Of a stretch of 39,261 bases of DNA, positions 1 to 39,261 are shown piece after piece. The notes beneath the pieces were generated by a model. That model was not told the DNA's origin and did not search any database. It saw nothing but the letters and a program-made list of their open reading frames with translations. Source of the stretch: a virus; the IMG/VR virus record IMGVR_UViG_3300028569_000077, positions 1 to 39,261 of that record; one strand, written 5' to 3'. Position 1 is the stretch's first letter; each line of letters opens with the position of its first letter. Both the position numbers and the translations under genes were made by a program.

Positions 1-114
1 GGAATTGAGCTAAAAGATAGCTATTTTAAACAAATGGCATTAAATATAAAAGATGCGAAAAAACGAGTTATGAGTGCTGTTAAGTCGGTAAGTTTGTTTG
101 ATGCAGTTCAGTAG
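1..114 (+). CDS. C-terminal fragment, DNA methyltransferase-like tail (partial at window start)
   Basis: The reading frame is open from base 1 to a TAG at 112-114 (37 residues). It begins GIELKDSYFKQMALNIK, which resembles the C-terminal block of many phage N6-adenine/N4-cytosine DNA methyltransferases (GIELK.SYF...A..N). No catalytic motif is inside the window, so activity cannot be judged. If the window is circular, this frame continues directly from the partial ORF at 39148-39261 and gives a 75-residue protein with no catalytic part. In that case it would be a remnant or an unrelated small protein. The repeat at 125-185 follows 10 bases after the stop. Confidence 0.45.
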   Translation, partial: GIELKDSYFKQMALNIKDAKKRVMSAVKSVSLFDAVQ

Positions 115-124
115 TATTGCACAC

Positions 125-185
125 AACTACCCGCTACCCGCAACAAACCTTCGCCAATCACTCCAAATAAGCAAATAAACCGAAA
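125..185. repeat. Direct repeat copy A (61 bp; first 29 bp identical to copy B)
   Basis: Bases 125-153 are identical to 37027-37055 and begin AACTACCCGCTACCCG. The next 32 bases align without gaps and 22 of 32 match, ending in ATAAACCGAAA in both copies. Each copy lies in a non-coding leader, here ahead of the gene at 246 and in the other case ahead of the holin-like gene at 37102. Bases 186-245 hold no gene that I can see. Confidence 0.8.
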
Positions 186-245
186 GTTTTGTAAATAAAA
201 TGTACAATTAATAACCCCCAAAACCAACACTAAAAACTAATCAGA

Positions 246-1715
246 ATGGCAAACATTAACATAAGAGAAATAGAAGTTGATGGTTTTAAAGTTGAAGTTT
301 ATAATTTTGGTTATGCTTCATTTTATTATCCAGCTTTTAATAGTAACGCTGAATTTAAAGTAAGTAGCAAAGGATTTAAGCAATTAAGAAGGTATTTAAG
401 AACTGTTAAATGGCTTCAATCTAAATTATTTCTAGTGCTGTTTTTATTGCCCTTATTCTGCACCGCCCAAAACCAAAACTGGACATTTGGGCGTAACGTA
501 AGGCTCAACCCTCCCGCAGCATTTCAATTTGGCGCAATTAATACCATTGAGGGTGCAAGTTGCCTATCAAATGCCGCAGGTCAAATACTTGCTTACAGCG
601 ATGGTCTAACGGCATACGATAGGAACAATAACGCAATGCCAAATGGAAACTTTTTAACGGGCAGCAATTCCACAACGCAAACAGCTTTAATAGTTGCTCA
701 ACCAAACACGCCAAATATTTTGTATTTATTTACACTTGGTCAAATGGGATTAGCACCTTTGGCATACAGCGTAATTGACATGACACTTAATGGAGGTTTA
801 GGGGCCGTTACAGCAGTAAAAAACGTTGCTTTAAATGCGGCTTTTAATATGCGCGAATCGGTAAGTGCTGTAACTACTTGCGGCGGCGACACGACATGGA
901 TTGTAACTAAGCGTTTTCAATCAACTAATTTCTACGCTTACCCATTAACAGCAGGCGGATTAGGCCCAGCAATCATAAGTAGTGCAGGACTAAATGGAGG
1001 CGCAAACGGATCACAAGGTACACTTGGTTTTCATTTAGACGGCAATAGATTCGCAGTTTGTTACTATGGAGTAAATCAAATTGAAACTTACGGCTTTAAC
1101 AAGTCAACGGGAGTAGTAACATTTCAAAATAACTATACTATAAATGGTGTTTACGATTCAAAGTTTGCTGAGAACTTACTTTACACCTTTTCAAACAATG
1201 GAGCAGTAAGGCAAATTAATGTTTGTACAGGAACAATAACACAAGTTGGTTCAACGCCTCAGACTGTTGCGAGTCTTGGAACAGGTTGGTATGCAGACGA
1301 CGGACGCATTTACATTTCACGCGGAAACAATACAGACATTGCACGAATCAACAATCCATTAACCCCAGGAGTAGGTTGTAATTTTGTTTTCAACGCTGCA
1401 ATTGCAAACGGAAACACTATGTTTGGTCTGCAAAATATTTCAATGCCATATACGCGTCCACAAATGCAACCATTTAGCTATGTGAGTAGTTGCGGTTCGG
1501 CTAATTTGTTTGCAGTTGCTCGGGCTTGTTTTGAACCTTGCACGTATAGATGGTCGGGAAGTTTTGGTTCGGTTGTGGGGCAAAATGTAACGGTTAACTT
1601 GCCAAACGAAAATCATTCAGTTACTTTGGAAAGGATTTGTGATTGTGAAACGACAAGTAGGGTTCAGATTGTAAATGTTAGTGGGGGGATACTCGCAGGT
1701 ATTATAGGCTTTTAA
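246..1715 (+). CDS. Secreted gliding/PKD-type beta-propeller protein with unusual N-terminal extension
   Basis: A 489-residue protein. Residues 1-58 look like a small cytosolic domain. Residues 59-75 form a hydrophobic signal-peptide-like segment ending FCTAQ, as in Bacteroidota secreted proteins. The region after it starts NWTFGRNVRLN and continues with INTIEGASCLS, LAYSDGLTAYDR and TTQTALIVAQP. This is the pattern of the host propeller domain found at the N-terminus of large PKD/gliding-type T9SS proteins. Cys-rich Ig-like residues follow (about 410-475). There is no clear T9SS C-terminal domain; the chain ends GGILAGIIGF. The signal peptide lies inside the frame rather than at the start, so either it acts as an anchor or two genes have fused. 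First of a run of rightward genes. Function in the phage is unknown; a surface-acting role is inferred. Confidence 0.7.
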   Translation: MANINIREIEVDGFKVEVYNFGYASFYYPAFNSNAEFKVSSKGFKQLRRYLRTVKWLQSKLFLVLFLLPLFCTAQNQNWTFGRNVRLNPPAAFQFGAINTIEGASCLSNAAGQILAYSDGLTAYDRNNNAMPNGNFLTGSNSTTQTALIVAQPNTPNILYLFTLGQMGLAPLAYSVIDMTLNGGLGAVTAVKNVALNAAFNMRESVSAVTTCGGDTTWIVTKRFQSTNFYAYPLTAGGLGPAIISSAGLNGGANGSQGTLGFHLDGNRFAVCYYGVNQIETYGFNKSTGVVTFQNNYTINGVYDSKFAENLLYTFSNNGAVRQINVCTGTITQVGSTPQTVASLGTGWYADDGRIYISRGNNTDIARINNPLTPGVGCNFVFNAAIANGNTMFGLQNISMPYTRPQMQPFSYVSSCGSANLFAVARACFEPCTYRWSGSFGSVVGQNVTVNLPNENHSVTLERICDCETTSRVQIVNVSGGILAGIIGF

Positions 1716-1734
1716 ATAACTAAATTTATATAAA

Positions 1735-2001
1735 ATGAAACAAGGCGAATTAAAAACAATCGAGAACAAGCATCACGAGTTTGGTGCGGCAACAGAGTAT
1801 TCAACGGTGTACTTGAAGCACCCAAATGGAGAAGTAAAAACATATCAGTTTACTATAAACGAAACAATTGAGGCTCGTAAACGTGCTATTAAAAATGAAA
1901 AAGACATCCCACCCTTACAAAAATCATACTTCAGCTTTACTTGGTTTGTAATCGGTTTGGCAGTTGGTGTTATTGGGTGTGTTGTGGCGATGGCAACATG
2001 A
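1735..2001 (+). CDS. Small hypothetical protein with C-terminal membrane helix
   Basis: An 88-residue protein that I do not recognise. Residues 1-65 are polar and charged. Residues 67-86 (FTWFVIGLAVGVIGCVVAMA) form one predicted membrane helix, so the product is probably a tail-anchored inner-membrane protein. Its stop codon overlaps the next start in an ATGA arrangement at 1998-2001, which indicates translational coupling with the following coiled-coil gene. It begins 19 bases after the secreted propeller gene and is probably co-transcribed with it. Confidence 0.65.
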   Translation: MKQGELKTIENKHHEFGAATEYSTVYLKHPNGEVKTYQFTINETIEARKRAIKNEKDIPPLQKSYFSFTWFVIGLAVGVIGCVVAMAT

Positions 2002-2225
2002 ATATTAAATGGACTATGAACTACATCGAAGAATTAGAAAATCGCATAGCTGAAAATGAAAGTTTAATACTTGAAATTCAAAAGCGCAATATTGAAAATG
2101 CAAAGCATTTGGGCGAAGCTATTGGAGCTTTAAAAGGTATTTTGCATAATAATATTGATGATGAATTGAAAGAGAGGATTAACCATATTTTCCAACGAAT
2201 AAATGATAAAACTCACACAAAATGA
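1998..2225 (+). CDS. Small coiled-coil hypothetical protein
   Basis: A 75-residue protein starting MNIKWTMNYIEELENRIAEN. The start is chosen at 1998 because its ATG overlaps the previous stop (ATGA), although the frame is open further upstream. Residues 8-40 have a heptad-like pattern of Leu/Ile and Glu/Lys, suggesting a coiled coil. The stop again overlaps the next start at 2222-2225. No family is recognised; the coupling suggests a small three-gene operon. Confidence 0.65.
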   Translation: MNIKWTMNYIEELENRIAENESLILEIQKRNIENAKHLGEAIGALKGILHNNIDDELKERINHIFQRINDKTHTK

Positions 2226-2443
2226 AAGGAATATTAGAATTTGATTTGCGAGATGACCAAAAAGAATTTGAAACCGCTTGCAATGCAGGAAAGTACAAGT
2301 CACTTATTTGGGATTTAGACCAATTTTTACGCAATGAAGTAAAGTTTAATGACAACTTGAATGTTCATACGGTTAATGCTTATCAAGCAATAAGAGATAA
2401 AATACACTTGGAGCTTATTGAAAATAACATAAGCATCGAATAA
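2222..2443 (+). CDS. Small hypothetical protein
   Basis: A 73-residue, mostly charged, soluble-looking protein (MKGILEFDLRDDQKEFETAC). The ATG overlaps the TGA of the preceding coiled-coil gene. Its content (FDLRDDQKEFETACNAGKY) resembles short conserved phage proteins seen in replication or early clusters, but I cannot name the family. It is the last gene before a promoter-like site at 2457. Confidence 0.6.
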   Translation: MKGILEFDLRDDQKEFETACNAGKYKSLIWDLDQFLRNEVKFNDNLNVHTVNAYQAIRDKIHLELIENNISIE

Positions 2444-2456
2444 TCAATTTTTTACA

Positions 2457-2464
2457 TATATTTG
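2457..2464 (+). promoter_or_regulatory. Bacteroidota-type promoter -7 box (TATATTTG) for the metallophosphoesterase gene
   Basis: TATATTTG matches the TAnnTTTG consensus and lies 24 bases before the ATG at 2489. No good TTG is found at the expected -33 spacing, so this is a partial match. Confidence 0.55.
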
Positions 2465-2488
2465 CAGCCTAATCCATATTCCTAACCT

Positions 2489-3691
2489 ATGAATTACGCT
2501 GAAATTGTTCGACAAAAGATTGCAGAAGGATTTAAAACGTGTAAGGAGATAGCAGAATCATTAGGAATAAAATACGGAGCAAAAGGTCATAGTTCATTAA
2601 GGACTGCATTCAGACGGGAGATGCAAAAGAAAGCTAAACCTCCAAAAGAAAAGATATTAAAAGATCAACAACCGCCAAAGACAACGTCCGAACTTATTGC
2701 ATTTGATTTCGGAAAACGCGCTGAATCTGCAAAGGTAAAGGAGTTAAATGCAAAGTATAATCATTTATTAAAAGCTTACGAAGATTCTGAAAAACGCTTC
2801 GATGCGCTCATAAATATTAAACAGCCCGTAGAAATTGTAAATATTGAGCCTATTGTTTCAGAAAGTAAAAGCGAAACCGTTCCTATTATACAATTAAGTG
2901 ACACTCATTTTGACGAAAGGGTAGAACCTTCAACAATTAATGGTGCGAATAAATATAATTTAGAAATTGCTGCGTCAAGTTGGAGTATGCTAATTCAAAA
3001 CAGTTTAAAAATGATTTACCATGAAAGGAATAATTCTGAAATAAAGCAAGTTGTTATTTGGCTTGGTGGCGATTTTATAAGTGGTAATATTCATCAAGAA
3101 TTAAGAGAAAGCAATTACCTTTCACCAACACAAGCAATACGATTTGCAAAAGAAAAAATTATTACTGCAATCAATTTTTATCTTCAACATGGAAAATTTG
3201 AAAAGATAATTATTCCTTGCAATTTTGGAAATCATGGAAGGACTGAAAAGGAAAAGTTTATAGCAACAGGTTACAGAAACTCATACGAGTGGATGATGTA
3301 TCATGATTTAGCCGATTACTTTTCAAATAATAAAAAGATAGAGTTTGTAATTGGTGATGGGATTTATGTTTATTTAAACATAATGGGCTATGTAAATCGT
3401 TTCTTTCATGGTGATTATATAAAGTATAGCGGTGGTGTTGGAGGTCTTACAATTCCTCTTAGAAAAGCAATTGGAGATATGAATAAAGAAACTGTTGCAG
3501 ACTACAATTTTATGGGTCATTATCATCAGCGTTGGCAAGCAACAAAGGACTGTTTTGTAAATGGTAGCTTAATTGGATTTAATGCTTATGCACAATCAAT
3601 AAGAGCGACACCCGAAGAAAGGCAACAGGGGCTAAACTTTTTAAATAAAAAATACGGTATGATAAGTAGTATGTCAATCTATTGCAGATAA
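2489..3691 (+). CDS. Metallophosphoesterase (calcineurin-like) with N-terminal helix-turn-helix-like region
   Basis: A 400-residue protein. Residues 1-45 look like a DNA-binding helix-turn-helix (AEIVRQKIAEGFKTCKEIAE), and 80-105 is a linker or coiled coil. From residue 130 the full metallophosphoesterase motif set is visible: D138-T-H140, GGD at 193-195, GNHGR at 247-251, HGD at 307-309 and GHYH at 343-346. These are the metal ligands of the calcineurin/Mre11-type phosphoesterase fold. Substrate is unknown; DNA or nucleotides are plausible given the N-terminal domain. It stands alone, away from the recombination genes, with its own promoter. Confidence 0.85.
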   Translation: MNYAEIVRQKIAEGFKTCKEIAESLGIKYGAKGHSSLRTAFRREMQKKAKPPKEKILKDQQPPKTTSELIAFDFGKRAESAKVKELNAKYNHLLKAYEDSEKRFDALINIKQPVEIVNIEPIVSESKSETVPIIQLSDTHFDERVEPSTINGANKYNLEIAASSWSMLIQNSLKMIYHERNNSEIKQVVIWLGGDFISGNIHQELRESNYLSPTQAIRFAKEKIITAINFYLQHGKFEKIIIPCNFGNHGRTEKEKFIATGYRNSYEWMMYHDLADYFSNNKKIEFVIGDGIYVYLNIMGYVNRFFHGDYIKYSGGVGGLTIPLRKAIGDMNKETVADYNFMGHYHQRWQATKDCFVNGSLIGFNAYAQSIRATPEERQQGLNFLNKKYGMISSMSIYCR

Positions 3692-3719
3692 CTTAACATT
3701 ATGTATAACACATTTTGTT

Positions 3720-3727
3720 TAATTTTG
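3720..3727 (+). promoter_or_regulatory. Promoter -7 box (TAATTTTG) immediately before a start codon
   Basis: TAATTTTG fits TAnnTTTG and ends only 4 bases before the ATG at 3732. Transcription starting a few bases downstream of the box would give an almost leaderless mRNA for the T9SS-type secreted protein. Confidence 0.5.
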
Positions 3728-3731
3728 CAGC

Positions 3732-4241
3732 ATGAGATTCACCCTTGTGCTGCTATTTTTATGTTACTCAATTATTGCACAGATTAACTACTGCGACAAG
3801 GATATAATAATAAATCTTACTACTCAAACTGCATACGGGTACAATTGGAATGTAGATGGATTTATAAGTACCGAACAAGATGCAACATTAGTAGTTAATC
3901 GTGAAGGTAGTTTTATTGTGGAGTTGGAGATTACAAATGAATACGGATGCACATCAATTGATAAACGTATTCTATTTGTCGACAATTGCAAAGAGTGGAC
4001 TTACTACGCCCCGAATGCATTTGTGCCAGACGGGACGAATAAAACTTGGATTCCCGTTGGAGAAAATATTACAATAGATATGATAAGGATTTTTACACGG
4101 GAAGGGCAAGTAATATTTGAAGGTGTGAGTGAATGGGATGGTGGTGAATTTATGGGCGGCGTGTACGTTTACACTTGCGACTACACTACAATTACGGGTT
4201 TGAAATTAAGAGATTTGGGGAGGGTGACGTTGGTAAGATGA
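3732..4241 (+). CDS. Secreted protein with type B T9SS (gliding-type) C-terminal sorting domain
   Basis: A 169-residue protein. Residues 1-17 form a signal peptide (FTLVLLFLCYSIIAQ). Residues 25-85 resemble a PKD/Ig-like domain (YNWNVDGF...VVNREGSF...EITNEYGC). Residues 90-169 match the pattern of the type B T9SS C-terminal domain: YYAPNAFVPDG, IRIFTREGQVIFE, EWDG, GGVYVY and a final GRVTLVR. In hosts this domain directs export and surface attachment through T9SS. The gene has a near-leaderless promoter and overlaps the next gene by ATGA. A phage product bearing a host surface-sorting signal is unusual; a role in altering the host surface or receptor is inferred only. Confidence 0.75.
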   Translation: MRFTLVLLFLCYSIIAQINYCDKDIIINLTTQTAYGYNWNVDGFISTEQDATLVVNREGSFIVELEITNEYGCTSIDKRILFVDNCKEWTYYAPNAFVPDGTNKTWIPVGENITIDMIRIFTREGQVIFEGVSEWDGGEFMGGVYVYTCDYTTITGLKLRDLGRVTLVR

Positions 4242-4945
4242 AAACTTTGCTACTATTACTTGCGCCATTGCTTGTTACTTGCCAAATTTTTACCACTCCC
4301 ACTGTTCCAAGTTTCATCCAAATCTACAATGCTTCATTTTGCTTTGAGCAATTAATTATAGGAGACACTACACTTTGCTTTGACCTTAATACAAACGGCG
4401 CAGAAGGATATATTTACGTGGCTTATTCTTCACCGCAAAATGGTAGTTTAAATATTAGCGAAATAAACCAATACCAAAACGCAACACTAATTCAACAAGG
4501 CAACTATGTACAATTAGGCAACGACACGCTGAACATTTGCTTTACAATCACTAATTCATACATAGATAATTTTTGCCCATATTTCATTCCTTACGTAGCT
4601 TTGGCTGTGAATTTCGGAGCAATACAAGGATATCAAAACAATGGATACTTGGTGATTAACTGGCAAACAATGTCAGAAACAAACGCGAATTATTTTGATA
4701 TTATGGTGTCAAGTGATATGATTAGTTGGCAGCGAATTGGCAGTAAAAATGCATTCGGCAACACCTCAACGCAGCAGAATTATTATTTACGTGTGCCTTT
4801 TAATTATTTGGGGGTTTATTATTTGCAAATCTTAGAACACGATTACAACGGTGAAATGACAATAAGCAATCCCGTTTATTTTGAATCGGTGCGGGTTGTA
4901 ATTGATACGCTTAGATACGATTTGGCGGGTAGGTTGATACGGTAG
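4238..4945 (+). CDS. Secreted fibronectin-like protein of T9SS cargo type
   Basis: A 235-residue protein. The start at 4238 is chosen because its ATG overlaps the preceding TGA. Residues 1-16 are a signal peptide (MKTLLLLLAPLLVTCQ). The region about 130-215 contains INWQTMSETNANYFDI, SWQRIGS and GVYYLQILEHDYNGE, the pattern of the fibronectin-like domain that precedes the sorting domain in many Bacteroidota secreted proteins. The C-terminus (IDTLRYDLAGRLIR) resembles the start of a type A T9SS sorting domain that is cut short. It is the last rightward gene and ends at 4945, directly against the convergent gene at 4946. Confidence 0.65.
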   Translation: MKTLLLLLAPLLVTCQIFTTPTVPSFIQIYNASFCFEQLIIGDTTLCFDLNTNGAEGYIYVAYSSPQNGSLNISEINQYQNATLIQQGNYVQLGNDTLNICFTITNSYIDNFCPYFIPYVALAVNFGAIQGYQNNGYLVINWQTMSETNANYFDIMVSSDMISWQRIGSKNAFGNTSTQQNYYLRVPFNYLGVYYLQILEHDYNGEMTISNPVYFESVRVVIDTLRYDLAGRLIR

Positions 4946-5164
4946 TTAAATACCGCCTTTTTGTTGCGCCTTTTTTCTTTTGTTTAATTCAACTCTTATC
5001 CATTGAACAACCTTTACAACACCAATAAGTGCGGCGGTAAACGCAGCTATAAATTTTAATCCATCAGTTAGCGGTTCTAAAAACGAACCGATAAAACTTA
5101 CTGCGAATATTGCCCATCCAAGTATTCCGTTATTACTGTCTGTATTTTGTTCCATTGATGCCAT
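4946..5164 (-). CDS. Small two-helix membrane protein, holin candidate
   Basis: A 72-residue protein with two hydrophobic segments (about residues 14-30 and 37-56: GWAIFAVSFIGSF and FIAAFTAALIGVVKVVQ) and a basic tail (NKRKKAQQKGG). This topology and size fit small phage holins, and it is the last gene of the structural operon, 31 bases after the fibre gene. No family-specific motif is seen. A second membrane protein sits next to the endolysin at 37102, so which one is the holin is open. Confidence 0.55.
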   Translation of the reverse strand: MASMEQNTDSNNGILGWAIFAVSFIGSFLEPLTDGLKFIAAFTAALIGVVKVVQWIRVELNKRKKAQQKGGI

Positions 5165-5195
5165 TTGTTTATTATTGTCTTTGCTATGTTCATTG

Positions 5196-7382
5196 TTATA
5201 TGTTTATATCTACAATTTGTAATGCGTCCGAATTATCTATGTAACTAATTCTTGGTGCTCCATCTATCCTTGACGTTATTGTTTTAGAGTAATTTCCGAA
5301 AATTATTGTTGCTATTGTGGTGTCGAGGGTATTTACCGTTACGCCCTCCATTGAGAATTTTCGAATTGTTTGTGAAGACATTGTGAAGCCGTACAGGCTG
5401 CTGTCGCTCAATGTGAAGCCGTACAGGCTGGTGTTGCCACTCAATGTGAAGCCGTACAGGCTACTGTAGCTCATTGTGAAGCCTAACAGGCTACTGTAGC
5501 TCATTGTGAAGACGTACAGGCTGCTGTCGCTCAATGTGAAGCCGTACAGGCTGCTGTTGCTCAATGTGAAGTCGTACATGGTGCTGTAGCCACTCAATGT
5601 GAAGCCGTACATGGTGCTGTAGCCACTCAATGTGAAGCCGTACAGGCTACTGTAGCTCATTGTGAAGTCGTACAGGCTACTGCCGCTCATTGTGAAGTCG
5701 TACAGGATGCTGTTGCTACTCATTGTGAAGGCGTACAGGCTACTGCCGCTCATTGTGAAGTCGTACAGGATGCTGTTGCTACTCAATGTGAAGCCGTACA
5801 GGCTGCTGTAGCTCATTGTGAAGGCGTACATGCTGCTGTTGCTCAATGTGAAGCCGTACATGGTGCTGTAGAGTTTAACAACAATATTGTTTAATTGATT
5901 TAACCCAAAATTAAACCCTGTTTCATCTGCGCTTTGTTCAATTGTTCCGTTAAAGTAATTTCCACTATCTAAATCAGTTGGGTCTAACATAGGTCTATCT
6001 TCAAAATCAGCAGCATCGGTGTCAATGGTATAATTTCCAATATTCCAAGTTGTGCCAGTTACCCCCCAATATTCACCGTTATTATATCCTAAATTAACCC
6101 AAAACAATTCGTCGGTCAAAGCATTTCCTAAATTTCCAGCTTGCAAACTTCCATACACAACCCCGCTACCATCTTCAACCACAGCATATTGAGCGTAAAT
6201 AGTTGCACCATCATAAGTATTTGTAACATTAACCGCAAACCTCCTATATCTATTATTTCTGTAATCAGTTCCAAAATCAAGTTTCCATCTATTATTTACC
6301 CTCCTTCTTACATAACCTTTTGTACACCCTAACACCGCAGATTGATTATTATCAGTTGTATAATAAACAACCTCGCCTAACCATGTTTGAGAGTGGCCGT
6401 AATCAGCTAATTTATTAACGTCAATAGCTTGGATTAAAATCGGCTCAACAGGAGATGTCCAAGTAGCCCCTTCACTATTAGGTATTTCATGTGTTAATTC
6501 AAAGTCTGTTAGCAAATACCACCCTAATTTTACTAATGTTGAATTTGATATTGCCGTAACTAAATCTGAATAGGTGATTGAAATTATATTAAAACTTTGC
6601 GCCTGCCAAACCGCTGCGCCTGTTGTTACATCAATGCATTTATAAGTTATACTCGTTGTTGTATCAATCCAAATATCATTTACAACGTAACCCTTATCAA
6701 AATCTTCATCATTAGTTGGCGCGGCTGCATACTGATTACTCATTGGGATAAACCAATCTTCGCTTAATGAATATCTTCCAAAAGTTCCAAAAGTAAATGT
6801 TGTTCCATCCCAATTACCGTTTAATATTGCTGCCGTTGTTATGCTTCCCGTTCCAGTTGCAAAAACACTAATCGCACCCGCAGAGGCATCTTGAATTATA
6901 TATCTTGCATTTGGGTTTAATGTTGCCGCCAAAATACCCGCAGATATTGTTGCTTTATCTGTGCTAATAACAACCGCTTTGCCATTAAACGCCGTCCAAT
7001 CTGCAGCCGTTAATACACCCTTTTGAGAACCGTTTGCACTCTGAATATCGTCCGTTCCGTTTGTATGAGTTGAGGCGTGAGCCGTTGGTGTTCTTGCGTT
7101 TGAATTTCGCGGGTCATTATCTCCTACCGCAATTGGATCTGTAGGTGAAACTGGAGCAACTGATAATTTAGTTATGCCTTTTACTGTAGTTGAAGAATCA
7201 GAAAATGCAGCAAGAATTGCATCAAATATCTTCTGCACAGGCGTTCTTTTAGAAGTCCCCGCCGCACCTCCTGAAGTATCACTTACATCAACTATATGTG
7301 CTAAATCATTTAGCGCAACGGTTCCGCTTTGAAAAGGAATTGTTGGGTCTGTTAATTTTTTAAATTCTGAAGGAGTTGCCAT
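5196..7382 (-). CDS. Tail fibre / host-recognition protein with C-terminal tandem repeats
   Basis: A 728-residue protein. The N-terminal part (about 1-135) has phage-fibre style Gly/Ser/Thr-rich sequence, including TPTAHASTHTNGTDDI and a GVLTAADWTAFNGK segment typical of fibre shafts. A middle region (about 200-490) contains many aromatic and Asn/Asp residues (VVNDIWIDTTTSITYKC). Residues 506-670 are 16 near-perfect 10-11-residue repeats with the consensus SSLYGFTLSx. The last 50 residues are non-repetitive. Its place at the end of the tail operon, next to a holin candidate, fits a receptor-binding fibre. Confidence 0.7.
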   Translation of the reverse strand: MATPSEFKKLTDPTIPFQSGTVALNDLAHIVDVSDTSGGAAGTSKRTPVQKIFDAILAAFSDSSTTVKGITKLSVAPVSPTDPIAVGDNDPRNSNARTPTAHASTHTNGTDDIQSANGSQKGVLTAADWTAFNGKAVVISTDKATISAGILAATLNPNARYIIQDASAGAISVFATGTGSITTAAILNGNWDGTTFTFGTFGRYSLSEDWFIPMSNQYAAAPTNDEDFDKGYVVNDIWIDTTTSITYKCIDVTTGAAVWQAQSFNIISITYSDLVTAISNSTLVKLGWYLLTDFELTHEIPNSEGATWTSPVEPILIQAIDVNKLADYGHSQTWLGEVVYYTTDNNQSAVLGCTKGYVRRRVNNRWKLDFGTDYRNNRYRRFAVNVTNTYDGATIYAQYAVVEDGSGVVYGSLQAGNLGNALTDELFWVNLGYNNGEYWGVTGTTWNIGNYTIDTDAADFEDRPMLDPTDLDSGNYFNGTIEQSADETGFNFGLNQLNNIVVKLYSTMYGFTLSNSSMYAFTMSYSSLYGFTLSSNSILYDFTMSGSSLYAFTMSSNSILYDFTMSGSSLYDFTMSYSSLYGFTLSGYSTMYGFTLSGYSTMYDFTLSNSSLYGFTLSDSSLYVFTMSYSSLLGFTMSYSSLYGFTLSGNTSLYGFTLSDSSLYGFTMSSQTIRKFSMEGVTVNTLDTTIATIIFGNYSKTITSRIDGAPRISYIDNSDALQIVDINI
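5373..5867 (-). repeat. 16-unit coding minisatellite (30/33 bp) in the fibre gene
   Basis: In the coding strand, 16 consecutive units encode S-[STI]-[LM]-[YL]-x-F-T-[LM]-S-x. Eleven units have 10 codons and five have 11, giving exactly 165 codons. The DNA units share the plus-strand core CAATGTGAAGCCGTACAGG with a few alternating codons. Each 10-residue unit reads as two pentapeptides with a central Leu/Met, resembling a pentapeptide-repeat solenoid. Near-identical units make copy-number change by slippage or recombination likely. Confidence 0.9.
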
Positions 7383-7389
7383 ATCTTAT

Positions 7390-7926
7390 TTAATTTGCGC
7401 ATAGATTAGCTATGCAGTTAATATTTGCTTTTAAAATTACTTCAATCTTTATTGCGATTGTTGAGTAGTCTATTTTTTGGGCGACCTCTTTCGGCGCAGC
7501 TCCATACCCACGCACGCGCATTGTTGCTTGTCTGCTTGTTGTTACCAATCGCAACGCTTCATCGCTTCCATTTTCAACAAGTGACTTTAAAATACGTTGG
7601 TAAATTTCAAAGTCGGCTCCAAAACTATCACAAGCAAGTTCATTTTTTCGCTTTGAAACAATTAAGTCAAAGTTAAAAGTATGCGTGTAAAGTTCGCCGC
7701 CACCTTTTAAATCATCATCTTCAGCAACTACGCTTAATGTTCGCAATAACCAAAATGATTGACCTCGGTAATTATCAATATTGTTTACCAATATCATTTG
7801 TCCATCCCTTTCGTAAACAGAATAATTGCCACTTTGCAAAACAGCTAAATTAAACGCGCGCTCAATTAGGCCGCTTGTAGCAATCTTGCTATTTCCGTAA
7901 GTAATTATTTGGGTCAGGATGTCCAT
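7390..7926 (-). CDS. Virion structural protein, probable head-tail or tail-completion protein
   Basis: A 178-residue soluble protein (MDILTQIITYGNSKIATSGL) that I cannot assign by motif. It is one of three closely spaced genes between the capsid and fibre genes: it starts 7 bases after the stop of the 187-residue gene and ends 8 bases before the fibre gene. That position and length are usual for tail-terminator or head-tail closure proteins. The function is inferred from position only. Confidence 0.55.
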   Translation of the reverse strand: MDILTQIITYGNSKIATSGLIERAFNLAVLQSGNYSVYERDGQMILVNNIDNYRGQSFWLLRTLSVVAEDDDLKGGGELYTHTFNFDLIVSKRKNELACDSFGADFEIYQRILKSLVENGSDEALRLVTTSRQATMRVRGYGAAPKEVAQKIDYSTIAIKIEVILKANINCIANLCAN

Positions 7927-7933
7927 TTACACA

Positions 7934-8497
7934 CTATGTAGTTGTAGTATTTATGTCTTCATTAATTTGTTTTGTAACTAAATCACCAAGCACTAACCCA
8001 AACAGTTCGCGCTCTTTATCATTTACGCCAAAAGTACGTCCGTATTTTTTATTAAGTCCTTTTACCTTTCCAAAGTTTTCAGGATTTTTTAAGGTTAACG
8101 CAACACGTAAATTACTTCCAAATGAAACTAAAGCAGAATTGAAATCACGAAACAATACTCCGTTTAATTCATAATTTGGGCGACCAACTTGCGATTTAAC
8201 ATCAGCCCAACCTCCAGCAAAATATCTTGTTTGAATTGGTTTGCCTCTTTTACCAATTGCGCTGCCTGCATTGCGTGGTAATGTCAACGGTTCAACCCAA
8301 ATTTCTTTAGTTGAATAATCTGCACTTGACGCTTTGTTTCCTGCAATATTTTCTAATTCAATAAATATTCTATTACTCATTTCATCTTGCACAGTTAAAG
8401 CCGCCTCCGTCAACGCATCATTAAATTTCTGCGATTCTGTTAATTCTAATAATCTTTTATTTAATTGTTCTATTGTCTGTGCCATATCCCGCGTCAT
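7934..8497 (-). CDS. Virion structural protein, possible head-tail connector
   Basis: A 187-residue protein. Its start overlaps the previous stop by one base (TAATG at 8495-8499). The N-terminus is helical (TIEQLNKRLLELTESQKFND), followed by SNRIFIELENIAGNKAS and a basic stretch (GSAIGKRGKPIQTRYFAGGW). The size and placement are similar to gp10-like tail-completion proteins, but the similarity is not strong enough to name it. An internal ATG at 8485 is an alternative start. Confidence 0.5.
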   Translation of the reverse strand: MTRDMAQTIEQLNKRLLELTESQKFNDALTEAALTVQDEMSNRIFIELENIAGNKASSADYSTKEIWVEPLTLPRNAGSAIGKRGKPIQTRYFAGGWADVKSQVGRPNYELNGVLFRDFNSALVSFGSNLRVALTLKNPENFGKVKGLNKKYGRTFGVNDKERELFGLVLGDLVTKQINEDINTTTT

Positions 8498-9495
8498 TAT
8501 GGTAATGAAATAGTATAACGTAAATTTTCCTTACAATAAAAACAATCGTCACCCGCAGGCAATCGCATATTAGTAAGCAACGTGTTTAACGCCTCATTAT
8601 ATTTCTGAGTAAAAAACTGATATTGAGATTTTAAATTTTCTTTATTATCAACACTATTATTTACTCTCTCATTTGGCGCAAAGTGAATTGCGTATTCTGT
8701 TATGTCAGCCGCAACTTTATAAAGTAATGGTAGGGCTGTAACTTGTGAAAGGGAGCAAAGCCATGATTGATAATTACATGTGATATTGTAATTTAATTGC
8801 ATACCGTAAGTGTTTCCAACGTTACTTAAAGTCCCTAAATCTGCACCACTTAAAACAAACCTAACCCCAACAACATCTGTATAGTCTGAACAGCTAATAA
8901 ATGAAGGCGGGCAACCATTTGTGCAAACATTTCTGTTAACGAGCGTGCGCGTTGAGGTAAAAAGTGATTCATAACCAATTACTATGTCGATGTCACGCCC
9001 TAAAGATTGAATAACTTCATTAAGTTGGCTCCAATCATTCGCCGTAACTGTTATGTCCTTAATTATTTTTTTTGTTCTGTAATCGAATATTTTAAGGGGA
9101 ATATTTCCCGTAGTATCAATATTCAATTTAATATCTTTTAAAGTGAGCGCAATAAATGAAGGCGAATCTTGTCTAATTCTAATTCCAACCCAATTACCAT
9201 CACCTAAAGCAGTATTGTTACCGCTTTGATTTGGAATGTAACCAATTGCAATATTTGCAATAATGGTAGTTCCTTTTATTCTTTTTGATAATTGAGCAAG
9301 CATTTCACTTGCCATTGCTTCCCCTGCGAATTCCAACTTATCATTAAATAAATCCAAGCCGCTTGAATAATTACTCCCTGCATATTGGTCTAACAATGCC
9401 AAATTCATTCCAATTTGATTGATGAATAATTTAGGTACGTAGTCTTGCGAACACGCCTCTTTTATTCCTATTATTTTTGAAAAGCAATTTGACAT
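8497..9495 (-). CDS. Virion structural protein following the capsid gene
   Basis: A 332-residue protein with no recognised family. It has several Cys residues, including a close group near the middle (NVCTNGCPPSFISC) and a C-terminal DDCFYCKEN. This could be a metal or disulfide site in a virion protein. It lies just downstream of the major capsid gene and is separated from it by a terminator-like hairpin at 9521-9558, so it is likely to be made at lower levels than capsid. A role as adaptor or decoration protein is an inference from position. Confidence 0.55.
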   Translation of the reverse strand: MSNCFSKIIGIKEACSQDYVPKLFINQIGMNLALLDQYAGSNYSSGLDLFNDKLEFAGEAMASEMLAQLSKRIKGTTIIANIAIGYIPNQSGNNTALGDGNWVGIRIRQDSPSFIALTLKDIKLNIDTTGNIPLKIFDYRTKKIIKDITVTANDWSQLNEVIQSLGRDIDIVIGYESLFTSTRTLVNRNVCTNGCPPSFISCSDYTDVVGVRFVLSGADLGTLSNVGNTYGMQLNYNITCNYQSWLCSLSQVTALPLLYKVAADITEYAIHFAPNERVNNSVDNKENLKSQYQFFTQKYNEALNTLLTNMRLPAGDDCFYCKENLRYTISLP

Positions 9496-9509
9496 GGTGT
9501 TTGTGTTTT

Positions 9510-9558
9510 AAAAATTTGAATGGTTGGGGGTAAGTACACGACAAACCCCCTCAAACCA
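9510..9558 (-). terminator. Terminator-like hairpin after the capsid gene (partial terminator)
   Basis: TGGTT/AACCA plus GGGGGT/ACCCCC stems (9521-9531 with 9545-9558) enclose a 13-base loop, with a 3-base bulge at 9551-9553. On the minus strand it is followed after six bases by five T residues. It could reduce read-through from the strongly expressed capsid gene. The remaining non-coding sequence between 9496 and 9603 shows no gene. Confidence 0.5.
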
Positions 9559-9603
9559 ATCAAACTATGAAATTTAATTTACTATGAATTAAATTATGCG
9601 TTT

Positions 9604-9702
9604 CTATGCGTTAAATTCGTACCCTTCGCCCGATTCGTATAAAAAGCCCGCTCCACTTTCAAACAGCTTGCCAATATACTCAATCGGGGCTATGAGTTTT
9701 TT
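9604..9702 (-). CDS. Predicted -1 frameshift extension of the major capsid protein (30 residues)
   Basis: The last sense codons of the capsid gene are GCA AAA AAC TCA before TAG. They contain the slippery heptamer A-AAA-AAC (plus-strand 9696-9702) in the exact phase used for -1 frameshifting. Slipping back one base opens a frame from 9696 to a TAG at 9604-9606. It encodes 30 residues, LIAPIEYIGKLFESGAGF followed by LYESGEGYEFNA. The extension has no ATG, GTG or TTG start of its own and is preceded by an in-frame stop, so it can be reached only by frameshift. The longer capsid form would have about 385 residues, comparable in principle to the T7 10A/10B pair. Confidence 0.65.
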   Translation of the reverse strand, partial: KKLIAPIEYIGKLFESGAGFLYESGEGYEFNA

Positions 9703-10760
9703 GCGCGGAAATGATTAATGTAATTAACTCCAAAGAAATTATCCCCTTCGTAGAACATATTAGAAGGTAGTGCAATTGTTTGAACATCTGCCGTTACAGA
9801 TATTTGCAAATTGCCTGGACACTCGTCTTTGAAAATAATATCAACAGGAACACCAGCGCGAGTGGAAGCGCTTAAACGAACGTAATTAGAACCCATTTGA
9901 GCAGCAGGAGGAAAACCATCTTTCCAACCAGCTAACTGATAAGAAAGCAATTGAATTGCACCAGGCACAGTTGAAAAAGCCTCGTTTTGACCACCAAAAG
10001 CAGCCGCAACGCGCTTGTCGTAAGCAAATGAAATACCGTAAAGTCTTAACAATTCTTGCATATTAAGACCAGAATTTGTGCAGCATCCTGCAAGGGCGCG
10101 TCTAAAGGCTGTGTTAATTGCGGCACCACCAAATCCAACAACTCCACCTGTGTAACCTGTCATCATTAAAGCTTGTTGCAATGTTTCTAACCATCCAGAT
10201 TGCTCTTGAGAAGATGCAATTCTTGTAGGCATTTCCAATACTTCCAAATTGGTAATTATACCGTCTGGATTTGGGGCAACATAGTAATCTTTTGCATCTT
10301 GAGAATATCCACCAACTAAAGCAAAGGTTTCTTCAGCAAGTCTTGTTGCAATAGCTCTATCAATTACATCTAAGTGAAGTGCTAATTTCTCATTTAATAT
10401 GCTTGAATTTCCGCTGCAATATTCTGCTAAATCTTCTGGTGTAAAAGATTCTCCTGAAGTAACAGGGTTTGCAGTGATTTCATATTCTGCCGTGTTATCG
10501 CCAATTGGATCGAAAGGACCGCAAACAGCAGCACCTTCAACAGCTTGTGATTCAGGTAAACGTGGGAAAAATGAAAGTTTAACCTTGCGCTTTTTTGCGC
10601 CGCCTGGAGAAACTAATTGTTTAATGTTACGTGTATTTAATTCGGAGTTAACAAACTCTAACTGAGGCAATGCTTCTTGAGCCATTTGAAAGCCAAAAGC
10701 ATCATTGATACCTGCCTGAATCGCAGGGCATTCTGAATAAATCTGATTTAATGCAGACAT
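9690..10760 (-). CDS. Major capsid protein
   Basis: A 356-residue protein (MSALNQIYSECPAIQAGIND). Evidence for capsid identity is contextual and compositional: it directly follows the scaffold-like gene, has its own promoter-like box and a long leader, and is bounded by a terminator upstream and a terminator-like hairpin downstream, as expected for a highly expressed virion gene. Length is usual for an HK97-fold capsid protein. The sequence is rich in Ala/Gly with an NYVRLSASTRAGVPVDIIF segment near the C-terminus. The gene ends in a -1 frameshift signal (see 9604-9702), giving a predicted minor extended form. Confidence 0.75.
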   Translation of the reverse strand: MSALNQIYSECPAIQAGINDAFGFQMAQEALPQLEFVNSELNTRNIKQLVSPGGAKKRKVKLSFFPRLPESQAVEGAAVCGPFDPIGDNTAEYEITANPVTSGESFTPEDLAEYCSGNSSILNEKLALHLDVIDRAIATRLAEETFALVGGYSQDAKDYYVAPNPDGIITNLEVLEMPTRIASSQEQSGWLETLQQALMMTGYTGGVVGFGGAAINTAFRRALAGCCTNSGLNMQELLRLYGISFAYDKRVAAAFGGQNEAFSTVPGAIQLLSYQLAGWKDGFPPAAQMGSNYVRLSASTRAGVPVDIIFKDECPGNLQISVTADVQTIALPSNMFYEGDNFFGVNYINHFRAKNS

Positions 10761-10858
10761 GATATGTAAATTTTATGAATTTGCGCTCCAATTAATGGCG
10801 GGGCGATTCACCACGATTTACATCATTTTTGCCGATGTAGGCACAATGTCCAATACTG

Positions 10859-10866
10859 CAAATATA
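10859..10866 (-). promoter_or_regulatory. Promoter -7 box (TATATTTG) for the major capsid gene
   Basis: On the minus strand TATATTTG is preceded at 16 bases by TTTTG, close to the TTTG-N19-TAnnTTTG pattern. It gives a leader of about 95 bases before the capsid ATG at 10760. It lies just beyond the terminator of the scaffold operon. Confidence 0.65.
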
Positions 10867-10883
10867 GAAAAAATATTAATTAC

Positions 10884-10926
10884 AAAATAAAAAAAGTGCA
10901 ACAGAATTAGAGTTCGATTGCACTTT
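10884..10926 (-). terminator. Rho-independent terminator after the scaffold gene
   Basis: A perfect 9-bp stem AAAGTGCAA/TTGCACTTT (10893-10901 with 10918-10926) with a 16-base loop. On the minus strand it is followed by a run of T residues. It separates the scaffold transcript from the capsid promoter at 10859. Confidence 0.85.
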
Positions 10927-10956
10927 AAAGCGTCAAAAGGTAATTGTTGCTTTATT

Positions 10957-11799
10957 TTAAAACTTCCCTGCGGCTCTCAAAGCTCTTGAAGATACATTTT
11001 GATTTGTTGCGGGCGGATTTCCTGCGGGCGGATTTCCTGCGGGCTTAGGTGTGAATACAGGTTTACCTCCGTGCGGCGATTCTGCAATAAGTTTATTTGC
11101 CGCGGCTTCAAGTTCAAAAATTTCTCCAAAATCCGCAAATTTACCCGCATTTTTCTTTGATTGAATGCGGCTATTTGTTGACCTATCAATTACAAATGGT
11201 TCGTCTTTTTCATCAAAATCAATTCCGTATTTCTTTTCAATGTTTGCATGAAAGCCATCAAGCATTAAAGTATTAATGTCAGATTTAAATTTTATATCCG
11301 CAATCTGTGACTTTTTATAGTCAGTAAGTTTAGCTTGTTTCTTTTCGGTTTTGTAAGTACCTTCAAGTGATGTGTACTGTTCTTGTAGACTTTTAGCAAG
11401 TTCTTGAGTGTCGGCTAACTTTTTTTGTTGGGCTGTGTATTTCTTTTCCCATTCTTTTGAAGCATCATCTCCGCCCGTGTTTAGCTTTTTAATTTGCTCA
11501 AATTGTTCTTTTACTTTTGTGGCTCCAAGTTTTAAGATATCCTCTAACTTTTTACCCTTAATTTCTTCACCTTCAAATTCAACACCGATTTCTTTAAATG
11601 TGCGCTTTGCTTCTGTTTCAAGTGCGCCCATACGTGAGCCAACTATCTTGCTTGCAATTACATCATCCTTTATCGCTTCACTTTTTAAAATAAAATCGGC
11701 TCCAAATTTATCTTTGGCAGCGTCAATCGTTTCTGTTTTTTCGGGGTCAATCCCGATAAATTGCAATATTTCAATTGCTTCTTCTGGTTTTATTGGCAT
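10957..11799 (-). CDS. Capsid scaffolding protein
   Basis: A 280-residue, highly charged, helix-rich protein. The middle part (about 60-165) is rich in Glu/Lys/Gln with heptad spacing (KEQFEQIKKL, EWEKKYTAQQKKLADTQELA), as in phage scaffolds of the minor-structural-GP20 type. A Pro/Gly repeat (PAGNPPAGNPPATN) and a basic tail (SSRALRAAGKF) end the protein; short basic C-termini often bind the capsid protein. It is located immediately before the capsid gene and ends in a strong terminator. Confidence 0.8.
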   Translation of the reverse strand: MPIKPEEAIEILQFIGIDPEKTETIDAAKDKFGADFILKSEAIKDDVIASKIVGSRMGALETEAKRTFKEIGVEFEGEEIKGKKLEDILKLGATKVKEQFEQIKKLNTGGDDASKEWEKKYTAQQKKLADTQELAKSLQEQYTSLEGTYKTEKKQAKLTDYKKSQIADIKFKSDINTLMLDGFHANIEKKYGIDFDEKDEPFVIDRSTNSRIQSKKNAGKFADFGEIFELEAAANKLIAESPHGGKPVFTPKPAGNPPAGNPPATNQNVSSRALRAAGKF

Positions 11800-11802
11800 G
11801 GT

Positions 11803-12093
11803 TTATAGATTGTTTAATTTGTCGGTTTCGTTTTCTTCATCTTCAGGTAAGGGCTGAAATTCATCTTCATTCAAAATAGCTTCAGCAGCAGGACTTGCAA
11901 CTTTGCGCGCTTTGGTTTGTTTTGGTTTTTCTTCAACTACTTTTTTCAGTTCATTTACAGGTGGCATTTCAAACTCCTCCAAAACAGACCAACCCATTCT
12001 TGAAAGATAGCCTGTTTTTTTTACAAGATGTTCGGGAAATTCCCTTTGCATTCCATCCGCATAACGGATACATAATATCATTTTTTCTGGCAT
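11803..12093 (-). CDS. Small hypothetical protein upstream of scaffold
   Basis: A 96-residue protein. The N-terminal half is compact (MILCIRYADGMQREFPEHLV), and the C-terminal half is very acidic and probably disordered (LNEDEFQPLPEDEENETDKL). It lies 3 bases before the scaffold gene and is therefore probably co-expressed with it from the promoter at 12135. I do not recognise a family; a head-assembly accessory role is an inference from position. Confidence 0.6.
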   Translation of the reverse strand: MPEKMILCIRYADGMQREFPEHLVKKTGYLSRMGWSVLEEFEMPPVNELKKVVEEKPKQTKARKVASPAAEAILNEDEFQPLPEDEENETDKLNNL

Positions 12094-12134
12094 TTTACAT
12101 AGTTTTTATGGTTTAGTTTGACATTAATTGGATA

Positions 12135-12142
12135 CAAATATA
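12135..12142 (-). promoter_or_regulatory. Promoter -7 box (TATATTTG) for the scaffold operon
   Basis: On the minus strand TATATTTG lies about 40 bases before the ATG at 12093, in the only gap between the MuF-like and scaffold genes. A matching -33 TTG at the standard distance is not clear. Confidence 0.5.
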
Positions 12143-12146
12143 CAAA

Positions 12147-13019
12147 TTATTGTTTATAATTACCATTATCAATATTTCTTTGTATAACTGACTGTGGAAC
12201 TACTCGAATATTTAACATATTTATTGAGTGTCTGCAATTCCACCCGCCTCTAAAACTAAAAATTGTACGCGAAGTAGTGCCTGCGATTTCCCCTTTCCAA
12301 TCGCCATTAGCCCATGATTCAATCTCTTTTTTGTGGTAATATTTACCCGCGCGTTCTTTGCAGAATGGTCTTGTTGTGTCAATAACGCTTCCTGCATATC
12401 TAAACCAAACCGCACCAACTTGTTCGGCAACTGCGGCTGAATATGAAGCATCCGCAACGGCTAAAGCTGTGGCTGAATTTGTCCGCACATTTGCAAGTAA
12501 CCTTCCATCCGAATCTTTTGTTCCAAGAACAAACTTTTTTAACTGTTTACGCGTTTCAAGTAAGCTATTTCCTGCACTTACATTTGCCGCTAATAATTCA
12601 ACAAACGGCTGGGTTAATCGTGCGGCCAATCCTTCACCAATCAATGTTGAAACTGCGTTATCTTTTGCTAATTGAACTAAATCTTTTTGTGCTTTATTCG
12701 GCTTAAACCCTTTCTCAATTTCTTTTGCAAGCCTATCTGATATTGTGGTCGCCTCATCAAATGAATTAACAAACGCTTTCATTGCTTTTTGAAAATCGGT
12801 ATTGTTAATAGATTCTTTTAGCGTGTCAATTACTTTGTAAAGTATGCGGATATTTTTGTTATTAACTACAATTTTACCATCAACAGTTTCAAATTTATCA
12901 ATTTGCTCTTGTACTTGCTCCCAAATATAAAGTTGTGATTTTACCGCAGCTTCGCCCAATTTCTCAGGCTCATTCTCCAGTATTTCAATCTTTTTTTTTA
13001 TTAGTTCGTCAATAGTCAT
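12147..13019 (-). CDS. Phage head morphogenesis protein (MuF / SPP1 gp7-like)
   Basis: A 290-residue protein. The C-terminal domain carries the typical minor-head-protein pattern. It starts near residue 185 with ADASYSAAVAEQVGAVWFRY, continues with DTTRPFCKERAGKYYHKKEI, ESWANGDWKG and IFSFRGGWNCRH, and ends with a short tail. Two Cys and two His residues in these motifs (FCKERAGKYYH and NCRH) are the usual putative metal site. The gene starts 2 bases after the portal stop, the expected order portal, MuF, scaffold, capsid. It probably acts inside the procapsid. Confidence 0.85.
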   Translation of the reverse strand: MTIDELIKKKIEILENEPEKLGEAAVKSQLYIWEQVQEQIDKFETVDGKIVVNNKNIRILYKVIDTLKESINNTDFQKAMKAFVNSFDEATTISDRLAKEIEKGFKPNKAQKDLVQLAKDNAVSTLIGEGLAARLTQPFVELLAANVSAGNSLLETRKQLKKFVLGTKDSDGRLLANVRTNSATALAVADASYSAAVAEQVGAVWFRYAGSVIDTTRPFCKERAGKYYHKKEIESWANGDWKGEIAGTTSRTIFSFRGGWNCRHSINMLNIRVVPQSVIQRNIDNGNYKQ

Positions 13020-13021
13020 TA

Positions 13022-14908
13022 CTACACAATAACATCAGCGCGCATATTTGTCGGAGGCGTTTCAACAAGTTTTTTAGCTAAATCAACCAATTGCGTTTTT
13101 TGCTCCTCCATACTTAAATTAAAGAACCTTTCATTTGCGTCATGCAATTGATAAATTAAAACAAGTCCAGAATTATGCACAATATCCATCCATTTTTCAG
13201 CAGTTCCGCTTGCAATTCTAAGTGCAATTTCTTCTTGTGTGTTTCCAAGTAACAAATCTGTATTAAGTAATAAATCGTAAGCTGATGCTTGTAACGGATC
13301 TGTCTTTGAAATTGACATCAAGTAAGCAGAATAAAGTTGATACATTATAAAAGGTGCAACTCCGCTTAATTTAGCTTCATTAATTGCATCTAAATAGTCA
13401 GATGGTGTATTAATATCAAAACTTGTCGGCTCTGTACCGTAAACATTAACCGCACCTCCCGTTCTTTGGATGGAAATGTAATCTAAAACCTTAAATGCAA
13501 CTTTAAATGTTTGGCTGTTGATAGGCTTAATAAATGCGTATGTTGAGCGTAATTTATTTAAAGACCCCGTTGCGGTTGTGCTTTCATTTCCTGCAACTTT
13601 TGCATCACTATCGTTTAAGTGTACAATTTTGCGCGCTCTAATTTCATTGTCCGCAATTTCTTTTTTCAAGAATTCAACCGTTTCTGTGGATGGGCTGACA
13701 TACTGAATTGGCGCTGTTGTTAATTTATCTCCATTTCCAAAAACATCTTCAGGGTTTATTAGCAATTCACCAAGAGGAGATATGCGAGGTACACTTCCTC
13801 GCCCTTTACAAGCTGGACATGTGTTTTTAGTTCCTGTTTCGCTTAATATATAACCATTATCACACTTTGCTCCGTCAATTTCAAAATCACAAATTGAACC
13901 AAGCATTATTCGGTATGGATAAATGCATTTAGTCTTTGCAATGTTTAAATTATTTTGGTCAAGTAATACCAAATCTAAAATGTCAGAAACAAAGCTAAAT
14001 GCGCTATCAAAAACAACTTTATCATTCACATAATTTGGAACACCTCCCAACTGTTGAACAGGAACTTCACCGCATAAATGCTCAAAGTAAATAACTTGCT
14101 CACTAAATTTAAAATCAACACGTTTGCCCGTTTGTTCAATTCGGTAAATGTAAGTGTCATCAAACAAGTAAAGCACTTGCCCTATTCTTTTAGGCTTATC
14201 ATTTTCAAGCACTACTGAATATTCATTTGGTGATAAAAACAAATAGTAATGCTCACCTTTTCCAATAGTGTTTTTACATGAAAAATAATAAGGTAATGGC
14301 TTTACCATTTCATCAGACATCACAATATCGCCCGCCTCATTTGTTGTTGTAGGTATTTCGTAAGGCATTACGGCAATATATCCGTTTGCATCTTTTTGAG
14401 CAAGTGGGATTTCGTATTGCAGTATCCAATTATAAAATGAATTGTAAATTGGTAAGTAATACTCTAAATAATCTTCAAAGTCTTTTACTTTTGCTTCATC
14501 ACCTTCAAATCTTAATGAGTAATTTGAACGGTTCGCCCCTCGTGATAATGTGCTTATAAAATCTTGCCAAACTGGTAGTGTAACACTTTTAAAAGTTTGT
14601 TTTATGTATTCTAATTCTTCAGTAGTTTGATTTGGAGTGCGTAAATTAAAAAGTCTTTCGGGAAATAACGCGCGTCTTGTATGCGGCTCAATTGATTGCA
14701 TTTGCTGAACTACATAATTGTAACCAACCCAATACTCAGGTAATTGATTAGGAATGGTGTTAGTATTAACTGCATCGCTTGACGGGAACAAAGCATTAAG
14801 GGATTTAATCATACCGCCGTACTGCTTTTGTGCTTGCGCCTGCGCCCAATCTTTTGTATGCTCAACATAGCGGTCAACTATGGCTGTTATTTCCTCTGTT
14901 GTTAGCAT
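13022..14908 (-). CDS. Portal protein
   Basis: A 628-residue protein located between the small Cys-rich gene and the MuF-like gene. Length, position and motifs (YWVGYNYVVQQM near the N-terminus, RARKIVHLNDSDAKVAGNES near 430) fit a large portal. A Cys-rich insertion near residues 350-385 has CDFEIDGAKCDNGY and TCPACKGRG, a likely zinc-binding loop of the CxxCxGxG kind, which is unusual in portals. The portal forms the dodecameric channel at the capsid vertex and contacts terminase. Confidence 0.75.
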   Translation of the reverse strand: MLTTEEITAIVDRYVEHTKDWAQAQAQKQYGGMIKSLNALFPSSDAVNTNTIPNQLPEYWVGYNYVVQQMQSIEPHTRRALFPERLFNLRTPNQTTEELEYIKQTFKSVTLPVWQDFISTLSRGANRSNYSLRFEGDEAKVKDFEDYLEYYLPIYNSFYNWILQYEIPLAQKDANGYIAVMPYEIPTTTNEAGDIVMSDEMVKPLPYYFSCKNTIGKGEHYYLFLSPNEYSVVLENDKPKRIGQVLYLFDDTYIYRIEQTGKRVDFKFSEQVIYFEHLCGEVPVQQLGGVPNYVNDKVVFDSAFSFVSDILDLVLLDQNNLNIAKTKCIYPYRIMLGSICDFEIDGAKCDNGYILSETGTKNTCPACKGRGSVPRISPLGELLINPEDVFGNGDKLTTAPIQYVSPSTETVEFLKKEIADNEIRARKIVHLNDSDAKVAGNESTTATGSLNKLRSTYAFIKPINSQTFKVAFKVLDYISIQRTGGAVNVYGTEPTSFDINTPSDYLDAINEAKLSGVAPFIMYQLYSAYLMSISKTDPLQASAYDLLLNTDLLLGNTQEEIALRIASGTAEKWMDIVHNSGLVLIYQLHDANERFFNLSMEEQKTQLVDLAKKLVETPPTNMRADVIV

Positions 14909-14909
14909 T

Positions 14910-15065
14910 TTACTTTAATTTAGCAATTACTTTTATTTGCGTCTTGCTTTCAGTAGCACCAGCCCAATTGCAGCCGCCTTTTTTGCCGCCACAGTTGTAA
15001 AATAAACGGTTTATTGGTGCTTTGTAATTGCCTCTTGGGCGTTTAGGTTTCTTTTTAGTTGACAT
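14910..15065 (-). CDS. Small basic Cys-containing protein between methyltransferase and portal
   Basis: A 51-residue protein (MSTKKKPKRPRGNYKAPINR) encoded in the 159-base gap between two larger genes. Its ATG is 2 bases after the methyltransferase stop and its TAA is 1 base before the portal ATG, so tight packing supports it strongly. The N-terminus is very basic. NCGGKKGGCNW holds two Cys residues that could bind metal or form a disulfide. No family is recognised; a DNA-binding or virion role is possible. Confidence 0.7.
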   Translation of the reverse strand: MSTKKKPKRPRGNYKAPINRLFYNCGGKKGGCNWAGATESKTQIKVIAKLK

Positions 15066-15067
15066 AT

Positions 15068-15625
15068 CTATGCTTTTGTTATTAAAGTTAATCCTCTATT
15101 ATAGGGTGTTTGTAGTTTAATTATGTTGTATCCGTAATTTTCAATATATTCCATTAACCTTGCAACGTCTTCAATATGATGAGTGTCATGGTATACAATT
15201 ACACCCGCAGGTGCAAGCCACTTTTCAACAATCTTCCATTCAGGTAAAATGTGCTGCCAATGGTGCATTGAGTCTACAAATATAAAATCAAATTTATCGC
15301 TAAATCCTTTGTAGGTGGAGGAATCGGATGAACTACCTTTTATAAAATCAAATGCACTACCTCTATGTTGAGTGCCCGCCCAATTATGAGTGCGAAAATC
15401 TTCAATGTCAACGCCTGCAAAATATGAATCTTTCGGCATATTTTCAATGATTTTTACACTTGTTTCACCTTGAAAAACACCAATTTCAAGCGCACGTTTA
15501 GGTTTAATCATAGCAACTAAAGCCCCTATAAACTCACAAACTTCGGGTTCGCTATTCCATAAGTGGCGCTCGCCCCCCTCAACTTCTTTTGCCATTGCCT
15601 TAACCTGTTCGCTGCTTAGTTCCAT
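15068..15625 (-). CDS. Class I SAM-dependent methyltransferase
   Basis: A 185-residue protein of the Methyltransf_24 type. The SAM-binding motif I is ALEIGVFQGETSV (residues 45-57), an acidic residue follows strand 2 (GVDIED, 71-76), and FIFVDSMHHW (115-123) and VIVYHDTHH (142-150) provide the usual metal/His site of this family. It directly follows the glycosyltransferase gene, so the two probably modify the same substrate, for example a glycan that is then O-methylated. The substrate is not evident. Genes of this kind are not needed for virion assembly, but here they sit between the tail tube and portal genes. Confidence 0.85.
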   Translation of the reverse strand: MELSSEQVKAMAKEVEGGERHLWNSEPEVCEFIGALVAMIKPKRALEIGVFQGETSVKIIENMPKDSYFAGVDIEDFRTHNWAGTQHRGSAFDFIKGSSSDSSTYKGFSDKFDFIFVDSMHHWQHILPEWKIVEKWLAPAGVIVYHDTHHIEDVARLMEYIENYGYNIIKLQTPYNRGLTLITKA

Positions 15626-15633
15626 TCGTTATT

Positions 15634-16524
15634 TTATTTCTTATTTGCGTGTTTATCTTTTAAAATATGATTCATTGTAAAGTCATGTTTTAATCCTTTT
15701 GCTGAGTGTAAATCACGCAATATCTTATCGCACCAATTTGTGTAAAATGAATTGGTAAATCCAATGCCGCCGTAATATGATTGTAAATAAAAACGTTCTC
15801 TTACCTCAACCGTGGTTAACGTGCGCTTCATTGCAAAATGAATTACTCCCGTCTTATCATCGTTTCCTTTGCCGTCAAGTGATGGGTCAATATTACAAAT
15901 CGACAAGGCAATGTTCATGTATAGTTCATCAGGCTGAGAACCTCCCCACGGCATGCGTAATTTTTTAACAGGTATTGGATTTGCGTATAATTCCAATGCT
16001 TTTTTATAGATTGGTTCTGCTCCAACTCTGTTGATAAATACAAGCGAAGAGTTTATTGCGGGAAGCACAGCATCTGTTGGAAGCGCATATTGATTCCAAA
16101 TGTCATTAGCCCAAGCCCATTGCATTGATGGAATATCGTTACCTTTATCAATTGTGTGATACCCTACTGTATGCGAAATATACGGCTTGTTTGCGTCCTC
16201 TAACAATTTAATTAAAGGAGAAATGTCTTTAACTGCAACCGCGTCAACATCTAAATAGAGCGCGCGGTCAGTTGTAATGTAATGATGTAAGTTTAATTTT
16301 GCAAATGCTGGTTCACCAACTTTGAAGTGTTGCGGTTCAATTTCAACAATCAAATCAAAAACATTAATGCGCTCACCAATATTCTTAGCCAATTTCTCAT
16401 AAGAATCGGTAATCAAATGTATTGGGGTTGTACAACCTTGTTCTTTAATGGAAAATGCAAGGTTATAGGCCGCAAAGTAGTAGCCGTTTTTCCCAAATGC
16501 CATTAAGATAATTGATGTAGTCAT
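15634..16524 (-). CDS. Glycosyltransferase (GT-A fold, GT8-like)
   Basis: A 296-residue protein. The ATG at 16524 is chosen over a TTG at 16545 because it begins MTTSIILMAFGKNGYYFAAY, the nucleotide-sugar-binding N-terminus. A DxD motif, YLDVDAVAV (residues about 90-98), is the metal and sugar-nucleotide site. A GGSQPDELYMN segment near residue 200 fits the acceptor region. The gene lies between the probable tail tube gene and the methyltransferase, within the virion gene block. Glycosylation of a virion protein or of a cell-surface structure are both possible. Confidence 0.8.
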   Translation of the reverse strand: MTTSIILMAFGKNGYYFAAYNLAFSIKEQGCTTPIHLITDSYEKLAKNIGERINVFDLIVEIEPQHFKVGEPAFAKLNLHHYITTDRALYLDVDAVAVKDISPLIKLLEDANKPYISHTVGYHTIDKGNDIPSMQWAWANDIWNQYALPTDAVLPAINSSLVFINRVGAEPIYKKALELYANPIPVKKLRMPWGGSQPDELYMNIALSICNIDPSLDGKGNDDKTGVIHFAMKRTLTTVEVRERFYLQSYYGGIGFTNSFYTNWCDKILRDLHSAKGLKHDFTMNHILKDKHANKK

Positions 16525-16545
16525 AATAAAAATAATTCGCGGCAA

Positions 16546-16574
16546 TAAAAATAAAGAGGGGGTTCAACACCCCC
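16546..16574 (-). terminator. Rho-independent terminator after the tail tube gene
   Basis: A stem GGGGG/CCCCC (16558-16562 with 16570-16574) and 7-base loop lie 5 bases after the stop at 16579. They are followed on the minus strand by CTCTTTATTTTTATT. This fits a highly expressed virion gene. Confidence 0.8.
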
Positions 16575-16578
16575 AATA

Positions 16579-17127
16579 CTAACTAAATACTCCCGCAGGT
16601 GTTGGAAAAATTCCCGCATCGTCTTTTTCACTCCAAGCACCAATCAACTCGAATCTTTGGAATTCAGTCTTTGTTGCAGGAATAATACGACCACCGCTAA
16701 ATTTAATTCCTAATCCATTTGTAGGAGAAATAAATGTTACACGATTTGCACCAAATTCTTTTACAATTATATATCCAATACGATCATTTTTTACCTGATT
16801 GTAAAAGTCAACGTTTTCGGTGGTAACATTTGCATCAAATAAATTAATTGTACGGTCATAAGTTGTAGGAATCTGTGCGCCTCCGCCAACAGGCGAATCT
16901 GCTAACACTGCGCTTGGAAGCGGAATGTCAACACGTACATTGTTTATCAATCTTGCACGACCTGCCGCAATTTCTGCTAACACTGCCGTCCCATCTGAAG
17001 GGTCAACTAAATCCGAAGCACATGAACCGATTACAATTGCAGAAGATGCGCCTTCAACGTATGCTTCACAATTAATTAATTCATGTTCTAATAATTCAGA
17101 AGAGCAATAGCTTACGCAATTTCCCAT
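16579..17127 (-). CDS. Probable major tail (tube) protein
   Basis: A 182-residue protein (MGNCVSYCSSELLEHELINC) with Cys residues near the N-terminus. Its own promoter-like box (17198) and a strong terminator just behind it (16558-16574) show single-gene, high-level expression, as for a tail tube. It sits between tail proteins and the portal block. Motifs are not diagnostic, and a decoration protein is an alternative. Confidence 0.6.
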   Translation of the reverse strand: MGNCVSYCSSELLEHELINCEAYVEGASSAIVIGSCASDLVDPSDGTAVLAEIAAGRARLINNVRVDIPLPSAVLADSPVGGGAQIPTTYDRTINLFDANVTTENVDFYNQVKNDRIGYIIVKEFGANRVTFISPTNGLGIKFSGGRIIPATKTEFQRFELIGAWSEKDDAGIFPTPAGVFS

Positions 17128-17197
17128 TTTGAAAAAATATTAAAATTTTGAACTTCTCTTTTTTGCTGTGAAGAATCGGCACCAAATATCGGACGGG

Positions 17198-17205
17198 CAA
17201 ATATA
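17198..17205 (-). promoter_or_regulatory. Promoter -7 box (TATATTTG) for the tail tube gene
   Basis: On the minus strand TATATTTG lies about 70 bases before the ATG at 17127 and has a TTG about 21 bases upstream (plus-strand CAA at 17227-17229). A second, weaker GATATTTG lies at 17183-17190. Confidence 0.6.
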
Positions 17206-17269
17206 AGGAAAATAATTATACAATAGCAAGCGCACGTTTTTTAAGCGAGCGTTGTTTGTTTATTGTAAA

Positions 17270-18919
17270 CTATTCCCCCAAATTATAAACCATACCTTCA
17301 CCATCTTCGAGCAATCTACCTACTCCATCCTCATAAAGCATTCCGCTTAAATTGGTAGGTGTTAAAGGTTCACAAAGTTGATTTCTAAATCCGCATAAAA
17401 CTTTTCTTGTGCGCTCTTGGAACGGCAAGACTTCAATATCTACGCTTCCAAGTCCTGTTTTATCGCTCCATTCAATTACTGGGAATTGGTCAGAGTTTAA
17501 ACGGTAAGGCAAGCCGTTAATAAGCATATTATCAAATCCTGCCCAAGTCTTAAAAATGAAATCAAATATAAATTCTGGCTGCTGCTCAATTCTTAAAATG
17601 TAAGTGTTTTGAACATCAAAAAAGTTAAGTTGATTCTTACCTAATGAACTTCTGTATTTTATTTGCTCGGTTAGGTATTGCTTTTTAAATAAACGTGCAA
17701 TCGGATAACCATTCAAAGCATTTAATCTCAATGACGGTTGATAATGATTGTCAAGTATCACCCCTTCCATAACAAACGTGTCAGCAAAACACCCGCTAAA
17801 TTCTAATGTGCTACAAGTCGCTCCTCCAATACAAATGCAAGGGGTAATTCCATCATAATCGAATGGTCCTGTTAAGGCAACAACTACATCTTTAATCTTA
17901 CCTTTAGAACTTGTAGAAGGTGCAACAAATTGTAATTGAATTACGCCATTTTGAGTAGGTGTAAATGTAAATGAATGGTCACCCAAATCAAACGTTGAAT
18001 ATGGACCAACTAAAACTTGAACCGTCTCATTTACTCTTAAATAAGTAACATAAAACTGCGCAGCGCTCATAGAAAATAAATCAAATGACACTTGGTAAGT
18101 GTAGCCAGCTTCTAAAATTGTACCGTTTGAAAGCACAGCAACCCCCCCCGTTTCTCCATCAGCTTCAAAAAAGAAAGAATCGTCCTCGCTCCAACCGCCA
18201 ATGCCATTATTTGTCCAACACGTTAAGTCATCTGTTGGAATCCCATTACAAATCCCCGTAAACCTTCCTGCAAAGTCTGTGCATCCATCAATGTAAGCAA
18301 GTTTGTAGCATCCTGCTGCATAATCGTTCCAATTAATATTATAAAGTGCAAGGTTGCCGTAAATGGTAGTTGGAATAGTGTCAATAATATTATCTTCATT
18401 ATCCAATAAATGAACAAGGTTTGAGGTATTAACGGGCTGAATCAATGGGTTAATTGTACCAGAGTTTTCAAGTAAAATGTTACCTACAAAACCTTGTGAT
18501 GTGATATTTATGTTTGTTGTGCTTGTTGCCGTGGTAATATAAAACTCAAATATCCCATTACTTGTAATTGTGTAAGAACCCCAACCACTTACGCTGAATA
18601 ATAAACTTCCTGCGGTTAATTCCTCAACCTTAAATGTTATCTTCCAAAGTAATTCACTGTTTAGGTTAGCATCAAATGTTAAAGTTATTGTTCCCGTACC
18701 ACCTGATGAAGTGTAAATTTGGTCATCAACTGTCCATCCTTCACCCGCAGAAATTGTATTAAATAAGTTTGGCTCTACCCCTTCGCATGGTGTTAACTCA
18801 AAACTAATTTGATTAGTATCATTGTTTAAGACTTCATACTTGTATGGCTGCTGGTCAACATAACAAGGTATAACTTGATTAAAAATGAAAGGCTGATTTT
18901 TTATTGGAGTGAATGCCAT
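17270..18919 (-). CDS. Large tail protein with Cys-rich and beta-rich domains and a C-terminal EDG-repeat tail
   Basis: A 549-residue protein. The start at 18919 (MAFTPIKNQP) is preferred because it lies 4 bases after the upstream stop. The body is rich in beta-type and Cys residues: a carbohydrate-binding-like region (DDSFFFEADGETGGVAVLSN to about residue 365) and a more compact C-terminal half (FDFIFKTWAGFDNMLINGLP). The last 24 residues, GMLYEDGVGRLLEDGEG and MVYNLGE, match the predicted capsid frameshift extension in spacing and residues. It probably forms part of the tail tip; the EDG tail may be a docking or display tag. Confidence 0.6.
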   Translation of the reverse strand: MAFTPIKNQPFIFNQVIPCYVDQQPYKYEVLNNDTNQISFELTPCEGVEPNLFNTISAGEGWTVDDQIYTSSGGTGTITLTFDANLNSELLWKITFKVEELTAGSLLFSVSGWGSYTITSNGIFEFYITTATSTTNINITSQGFVGNILLENSGTINPLIQPVNTSNLVHLLDNEDNIIDTIPTTIYGNLALYNINWNDYAAGCYKLAYIDGCTDFAGRFTGICNGIPTDDLTCWTNNGIGGWSEDDSFFFEADGETGGVAVLSNGTILEAGYTYQVSFDLFSMSAAQFYVTYLRVNETVQVLVGPYSTFDLGDHSFTFTPTQNGVIQLQFVAPSTSSKGKIKDVVVALTGPFDYDGITPCICIGGATCSTLEFSGCFADTFVMEGVILDNHYQPSLRLNALNGYPIARLFKKQYLTEQIKYRSSLGKNQLNFFDVQNTYILRIEQQPEFIFDFIFKTWAGFDNMLINGLPYRLNSDQFPVIEWSDKTGLGSVDIEVLPFQERTRKVLCGFRNQLCEPLTPTNLSGMLYEDGVGRLLEDGEGMVYNLGE

Positions 18920-18923
18920 TGCG

Positions 18924-20978
18924 TTACTGATTAGTAAGAAGTTTAAAATTAGTTTCAAAGCTATCGAGGTTATTAATTTGTACCGTGTCGATATAGCCAG
19001 AGCCTTTAATAAGTTGAATGAATCCATAGGTGAAATCTACTCTTTTTGAAGGGTTATTGATTAATAGTTGCACCTGCTCAAAAGAAATAGGCTGTTCAAA
19101 TCCATAAGAAAGTGTTTTTCTAGTTGCAGGGTCGTACAAAGGTAAATCATTTGGAGATACTGCAATATAAATTGCAGATGTAAAGTCGCTAAAAAATTCT
19201 ACCCCAAAATCATCAATTGTAGGTTGAAAATACAAAGCCGCATCATCATCGAATGCTTTATTTGCCAATACATCAACTCCTACTGAAAAACCACCCTCTA
19301 AAGGTACTAAAGGGAAAAATTGTTCTAGCTGAAAGTTCAAAGGAGCTAATAATGGTGTGTAAAATACAGGACCTCCAATTATGGTAAAAACAATATTACC
19401 TCCAGCATCGTAAATTCTTAAACAAATTTTTATTACAATTATTTGAAAAGCAATTGCACAAGGGTCTTTTAAAACGTTCAATCTTACCCTAAAAACAATA
19501 TTACAAACATCTGGAGCCTTCCATCTAAACAATATTGGGTCATAGTTTAATCCAACATCAGTTACAACATCGCCAAATGGTATATTTTGCCCTGTAATTT
19601 CCGTGTAAAAAGCATCGTTACCAAACTCAATTAATCCAACTCCAGCAGGCATAAGCATAGGAAAAGCATCCACAGGTGGGTCTGATTCACTGCAAGGCGT
19701 GTTAAACGGCGGCGGAACGTTCATGTCTGTGAAAAATTCCAAGTCCGTATCAGGATAACCATCATTGGTTGAAATCACACTATTTGGAACACCTCCAATT
19801 GCATTTAATGAAGATATTGCATTTGTTAAGCCACCATTATAAACAGTTTGATTTATAAAATAAGGGTCTGTTCTTTTTGCTTTTGGAGCCGTGTCAATAT
19901 CTTCGGTCTGAATTATAATTGGATTAAGGTCGTAAGAAGTGTTATTGTTTATAAATGTATCTTCAATAACATTTGGGCAAACAATAACTTCAGTTTCGTT
20001 AAAGGCATCGTAAGCATTATCAATGTTACATTGGCCAACAACAAAAAATGATTCTTCTCTAAATCCTCTAAACCTTGACTGAGGAAATTGTAAATAGACA
20101 TTTGGATTGCTTGATTGGAATTGTTCTAAAATACTTCTATTGCCAAGTGCAATTCTGTTAAAAAGTTGAGGTATCTCATAATTTAAAAATACAGGGTCAA
20201 CTTCATTTATAATTGTTGAGAGCTGGTCTTGATTCAAGTCAGATACTTTTTCAATTTGCAATGTTGGTTGTCCGTTGATTGTAGAAAAAGCCATCCCTAA
20301 ATTATACTTACTTCTAAACACCTCAAACATATCAGCAAATGAAGATGTGAAAGGTGTTGAAACGTTATTGCGCAAAGCAAGTCCAGAGGTAATTATGTGT
20401 TCTTTTCCAATTGCATCATTCTGAAAAAAATTTGAAACAAAATTTACTGTTCCATTAGAAATAAACTCAATAATTTTTGTAAAATAATCAAATACTTTTA
20501 TTCCAAAAATAATATTAGCAGAAGTTGCACCGTTACTCGGAATAAACATTTCAACAATACTTATTGGTGGGGCAATCATTGGCACTAAGTCCTTTGTAAA
20601 TAGCGCGTCTGAAATGTATTTTACGTTCTTATTTGTGTTAATGTAACTTGAAAAAGTCTTATCAAATACCCGTGTTGCAACTGTACACCGACTTAAATTA
20701 AATTTGCATTCGGTAATAAAAATATTCCCTTCAACCAAATTTATGTAGCCTATTCCATTACAACTGTACTTTATAAGCACTGGAATTGGCTCACAATAAC
20801 TCCCATTAACTCTTATATTTGTTAAGTATTGGTAAGCATCGCCTCCCATTTCTAAATCAATATCATAAGTTGTAACAACAGCATTAATTTGCTTATCAAG
20901 CTGTAACTTAATAGTAAAATCCCTCCAATTTAATGGGTCTTCATACTCTTGTCCGTTAATGAAAAATTGAATAGGCAT
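18924..20978 (-). CDS. Large tail protein (distal tail / hub candidate)
   Basis: A 684-residue protein. The start at 20978 overlaps the tape-measure stop (TAATG), so it is preferred over an upstream ATG at 20987. The N-terminal part (MPIQFFINGQEYEDPLNWRD) looks like the start of a tail hub or distal tail domain. The remainder is beta-rich with many aromatic residues and no recognised catalytic site. It lies directly after the tape measure, the usual place of distal tail and baseplate-hub genes. Function is assigned from position. Confidence 0.6.
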   Translation of the reverse strand: MPIQFFINGQEYEDPLNWRDFTIKLQLDKQINAVVTTYDIDLEMGGDAYQYLTNIRVNGSYCEPIPVLIKYSCNGIGYINLVEGNIFITECKFNLSRCTVATRVFDKTFSSYINTNKNVKYISDALFTKDLVPMIAPPISIVEMFIPSNGATSANIIFGIKVFDYFTKIIEFISNGTVNFVSNFFQNDAIGKEHIITSGLALRNNVSTPFTSSFADMFEVFRSKYNLGMAFSTINGQPTLQIEKVSDLNQDQLSTIINEVDPVFLNYEIPQLFNRIALGNRSILEQFQSSNPNVYLQFPQSRFRGFREESFFVVGQCNIDNAYDAFNETEVIVCPNVIEDTFINNNTSYDLNPIIIQTEDIDTAPKAKRTDPYFINQTVYNGGLTNAISSLNAIGGVPNSVISTNDGYPDTDLEFFTDMNVPPPFNTPCSESDPPVDAFPMLMPAGVGLIEFGNDAFYTEITGQNIPFGDVVTDVGLNYDPILFRWKAPDVCNIVFRVRLNVLKDPCAIAFQIIVIKICLRIYDAGGNIVFTIIGGPVFYTPLLAPLNFQLEQFFPLVPLEGGFSVGVDVLANKAFDDDAALYFQPTIDDFGVEFFSDFTSAIYIAVSPNDLPLYDPATRKTLSYGFEQPISFEQVQLLINNPSKRVDFTYGFIQLIKGSGYIDTVQINNLDSFETNFKLLTNQ

Positions 20979-23482
20979 TAGTTCCAAGTACTTCTTAATG
21001 ATTTGTTGTTTGCAATAGCTTTTATCATTTCTTTAGTGTTTTGCTTTTCAGCTTTTCTACTTGTTTGCAGTTCGCGCTCCATTCTTGATGAATCTAACTT
21101 AGCGTTCAACTTTTGATTTATTGATGCAGATTGTGAGGCTTGAATGATTGGGACTTGAAAACGTTTGTAAATAAATTCTTTTTCTTTGCCTGTATTAATT
21201 GCTTCAAGTAGTGCGCGGTTTTTTCTTGTTGCGTTTCTGTTTGTAATGTATTCTTCGCCTTCTAATTCAGCCAATACACCACCTTGTGAGTGACGCGCAC
21301 CTTTAACCAATCCACCTTTTTCAAATTTTGGAATTGGACGCGCTGCAACTGTCGCTGCTTGGATAGCACCTAATGTAATAGCTAATGCAACTAATGCGGG
21401 GTTGGGGATTGCCTTAGATATTGCCGTTGCCGTATTTATTGCGATGTTAAACAATGCCTGCGCTTTATCGGAAATCGCTTGTTTACGCTGTAGTTTCCTT
21501 ACTTCAATTAAATATTTTTCTTCAATCTCTTTTCTTTTGGCTGCATTATCTCCAGCAGCCTGCAACTCCTTTTCTTTACTTGCCTCTAAATCAGCAATAG
21601 AATTCGCATTTAGCTGTGCGCCAAATTCAAACAATTCTGTTACTATTTGTTTAGAAATATCTAGTGCGGCATTTGCTTCCTTTTCCCTTGCGCGTCTTCT
21701 TAATTCAATTAATCCGATTTGGCTTATAGTTAATTCTTCATCAGATTTTAAAATCTTTTTATTAGTCTCTTGGGTTAATGCAATTGTATCTTGCGAGGCT
21801 TTTTCTTCGGCTAATTTTATATTTACTAAATATGTAGCCTTTGCCGCCTCCAAATCAACATTCGCTTGCTTTGCCGCGTCAAATTCTAATTCATAACCTA
21901 GTAAATCAGCCTTTAATTTAGCTTTTATAAGATTTTTTTGCGCCTCAATTGAATCTTTATTACGTAAAACATCCAATTCTGCTTCCAATACAGCAACATC
22001 AGCAAATCTTTTGTTTGATTGAGCAACAATAAGTTCACCTCTTATTGTTTGGTAAGTGCTTTCAATCTGTATTTTTTGAATTTCTTTTTTCTTAGTATCT
22101 TCAATTTCTTTTTTATTCGCATCTAAAATTCTTTTTTGCTCCTGCTTATTAGCCTCAATTTCTGCTGCTGTTCTTTGTAACCTAAATTCCTTGCGCGCTA
22201 ATTCTTCACTTGTTTGAGCCTCTTTAATTATCTTCAATCTTTCAACCTCTAGTTTTACTTGTTGGTCAACCGCTAGATTTGCTAATAAGCCGCCTGTTGC
22301 AGTGGCTAAAAATCCCAACTCTTTAGCTTTTTTTAATGCCTCTTCATTATCTTTTAACTTTTTAGCATTAGCAATTTGAAGGTTTGTAAATTCTTCAGCA
22401 AACTTTCTTTCAGCCGCCCTTCTATCGGCTTGCCTTTGAGTAATTTTACCAAGTGCTAAATCTAAATTATCTTGCGCTTCAATTATCTTTTTAGTAAACT
22501 CAGTATTCTGTGCTTGTAATGCACGAAGCCCTGCACTTGATTTTTCTGTGGCATCAAAGAAATCCTTTAAAATTGATATTGCCGCTCCTATGCCAATAAT
22601 TAGTATTCCAATTCCTGTTACAGCTAATGCATTGCTAAATAATTTTAAAGCCCTTGAACTTCCACTTAAAGTTACTGCAAAAAATTCATTCGCTGCCGAA
22701 GCAATAGCCAACTTTAATGCTCCTTTTCCCGTCACCAAATTTGCAAACTCCTGCGCCGCCGCAACAAGTGCTAATGATGCTTGAACTTTTAATAAAGCCT
22801 TATTTACTTCTTCACTTTCTGCACCAAACAAAGCAATTGCTCCTTGCACCCCTGCAAAAGCAGCCGCAACAGCTTGAACTCCTTGAACTGCTGCATCGAA
22901 TTTGAAAGTATCGCTGGCAAGAACACGCACCCTTTCCCTTGTATCTGCAATTTGGGTTTCTAATCGCGCGGCTTTTATTGTTAAGTCTGTGAATGCTTTT
23001 GAACCACCTTGACCGCTTGCTTCAAGTAGTGAAATTTCATTCTCTAAATTACGAAGTTGGCCAGTTAATGTTTGACCTTTTTTTGCCGCCTTTTCTATTT
23101 CGCTTCCTGTCTTGTTTAATTCACCACTTAGCCCTCCCAACTGCGACCTTAACAAAGCCGCCTCTTTTCTTACCGCTCCAACTCCACCTGTTGCAACATT
23201 CTTTGAAATCATAAGTAATCGAACTTCCTCATCGTAAAGTGCCTTAATCTGAGCCTTTAGTTCGGTTGCTGACTTTTTTGTTTGGTCTAATGACTTAGAA
23301 ACCTCTTTCCCTGCAAATGCTTGTTGAATTGCTTTGCCGCTTTGAGCAAAGTCTTTACTTATTTGTGCAGACGTTTCATTTGCCGATTGCTCCAACTTAT
23401 CATTTGCTCCAATGGCTGACTTAATCTGCGCGTTGTAACCGTCAACTTCAGCCGCAAAGACTACAAGTACTTCATCTGCCAT
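20978..23482 (-). CDS. Tail tape measure protein
   Basis: An 834-residue protein, starting at MADEVLVVFAAEVDGYNAQI. Long charged helical stretches cover most of the chain (for example KEIEDTKKKEIQKIQIEST and RKAEKQNTKEMIKAIANNK). Hydrophobic segments are near residue 300 (ALAVTGIGILIIGIGAAISI) and near residue 710 (ALVALAITLGAIQAATVAA). This combination, with the two overlapping chaperone frames just upstream, is typical of siphovirus tape measures. Length would imply a tail of roughly 120 nm if the usual ratio applies. Confidence 0.85.
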   Translation of the reverse strand: MADEVLVVFAAEVDGYNAQIKSAIGANDKLEQSANETSAQISKDFAQSGKAIQQAFAGKEVSKSLDQTKKSATELKAQIKALYDEEVRLLMISKNVATGGVGAVRKEAALLRSQLGGLSGELNKTGSEIEKAAKKGQTLTGQLRNLENEISLLEASGQGGSKAFTDLTIKAARLETQIADTRERVRVLASDTFKFDAAVQGVQAVAAAFAGVQGAIALFGAESEEVNKALLKVQASLALVAAAQEFANLVTGKGALKLAIASAANEFFAVTLSGSSRALKLFSNALAVTGIGILIIGIGAAISILKDFFDATEKSSAGLRALQAQNTEFTKKIIEAQDNLDLALGKITQRQADRRAAERKFAEEFTNLQIANAKKLKDNEEALKKAKELGFLATATGGLLANLAVDQQVKLEVERLKIIKEAQTSEELARKEFRLQRTAAEIEANKQEQKRILDANKKEIEDTKKKEIQKIQIESTYQTIRGELIVAQSNKRFADVAVLEAELDVLRNKDSIEAQKNLIKAKLKADLLGYELEFDAAKQANVDLEAAKATYLVNIKLAEEKASQDTIALTQETNKKILKSDEELTISQIGLIELRRRAREKEANAALDISKQIVTELFEFGAQLNANSIADLEASKEKELQAAGDNAAKRKEIEEKYLIEVRKLQRKQAISDKAQALFNIAINTATAISKAIPNPALVALAITLGAIQAATVAARPIPKFEKGGLVKGARHSQGGVLAELEGEEYITNRNATRKNRALLEAINTGKEKEFIYKRFQVPIIQASQSASINQKLNAKLDSSRMERELQTSRKAEKQNTKEMIKAIANNKSLRSTWN

Positions 23483-23762
23483 TTTTTTTGAAATTAAAGT
23501 ATTTCGCAAATATAATTAAATATTCTTCAACAGAAGTGCTTAGCATTTCATCGAGTGTCTTTTCTGCAAACATACCAATGTCAAATAGATGCTCTTTAAA
23601 CTGTTTGTCCTGCTGGCTTATTCGAACATTAACATCCAATTGTCTAGCATCTGTTTCAACTGCTTCTGTTTGTTCAGATTTTCCTCCCACAACATTTGCA
23701 ATTCTTGTTCTGAAATACGTGTTAACCCTAGTAGCGGATGTAAGGAAGTTCGCAAAAAAAAA
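23472..23762 (-). CDS. Predicted -1 frameshift extension of the tail-assembly chaperone (gpGT-like)
   Basis: The frame is -1 relative to the chaperone gene and is entered at TCT TTT TTT TTG (T-run at 23754-23762, slippery T-TTT-TTT). The -1 frame then runs without a stop to 23472. It includes ANFLTSATRVNTYFRTRIAN and ends KYFNFKKNGR. The fusion would have about 247 residues. The only start in this frame is a GTG at 23690, well inside the preceding gene, so frameshifting is the more likely route. The extension overlaps the tape-measure start by 11 bases, the normal organisation for gpG/gpGT pairs. A homopolymer sequencing error is the alternative. Confidence 0.6.
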   Translation of the reverse strand, partial: FFFANFLTSATRVNTYFRTRIANVVGGKSEQTEAVETDARQLDVNVRISQQDKQFKEHLFDIGMFAEKTLDEMLSTSVEEYLIIFAKYFNFKKNGR

Positions 23763-24214
23763 GAGTGCGGCGATGTCGTTTCAATTTCTTTGCTGAAGAT
23801 GTCAAGTTTGTGTTGATGGTAGTCATCGCTAATTATCATTGAATCTTCTTTTTCTCCAATGATTAACATTGCGGCAATGTTGAGTAAAATATCCTTATGT
23901 ATCACATCACCTTTTCGCATTTCAATAAGGCTTACACACGCAGCAATCTGTGCGCTGTTTTTTGGGTCTTTTAATCCTCCATGAATAGCCGCTTTCATTA
24001 TTGTGGTAATCTTTTCTAACTCTTCACCGCTTAGTCCAGAATTTAATCTTTCAAGTAAATACTGAACCTTTGCAAATCTATTTAAAGGCTGTGCTAAGTC
24101 AGAAGGGAATGTGTAAAACATTTCACCGTTACTTGCAGTAAACAAATATTTCAATTTGCCTTTATATTCTTTTTGCGCTTTATTGGCGCGGAAATTTCTT
24201 AATAGTTTTAACAT
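23618..24214 (-). CDS. Tail-assembly chaperone (gpG-like)
   Basis: A 198-residue protein. The start at 24214 (MLKLLRNFRANKAQKEYKGK) is chosen because upstream sequence overlaps the zinc-ribbon gene. It is mostly helical with no catalytic motif. It lies immediately upstream of the tape measure and contains a slippery T9 run at 23754-23762 that connects to an overlapping -1 frame. This layout is the conserved hallmark of siphovirus tail-assembly chaperones, which coat the tape measure while the tube polymerises. Confidence 0.65.
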   Translation of the reverse strand: MLKLLRNFRANKAQKEYKGKLKYLFTASNGEMFYTFPSDLAQPLNRFAKVQYLLERLNSGLSGEELEKITTIMKAAIHGGLKDPKNSAQIAACVSLIEMRKGDVIHKDILLNIAAMLIIGEKEDSMIISDDYHQHKLDIFSKEIETTSPHSFFLRTSLHPLLGLTRISEQELQMLWEENLNKQKQLKQMLDNWMLMFE

Positions 24215-24242
24215 AATTTTGGTTTGGTTTGCTTGGTATATG

Positions 24243-24440
24243 TCACCATTTACCCAACGGGCATTTTTCTGATTTAACTCTTGTCTTTGCCGCCAACATA
24301 CAGCCGCATTCTTTGCAGAATCCTGCTTTAGCCTTTGGGCATTCACCGCAAATTTTTAAACGCTCATCACGTATAGCAATCGTATCTTTGTTGTTTGTTG
24401 CCATTAGATAAAATCCTTTTGGTATGTTAAGTAGGCTCAT
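24243..24440 (-). CDS. Small zinc-ribbon protein
   Basis: A 65-residue protein. Residues 31-61 contain ICGECPKAKAGFCKECGCM and SEKCPLGKW, several Cys pairs with the spacing of a zinc ribbon (CxxC...CxxCGC...C). Its ATG overlaps the preceding TGA (24437-24440), showing translational coupling to the gene before it. An internal ATG at 24404 is an alternative start. This kind of short Cys-rich protein is often found next to tail chaperone genes in Bacteroidota phages; its role is unknown. Confidence 0.7.
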   Translation of the reverse strand: MSLLNIPKGFYLMATNNKDTIAIRDERLKICGECPKAKAGFCKECGCMLAAKTRVKSEKCPLGKW

Positions 24441-24772
24441 ATCACTCCAAATGTTACCTCAACACAATCGTACAGAACTCCATCAATTGTTACTGGCACT
24501 TGCTCAGGATAACCATCAGTGTAAATGTAAAATATAAATCTAAAAGGTGTGCGCTTCGAAAAGTATTGCGGCGTTTCTGGCGCATACATTAATTCACCCG
24601 TCACATCAGAAGTTAACAAGAATTGGTCAATCCTTCCGCTTGCTTGGTTTAACTGTTGAAATGTTACTTGCGTGTTAATTTCTTCAATCGTTCCGAAAAT
24701 CAAAACATTATCCTCGCTTATGCAGGAATCAGCAACTTTAATTCTGTAACATTCTGTTGGGCAACAACTCAT
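24437..24772 (-). CDS. Hypothetical protein following the large terminase
   Basis: A 111-residue protein. The start at 24772 (MSCCPTECYRIKVADSCISE) is chosen because its ATG overlaps the terminase stop as ATGA. The N-terminus has three Cys residues (CCPTEC). The remainder appears beta-rich (FRFIFYIYTDGYPEQVPVTI). It is coupled to the zinc-ribbon gene downstream. The position between terminase and tail genes would fit a tail or head-tail protein; no family is recognised. Confidence 0.6.
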   Translation of the reverse strand: MSCCPTECYRIKVADSCISEDNVLIFGTIEEINTQVTFQQLNQASGRIDQFLLTSDVTGELMYAPETPQYFSKRTPFRFIFYIYTDGYPEQVPVTIDGVLYDCVEVTFGVI

Positions 24773-26061
24773 TGAATATATTTTTTTAAAAATGTATTGC
24801 AAAAGTAACGAAAGCAATCTAAGAAATCGGCTCTTTGCTCAATTATTTTTCTATTACTCTTTATAATTTCTCCATCAGGACCACAAGCAACCTTTAAACA
24901 ATCTGTTATAAACCCCTTGCATGTTGGGCTTATTAGTACATTTAACTTGCGAAGTATTTGATTGCAATCTGCGCGAGAGTTTGAATGTTTCGGATTTGCT
25001 TTTACCTCAAATTGTGTTTTACTTAGTCCCAGTTCGCGCATAATCTGAATGTAAAGAGATGCATTATCGCGCTGGCTAATTTCACCCCTATTACCCATCG
25101 CATCACCTGTTATTCTTAACTTTGCTTTAGTAATTCCTTCGCGCTCCAATATCTTTCTAATTGTTTCGCACATCTTACCAATGTTTCCATTTTCAATACT
25201 TACTTCTTCTAATATCCAAGCATTTCTTACGTGTTCTTGCGCTAATATTGCACAAAATGGGTTTAAGTTAAAGTCAATTGATATAATTAATGGTAAGTGT
25301 ACATTATACTTTAAAGGCAATGGTGCAACGTGCTTTTGCTCGTCGAAATCATCTAAAAATGGATTGTCAACGGGAACATCAACATTCCAATCACCTTCAA
25401 CAAACTGCTGGTATTTATGCGGCGGCATATTTTTAAGTGATTCCAAATAGTCCTCAGTTACATAAGGATTGTCAGTAATCTTTGAAGGAATGTAAAGCCA
25501 TTTATTAGGAAGCGTTCCATTAATATATTTATCGTAAACTTCCTTTTTAACCCAATTCTTTGATGGGTTGCATGTTGCCATAATTATTGGCTTTGGCCGT
25601 GGATTCGATTCCCATCTACCAATCCTACCAAATGAAATTTGTAAAGTATCAAGATTGCATTCGTTTATTTCCTCAAACAAGAATCCAGAAACCTCTAAAC
25701 CTTTCAACCAATTCAGTTCTTTATCGTTGTTGTAATTTTCACCCTTAAAAAGTATTTCACTGCCATTTGTATGAACATAATGAAACGGGCTTTCAAATAA
25801 TCGCCCTGGCGGATTCAACTTTCTAAATGATGGAATTGTGGTTGATCTAATCTTTTCCATATCTTCCCTCACAACGCACCATCTTGATTTAGGAAATAAC
25901 TTACACATTATAAGCAGTGCAGTTAGTCCCCAAAAAGTCTTACCACCACCCATTGCCCCACCAAATAAAATAAAGGTGTATTTTTCTGAAGCAATAGCAT
26001 CCATCGCTTCACACTGCTTTGGTGAAAGAGTTATGAAATTGGTATTTGCTTGTCTCCCCAA
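24769..26061 (-). CDS. terL: Terminase large subunit
   Basis: A 430-residue DNA-packaging motor. The N-terminus has the adenine-binding motif LSPKQ (residues 12-16). Walker A is GGAMGGGKT (34-42), Walker B GFLFEE (126-131), and the coupling motif MATCNPS lies at 161-167. The RNase H-like nuclease domain shows acidic D263 (SIDFNLNP), D320 (ITGDAMGN) and a C-terminal FLDCFRYF. The only start that retains the adenine motif is the TTG at 26061, which overlaps the small-terminase end by 31 bases. It cleaves concatemers and pumps DNA through the portal. Confidence 0.95.
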   Translation of the reverse strand: MGRQANTNFITLSPKQCEAMDAIASEKYTFILFGGAMGGGKTFWGLTALLIMCKLFPKSRWCVVREDMEKIRSTTIPSFRKLNPPGRLFESPFHYVHTNGSEILFKGENYNNDKELNWLKGLEVSGFLFEEINECNLDTLQISFGRIGRWESNPRPKPIIMATCNPSKNWVKKEVYDKYINGTLPNKWLYIPSKITDNPYVTEDYLESLKNMPPHKYQQFVEGDWNVDVPVDNPFLDDFDEQKHVAPLPLKYNVHLPLIISIDFNLNPFCAILAQEHVRNAWILEEVSIENGNIGKMCETIRKILEREGITKAKLRITGDAMGNRGEISQRDNASLYIQIMRELGLSKTQFEVKANPKHSNSRADCNQILRKLNVLISPTCKGFITDCLKVACGPDGEIIKSNRKIIEQRADFLDCFRYFCNTFLKKYIQ

Positions 26062-26492
26062 TTTATTACTTGGTTAATTTTTTCGCCTCCACTTGTTACA
26101 TCGGACTGCTCTTTTAGTCCTAAATCGCGAGCGATAATATTTGGATTTAAAAAGCCAGCAGCGGCTCCAGAAAATTTTTGTTCGTAGATGATTTTGCCAA
26201 TACGTGCTATGACTTGGGAAAATTCTTTGTAATCAGGGTTTTTTTTATACTCTCTTAAACTTTCAACTCCTAGAAATAATTCAAGACCATCCCAAGTAAA
26301 AGGTCGCATCTTTGGAATATAAACTTCTTTAGCATCTTTACCTCTAAAATCAACTTCAATAAATGGATTATCAATGCACCATTGAAAGTATTTTAAAGAT
26401 TCTTCCAATAATATTTCTGGAGAAGAGAAAATCTTATCTCTTCCATGCTTTGACCTATTCTTCCAAAATTCATTTCCTTTAGGTGCTGACAT
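26031..26492 (-). CDS. terS: Terminase small subunit (P22 gp3-like DNA-packaging protein)
   Basis: A 153-residue protein upstream of and overlapping terL. It contains EILLEESLKYFQWCIDNPF, a MRPFTWDGLELFLGV segment and a C-terminal IGKIIYEQKFSGAAAGFLN, the pattern of P22 gp3-type small terminases that recognise the packaging site. A promoter box (TAAATTTG at 26497-26504) ends 4 bases before the ATG, so the transcript may be leaderless. Confidence 0.85.
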   Translation of the reverse strand: MSAPKGNEFWKNRSKHGRDKIFSSPEILLEESLKYFQWCIDNPFIEVDFRGKDAKEVYIPKMRPFTWDGLELFLGVESLREYKKNPDYKEFSQVIARIGKIIYEQKFSGAAAGFLNPNIIARDLGLKEQSDVTSGGEKINQVINWGDKQIPIS

Positions 26493-26496
26493 ACCG

Positions 26497-26504
26497 CAAA
26501 TTTA
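26497..26504 (-). promoter_or_regulatory. Near-leaderless promoter -7 box (TAAATTTG) for the terminase operon
   Basis: TAAATTTG on the minus strand ends 4 bases before the terS ATG. A second candidate (TATCTTTG, plus 26571-26578) lies upstream of the terminator hairpin at 26517-26546 and would place that hairpin in the leader. Confidence 0.5.
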
Positions 26505-26506
26505 CA

Positions 26507-26546
26507 TAAAAAAATAATGCGCAGAACCAATCACGAAACTGCGCAT
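26507..26546 (-). terminator. Rho-independent terminator between the small gene at 26625 and terS
   Basis: A perfect 8-bp stem ATGCGCAG/CTGCGCAT (26517-26524 with 26539-26546) has a 14-base loop. On the minus strand it is followed by TATTTTTTT. It ends the replication-arm transcript before the packaging operon. The gap 26547-26624 shows only the second promoter candidate at 26571. Confidence 0.85.
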
Positions 26547-26624
26547 TTAATTTAAACCTCAACTATGAGGCAAAGATAATAATAAAAAACAATAAGATTC
26601 AATAGTTACCATACAAAACAACAA

Positions 26625-26855
26625 TTAAGACTGCGACAAAGCAATCAATCTACTATGAAGCATTTCAATCGTGGAACCCGTCTCACAATTCTTAATCGTA
26701 TGAATATGCGGTTTAACATTTGTTGCCAAAATTTCAAAATTTTTGCCACCGTGCGAAAAATAAGCTGATTCCATACCCAACATACTTATTTGCTCAGATA
26801 ATGGTTTGTAGGGCTTGGTTGGTAGTTTGTGGGGGCGTTGATTAGTTGCTGCCAT
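26625..26855 (-). CDS. Small hypothetical protein
   Basis: A 76-residue protein with a basic, Pro-rich N-terminus (NQRPHKLPTKPYKPLSEQ) and a C-terminal helix (TIEMLHSRLIALSQS). Its ATG overlaps the end of the VRR-NUC gene by 14 bases, so it is probably translated from the same message. The transcript stops at the hairpin 26517-26546. No family is recognised. Confidence 0.6.
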   Translation of the reverse strand: MAATNQRPHKLPTKPYKPLSEQISMLGMESAYFSHGGKNFEILATNVKPHIHTIKNCETGSTIEMLHSRLIALSQS

Positions 26856-27192
26856 TTGATATTAAATTATTAATAATATATTGAAAAGTAGCGAAATCAC
26901 GCACGATGTTGACTTTTGCACCTTGATACTCCATTTTTGCTAACCACAATTCTTGAGCAGGTGACAACCTACCAATTTCTGTTTTAAGTTCAAATAGGTG
27001 TAGGTTGCCATTATAATAAAAATGCAAATCAGCAACCCCTGCAACAACTCCCATTGCTTTAAGTTTATTTGCCTCATGTGCGTTTCTATTCCCACCGTTC
27101 GGAACGTGCCACAATAACCCTCGCAAATCAGGATAAGTATTATGAAACCATTGGAAGCAATCGGATTGTAATCGGTCTTCGGATAAGTTCAT
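26842..27192 (-). CDS. VRR-NUC domain nuclease
   Basis: A 116-residue protein. The ATG at 27192 (MNLSEDRLQSDCFQWFHNTY) is preferred to a TTG 6 bases upstream. The nuclease core shows GVADLHF, the catalytic FELKT motif (ExK) and a following SPAQ, as in VRR-NUC enzymes of phages, usually structure-specific endonucleases. It is the first gene after the origin-like region. Its -7 box TATATTTG overlaps the start, so the mRNA is probably leaderless. Confidence 0.85.
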   Translation of the reverse strand: MNLSEDRLQSDCFQWFHNTYPDLRGLLWHVPNGGNRNAHEANKLKAMGVVAGVADLHFYYNGNLHLFELKTEIGRLSPAQELWLAKMEYQGAKVNIVRDFATFQYIINNLISNGSN

Positions 27193-27195
27193 GGG

Positions 27196-27203
27196 CAAAT
27201 ATA
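27196..27203 (-). promoter_or_regulatory. Leaderless promoter -7 box (TATATTTG) for the VRR-NUC gene
   Basis: TATATTTG ends 3 bases before the ATG at 27192. A TTTG lies 21 bases upstream (plus-strand CAAA 27225-27228), close to the expected -33 spacing. Confidence 0.6.
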
Positions 27204-27250
27204 AAAATATTATTTAATTGAAAACAAATAATAATAGTTTTTAATTTTTT

Positions 27251-27513
27251 GTCAGATAGGACAGATGTATTTTTATCTGTCAAAAGCTATCTTCTTAGAG
27301 CATCAACGTTTTTAGCCGATTTTTTGACAGATGACAGATAATTTGCATTTTGACTCTGTTATATAGAAATAACATTGTAAAAATAGGGCTATAAATAAAT
27401 ATATTTTTCTATATACTTTTTTATAAAAAAATCTGTCATCTGTCAAAAGTACTACTATATCCTTACTTATAGTAGGCGTTCAGCTTTTGACAGATTTTTT
27501 TTATCTGTCAAAT
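27251..27513. other. Candidate replication origin: repeated ATCTGTCAAAAG motifs in both orientations with an AT-rich core
   Basis: The 12-mer ATCTGTCAAAAG, or its complement, is found at 27275-27286 (+), 27322-27332 (-, 11 of 12), 27438-27449 (+) and 27484-27495 (-). Partial copies occur at 27251, 27261, 27333, 27431 and 27503. The units at 27438 and 27484 are outer arms of an inverted repeat whose inner arms are CTACTATA/TATAGTAG (27452-27459 and 27468-27475). Between the clusters (27360-27430) the DNA is almost pure A/T. It lies in the longest non-coding gap of the window, next to the primase-helicase gene. Confidence 0.5.
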
Positions 27514-27596
27514 CTGCCAAGATGTAATATTGTTTACTAATTTAGATATAAAGCACGTTTAAGTAAAGATTGATGGCAATTTTTAAAAATTCAAAT

Positions 27597-27614
27597 TGTT
27601 TGTACGTACAAACA
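27597..27614. promoter_or_regulatory. Perfect 18-bp palindrome, possible operator
   Basis: TGTTTGTACGTACAAACA is an exact palindrome lying between the repeat region and the terminator of the primase gene. Its length and symmetry are those of a dimeric-protein binding site. Confidence 0.5.
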
Positions 27615-27619
27615 TTGTA

Positions 27620-27651
27620 AAAATAAAAAACCCGCAAAAGTATGCAGGTTT
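27620..27651 (-). terminator. Rho-independent terminator after the primase-helicase gene
   Basis: On the minus strand AAACC.TGC and GCA.GGTTT-type arms (27628-27636 with 27643-27651, one internal mismatch) enclose a 6-base loop. They are followed by TTTTTTATTTTT. It ends the transcript coming from the gene whose stop is at 27676. Confidence 0.7.
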
Positions 27652-27675
27652 GTTTTAATGGTCGGGTGTTTAATA

Positions 27676-29862
27676 TTAAAATGGCAAATCTTCGCTTAAG
27701 TCTGGAAAATGTTTCGGCTCAATTCCAACTAATAATTGTGATGTTGTTTGAGATGTTGAAAGAGGGTAACAATAATAAACTCTACTGCCTTTTTTATCCT
27801 TTACCTGCTTGTATCCTAACCGCTTCAATTCCATTCCAAGAATTTTTGTATTGATTTTCTGCCTTGTTTCAGCCTCAAAATAGACTGCAAAATCAGTCGC
27901 GGTCATTGGTGTGCCTTTTTCCTCTGTTGTTGGGGCAAAATACTTTTGAAGTAATTCACATGCTGAGGTTGGAGCCATGTACAGATAATCATACTTATTT
28001 AGGTAATCCAGTTCGCTTGATTTTCTTTCATATTCAAATCCGCTTTTATATAAATTGTAAGCCTCCATAAGTAGCGCCGTTTTATCAACACTATTGTAAA
28101 TTTCCCAATCGTAACCTTGAAAATCAATTATAATGTAGCGGCTATTACCTGTCAAATCTTTTAAAATATCGTCCTCGTTAGTAGTTCCACAAAGCATTGC
28201 AAGGCGAGGTAATGTAACATTTCCTTCTCCGTAAGGCTTACGCAATGTAAACTCCTCTTTTGAAGATATTGACTTTTGGTGCTCAACATCTTTTTTTGAT
28301 TTGTTGCCGCACTCATCGTCCATTACAACAATTTTTTGACTCATCAAAATTTCAAAATCTGTGTCTTTCATTCCCGATGACACCTCAGCGTAATATGATT
28401 TTAATTCTTTAGTCCATAGCCGCCTCCAAAACTCTGTTTTACCTGTTACTTGCTTAGAATAAAGAATTACAATGAAAGGCGAATGATGCCCATGAATTGA
28501 AGCTATTACACCTACAATCCATTTAGTAAAGAAATATTCCGCGTGTGCACTATCAATTGTTTTAATTGAAGAAATTAGTTTTTTAATGTGACCTGTTGAA
28601 TTATGATGTTTGTTTTGTTCAAAAAAATCTAAAAGCGGATTGTACTCCTGGATAAAATCTGAATTTAAAAGCAACTTAAAAAGCCTTTCTTCGGCCTTTT
28701 GAATTACCTTTTTCATTTTCAAAAATATACTGTTTACTTGTATTGCTTCCTGCTTTTTGCCGCTATCCTCAATATATTGGGTGATGTAATTACGTTTTAA
28801 ATCGTAGTTACCACGTATGAACATTTCCATTTGCGAAACAATATCAAGCTGATCCGATGGGTTTGCCGAAGATTTATTTATTGCCTCAATTTTTTCTGCA
28901 TCAATGTCAATATCTTCAAACTTTTTGAGGTTGGTTGCGATTTGTGATGGAGAAAGGGCGGCGGCTTTACCTTGCTTCGCAGCTTGAATAATTTTTCTTG
29001 TGCGGGGCGAGTGTATTTCAATTCCCGCCGACTTAGCGTAATAGTAAAATGTTGCAATTGTAACAATGTTTGAAGCGCGGTGGCGAATCATTGCATCGTA
29101 CTGCTTATCGCAAATTGCAGAATCATACTTTATTGAGTATTGAGAAACTAAGTGGAAGTATTCGCGCCCGCTTTCATTAAATTGATGTACAAATGAAAAT
29201 CCTATCCTTAACCATTCATGGTAATTATCGCAAAGGTTAATGCGGTTGGCGGTTATCTGTGATAGTATAGATTTAAAATCATCATCAAGAAAAACAACAT
29301 TTTCAATCTTTCGCGGCGGCTTTGCAGTTGGATATTGAGTAAACTTTTCTGCATAAGGGTTAATGTAAAGTTCAGGGTCGTAAGAAACAAAACGCGCCCT
29401 AGATTGATTAACCGATGTAGGGTCAATTATGATATTGTAATTCTTAAATAAATATTCAGAAATTCCGTTAAAAGAATCTCGATGTTTTGCAGGGGCAATC
29501 TTAAATATTGCACAAAGGCCACGTCCAGAAATTGAAGCAAAAAGCGCGTAAACATATTTGTCAGATTGCAAAATTCTGCGCTGAGCATTAAAATTAGTAA
29601 TTTCATCAATATCAATTCCAATGTAACCACTGTGTTTTTCAATTGCCTCGTCTTTTCGCTCTTTAAATGCCCCGCTAATTGTAACCGCTATCGCTTTCTT
29701 TTTAGCTTCGTTCCTAATTTCCTTATCTCCAATTGCTCTAATTGGCAACACAATATCTTGCCAGCGTCCATTTTTAACTGATTCTAAAAATAAATCAATT
29801 GCAATAGTTTCTGTTGACTTGGTGTCTTTTGCTCCATTATAAATCGAAATCATTGCAGCCAT
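27676..29862 (-). CDS. Primase-helicase: BT4734-like primase domain fused to VirE-type ATPase
   Basis: A 728-residue replication protein. Residues 1-170 form a BT4734-like domain with catalytic GIDIDEI (82-88), SGRGLCAIFKI (112-122) and RARFVSYDP (155-163). Residues 210-285 resemble a primase C-terminal (PriCT) domain (YHEWLRIGFSFVHQF). The VirE-type ATPase has Walker A SKQVTGKT (469-476), Walker B IVVMDDE (511-517), sensor AMLCGTTNE (555-563) and an Arg finger region TGNSRYIIID. The C-terminus is SEDLPF, like an SSB acidic tip. Start overlaps the helicase gene end by 13 bases. It probably primes and unwinds DNA at the adjacent origin-like region. Confidence 0.9.
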   Translation of the reverse strand: MAAMISIYNGAKDTKSTETIAIDLFLESVKNGRWQDIVLPIRAIGDKEIRNEAKKKAIAVTISGAFKERKDEAIEKHSGYIGIDIDEITNFNAQRRILQSDKYVYALFASISGRGLCAIFKIAPAKHRDSFNGISEYLFKNYNIIIDPTSVNQSRARFVSYDPELYINPYAEKFTQYPTAKPPRKIENVVFLDDDFKSILSQITANRINLCDNYHEWLRIGFSFVHQFNESGREYFHLVSQYSIKYDSAICDKQYDAMIRHRASNIVTIATFYYYAKSAGIEIHSPRTRKIIQAAKQGKAAALSPSQIATNLKKFEDIDIDAEKIEAINKSSANPSDQLDIVSQMEMFIRGNYDLKRNYITQYIEDSGKKQEAIQVNSIFLKMKKVIQKAEERLFKLLLNSDFIQEYNPLLDFFEQNKHHNSTGHIKKLISSIKTIDSAHAEYFFTKWIVGVIASIHGHHSPFIVILYSKQVTGKTEFWRRLWTKELKSYYAEVSSGMKDTDFEILMSQKIVVMDDECGNKSKKDVEHQKSISSKEEFTLRKPYGEGNVTLPRLAMLCGTTNEDDILKDLTGNSRYIIIDFQGYDWEIYNSVDKTALLMEAYNLYKSGFEYERKSSELDYLNKYDYLYMAPTSACELLQKYFAPTTEEKGTPMTATDFAVYFEAETRQKINTKILGMELKRLGYKQVKDKKGSRVYYCYPLSTSQTTSQLLVGIEPKHFPDLSEDLPF

Positions 29863-31412
29863 GTCGGGAGTATATTAGTGATTGGTTGGAGTGTAGTTAG
29901 TTGTGGTTGTAAATTTTGGGTTGGCGGTGTGGCTTGCAATTTACTAATTTCTGCTTCAATAAATTCCTTTATAAGTTTTTTGTGAAATGGGTTATACTTT
30001 TTACCTTTCGCTTCGCACCATTTACGGGCTTCCAAAACATAAGTTTGTTCAATTGTACTTTGGCTAGTACCTTTCGGCGCATTCTTAATTAACCGCTTAC
30101 CAATTTCATAAAAACTTGCATATTCTTTATATCCTTTATTATTTGCTGAGGTAATAAGGCGCGATACATCAATTCCTTTTGTAAGCACCCTATATTCTTC
30201 ACTTACCAATACTTCTTCAGCAACTTTTTTTGCAGGGTAGTGATACCCGCAATATTTACAATCATTTGATTGTGATGAAATAATTGCTTCACATTGTGGG
30301 CAAGATTTACAAGGTGCAACCCCCACTGTTTTACGTGCCGTAGGAGGATTTTCAAAAATATCTATCCAATCTCTATCGTCCGACCAATCACCTAAGTTTA
30401 CGGCGTTGGCTCCCATGTCAATTGCAATAAACTCATTTTTACCTTCGCAAACTCTTCCACCTCTACCCATTATCTGCAGCCAAAGAGATAATGACATTAT
30501 GGAGCGATTAACAATAAGCCCCATAACCGTTTTTTCATCGAAGCCTTTTGTCATTTTACCGACGCTGCAAAGTATCGCATCAGGTGTGTGCTTTAACCAT
30601 TCAAGTATTTTTTCATATTCTGTTTTACTTACGCTTACAGCATCAACGTGCTTGCAATTATAACCTGCTGCTTTAAAATGTCTGCAGACTTCAATCGAAT
30701 GCGAAACATTACAATTAAATACTAAAGTCTTTTTGTGTTTTAAAAATTTCTCATAATACTTTAAAGTTGACTTAACGTGTTTTGCTTTTGAAAACTCATT
30801 ACCCATTAACCTATCATTAAATTCACCTCCCTTTGTTGCTAATTCATTTCTATCAACAATGTCTTTAGGTGCAATAGTAATATTTTGGCAAAGTGCTTTT
30901 TTTTCAATAAGTTCTTTTATCTGAGGACCAACAATAATATGCTGATAAATATCTTTTAAAGGTTGTTTCTTATTTGCCGATAATGGTGTGGCTGTAAATC
31001 CAAGTAATTTTACCCCTTGAGTAAATGTATGAGCCTTATGCAAAGTTGCAATATGACATTCATCAATTATTCCAAGTCCTATATTGGATGGCATACGTTT
31101 ACCAACACTATTTATCATTGCAACATAAACGCGCGCTTTTGGTACACGCTTCATTCCTGCAAAAATAAATTGAGCAGAAATACCATACCATTCAAATAAA
31201 GTGTTTCTAGTTTGTTTTGCTAAATCTTCAGAATCAACATAAATGATTACATCTGCATTTGACTTTTGAATAAACCGATAAGCAATTGCACTAAACATTA
31301 CTGTCTTACCTGCAGCAGTTGCCGCTTGAATAAGTATTTTATCGTAATACAGAGTTGCTCTTATCGCTTCATTTACAAGATAAAGCTGATAATCGTATAG
31401 TTGTTTTTTCAA
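29850..31412 (-). CDS. DEAD/DEAH-box (SF2) helicase with C-terminal zinc ribbon
   Basis: A 520-residue protein. Helicase motifs: AATAAGKT (residues 30-37), DECH (117-120), TATP (140-143), QIMGRGGR (313-320). A Cys cluster follows, C368-x2-C371-x2-C374 and C385-x2-C388, as in UvsW/RecQ-like phage helicases and type III restriction-like helicases. The only plausible start is a TTG at 31412, about 20 bases after the tRNA-like element. It likely works in replication or recombination, next to SSB and the primase-helicase. Confidence 0.9.
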   Translation of the reverse strand: MKKQLYDYQLYLVNEAIRATLYYDKILIQAATAAGKTVMFSAIAYRFIQKSNADVIIYVDSEDLAKQTRNTLFEWYGISAQFIFAGMKRVPKARVYVAMINSVGKRMPSNIGLGIIDECHIATLHKAHTFTQGVKLLGFTATPLSANKKQPLKDIYQHIIVGPQIKELIEKKALCQNITIAPKDIVDRNELATKGGEFNDRLMGNEFSKAKHVKSTLKYYEKFLKHKKTLVFNCNVSHSIEVCRHFKAAGYNCKHVDAVSVSKTEYEKILEWLKHTPDAILCSVGKMTKGFDEKTVMGLIVNRSIMSLSLWLQIMGRGGRVCEGKNEFIAIDMGANAVNLGDWSDDRDWIDIFENPPTARKTVGVAPCKSCPQCEAIISSQSNDCKYCGYHYPAKKVAEEVLVSEEYRVLTKGIDVSRLITSANNKGYKEYASFYEIGKRLIKNAPKGTSQSTIEQTYVLEARKWCEAKGKKYNPFHKKLIKEFIEAEISKLQATPPTQNLQPQLTTLQPITNILPTWLQ

Positions 31413-31431
31413 TGTGATTGGTTTTTTTTAG

Positions 31432-31538
31432 CAAAGTGGGCAGGATTTGAACCTACATTCTAACGGATGCGTTTCGATATGCTTCCGCACGGGCTATATC
31501 TGCCCTCTCATTCTACCTATATGAGATTGAACCACTTT
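31432..31538 (-). tRNA. tRNA-like element (non-canonical; anticodon not assignable)
   Basis: On the minus strand a perfect 7-bp acceptor stem AAAGTGG/CCACTTT is followed by discriminator G. A 5-bp T-stem with loop TTCAAAT lies immediately beside it (GTAGGTTCAAATCCTGC). A D-like arm has GGTAGA and a TCTCAT/ATGAGA stem. The central part does not fold canonically: a GGGC-AGATATA-GCCC hairpin lacks U33, and a second hairpin (CGGAAGC/GCATCCG with one mismatch) makes the RNA 107 nt long. It may be a degenerate tRNA, a tRNA with an insertion, or a tRNA mimic. It sits between the SSB and helicase genes. Confidence 0.45.
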
Positions 31539-31548
31539 GTTTTTTTAA

Positions 31549-31869
31549 TTAAAAAGGTAAATCATCCTCCACATTTGCGGCTGTTGGTGCTTGGTAATTT
31601 TTGCTAGGGGCTGCGGCTTGCGACTGCGTTCCTGCACGTTTACCATTTCCAATATACACTTTACCTTCTAATTCTCTAAAATCCTTTTTTGAATTCAATT
31701 GAAGAGAGACATTGTTGCCATATTGGTCGACATCATCATTGCTCCAAATTGTAAGATTAACATAAGTTTTTTTGTTTGCATGAACTGTAAAAGCAGAGTG
31801 ATTAGGGTTTTCTTTAAATACTTCCCTTAACTTACTTAATTCAATTGATACATTTGCGAATAGTGCCAT
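31549..31869 (-). CDS. ssb: Single-stranded DNA-binding protein
   Basis: A 106-residue protein. Beta-rich core (FTVHANKKTYVNLTIWSNDD, KVYIGNGK) fits an OB-fold. A Gln/Ala/Pro-rich linker precedes the acidic tip NVEDDLPF, the hallmark by which SSB recruits partner proteins. It is shorter than bacterial SSB and diverged in the core, so T7 gp2.5-like or other OB-fold proteins are alternatives. It is located between the recombination nuclease and the helicase. Confidence 0.7.
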   Translation of the reverse strand: MALFANVSIELSKLREVFKENPNHSAFTVHANKKTYVNLTIWSNDDVDQYGNNVSLQLNSKKDFRELEGKVYIGNGKRAGTQSQAAAPSKNYQAPTAANVEDDLPF

Positions 31870-31898
31870 TTTATTTTTATTTTATTGGTTTATATTAA

Positions 31899-32477
31899 TT
31901 ATTGTACGCATGGTGCCCCATACTTAGTTATTACATACTTCCACCAATCTTTATTAGGTGAAAACATTTGATGTTCAATATTATCTTTCTTTAGTGATTT
32001 ATTGTAAGAAAGTAGTAATATATTGTTGATTGATGTTGCAATTGCGTAACCGCTTAACTGCCTTTCGTATCCAAATCGCTCAACGGCTGGCTTTAATGTT
32101 CCAGCCAAAACTTTTAAGTCAATTATCAGTTTGCCTTTATAAAGTAAATCAGCGCGGCCTTTGTACTGCATTTGCATACCGTTACATTCCATTTTACAAG
32201 TAAACGCAACTTCTTTTTCAAGAAATTTAATTGCGGGTCCTAGAAACTTCTTCAATTCACCTCCAATTTTAGTAACAATTGAATAATCTACTTGGTCATA
32301 TTTATGAGGCTCAAGTAAAAAGTTGTGAACGCGGGTTCCAAGTTTCATTCCTTCGGATGGTACGATTGCTATTCCAGATTCCAACATTTTAATTCCTGAG
32401 AATGAATACCCCTTAATATCGAGGTATTCATCAAAATCTAAATCGGAGTAGTATTTTAAATTGCTAACACGTATCAT
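31899..32477 (-). CDS. PD-(D/E)XK exonuclease (RecB-like, phage recombination nuclease)
   Basis: A 192-residue protein. The RecB-nuclease motifs are complete: GTRVH (47-51), GRAD (107-110), IIDLK (118-122) and RQLSGY (139-144, the QxxxY motif). These form the two-metal site of lambda-exonuclease-like enzymes. Its ATG overlaps the preceding stop (ATGA). With the Rad52-like annealing protein two genes upstream, it probably makes the 3' single strands that the annealing protein binds. Confidence 0.9.
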   Translation of the reverse strand: MIRVSNLKYYSDLDFDEYLDIKGYSFSGIKMLESGIAIVPSEGMKLGTRVHNFLLEPHKYDQVDYSIVTKIGGELKKFLGPAIKFLEKEVAFTCKMECNGMQMQYKGRADLLYKGKLIIDLKVLAGTLKPAVERFGYERQLSGYAIATSINNILLLSYNKSLKKDNIEHQMFSPNKDWWKYVITKYGAPCVQ

Positions 32478-33583
32478 TTTAAAATTTCAGTATAAACAAT
32501 CCCCTTAAAAGTTTCACCTGTATCAGTAGCGTGTTTTGCCATTGCATCTGCCATTTGATGAATTGAAACGTTCGCCCAAGTCTTAACACGTAAATATGAA
32601 ACAAGAGTTGGCAAATTAGCAATAAATTGTGTCATAATTAACTGTGCCCATGCTTGAGAATTAATAGGCTCAATTTTCAATTCCTTTTTAATTCTTGCCG
32701 TTACAATTTGCGGTGCGGATGCTGTTGCAATTAAATTATTAACACTCGCTTCAGCCTCTATTTTTTCAGCAACCTTTTGAGCCTGTATTTTTGCATCTAG
32801 TTCACGCCTTTCAATTGCTGCTACTGCATTTGCCAAATCAATTTCATAATTTGCGAACACTTGCGGCAACATTTCAATTTTATCGGCTAATAACTGATCG
32901 TAATTAGGTGGCGTAAGTGTTAAATATAATGATTGCATTTCTTCTTTGTTAATTAATGAAGCATCAAACTTATACATTGCACCAACTTTTACGGCTCCCA
33001 TATTTACCTCAACGTTGCTTATGGGTGGTGGGTTAATTCCTGCTGTTAAAAATGCTGAATAAGCGGTATCAATCTGATTATTCAGTTCGTTTATATACTG
33101 CGCCTCCAACCTCATAAACTCATTAGCGCAATGTGCTAAAAATCGCGCTTTTTCATTTTCATAGGCTTGCTTTTTTGCGGCAGCTTCGTTTGCTGCTTTT
33201 CTAAGTTCAAGTGATGTGGTATCTAATTTTAAATACTGCTCATTTGTTTTTGGCTCCGCGCGTTTTTCAAACGCCATAAGCGGAGCAAACAACTTTTCTT
33301 CAATAAGCCTAGTAAAAGTTAAACGATTTTCTTTTAATTCACCGTGTTTTTTACGATAAGTTGCAAGTGCCTCATCAATTGCTTTGTGGTCTTGCACATT
33401 TACGGACAATAAAATACCCTGGAGTTCTAATTCTGCGGTGGTGAGGGTTTGAGTTAATTCATTTTTCTTGCGGACCATTACCGACCATGCGTTCATCTGT
33501 TCGGGTGTGGGTTGAAAAGATTGCGTTTCGATTTTTGCAAGTGCTTGGCTTTCGATTGTTTGTAGTTGATTTGTTGTGGACAT
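32474..33583 (-). CDS. Coiled-coil recombination-associated protein (hypothetical)
   Basis: A 369-residue protein, almost entirely helical and Ala/Glu-rich. Two coiled-coil stretches are visible (LRKAANEAAAKKQAYENEKA near 130-150, and ERRELDAKIQAQKVAEKIEA near 260). It resembles phage proteins of the DUF1351 kind found with annealing proteins, but I cannot confirm a family. It is placed between the Rad52-like protein and the exonuclease, with a 2-base gap upstream and ATGA overlap downstream, which suggests a shared task. Confidence 0.65.
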   Translation of the reverse strand: MSTTNQLQTIESQALAKIETQSFQPTPEQMNAWSVMVRKKNELTQTLTTAELELQGILLSVNVQDHKAIDEALATYRKKHGELKENRLTFTRLIEEKLFAPLMAFEKRAEPKTNEQYLKLDTTSLELRKAANEAAAKKQAYENEKARFLAHCANEFMRLEAQYINELNNQIDTAYSAFLTAGINPPPISNVEVNMGAVKVGAMYKFDASLINKEEMQSLYLTLTPPNYDQLLADKIEMLPQVFANYEIDLANAVAAIERRELDAKIQAQKVAEKIEAEASVNNLIATASAPQIVTARIKKELKIEPINSQAWAQLIMTQFIANLPTLVSYLRVKTWANVSIHQMADAMAKHATDTGETFKGIVYTEILK

Positions 33584-33585
33584 GG

Positions 33586-34236
33586 TTATAAGTTATTTAA
33601 AATTGATTCTTCTGGTGATTGTGCTACAAAATTTACTTCGTATTGCGGTGTTTGTTGCGCCGTTTGCAACCTTTGCGTAATTGTCGGTTCTTGCGCTTCT
33701 TCTTTGGTATGAGCGCCGCTGAATTCTAAAGTACCTTTTCGCCCTAAATCTCGACCAAATACCTTCCCAAATTGTCCTGCTGCATTACTAAGAGCGTATG
33801 ATATTGCAGAAGGGTATGCAAGTTGCACAGCGTTGTGTTTAATTGCAGATAAGTCTGAAGCTGATTTATCTTTTGCAACTTGAACATTGACAGCGCCACC
33901 ACCATCGTGAAAAGTCCATTCACCTGTAATTGGATGTTGTACGTGCAATCTAACTGTTGCAGAAATTGCATTAAACATTACAGATTCGCGCAATATTTCA
34001 CGCCTCCAATTCTGGAAGAAATAAGTAAGCATCCATTCAACCTTATCAATTGGTAAGTAAAACATTCCATTGTTTTCTTTTATCCATTTAGGATTCGGGC
34101 TTTTGTTCAAAAACTCATTAAAAGTGTCTAATTCCTTTAATGTGATTGATTTTTTAAATTCCGATTCTGACATTGTAAGTCGACGGTTTTGTATCTCAGA
34201 AATAAACTCTGAGAATTTTGGTTTTTCTTTTGACAT
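33586..34236 (-). CDS. Rad52-like single-strand annealing protein
   Basis: A 216-residue protein. Central motifs fit Rad52/Rad22-family phage annealing proteins: ISATVRLHVQHPITGEWTFH, DGGGAVNVQ, an Ala-rich helix near KHNAVQLAYPSAISYALSNA and FGKVFGRDLGRKG. The C-terminus is disordered and Gln/Thr-rich. Such proteins form rings that anneal complementary strands. Its neighbours, a RecB-like exonuclease and SSB, complete a phage recombination set. Confidence 0.8.
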   Translation of the reverse strand: MSKEKPKFSEFISEIQNRRLTMSESEFKKSITLKELDTFNEFLNKSPNPKWIKENNGMFYLPIDKVEWMLTYFFQNWRREILRESVMFNAISATVRLHVQHPITGEWTFHDGGGAVNVQVAKDKSASDLSAIKHNAVQLAYPSAISYALSNAAGQFGKVFGRDLGRKGTLEFSGAHTKEEAQEPTITQRLQTAQQTPQYEVNFVAQSPEESILNNL

Positions 34237-34246
34237 AGTTTAAAGT

Positions 34247-34459
34247 TTAGTAATTTTCGTAATAATTTCTATCAAATGCACCAATATACTCATTGTAACC
34301 TATTTCAAATAAGTCCATTGAAATATGATGTTTTGCAAGTATTTTTGGAAGCAAGTCGCGGCGTTTTCCACTGCCGCAAAATTCTGTAATGCAATAGCCA
34401 ATTCTAAACCACCTATCGATGTTTATTTTCTTTAGGTCAGACATGTTATGATACTTCAT
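34247..34459 (-). CDS. Small hypothetical protein
   Basis: A 70-residue protein (MKYHNMSDLKKINIDRWFRI) with an acidic aromatic end (AFDRNYYENY). No family is recognised. It is 2 bases after the preceding stop and 10 bases before the Rad52-like gene, so it belongs to the same early operon. An ATG at 34444 is an alternative start. Confidence 0.55.
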   Translation of the reverse strand: MKYHNMSDLKKINIDRWFRIGYCITEFCGSGKRRDLLPKILAKHHISMDLFEIGYNEYIGAFDRNYYENY

Positions 34460-34461
34460 TG

Positions 34462-34689
34462 CTAATTAAGTATTGCTTGAATTGACACTTGCAGCCCTTC
34501 AATTTCTTTTTCAGATTCTGCCATTTTCTCATTAAACTCATCATGGTCCATACGATTGTAAAAGTAGTGGCAAATGAATTCTTGCTTAATAATTTGCGCC
34601 TCTAAGTGTAGATGCTGCAATTTTAGTAAACGTGCCATAAGATTAGGTACGTTGTTAATAATAGGCTGGGGGTTGATTGGTTTTTGCAT
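34462..34689 (-). CDS. Small helical hypothetical protein
   Basis: A 75-residue, mostly alpha-helical protein with Leu-rich spacing (LMARLLKLQHLHLEAQIIKQ) and a charged helix (MDHDEFNEKMAESEKEIEGL). It may oligomerise through a coiled coil. It is one of several small early genes ahead of the recombination set. No known family. Confidence 0.55.
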   Translation of the reverse strand: MQKPINPQPIINNVPNLMARLLKLQHLHLEAQIIKQEFICHYFYNRMDHDEFNEKMAESEKEIEGLQVSIQAILN

Positions 34690-34709
34690 GGTTTATTTAT
34701 TTGATTGGT

Positions 34710-34853
34710 TTAAACTTCGTTAGCACGCTGTATTATCTCATCCAACTTAGGCGCAATTTGATCGAATTTAGATTGCTTAATTCGCCTAGCGTATATTTTT
34801 GTCGGCTCTTTTTTAGTTCCGTGAGGACGACCGCGTTTTTTATCTTCGTTCAT
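34710..34853 (-). CDS. Small basic AT-hook-like protein (47 residues)
   Basis: ATG at 34851-34853 to TAA at 34710-34712. The N-terminus (MNEDKKRGRPHGTKKEPTKI) contains RGRP, the core of an AT-hook minor-groove DNA-binding motif, followed by a basic amphipathic stretch (YARRIKQSKFDQIAPKLDEI) that ends the protein. A promoter box TATATTTG lies about 20 bases upstream. It may be a small transcription or host-takeover factor; AT-rich DNA targets would suit this genome. Confidence 0.65.
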   Translation of the reverse strand: MNEDKKRGRPHGTKKEPTKIYARRIKQSKFDQIAPKLDEIIQRANEV

Positions 34854-34871
34854 GTCTTGTAATTAGTTTGG

Positions 34872-34879
34872 CAAATATA
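34872..34879 (-). promoter_or_regulatory. Promoter -7 box (TATATTTG) for the small early genes
   Basis: TATATTTG on the minus strand, with TTTG copies 17 and 21 bases upstream (plus-strand CAAA at 34897 and 34901), in the gap between the lipoprotein gene and the AT-hook gene. The leader to the ATG at 34853 is about 18 bases. Confidence 0.65.
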
Positions 34880-34907
34880 TAAAAATTTATTAATTGCAAA
34901 CAAATAA

Positions 34908-35438
34908 TTAATTATTTTTATTTCCATGCTTTATTGACCGATAAATTACAGCCAAAACAAGGGCAAGAAACGAAAGCACATACGCCCCAATCCCACTATA
35001 ATAAAAAAAGTCTGCGCCCCATCTTTTTGGACAAGGTAAAACTTGAACACTACTTTTTATTTTCTCAATAATCCGATCACGCTCCCTAATTTCAAACTTT
35101 AATTGTTCGGTGCCAACTTCAGCGCCAATATTTATTTTGCCGTTTTTTACAGTTCCTTTCAACTTTGTTTTCCTTCCATCCCTTTTATATGTTTCTTTAA
35201 TTGTAGGAATTGTTCCATCTGGACACGGGCTAACAACATATTCAATATGTGCTGAATCGGGCGGCACATTAAGCACAGAATCTCTAAAGCTCCAATACTC
35301 TTTATAAATTGTGCTGTCCGTTCGCACTTCTTTTTGGGGGCAGGTTGAGCAAATTTTTGCGCGTTTGCGTTCGGTAATGCATCCAGCAAACACAATAAGC
35401 ACTAAAGCAATGGCCACGTTTCTAAAATTATTTTTCAT
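34908..35438 (-). CDS. Lipoprotein with C-terminal membrane helix, u-spanin candidate
   Basis: A 176-residue protein. Residues 1-20 form a lipoprotein signal (VAIALVLIVFAGC, lipid-modified C20). Residues 21-145 are polar and charged with extended segments (KLKGTVKNGKINIGAEVGTE). Residues about 148-168 (GAYVLSFLALVLAVIYRSI) form one membrane helix, followed by a basic tail. A lipid anchor at one end and a membrane helix at the other is the topology of a unimolecular spanin, which fuses inner and outer membrane in lysis. It is, however, the first leftward gene at the divergent promoters, not beside the endolysin. Confidence 0.6.
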   Translation of the reverse strand: MKNNFRNVAIALVLIVFAGCITERKRAKICSTCPQKEVRTDSTIYKEYWSFRDSVLNVPPDSAHIEYVVSPCPDGTIPTIKETYKRDGRKTKLKGTVKNGKINIGAEVGTEQLKFEIRERDRIIEKIKSSVQVLPCPKRWGADFFYYSGIGAYVLSFLALVLAVIYRSIKHGNKNN

Positions 35439-35453
35439 TATTTTAATTATTTG

Positions 35454-35484
35454 TTTGCAAATATATAAAAAGTATTTATATTTG
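35454..35484 (+). promoter_or_regulatory. Rightward early promoter (TTTG-N19-TATATTTG)
   Basis: TTTG at 35454-35457, exactly 19 bases, then TATATTTG at 35477-35484: the best match to the Bacteroidota consensus in the window. It starts the rightward arm with the ATG at 35516. Confidence 0.8.
35458..35465 (-). promoter_or_regulatory. Leftward early promoter -7 box (TATATTTG)
   Basis: TATATTTG on the minus strand, about 20 bases before the ATG at 35438. It overlaps the spacer of the rightward promoter, so polymerase binding at the two sites is likely to be mutually exclusive. The -33 TTTG is at 25 bases, wider than usual. Confidence 0.55.
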
Positions 35485-35515
35485 CTGAATCAAAACCAAT
35501 CAAAAACCAATCAAA

Positions 35516-35755
35516 ATGACATCAAATTTATTATTGCCTGATGATTTTCATCAATTGCCTTTAAGCTATTGCAAAACTTGCGATGGTGTTGGCCGTGTTC
35601 AATTACTTGAATTAATGTGCTTTAAAACAAGCGAAGAAACAGATAGCCTTTGTGAAGGCTGCGCTGGGGAATGTTTTAGAGAAAACACTAAAGAGTGTAA
35701 ACATTGTGACGGCACAGGCGAAGTAGAACCGATTAACCCTTTTGATAATAACTAA
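35516..35755 (+). CDS. Small DnaJ-type zinc-finger protein
   Basis: A 79-residue protein. Three Cys clusters are seen: YCKTCDGVGR near residue 20, LCEGCAGEC in the middle and CKHCDGTGEVE near the C-terminus. CxxCxGxG is the zinc-binding motif of the DnaJ/Hsp40 cysteine-rich domain. It lacks a J-domain, so it is not a full co-chaperone. First gene of the rightward arm, hence probably early. It might bind host Hsp40/Hsp70 partners or nucleic acid. Confidence 0.75.
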   Translation: MTSNLLLPDDFHQLPLSYCKTCDGVGRVQLLELMCFKTSEETDSLCEGCAGECFRENTKECKHCDGTGEVEPINPFDNN

Positions 35756-35756
35756 A

Positions 35757-35999
35757 ATGTATAAAAGTAAAAGAAAACAGTTAGAAGAGTTGCTGTATAA
35801 AATCACAAAACTACAAGAACAAGTTGAGTTTATTATAGATGAAGAACAAGATAAACTTGACAATATGCCTGAAAATTTACAAGGCGGTGAAAGATATAGT
35901 CAAATGGAAAATGCAATTTCTTGTTTAGACGATGCCGTTTCAAATTTACAAAGTGCTTACGATGACATTCAAAGTTCAACAGAGCAGTATGTGTTGTAG
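35757..35999 (+). CDS. Small coiled-coil protein
   Basis: An 80-residue protein. The ATG at 35757 (MYKSKRKQLEELLYKITKLQ) lies 1 base after the zinc-finger gene stop and is preferred over an upstream ATG inside that gene. Nearly all of the chain has a heptad pattern. The C-terminal helix carries AISCLDDAVSNLQSAYDDIQ. It probably oligomerises. Co-transcribed with the zinc-finger gene; no family recognised. Confidence 0.65.
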   Translation: MYKSKRKQLEELLYKITKLQEQVEFIIDEEQDKLDNMPENLQGGERYSQMENAISCLDDAVSNLQSAYDDIQSSTEQYVL

Positions 36000-36057
36000 C
36001 ATTACGCCTAAAATTGAAGCATTGGCGATGGTTGGGAATTTGAAAAACAAAAGTTGA
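35989..36057 (+). CDS. Possible 22-residue microprotein
   Basis: MCCSITPKIEALAMVGNLKN plus two residues. It overlaps the preceding stop by 11 bases. No support beyond an open frame and position; listed because the gap 36000-36200 otherwise holds no recognisable gene. Confidence 0.2.
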   Translation: MCCSITPKIEALAMVGNLKNKS

Positions 36058-36065
36058 ATAAAGTA

Positions 36066-36152
36066 ATGAAGCTAAATAGAATTACATACGATGAAATGAT
36101 GCAAGTCAGCCCTGCTTTTGGCAATACCTTGTTAGCAGTAGTGCCTTTCTAG
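36066..36152 (+). CDS. Possible 28-residue microprotein
   Basis: MKLNRITYDEMMQVSPAFGN followed by TLLAVVPF. It overlaps the inverted-repeat motif at 36131-36145, so the frame may be incidental. Low support; it might also be the remnant of a larger gene. Confidence 0.25.
   Translation: MKLNRITYDEMMQVSPAFGNTLLAVVPF
36131..36145. repeat. Inverted repeat arm (GTTAGCAGTAGTGCC) left of the ParB-like gene
   Basis: Matches the complement of 37015-37029 (GGCATTACTGCTAAC) in 14 of 15 positions. The two arms flank the gene at 36201-36977. Confidence 0.6.
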
Positions 36153-36200
36153 AATTAAAATAAAACTTCTGGGCGGAGTTATAAAACCCAATATAAGCAA

Positions 36201-36977
36201 ATGAATAAATTAAAAAATGCACCAATGGCGAAGTATAGTAACCAAGTGCAAACAAGTAGTGATTATGCGAAGTTTAAAACTTTGATTGGAAACAGAAAGC
36301 CGAATGAATTACACATTAAAAGGCTGATTAGTTCATTTAAAGAAAGGTATTTATTTAGTCCTATTCTTGTAAATGAAAAAATGCAAATTATAGACGGACA
36401 ACATCGTTTTCTTTCTGCTAAAGAATTAAATTTTCCAATTAACTATTTAGTAGTTGAAGGTTACGGATTAGAAGAAGTTCAGATTTTGAACACAAACTCA
36501 GCAAATTGGAAAAAAGAAGATTATTTAAAAGCATATTGCGATTTAGGTCTTGAGCCTTATCTTCAAATGCGACAATTTATGTTAGATTTTCCTGACTTTG
36601 GAGTTGCAATTGCTGAAATGATTTTGACCGATAATGTTAATGGCGAAAACAAACAATTGGTAGTTGATAAAGTAACTATGAGAATGATGGGCTTTCAAAA
36701 TGGAGAATTAAATATTCCTGATTTGTCAAAGGCTTATGAAACTGCTGAAAAAGTGTTGATGTTTAAACCTTATTACGATGGTTACAACCGTTCAACTTTT
36801 GTAAGAACATTAATAACATTATTTAAAAATGAAAATTATGTTCACGCTGATATGATTAGCAAATTGGCAAACAATCCCTCCGCCTTAACTCATTGTGCTA
36901 ATGTAACGCAATACAAGTTTTTATTAGAGGATATTTTTAATTTTCGCAGACGTGAAAAGGTTAATCTTAGATACTAA
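36201..36977 (+). CDS. ParB/Srx-like nuclease-domain protein
   Basis: A 258-residue protein. The N-terminal ParB-like fold shows HIKRLISSFKERYLFSPILV, then the family motif IIDGQHRFLSAKEL (about residues 63-76) and YLVVEGYGLEEVQILNTN. The C-terminal two thirds are helical with no recognised domain. In phages such proteins are seen both as DNA-binding/regulatory factors and as nucleotide-dependent enzymes, so its role is open. The gene is flanked by inverted repeats (36131 and 37015) and followed by a long hairpin. Confidence 0.75.
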   Translation: MNKLKNAPMAKYSNQVQTSSDYAKFKTLIGNRKPNELHIKRLISSFKERYLFSPILVNEKMQIIDGQHRFLSAKELNFPINYLVVEGYGLEEVQILNTNSANWKKEDYLKAYCDLGLEPYLQMRQFMLDFPDFGVAIAEMILTDNVNGENKQLVVDKVTMRMMGFQNGELNIPDLSKAYETAEKVLMFKPYYDGYNRSTFVRTLITLFKNENYVHADMISKLANNPSALTHCANVTQYKFLLEDIFNFRRREKVNLRY

Positions 36978-36989
36978 AATTATGGTGGT

Positions 36990-37019
36990 ATGTCAGTCGG
37001 CTTGTGGGTCGGCTGGCAT
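36990..37019 (+). terminator. 12-bp hairpin after the ParB-like gene (terminator-like, no T-tract)
   Basis: ATGTCAGTCGGC and GTCGGCTGGCAT pair fully with G-U wobbles around a TTGTGG loop. No T run follows. The loop-side TTGTGGGT can instead pair with ACCCGCAA at 37037-37044 inside the direct repeat, so two alternative folds are possible. Confidence 0.5.
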
Positions 37020-37029
37020 TACTGCTAAC
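37015..37029. repeat. Inverted repeat arm (GGCATTACTGCTAAC) right of the ParB-like gene
   Basis: Partner of 36131-36145 (14 of 15 complementary). It overlaps both the hairpin end and the start of direct repeat copy B. Confidence 0.6.
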
Positions 37030-37087
37030 TACCCGCTACCCGCAACAAACCTTCGGCAAGCGTGCCAAAATAAGATATAAACCGAAA
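37027..37087. repeat. Direct repeat copy B (61 bp)
   Basis: 51 of 61 bases match copy A at 125-185, the first 29 exactly. It forms the leader of the holin-like gene at 37102. On a circular map copies A and B bracket the lysis genes. Confidence 0.8.
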
Positions 37088-37101
37088 TAAATAACTAACC
37101 T

Positions 37102-37578
37102 ATGAAACGCAAACTATCAATTCCCATTTTAGCAATGTACGTTGCCACCCTCGAATTTTTCAAATGGCTTCCAACGGGATTTAAGCAATTATTCAATTGG
37201 CTAATTATCTCAGCAAAGAACTTTCCAGAGATAATTACTTTGCCGATTGGAGTTATAATGCTTTGTATTTACCCAATTTTAATGGATATAACGGGTATCA
37301 ACGCACTATTCCAATTCTTCCACGATAATCCATCTGAACCCAACAGAGGCTTAAAAGCACTTGAAATTATGCTTGTTGCAATGATTTACGTATTTTTGGC
37401 AAATGCTGCGGCTTATGCTGCGATAAAATATAATAGGAGGGATTTATGGATAAATTACACAACACCCGTACCAAAAGGTTCTTACTTCAATATTCCCGAA
37501 TTTACTTCTACTTGGCGCACTTACTTTTATGGAATCTTAGCAGCAATATTCTTAGCGCACAGTCTGATTCTAAGTTAA
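37102..37578 (+). CDS. Multi-helix membrane protein, holin candidate
   Basis: A 158-residue protein with three hydrophobic helices: around residues 45-65 (IITLPIGVIMLCIYPILMDI), 88-108 (ALEIMLVAMIYVFLANAAAY) and 140-157 (YFYGILAAIFLAHSLIL). Its last 133 bases overlap the endolysin gene in another frame, an arrangement typical of holin-endolysin pairs. It is therefore the stronger holin candidate of the two in this window. No family motif is identified. Confidence 0.65.
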   Translation: MKRKLSIPILAMYVATLEFFKWLPTGFKQLFNWLIISAKNFPEIITLPIGVIMLCIYPILMDITGINALFQFFHDNPSEPNRGLKALEIMLVAMIYVFLANAAAYAAIKYNRRDLWINYTTPVPKGSYFNIPEFTSTWRTYFYGILAAIFLAHSLILS

Positions 37579-38147
37579 GTCAAAGCAAGGAAAAGTTAAA
37601 GCCGCTACAAATCAAATACACAACAGCAAACACTTACCCCGAATTTAGAACAAACGATGTACTTACCGAAGAATTTATCCAACAATGCTTGCTCTATCTC
37701 GGAACAACCGAACAGCCCAAAGGTAGCAATTGGGGCGAAGATATTAAGAATATGCTTGCAAGTGTTGGTATTTATTTTGAGGCTGCTTGGTGCGCTGGCT
37801 TCACGGGTATTGCTAATCGTAATAGTTGTATTCCTTACCCTATTAGCGGTTTTGTTCCTAATTGGAGCCGTGGTGTTTGGAAAGAAAAGGTCGTATGGGA
37901 TAAAGTCCAAGCAAAGCGTACCATTTTGCCGTCAGAGGTCAGAAGGGGAGACCAGTGTACTATTTACTTTTCTAATCTTGGCCGTGACGCACATATCTTC
38001 GTTGTACTTGGAGTTACCGAAAAGGGCAACCTTATCACAATCGAGGGGAATACAAATCCCTCGGGAGGACGGGATGGATGGGGCGTATTCATACGAGTAA
38101 GAGAATTGTGGCAGGTAAGTAAGGTTATAAGGTTAATTGAAAATTGA
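37446..38147 (+). CDS. Endolysin: CHAP/NlpC-type peptidoglycan hydrolase with signal sequence
   Basis: A 233-residue protein. Residues 12-39 are hydrophobic and end in LSAQ, so a signal peptide or anchor is present. The catalytic domain shows Cys116 (EAAWCAGFTG), His183 (DAHIFVVLG) and Asn202 (IEGNTNP), the CHAP/NlpC triad. There is no in-frame ATG between 37446 and the catalytic domain, so the start inside the holin gene is forced and gives an overlap of 133 bases. It cuts host peptidoglycan; the signal implies export independent of the holin pore. Confidence 0.8.
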   Translation: MDKLHNTRTKRFLLQYSRIYFYLAHLLLWNLSSNILSAQSDSKLSQSKEKLKPLQIKYTTANTYPEFRTNDVLTEEFIQQCLLYLGTTEQPKGSNWGEDIKNMLASVGIYFEAAWCAGFTGIANRNSCIPYPISGFVPNWSRGVWKEKVVWDKVQAKRTILPSEVRRGDQCTIYFSNLGRDAHIFVVLGVTEKGNLITIEGNTNPSGGRDGWGVFIRVRELWQVSKVIRLIEN

Positions 38148-38152
38148 AAAAA

Positions 38153-38374
38153 ATGGGACTAAAAAAATCAAATGCAATGTTAATGATGGGTTTACTTCCG
38201 TTAATGATGCACAGTAATCATGGAATTGATTTTACTCCAAACAAGTGGACTAAAAATATTCCTAAAAATCCGCCACCAATTCCACCCGCAGGAACTAAAG
38301 AATATTTTTTTAATTCTCTTGGAGACTACTCAACTGAACCAATGAAATCAATTAATTTTTTAACCCTTAAATAA
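38153..38374 (+). CDS. Small hypothetical protein with N-terminal hydrophobic segment
   Basis: A 73-residue protein starting MGLKKSNAMLMMGLLPLMMH; the ATG at 38153 is preferred to a TTG at 38144. The hydrophobic N-terminus may be a signal or membrane helix. A Pro-rich segment (PKNPPPIPPAGTKE) follows. It lies between endolysin and the secreted Ig-like gene, so a lysis or envelope role is possible. Family not recognised. Confidence 0.6.
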   Translation: MGLKKSNAMLMMGLLPLMMHSNHGIDFTPNKWTKNIPKNPPPIPPAGTKEYFFNSLGDYSTEPMKSINFLTLK

Positions 38375-38386
38375 ACAAATAACCCC

Positions 38387-38953
38387 ATGAAAAAACAACT
38401 ATTAACAATCATTTTAGCAGCCTTCTCATTGGCAGCATTTTCACAACCATGCCTTCAAAAATGCGTAAACGACGGTGGAGGATTTACCGCTCAGAACCTT
38501 GCTACCAATTTACCTTTCGATGCTACTACTCACACTATAACTTGGCAGAGTACAGTTCCAAATGCTTTTGTTGGTCAAGGAACTAATACAATTACTTGGG
38601 CAGTTATCAGCGCAACTGCTGGCAATTTTACGGGGTCGTATGTTGTAACTAATATTGCTTCAGGATGCGATACTACAATAAACTTTTGTATTGATGTTAT
38701 TTTACCAACTCCGCCGACTTTGAATTTAACAGATATTTGCTTTAGTAATGCGGCTGGTATTCCAATTGGAGTTGGAACGCCTAGTGGTGGGATTTATACC
38801 GATGCGCTTGGTAACGTAGTAACGCAAATTACACCCGCTATGATTGGTCAAACAATCACATATACAACGGCAGGCGCGAATGGTTGTAGTGGTTCGGTAA
38901 GTGATATTGTTGTTGGTTTGCCTTCTCCTAATGGTTCTGTGATTGGATTTTAG
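38387..38953 (+). CDS. Secreted Ig-like (SprB/gliding-type) protein
   Basis: A 188-residue protein. Residues 1-19 are a signal peptide (QLLTIILAAFSLAAFSQ). Two Ig-like modules follow. The second contains TPSGGIYTDALGNVV and TYTTAGANGCSGSVSDIV, a repeat style abundant in large Bacteroidota adhesins and gliding proteins. The C-terminus (SPNGSVIGF) resembles that of the propeller gene at 246 (AGIIGF). No T9SS sorting domain is seen. It may act at the cell surface. Confidence 0.65.
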   Translation: MKKQLLTIILAAFSLAAFSQPCLQKCVNDGGGFTAQNLATNLPFDATTHTITWQSTVPNAFVGQGTNTITWAVISATAGNFTGSYVVTNIASGCDTTINFCIDVILPTPPTLNLTDICFSNAAGIPIGVGTPSGGIYTDALGNVVTQITPAMIGQTITYTTAGANGCSGSVSDIVVGLPSPNGSVIGF

Positions 38954-38967
38954 GGAGTAACGTAAAA

Positions 38968-39074
38968 GCATACCCGCAGGTGGGGATTAATAGTACAAAC
39001 TTTCAAATTATAACAAATGATTGATAATAGCACAAAACTTGGTATAAGCACTGATGCCCCACTTGCGGGTATGC
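38968..39074. repeat. Long inverted repeat (18-bp arms, 71-base loop), attC-like
   Basis: GCATACCCGCAGGTGGGG (38968-38985) pairs with CCCCACTTGCGGGTATGC (39057-39074) with a single G-T wobble. TAAC at 38958-38961 and GTTA at 39078-39081 flank the arms, giving the general plan of an integron attC site, although the flanks do not satisfy the strict GTTRRRY rule. It is the main feature of the non-coding gap 38954-39147. Confidence 0.6.
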
Positions 39075-39101
39075 AGTGTTAGCTGCCGTTTTTCGTCAGC
39101 C

Positions 39102-39149
39102 TATAACTTGACAAATTGATTAAAAAAGTAAACATATAACTTGACAAAT
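39102..39149. repeat. Two direct copies of TATAACTTGACAAAT 33 bases apart
   Basis: Copies at 39102-39116 and 39135-39149. The second runs into the ATG at 39148. They could be operator sites for the following gene. Confidence 0.6.
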
Positions 39150-39261
39150 GGATAAATTAAATTCAACTCCGCCTTATGCTGTTGATGCTCAAAATGAATA
39201 TCAAACGCAACTTAGCCAACGTAAAATAATTGAAGCGATTGAACACGAACTATCGTTAGAA
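39148..39261 (+). CDS. N-terminal part of a hypothetical protein (runs off the window)
   Basis: 38 codons, MDKLNSTPPYAVDAQNEYQT onward, ending EHELSLE at the last base. The final codon is complete and the frame continues into base 1, where it would end in the GIELK segment at 1-114 for a total of 75 residues. Function unknown. Repeats directly upstream suggest regulated expression. Confidence 0.5.
   Translation, partial: MDKLNSTPPYAVDAQNEYQTQLSQRKIIEAIEHELSLE

Follow-up and report, generated by a model that had tools for sequence, protein, structure and literature searches.

The window, that is, the whole stretch of 39,261 nucleotides of virus DNA analyzed here (IMG/VR record IMGVR_UViG_3300028569_000077), belongs to a Bacteroidota-type phage. 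Between about 34.7 and 27.7 kb it carries a block of called genes, all on the minus strand, flanked by a promoter match at one end and a terminator match at the other. Within this block, a 107-nt tRNA-like element occupies the intergenic gap between a gene for a small protein and a helicase gene, leaving 9 nt on the former side and 19 nt on the latter.

34872..34904, minus strand: match to a Bacteroidota-type promoter (TTTG ... TATATTTG) that precedes the block of genes; consensus match only
31549..31869, minus strand: upstream gene, 106 aa, PHROG 24909 (unknown function), ending 9 nt before the element
31432..31539, minus strand: complete tRNA-like element, the RNA running from 31539/31538 (5') to 31432 (3'); 107 nt (31538-31432)
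29850..31412, minus strand: downstream superfamily 2 helicase, PF04851; begins with TTG, 19 nt beyond the element
27676..29862, minus strand: primase/helicase, the final gene in the apparent operon
27628..27651, minus strand: intrinsic-terminator-like hairpin after the primase; consensus match only

We infer that the 106-aa upstream protein is SSB-like. No open reading frame of at least 60 aa overlaps the element, and no further Bacteroidota-type promoter was matched between the ends of the gene block at 34.7 and 27.7 kb. These consensus matches, together with the gene direction, suggest that the element is co-transcribed within one apparent replication operon. The helicase gene does start with TTG, as an earlier note on this DNA had pointed out, with the TTG at 31412, roughly where homologues have ATG. 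Identity to the sister phage described below falls sharply at ~31386, just inside the helicase start, marking a mosaic boundary directly after the element.

Architecture and predicted fold of the element

The tRNA-like element proved to be real, with all of its parts present on the minus strand from 31538 to 31432.

31532..31539, minus strand: acceptor stem, 5' strand CAAAGUGG; 31539 and 31432 form an eighth pair
31527..31531, minus strand: linker UUCAA, 5 nt (2 nt in an ordinary tRNA)
31506..31526, minus strand: D-like arm; stem UCUCAU/AUGAGA, 6 bp; loop AUAGGUAGA with GG
31491..31505, minus strand: anticodon-position hairpin GGGC-AGAUAUA-GCCC; 4 bp and a 7-nt loop, without U33
31463..31488, minus strand: variable-arm-like hairpin GCGGAAGC-AUAUCGAAAC-GCAUCCGU; 5+2 bp, one A.A mismatch
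31440..31456, minus strand: T-arm GUAGG-UUCAAAU-CCUGC; 5-bp stem, 7-nt loop
31432..31439, minus strand: acceptor stem, 3' strand CCACUUUG, pairing with the 5' strand

Read 5' to 3' on the minus strand, the first half of the element is C-AAAGUGG UUCAA UCUCAU-AUAGGUAGA-AUGAGA GGGC-AGAUAUA-GCCC GU and the second half is GCGGAAGC-AUAUCGAAAC-GCAUCCGU UAGAAU GUAGG-UUCAAAU-CCUGC CCACUUU-G. The acceptor and T-arm, previously described as perfect, hold up: AAAGUGG/CCACUUU pairs at 7/7 positions by Watson-Crick geometry (8/8 counting C31539:G31432), and the T-stem GUAGG/CCUGC has four Watson-Crick pairs and one U.G around the loop UUCAAAU. The extra hairpin corresponds to GCGGAAGC/GCAUCCGU, with its single A.A mismatch, at the variable-arm position. 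As for the anticodon loop, which the earlier note could not place, a 4-bp hairpin with a 7-nt loop, AGAUAUA, does occupy the anticodon position, but it has G at position 33, where ordinary tRNAs have U33. At the 3' end CCA is not encoded (CU follows G73), and the acceptor identity position is A3:U70, not G3:U70. The two central hairpin loops (31495-31501 and 31471-31480) are complementary over 5 nt (GAUAU:AUAUC), so that a kissing contact between the anticodon-position and variable-like loops is possible; by a rough estimate, such complementarity arises by chance in about 2% of cases. The GC content is 0.449 in the element versus 0.328 in its flanks, a value that 8% of windows in the record attain.

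At its minimum free energy, the region folds into a cloverleaf-like structure that contains all helices of the tRNA frame (-35.4 kcal/mol, z -3.78) and is much more stable than shuffled sequence, with 0 of 200 shuffles as stable. When the shuffle test was repeated, z was -3.8 for the whole element (1/1000) and -2.2 for the center alone (30/1000), and the predicted probabilities of all 30 pairs range from 0.77 to 1.00. The acceptor and T-arm pair and, with the GG of the D-like loop, could form a tRNA elbow.

The model check proposed in the earlier note returned neither a fitting standard tRNA model nor a clear anticodon. ARAGORN called no tRNA at the element or anywhere in the 39,261-base window, and the whole-window Rfam run gave no match for the element site. 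Run on 221 bases that include the element, the Rfam tRNA model RF00005 reached 19.6 bits (E 0.083) against a cut-off of 29, with an alignment that covers mainly the acceptor/T-arm part. No intrinsic terminator, in the sense of a GC stem followed by a U-run, was found on the transcribed strand at the element site, where CTAAAAAAAACC comes after the element.

The sister phage and the intergenic slot in relatives

In the sister phage 3300027730_000071, the element is kept in place with 1 change in 107 nt, a C to U at 31529 in the unpaired linker. As these two near-identical copies are the only ones found and the substitution rate of the element is about that of the flanking genes, selection on the fold is not measurable. 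Exact-pattern scans of viral contigs for the anticodon-position hairpin, the D-arm, and the V-arm returned the sister phage only, as did the scan for the 5' strand, among the matches listed. The exact T-arm/acceptor 25-mer had no match in bacterial or archaeal genome contigs, and comparison with phage and plasmid records (phages by blastn) yielded only short chance, T-arm, or A-rich matches. A covariance model of the element (R1), run on 26 related whole records and on the record containing the contig L108, found the sister only; its match in the contig L265 (34 bits) is biased, L265 having been chosen by its identical T-arm. T-arm-like matches in the relatives L338 and L340 were rejected as they have no acceptor.

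The same slot is filled differently in four relatives (L009, L010, L011, and L004), whose helicase is 68-69% identical: it holds AGCCCCTGCAAATTGTGGGGGCT with a T-rich tail, a hairpin that appears from its sequence to be intrinsic-terminator-like. In L011 and L004, a gene for a GIY-YIG protein lies between this hairpin and the helicase (PF20815 5e-8, PF01541 5e-6); the nuclease-like gene of L011, at 2871-3338, is in the slot equivalent to that of the window element. Compared with the element, the GIY-YIG gene and the hairpin of these relatives indicate that the slot takes alternative inserts. In phage T4, the GIY-YIG homing endonuclease gene segB likewise lies within the cluster that carries rnaC and rnaD.

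Recurrence of non-decoding tRNA-like frames

Ordinary phage tRNAs (tRNA-Met, tRNA-Pro, and others) have a T-arm identical to that of the element, and this 17-base sequence, GTAGGTTCAAATCCTGC, served as the probe in a scan of viral contigs and of bacterial and archaeal genome contigs. Counting nonredundant matches, a perfect 7-bp acceptor within range, combined with the absence of an ARAGORN tRNA or tmRNA, was found for 19 of 111 viral versus 2 of 122 genome T-arm matches, among the matches listed (Fisher p = 3.5e-5). Both T-arm counts are samples, among the matches listed, and the viral 19 include some elements near ordinary tRNAs as well as the near-identical pair L230/L232; the two genome cases among the matches listed were read as one archaeal intron-type tRNA and one tRNA remnant. 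A strict scan of 2.86 Mb for the acceptor and T-arm gave 47 places, some of them one element fetched repeatedly, against 0.0 in shuffled sequence, so this architecture is not a product of chance. The recurrent elements occur both within tRNA arrays and in regions that have no other tRNA, and several exceed the cut-off of the Rfam tRNA model. Among the 26 related whole virus records, those of L026, L040, and L041 carry abnormal tRNA-like elements elsewhere, with lengths of 90, 97, 137, and 166 nt. By sequence, non-decoding tRNA look-alikes recur in phages, and the element is not unique in kind. No description of a class of non-decoding tRNA-like phage RNAs was found in the literature searched.

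Individual cases vary considerably in form. A phage related to the window (L343, minus strand, 1240-1550 and 2176-2273; L346) has a permuted tmRNA match (RF04321, 55 bits) along with abnormal tRNA-like elements of 97 nt and 166 nt. On the minus strand of L108 (record G027, ~30703), a stand-alone 124-nt tRNA-like element lies directly before a gene with an ATG start, and a long TGCCTTG/CAAGGCA helix replaces its D and anticodon arms. Two short elements, at 1756-1821 of L327 (66 nt) and 6917-6985 of L240 (69 nt), are tRNA-like with acceptor, D-like, and T arms, the anticodon arm being wholly absent from that of L327. In other contigs, tRNA bodies carry inserts of 30-60 nt at the anticodon position (L319 632-749, 758-882, 891-994, and 1182-1309; L274 346-462, 1931-2057, and 2180-2290; L225 1783-1909; L226 6096-6206). 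In several of the inserts, a shared hairpin precedes the motif [A/U]CAGCAA; this family may represent introns, mini-tmRNAs, or something else.

Discussion

In the reading that we favor, to which we assign about even probability, the element is a non-decoding mimic of a tRNA; it would be co-transcribed, be excised by RNase P and RNase Z, punctuate the operon, and possibly leave a stable RNA. In this scenario, the coaxial helix of acceptor and T-arm, with an elbow between the T-loop and the GG of the D-like loop, would be recognized by the host enzymes; RNase P would cut on the 5' side at 31539/31538 and RNase Z on the 3' side after 31432. Excision would form RNA ends and part the message of the SSB-like gene from that of the helicase, and the product would be a 107-nt RNA, probably stable. 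We base this reading on the structure and on the terminator-like hairpin in the relatives' slot, and because relatives have that hairpin in the same place, setting the two genes apart by operon punctuation would be the likeliest benefit. Of the interpretations raised in the earlier note, the RNA-processing signal is thus strengthened, also by its fit between co-directional genes, whereas the degenerate tRNA is disfavored because the helices are intact and such elements are enriched in phages. Nevertheless, RNase P might recognize the element less well because of its eighth acceptor pair, 5-nt linker, and altered D arm.

Since the hairpin in the relatives' slot is of another kind, a plain mRNA-stabilizing or -terminating role without processing would also fit. 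The corresponding explanation, that the element is a cis-acting hairpin cluster that stabilizes or attenuates the message, its likeness to tRNA being unimportant, could also draw on the run of seven T that follows the acceptor on the plus strand. On the transcribed strand, however, no U-run is present and CTAAAAAAAACC comes after the element, while the exact UUCAAAU T-loop and the GG in the D-like loop would be unnecessary for such a role; we consider this explanation improbable. Decay of a captured tRNA gene that has lost its anticodon arm is somewhat less improbable, though still unlikely and less probable than a mimic: the T-arm is that of ordinary phage tRNAs, and with two known copies constraint is not measurable. 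Against this, decay would break stems randomly, but all five helices are intact apart from the single A.A mismatch in the variable-like arm, and features such as the 6-bp D-like stem and the long variable-like arm were gained rather than lost. Few such objects are found with the same T-arm in bacterial genomes (2/122 versus 19/111, among the matches listed), and the window has no other tRNA. We also rejected a remnant of a tRNA-type attP site, as the 5' acceptor strand is present as well and no integrase was found among the proteins scanned, a subset of the ORFs.

A working but odd tRNA, either of class II with the anticodon AUA in the 7-nt loop or with a small intron, is the least probable reading and a very unlikely one. 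Although a 7-nt loop does sit at the anticodon position, and other phages have tRNA bodies with 30-60 nt inserts there, the stem is of 4 bp, U33 is missing, no hairpin offers a standard anticodon, ARAGORN calls nothing, and deleting one hairpin does not yield a normal 17-nt arm. By tRNA identity rules, A1:U72 and G73 are unsuited to tyrosine, and a class II tRNA-Tyr with AUA was rejected on these two features and on U33. A mini-tmRNA, with a GCA-to-UAG frame read as AYRNASVRM, was dropped as well, since neither a tmRNA match nor a conserved upstream signal was found; the frame is not distinguished from chance.

If the RNA is indeed excised, it might act in trans by binding or occupying a host factor, such as a tRNA-cutting defense nuclease, a modifying enzyme, a synthetase, or the ribosome rescue system. 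Retention of the elbow and acceptor with loss of the anticodon, the enrichment of such frames in phages, and the precedent of the tmRNA-like RNA of phage DS6A, which has no coding sequence (PMC11915505), are consistent with this idea. The sequence suggests no target, however, CCA is not encoded, and A3:U70 in place of G3:U70 speaks against a tmRNA-type alanine identity, so that we regard trans action as unlikely, on a par with decay. Slightly more doubtful still is a generalization of the mimic reading, by which the non-decoding tRNA mimics of phages would form a broad, purpose-built class. Its members would keep the acceptor, T-arm, and usually a D-like arm, have the anticodon arm replaced, be freed by host tRNA-processing enzymes, and work in trans to counter the tRNA-handling or tRNA-cutting systems of the host, with T4 species 1 and the window element as two unrelated examples.

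The T-arm control suggests that tRNA-like RNAs of the non-decoding kind recur across phages; if so, these RNAs constitute a testable class that tRNA finders skip. The window offers a simple stand-alone case, with one element in one apparent operon and relatives that have a terminator-like hairpin instead.

Comparison with known systems

The element shares with class II tRNAs (RF00005) the order of acceptor, D-like, variable-like, and T arms, the UUCAAAU T-loop, and the GG in the D-like loop, but it scores below the Rfam cut-off and differs by its missing U33 and anticodon, 5-nt linker, 6-bp D-like stem, and 4-bp anticodon-position stem. Bacterial tRNA-Sec has a 13-bp acceptor/T helix (8+5), a 6-bp D stem, and a long variable arm. 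The element has an 8+5 helix, a 6-bp D-like stem, and a long variable-like arm too; unlike tRNA-Sec, it has no UCA anticodon (its loop is AGAUAUA), and it has a 9-nt D loop and a 5-nt linker, nor is tRNA-Sec its best Rfam match.

The kind of element described here is already known but poorly understood, T4 species 1 being the classic, long-unexplained case; the species 1 and 2 RNAs of T4 were discovered decades ago and still have no assigned function. As RNAC and RNAD, they were confirmed by Northern blotting as late T4 RNAs of unknown function (PMC9697503). Species 1 (rnaC, band C) shares with the element the tRNA-like acceptor, the T-arm, and a long variable-like arm, without an anticodon arm, a likeness established here for rnaC. 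In contrast to the element, which lies by itself between protein genes in 39 kb free of called tRNAs, rnaC and species 2 (rnaD) (139 and 119 nt) lie in a tRNA cluster. We found no sequence similarity of the element to rnaC.

We located rnaC in the T4 tRNA cluster and matched it in 710 phage records; among the matches listed, all were of T-even-type phages. In eight aligned sequences, the acceptor formed from the RNA's own 5' end, a 10-bp V-like arm, and the T-arm have 98.8% of cells paired and include 10 pairs in which both bases have changed, compared with about 40% paired in slid controls and 0 of 500 shuffles, a figure that is not a probability, as the eight sequences are related. Covariation thus supports the species 1 frame, which in turn supports the idea that a tRNA-like frame without an anticodon can be a selected phage RNA, short of proof for the window element. 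In T4 itself (L336 1409-1547), the acceptor appears to consist of the 5' end CG[A/G]UUCG and CGUU[U/C]CG, a pairing in which two positions are U.U mismatches and one pair covaries; CGGAACG is probably wrong as the acceptor, since it does not covary with the 3' strand, whereas the CG[A/G]UUCG 5' end does. A hypothetical coding sequence annotated across rnaC in two records (L471 and L468) is probably spurious.

Finally, the element has no Rfam tmRNA match and has A3:U70 rather than G3:U70, and in having no tmRNA features it differs from the RNA of mycobacteriophage DS6A, which is classed as a form of tmRNA and is about 65 nt long. That RNA, which has no coding sequence and inhibits the host tmRNA when expressed in Escherichia coli, nonetheless resembles the element in having tRNA-like ends without a tag-coding part (PMC11915505).
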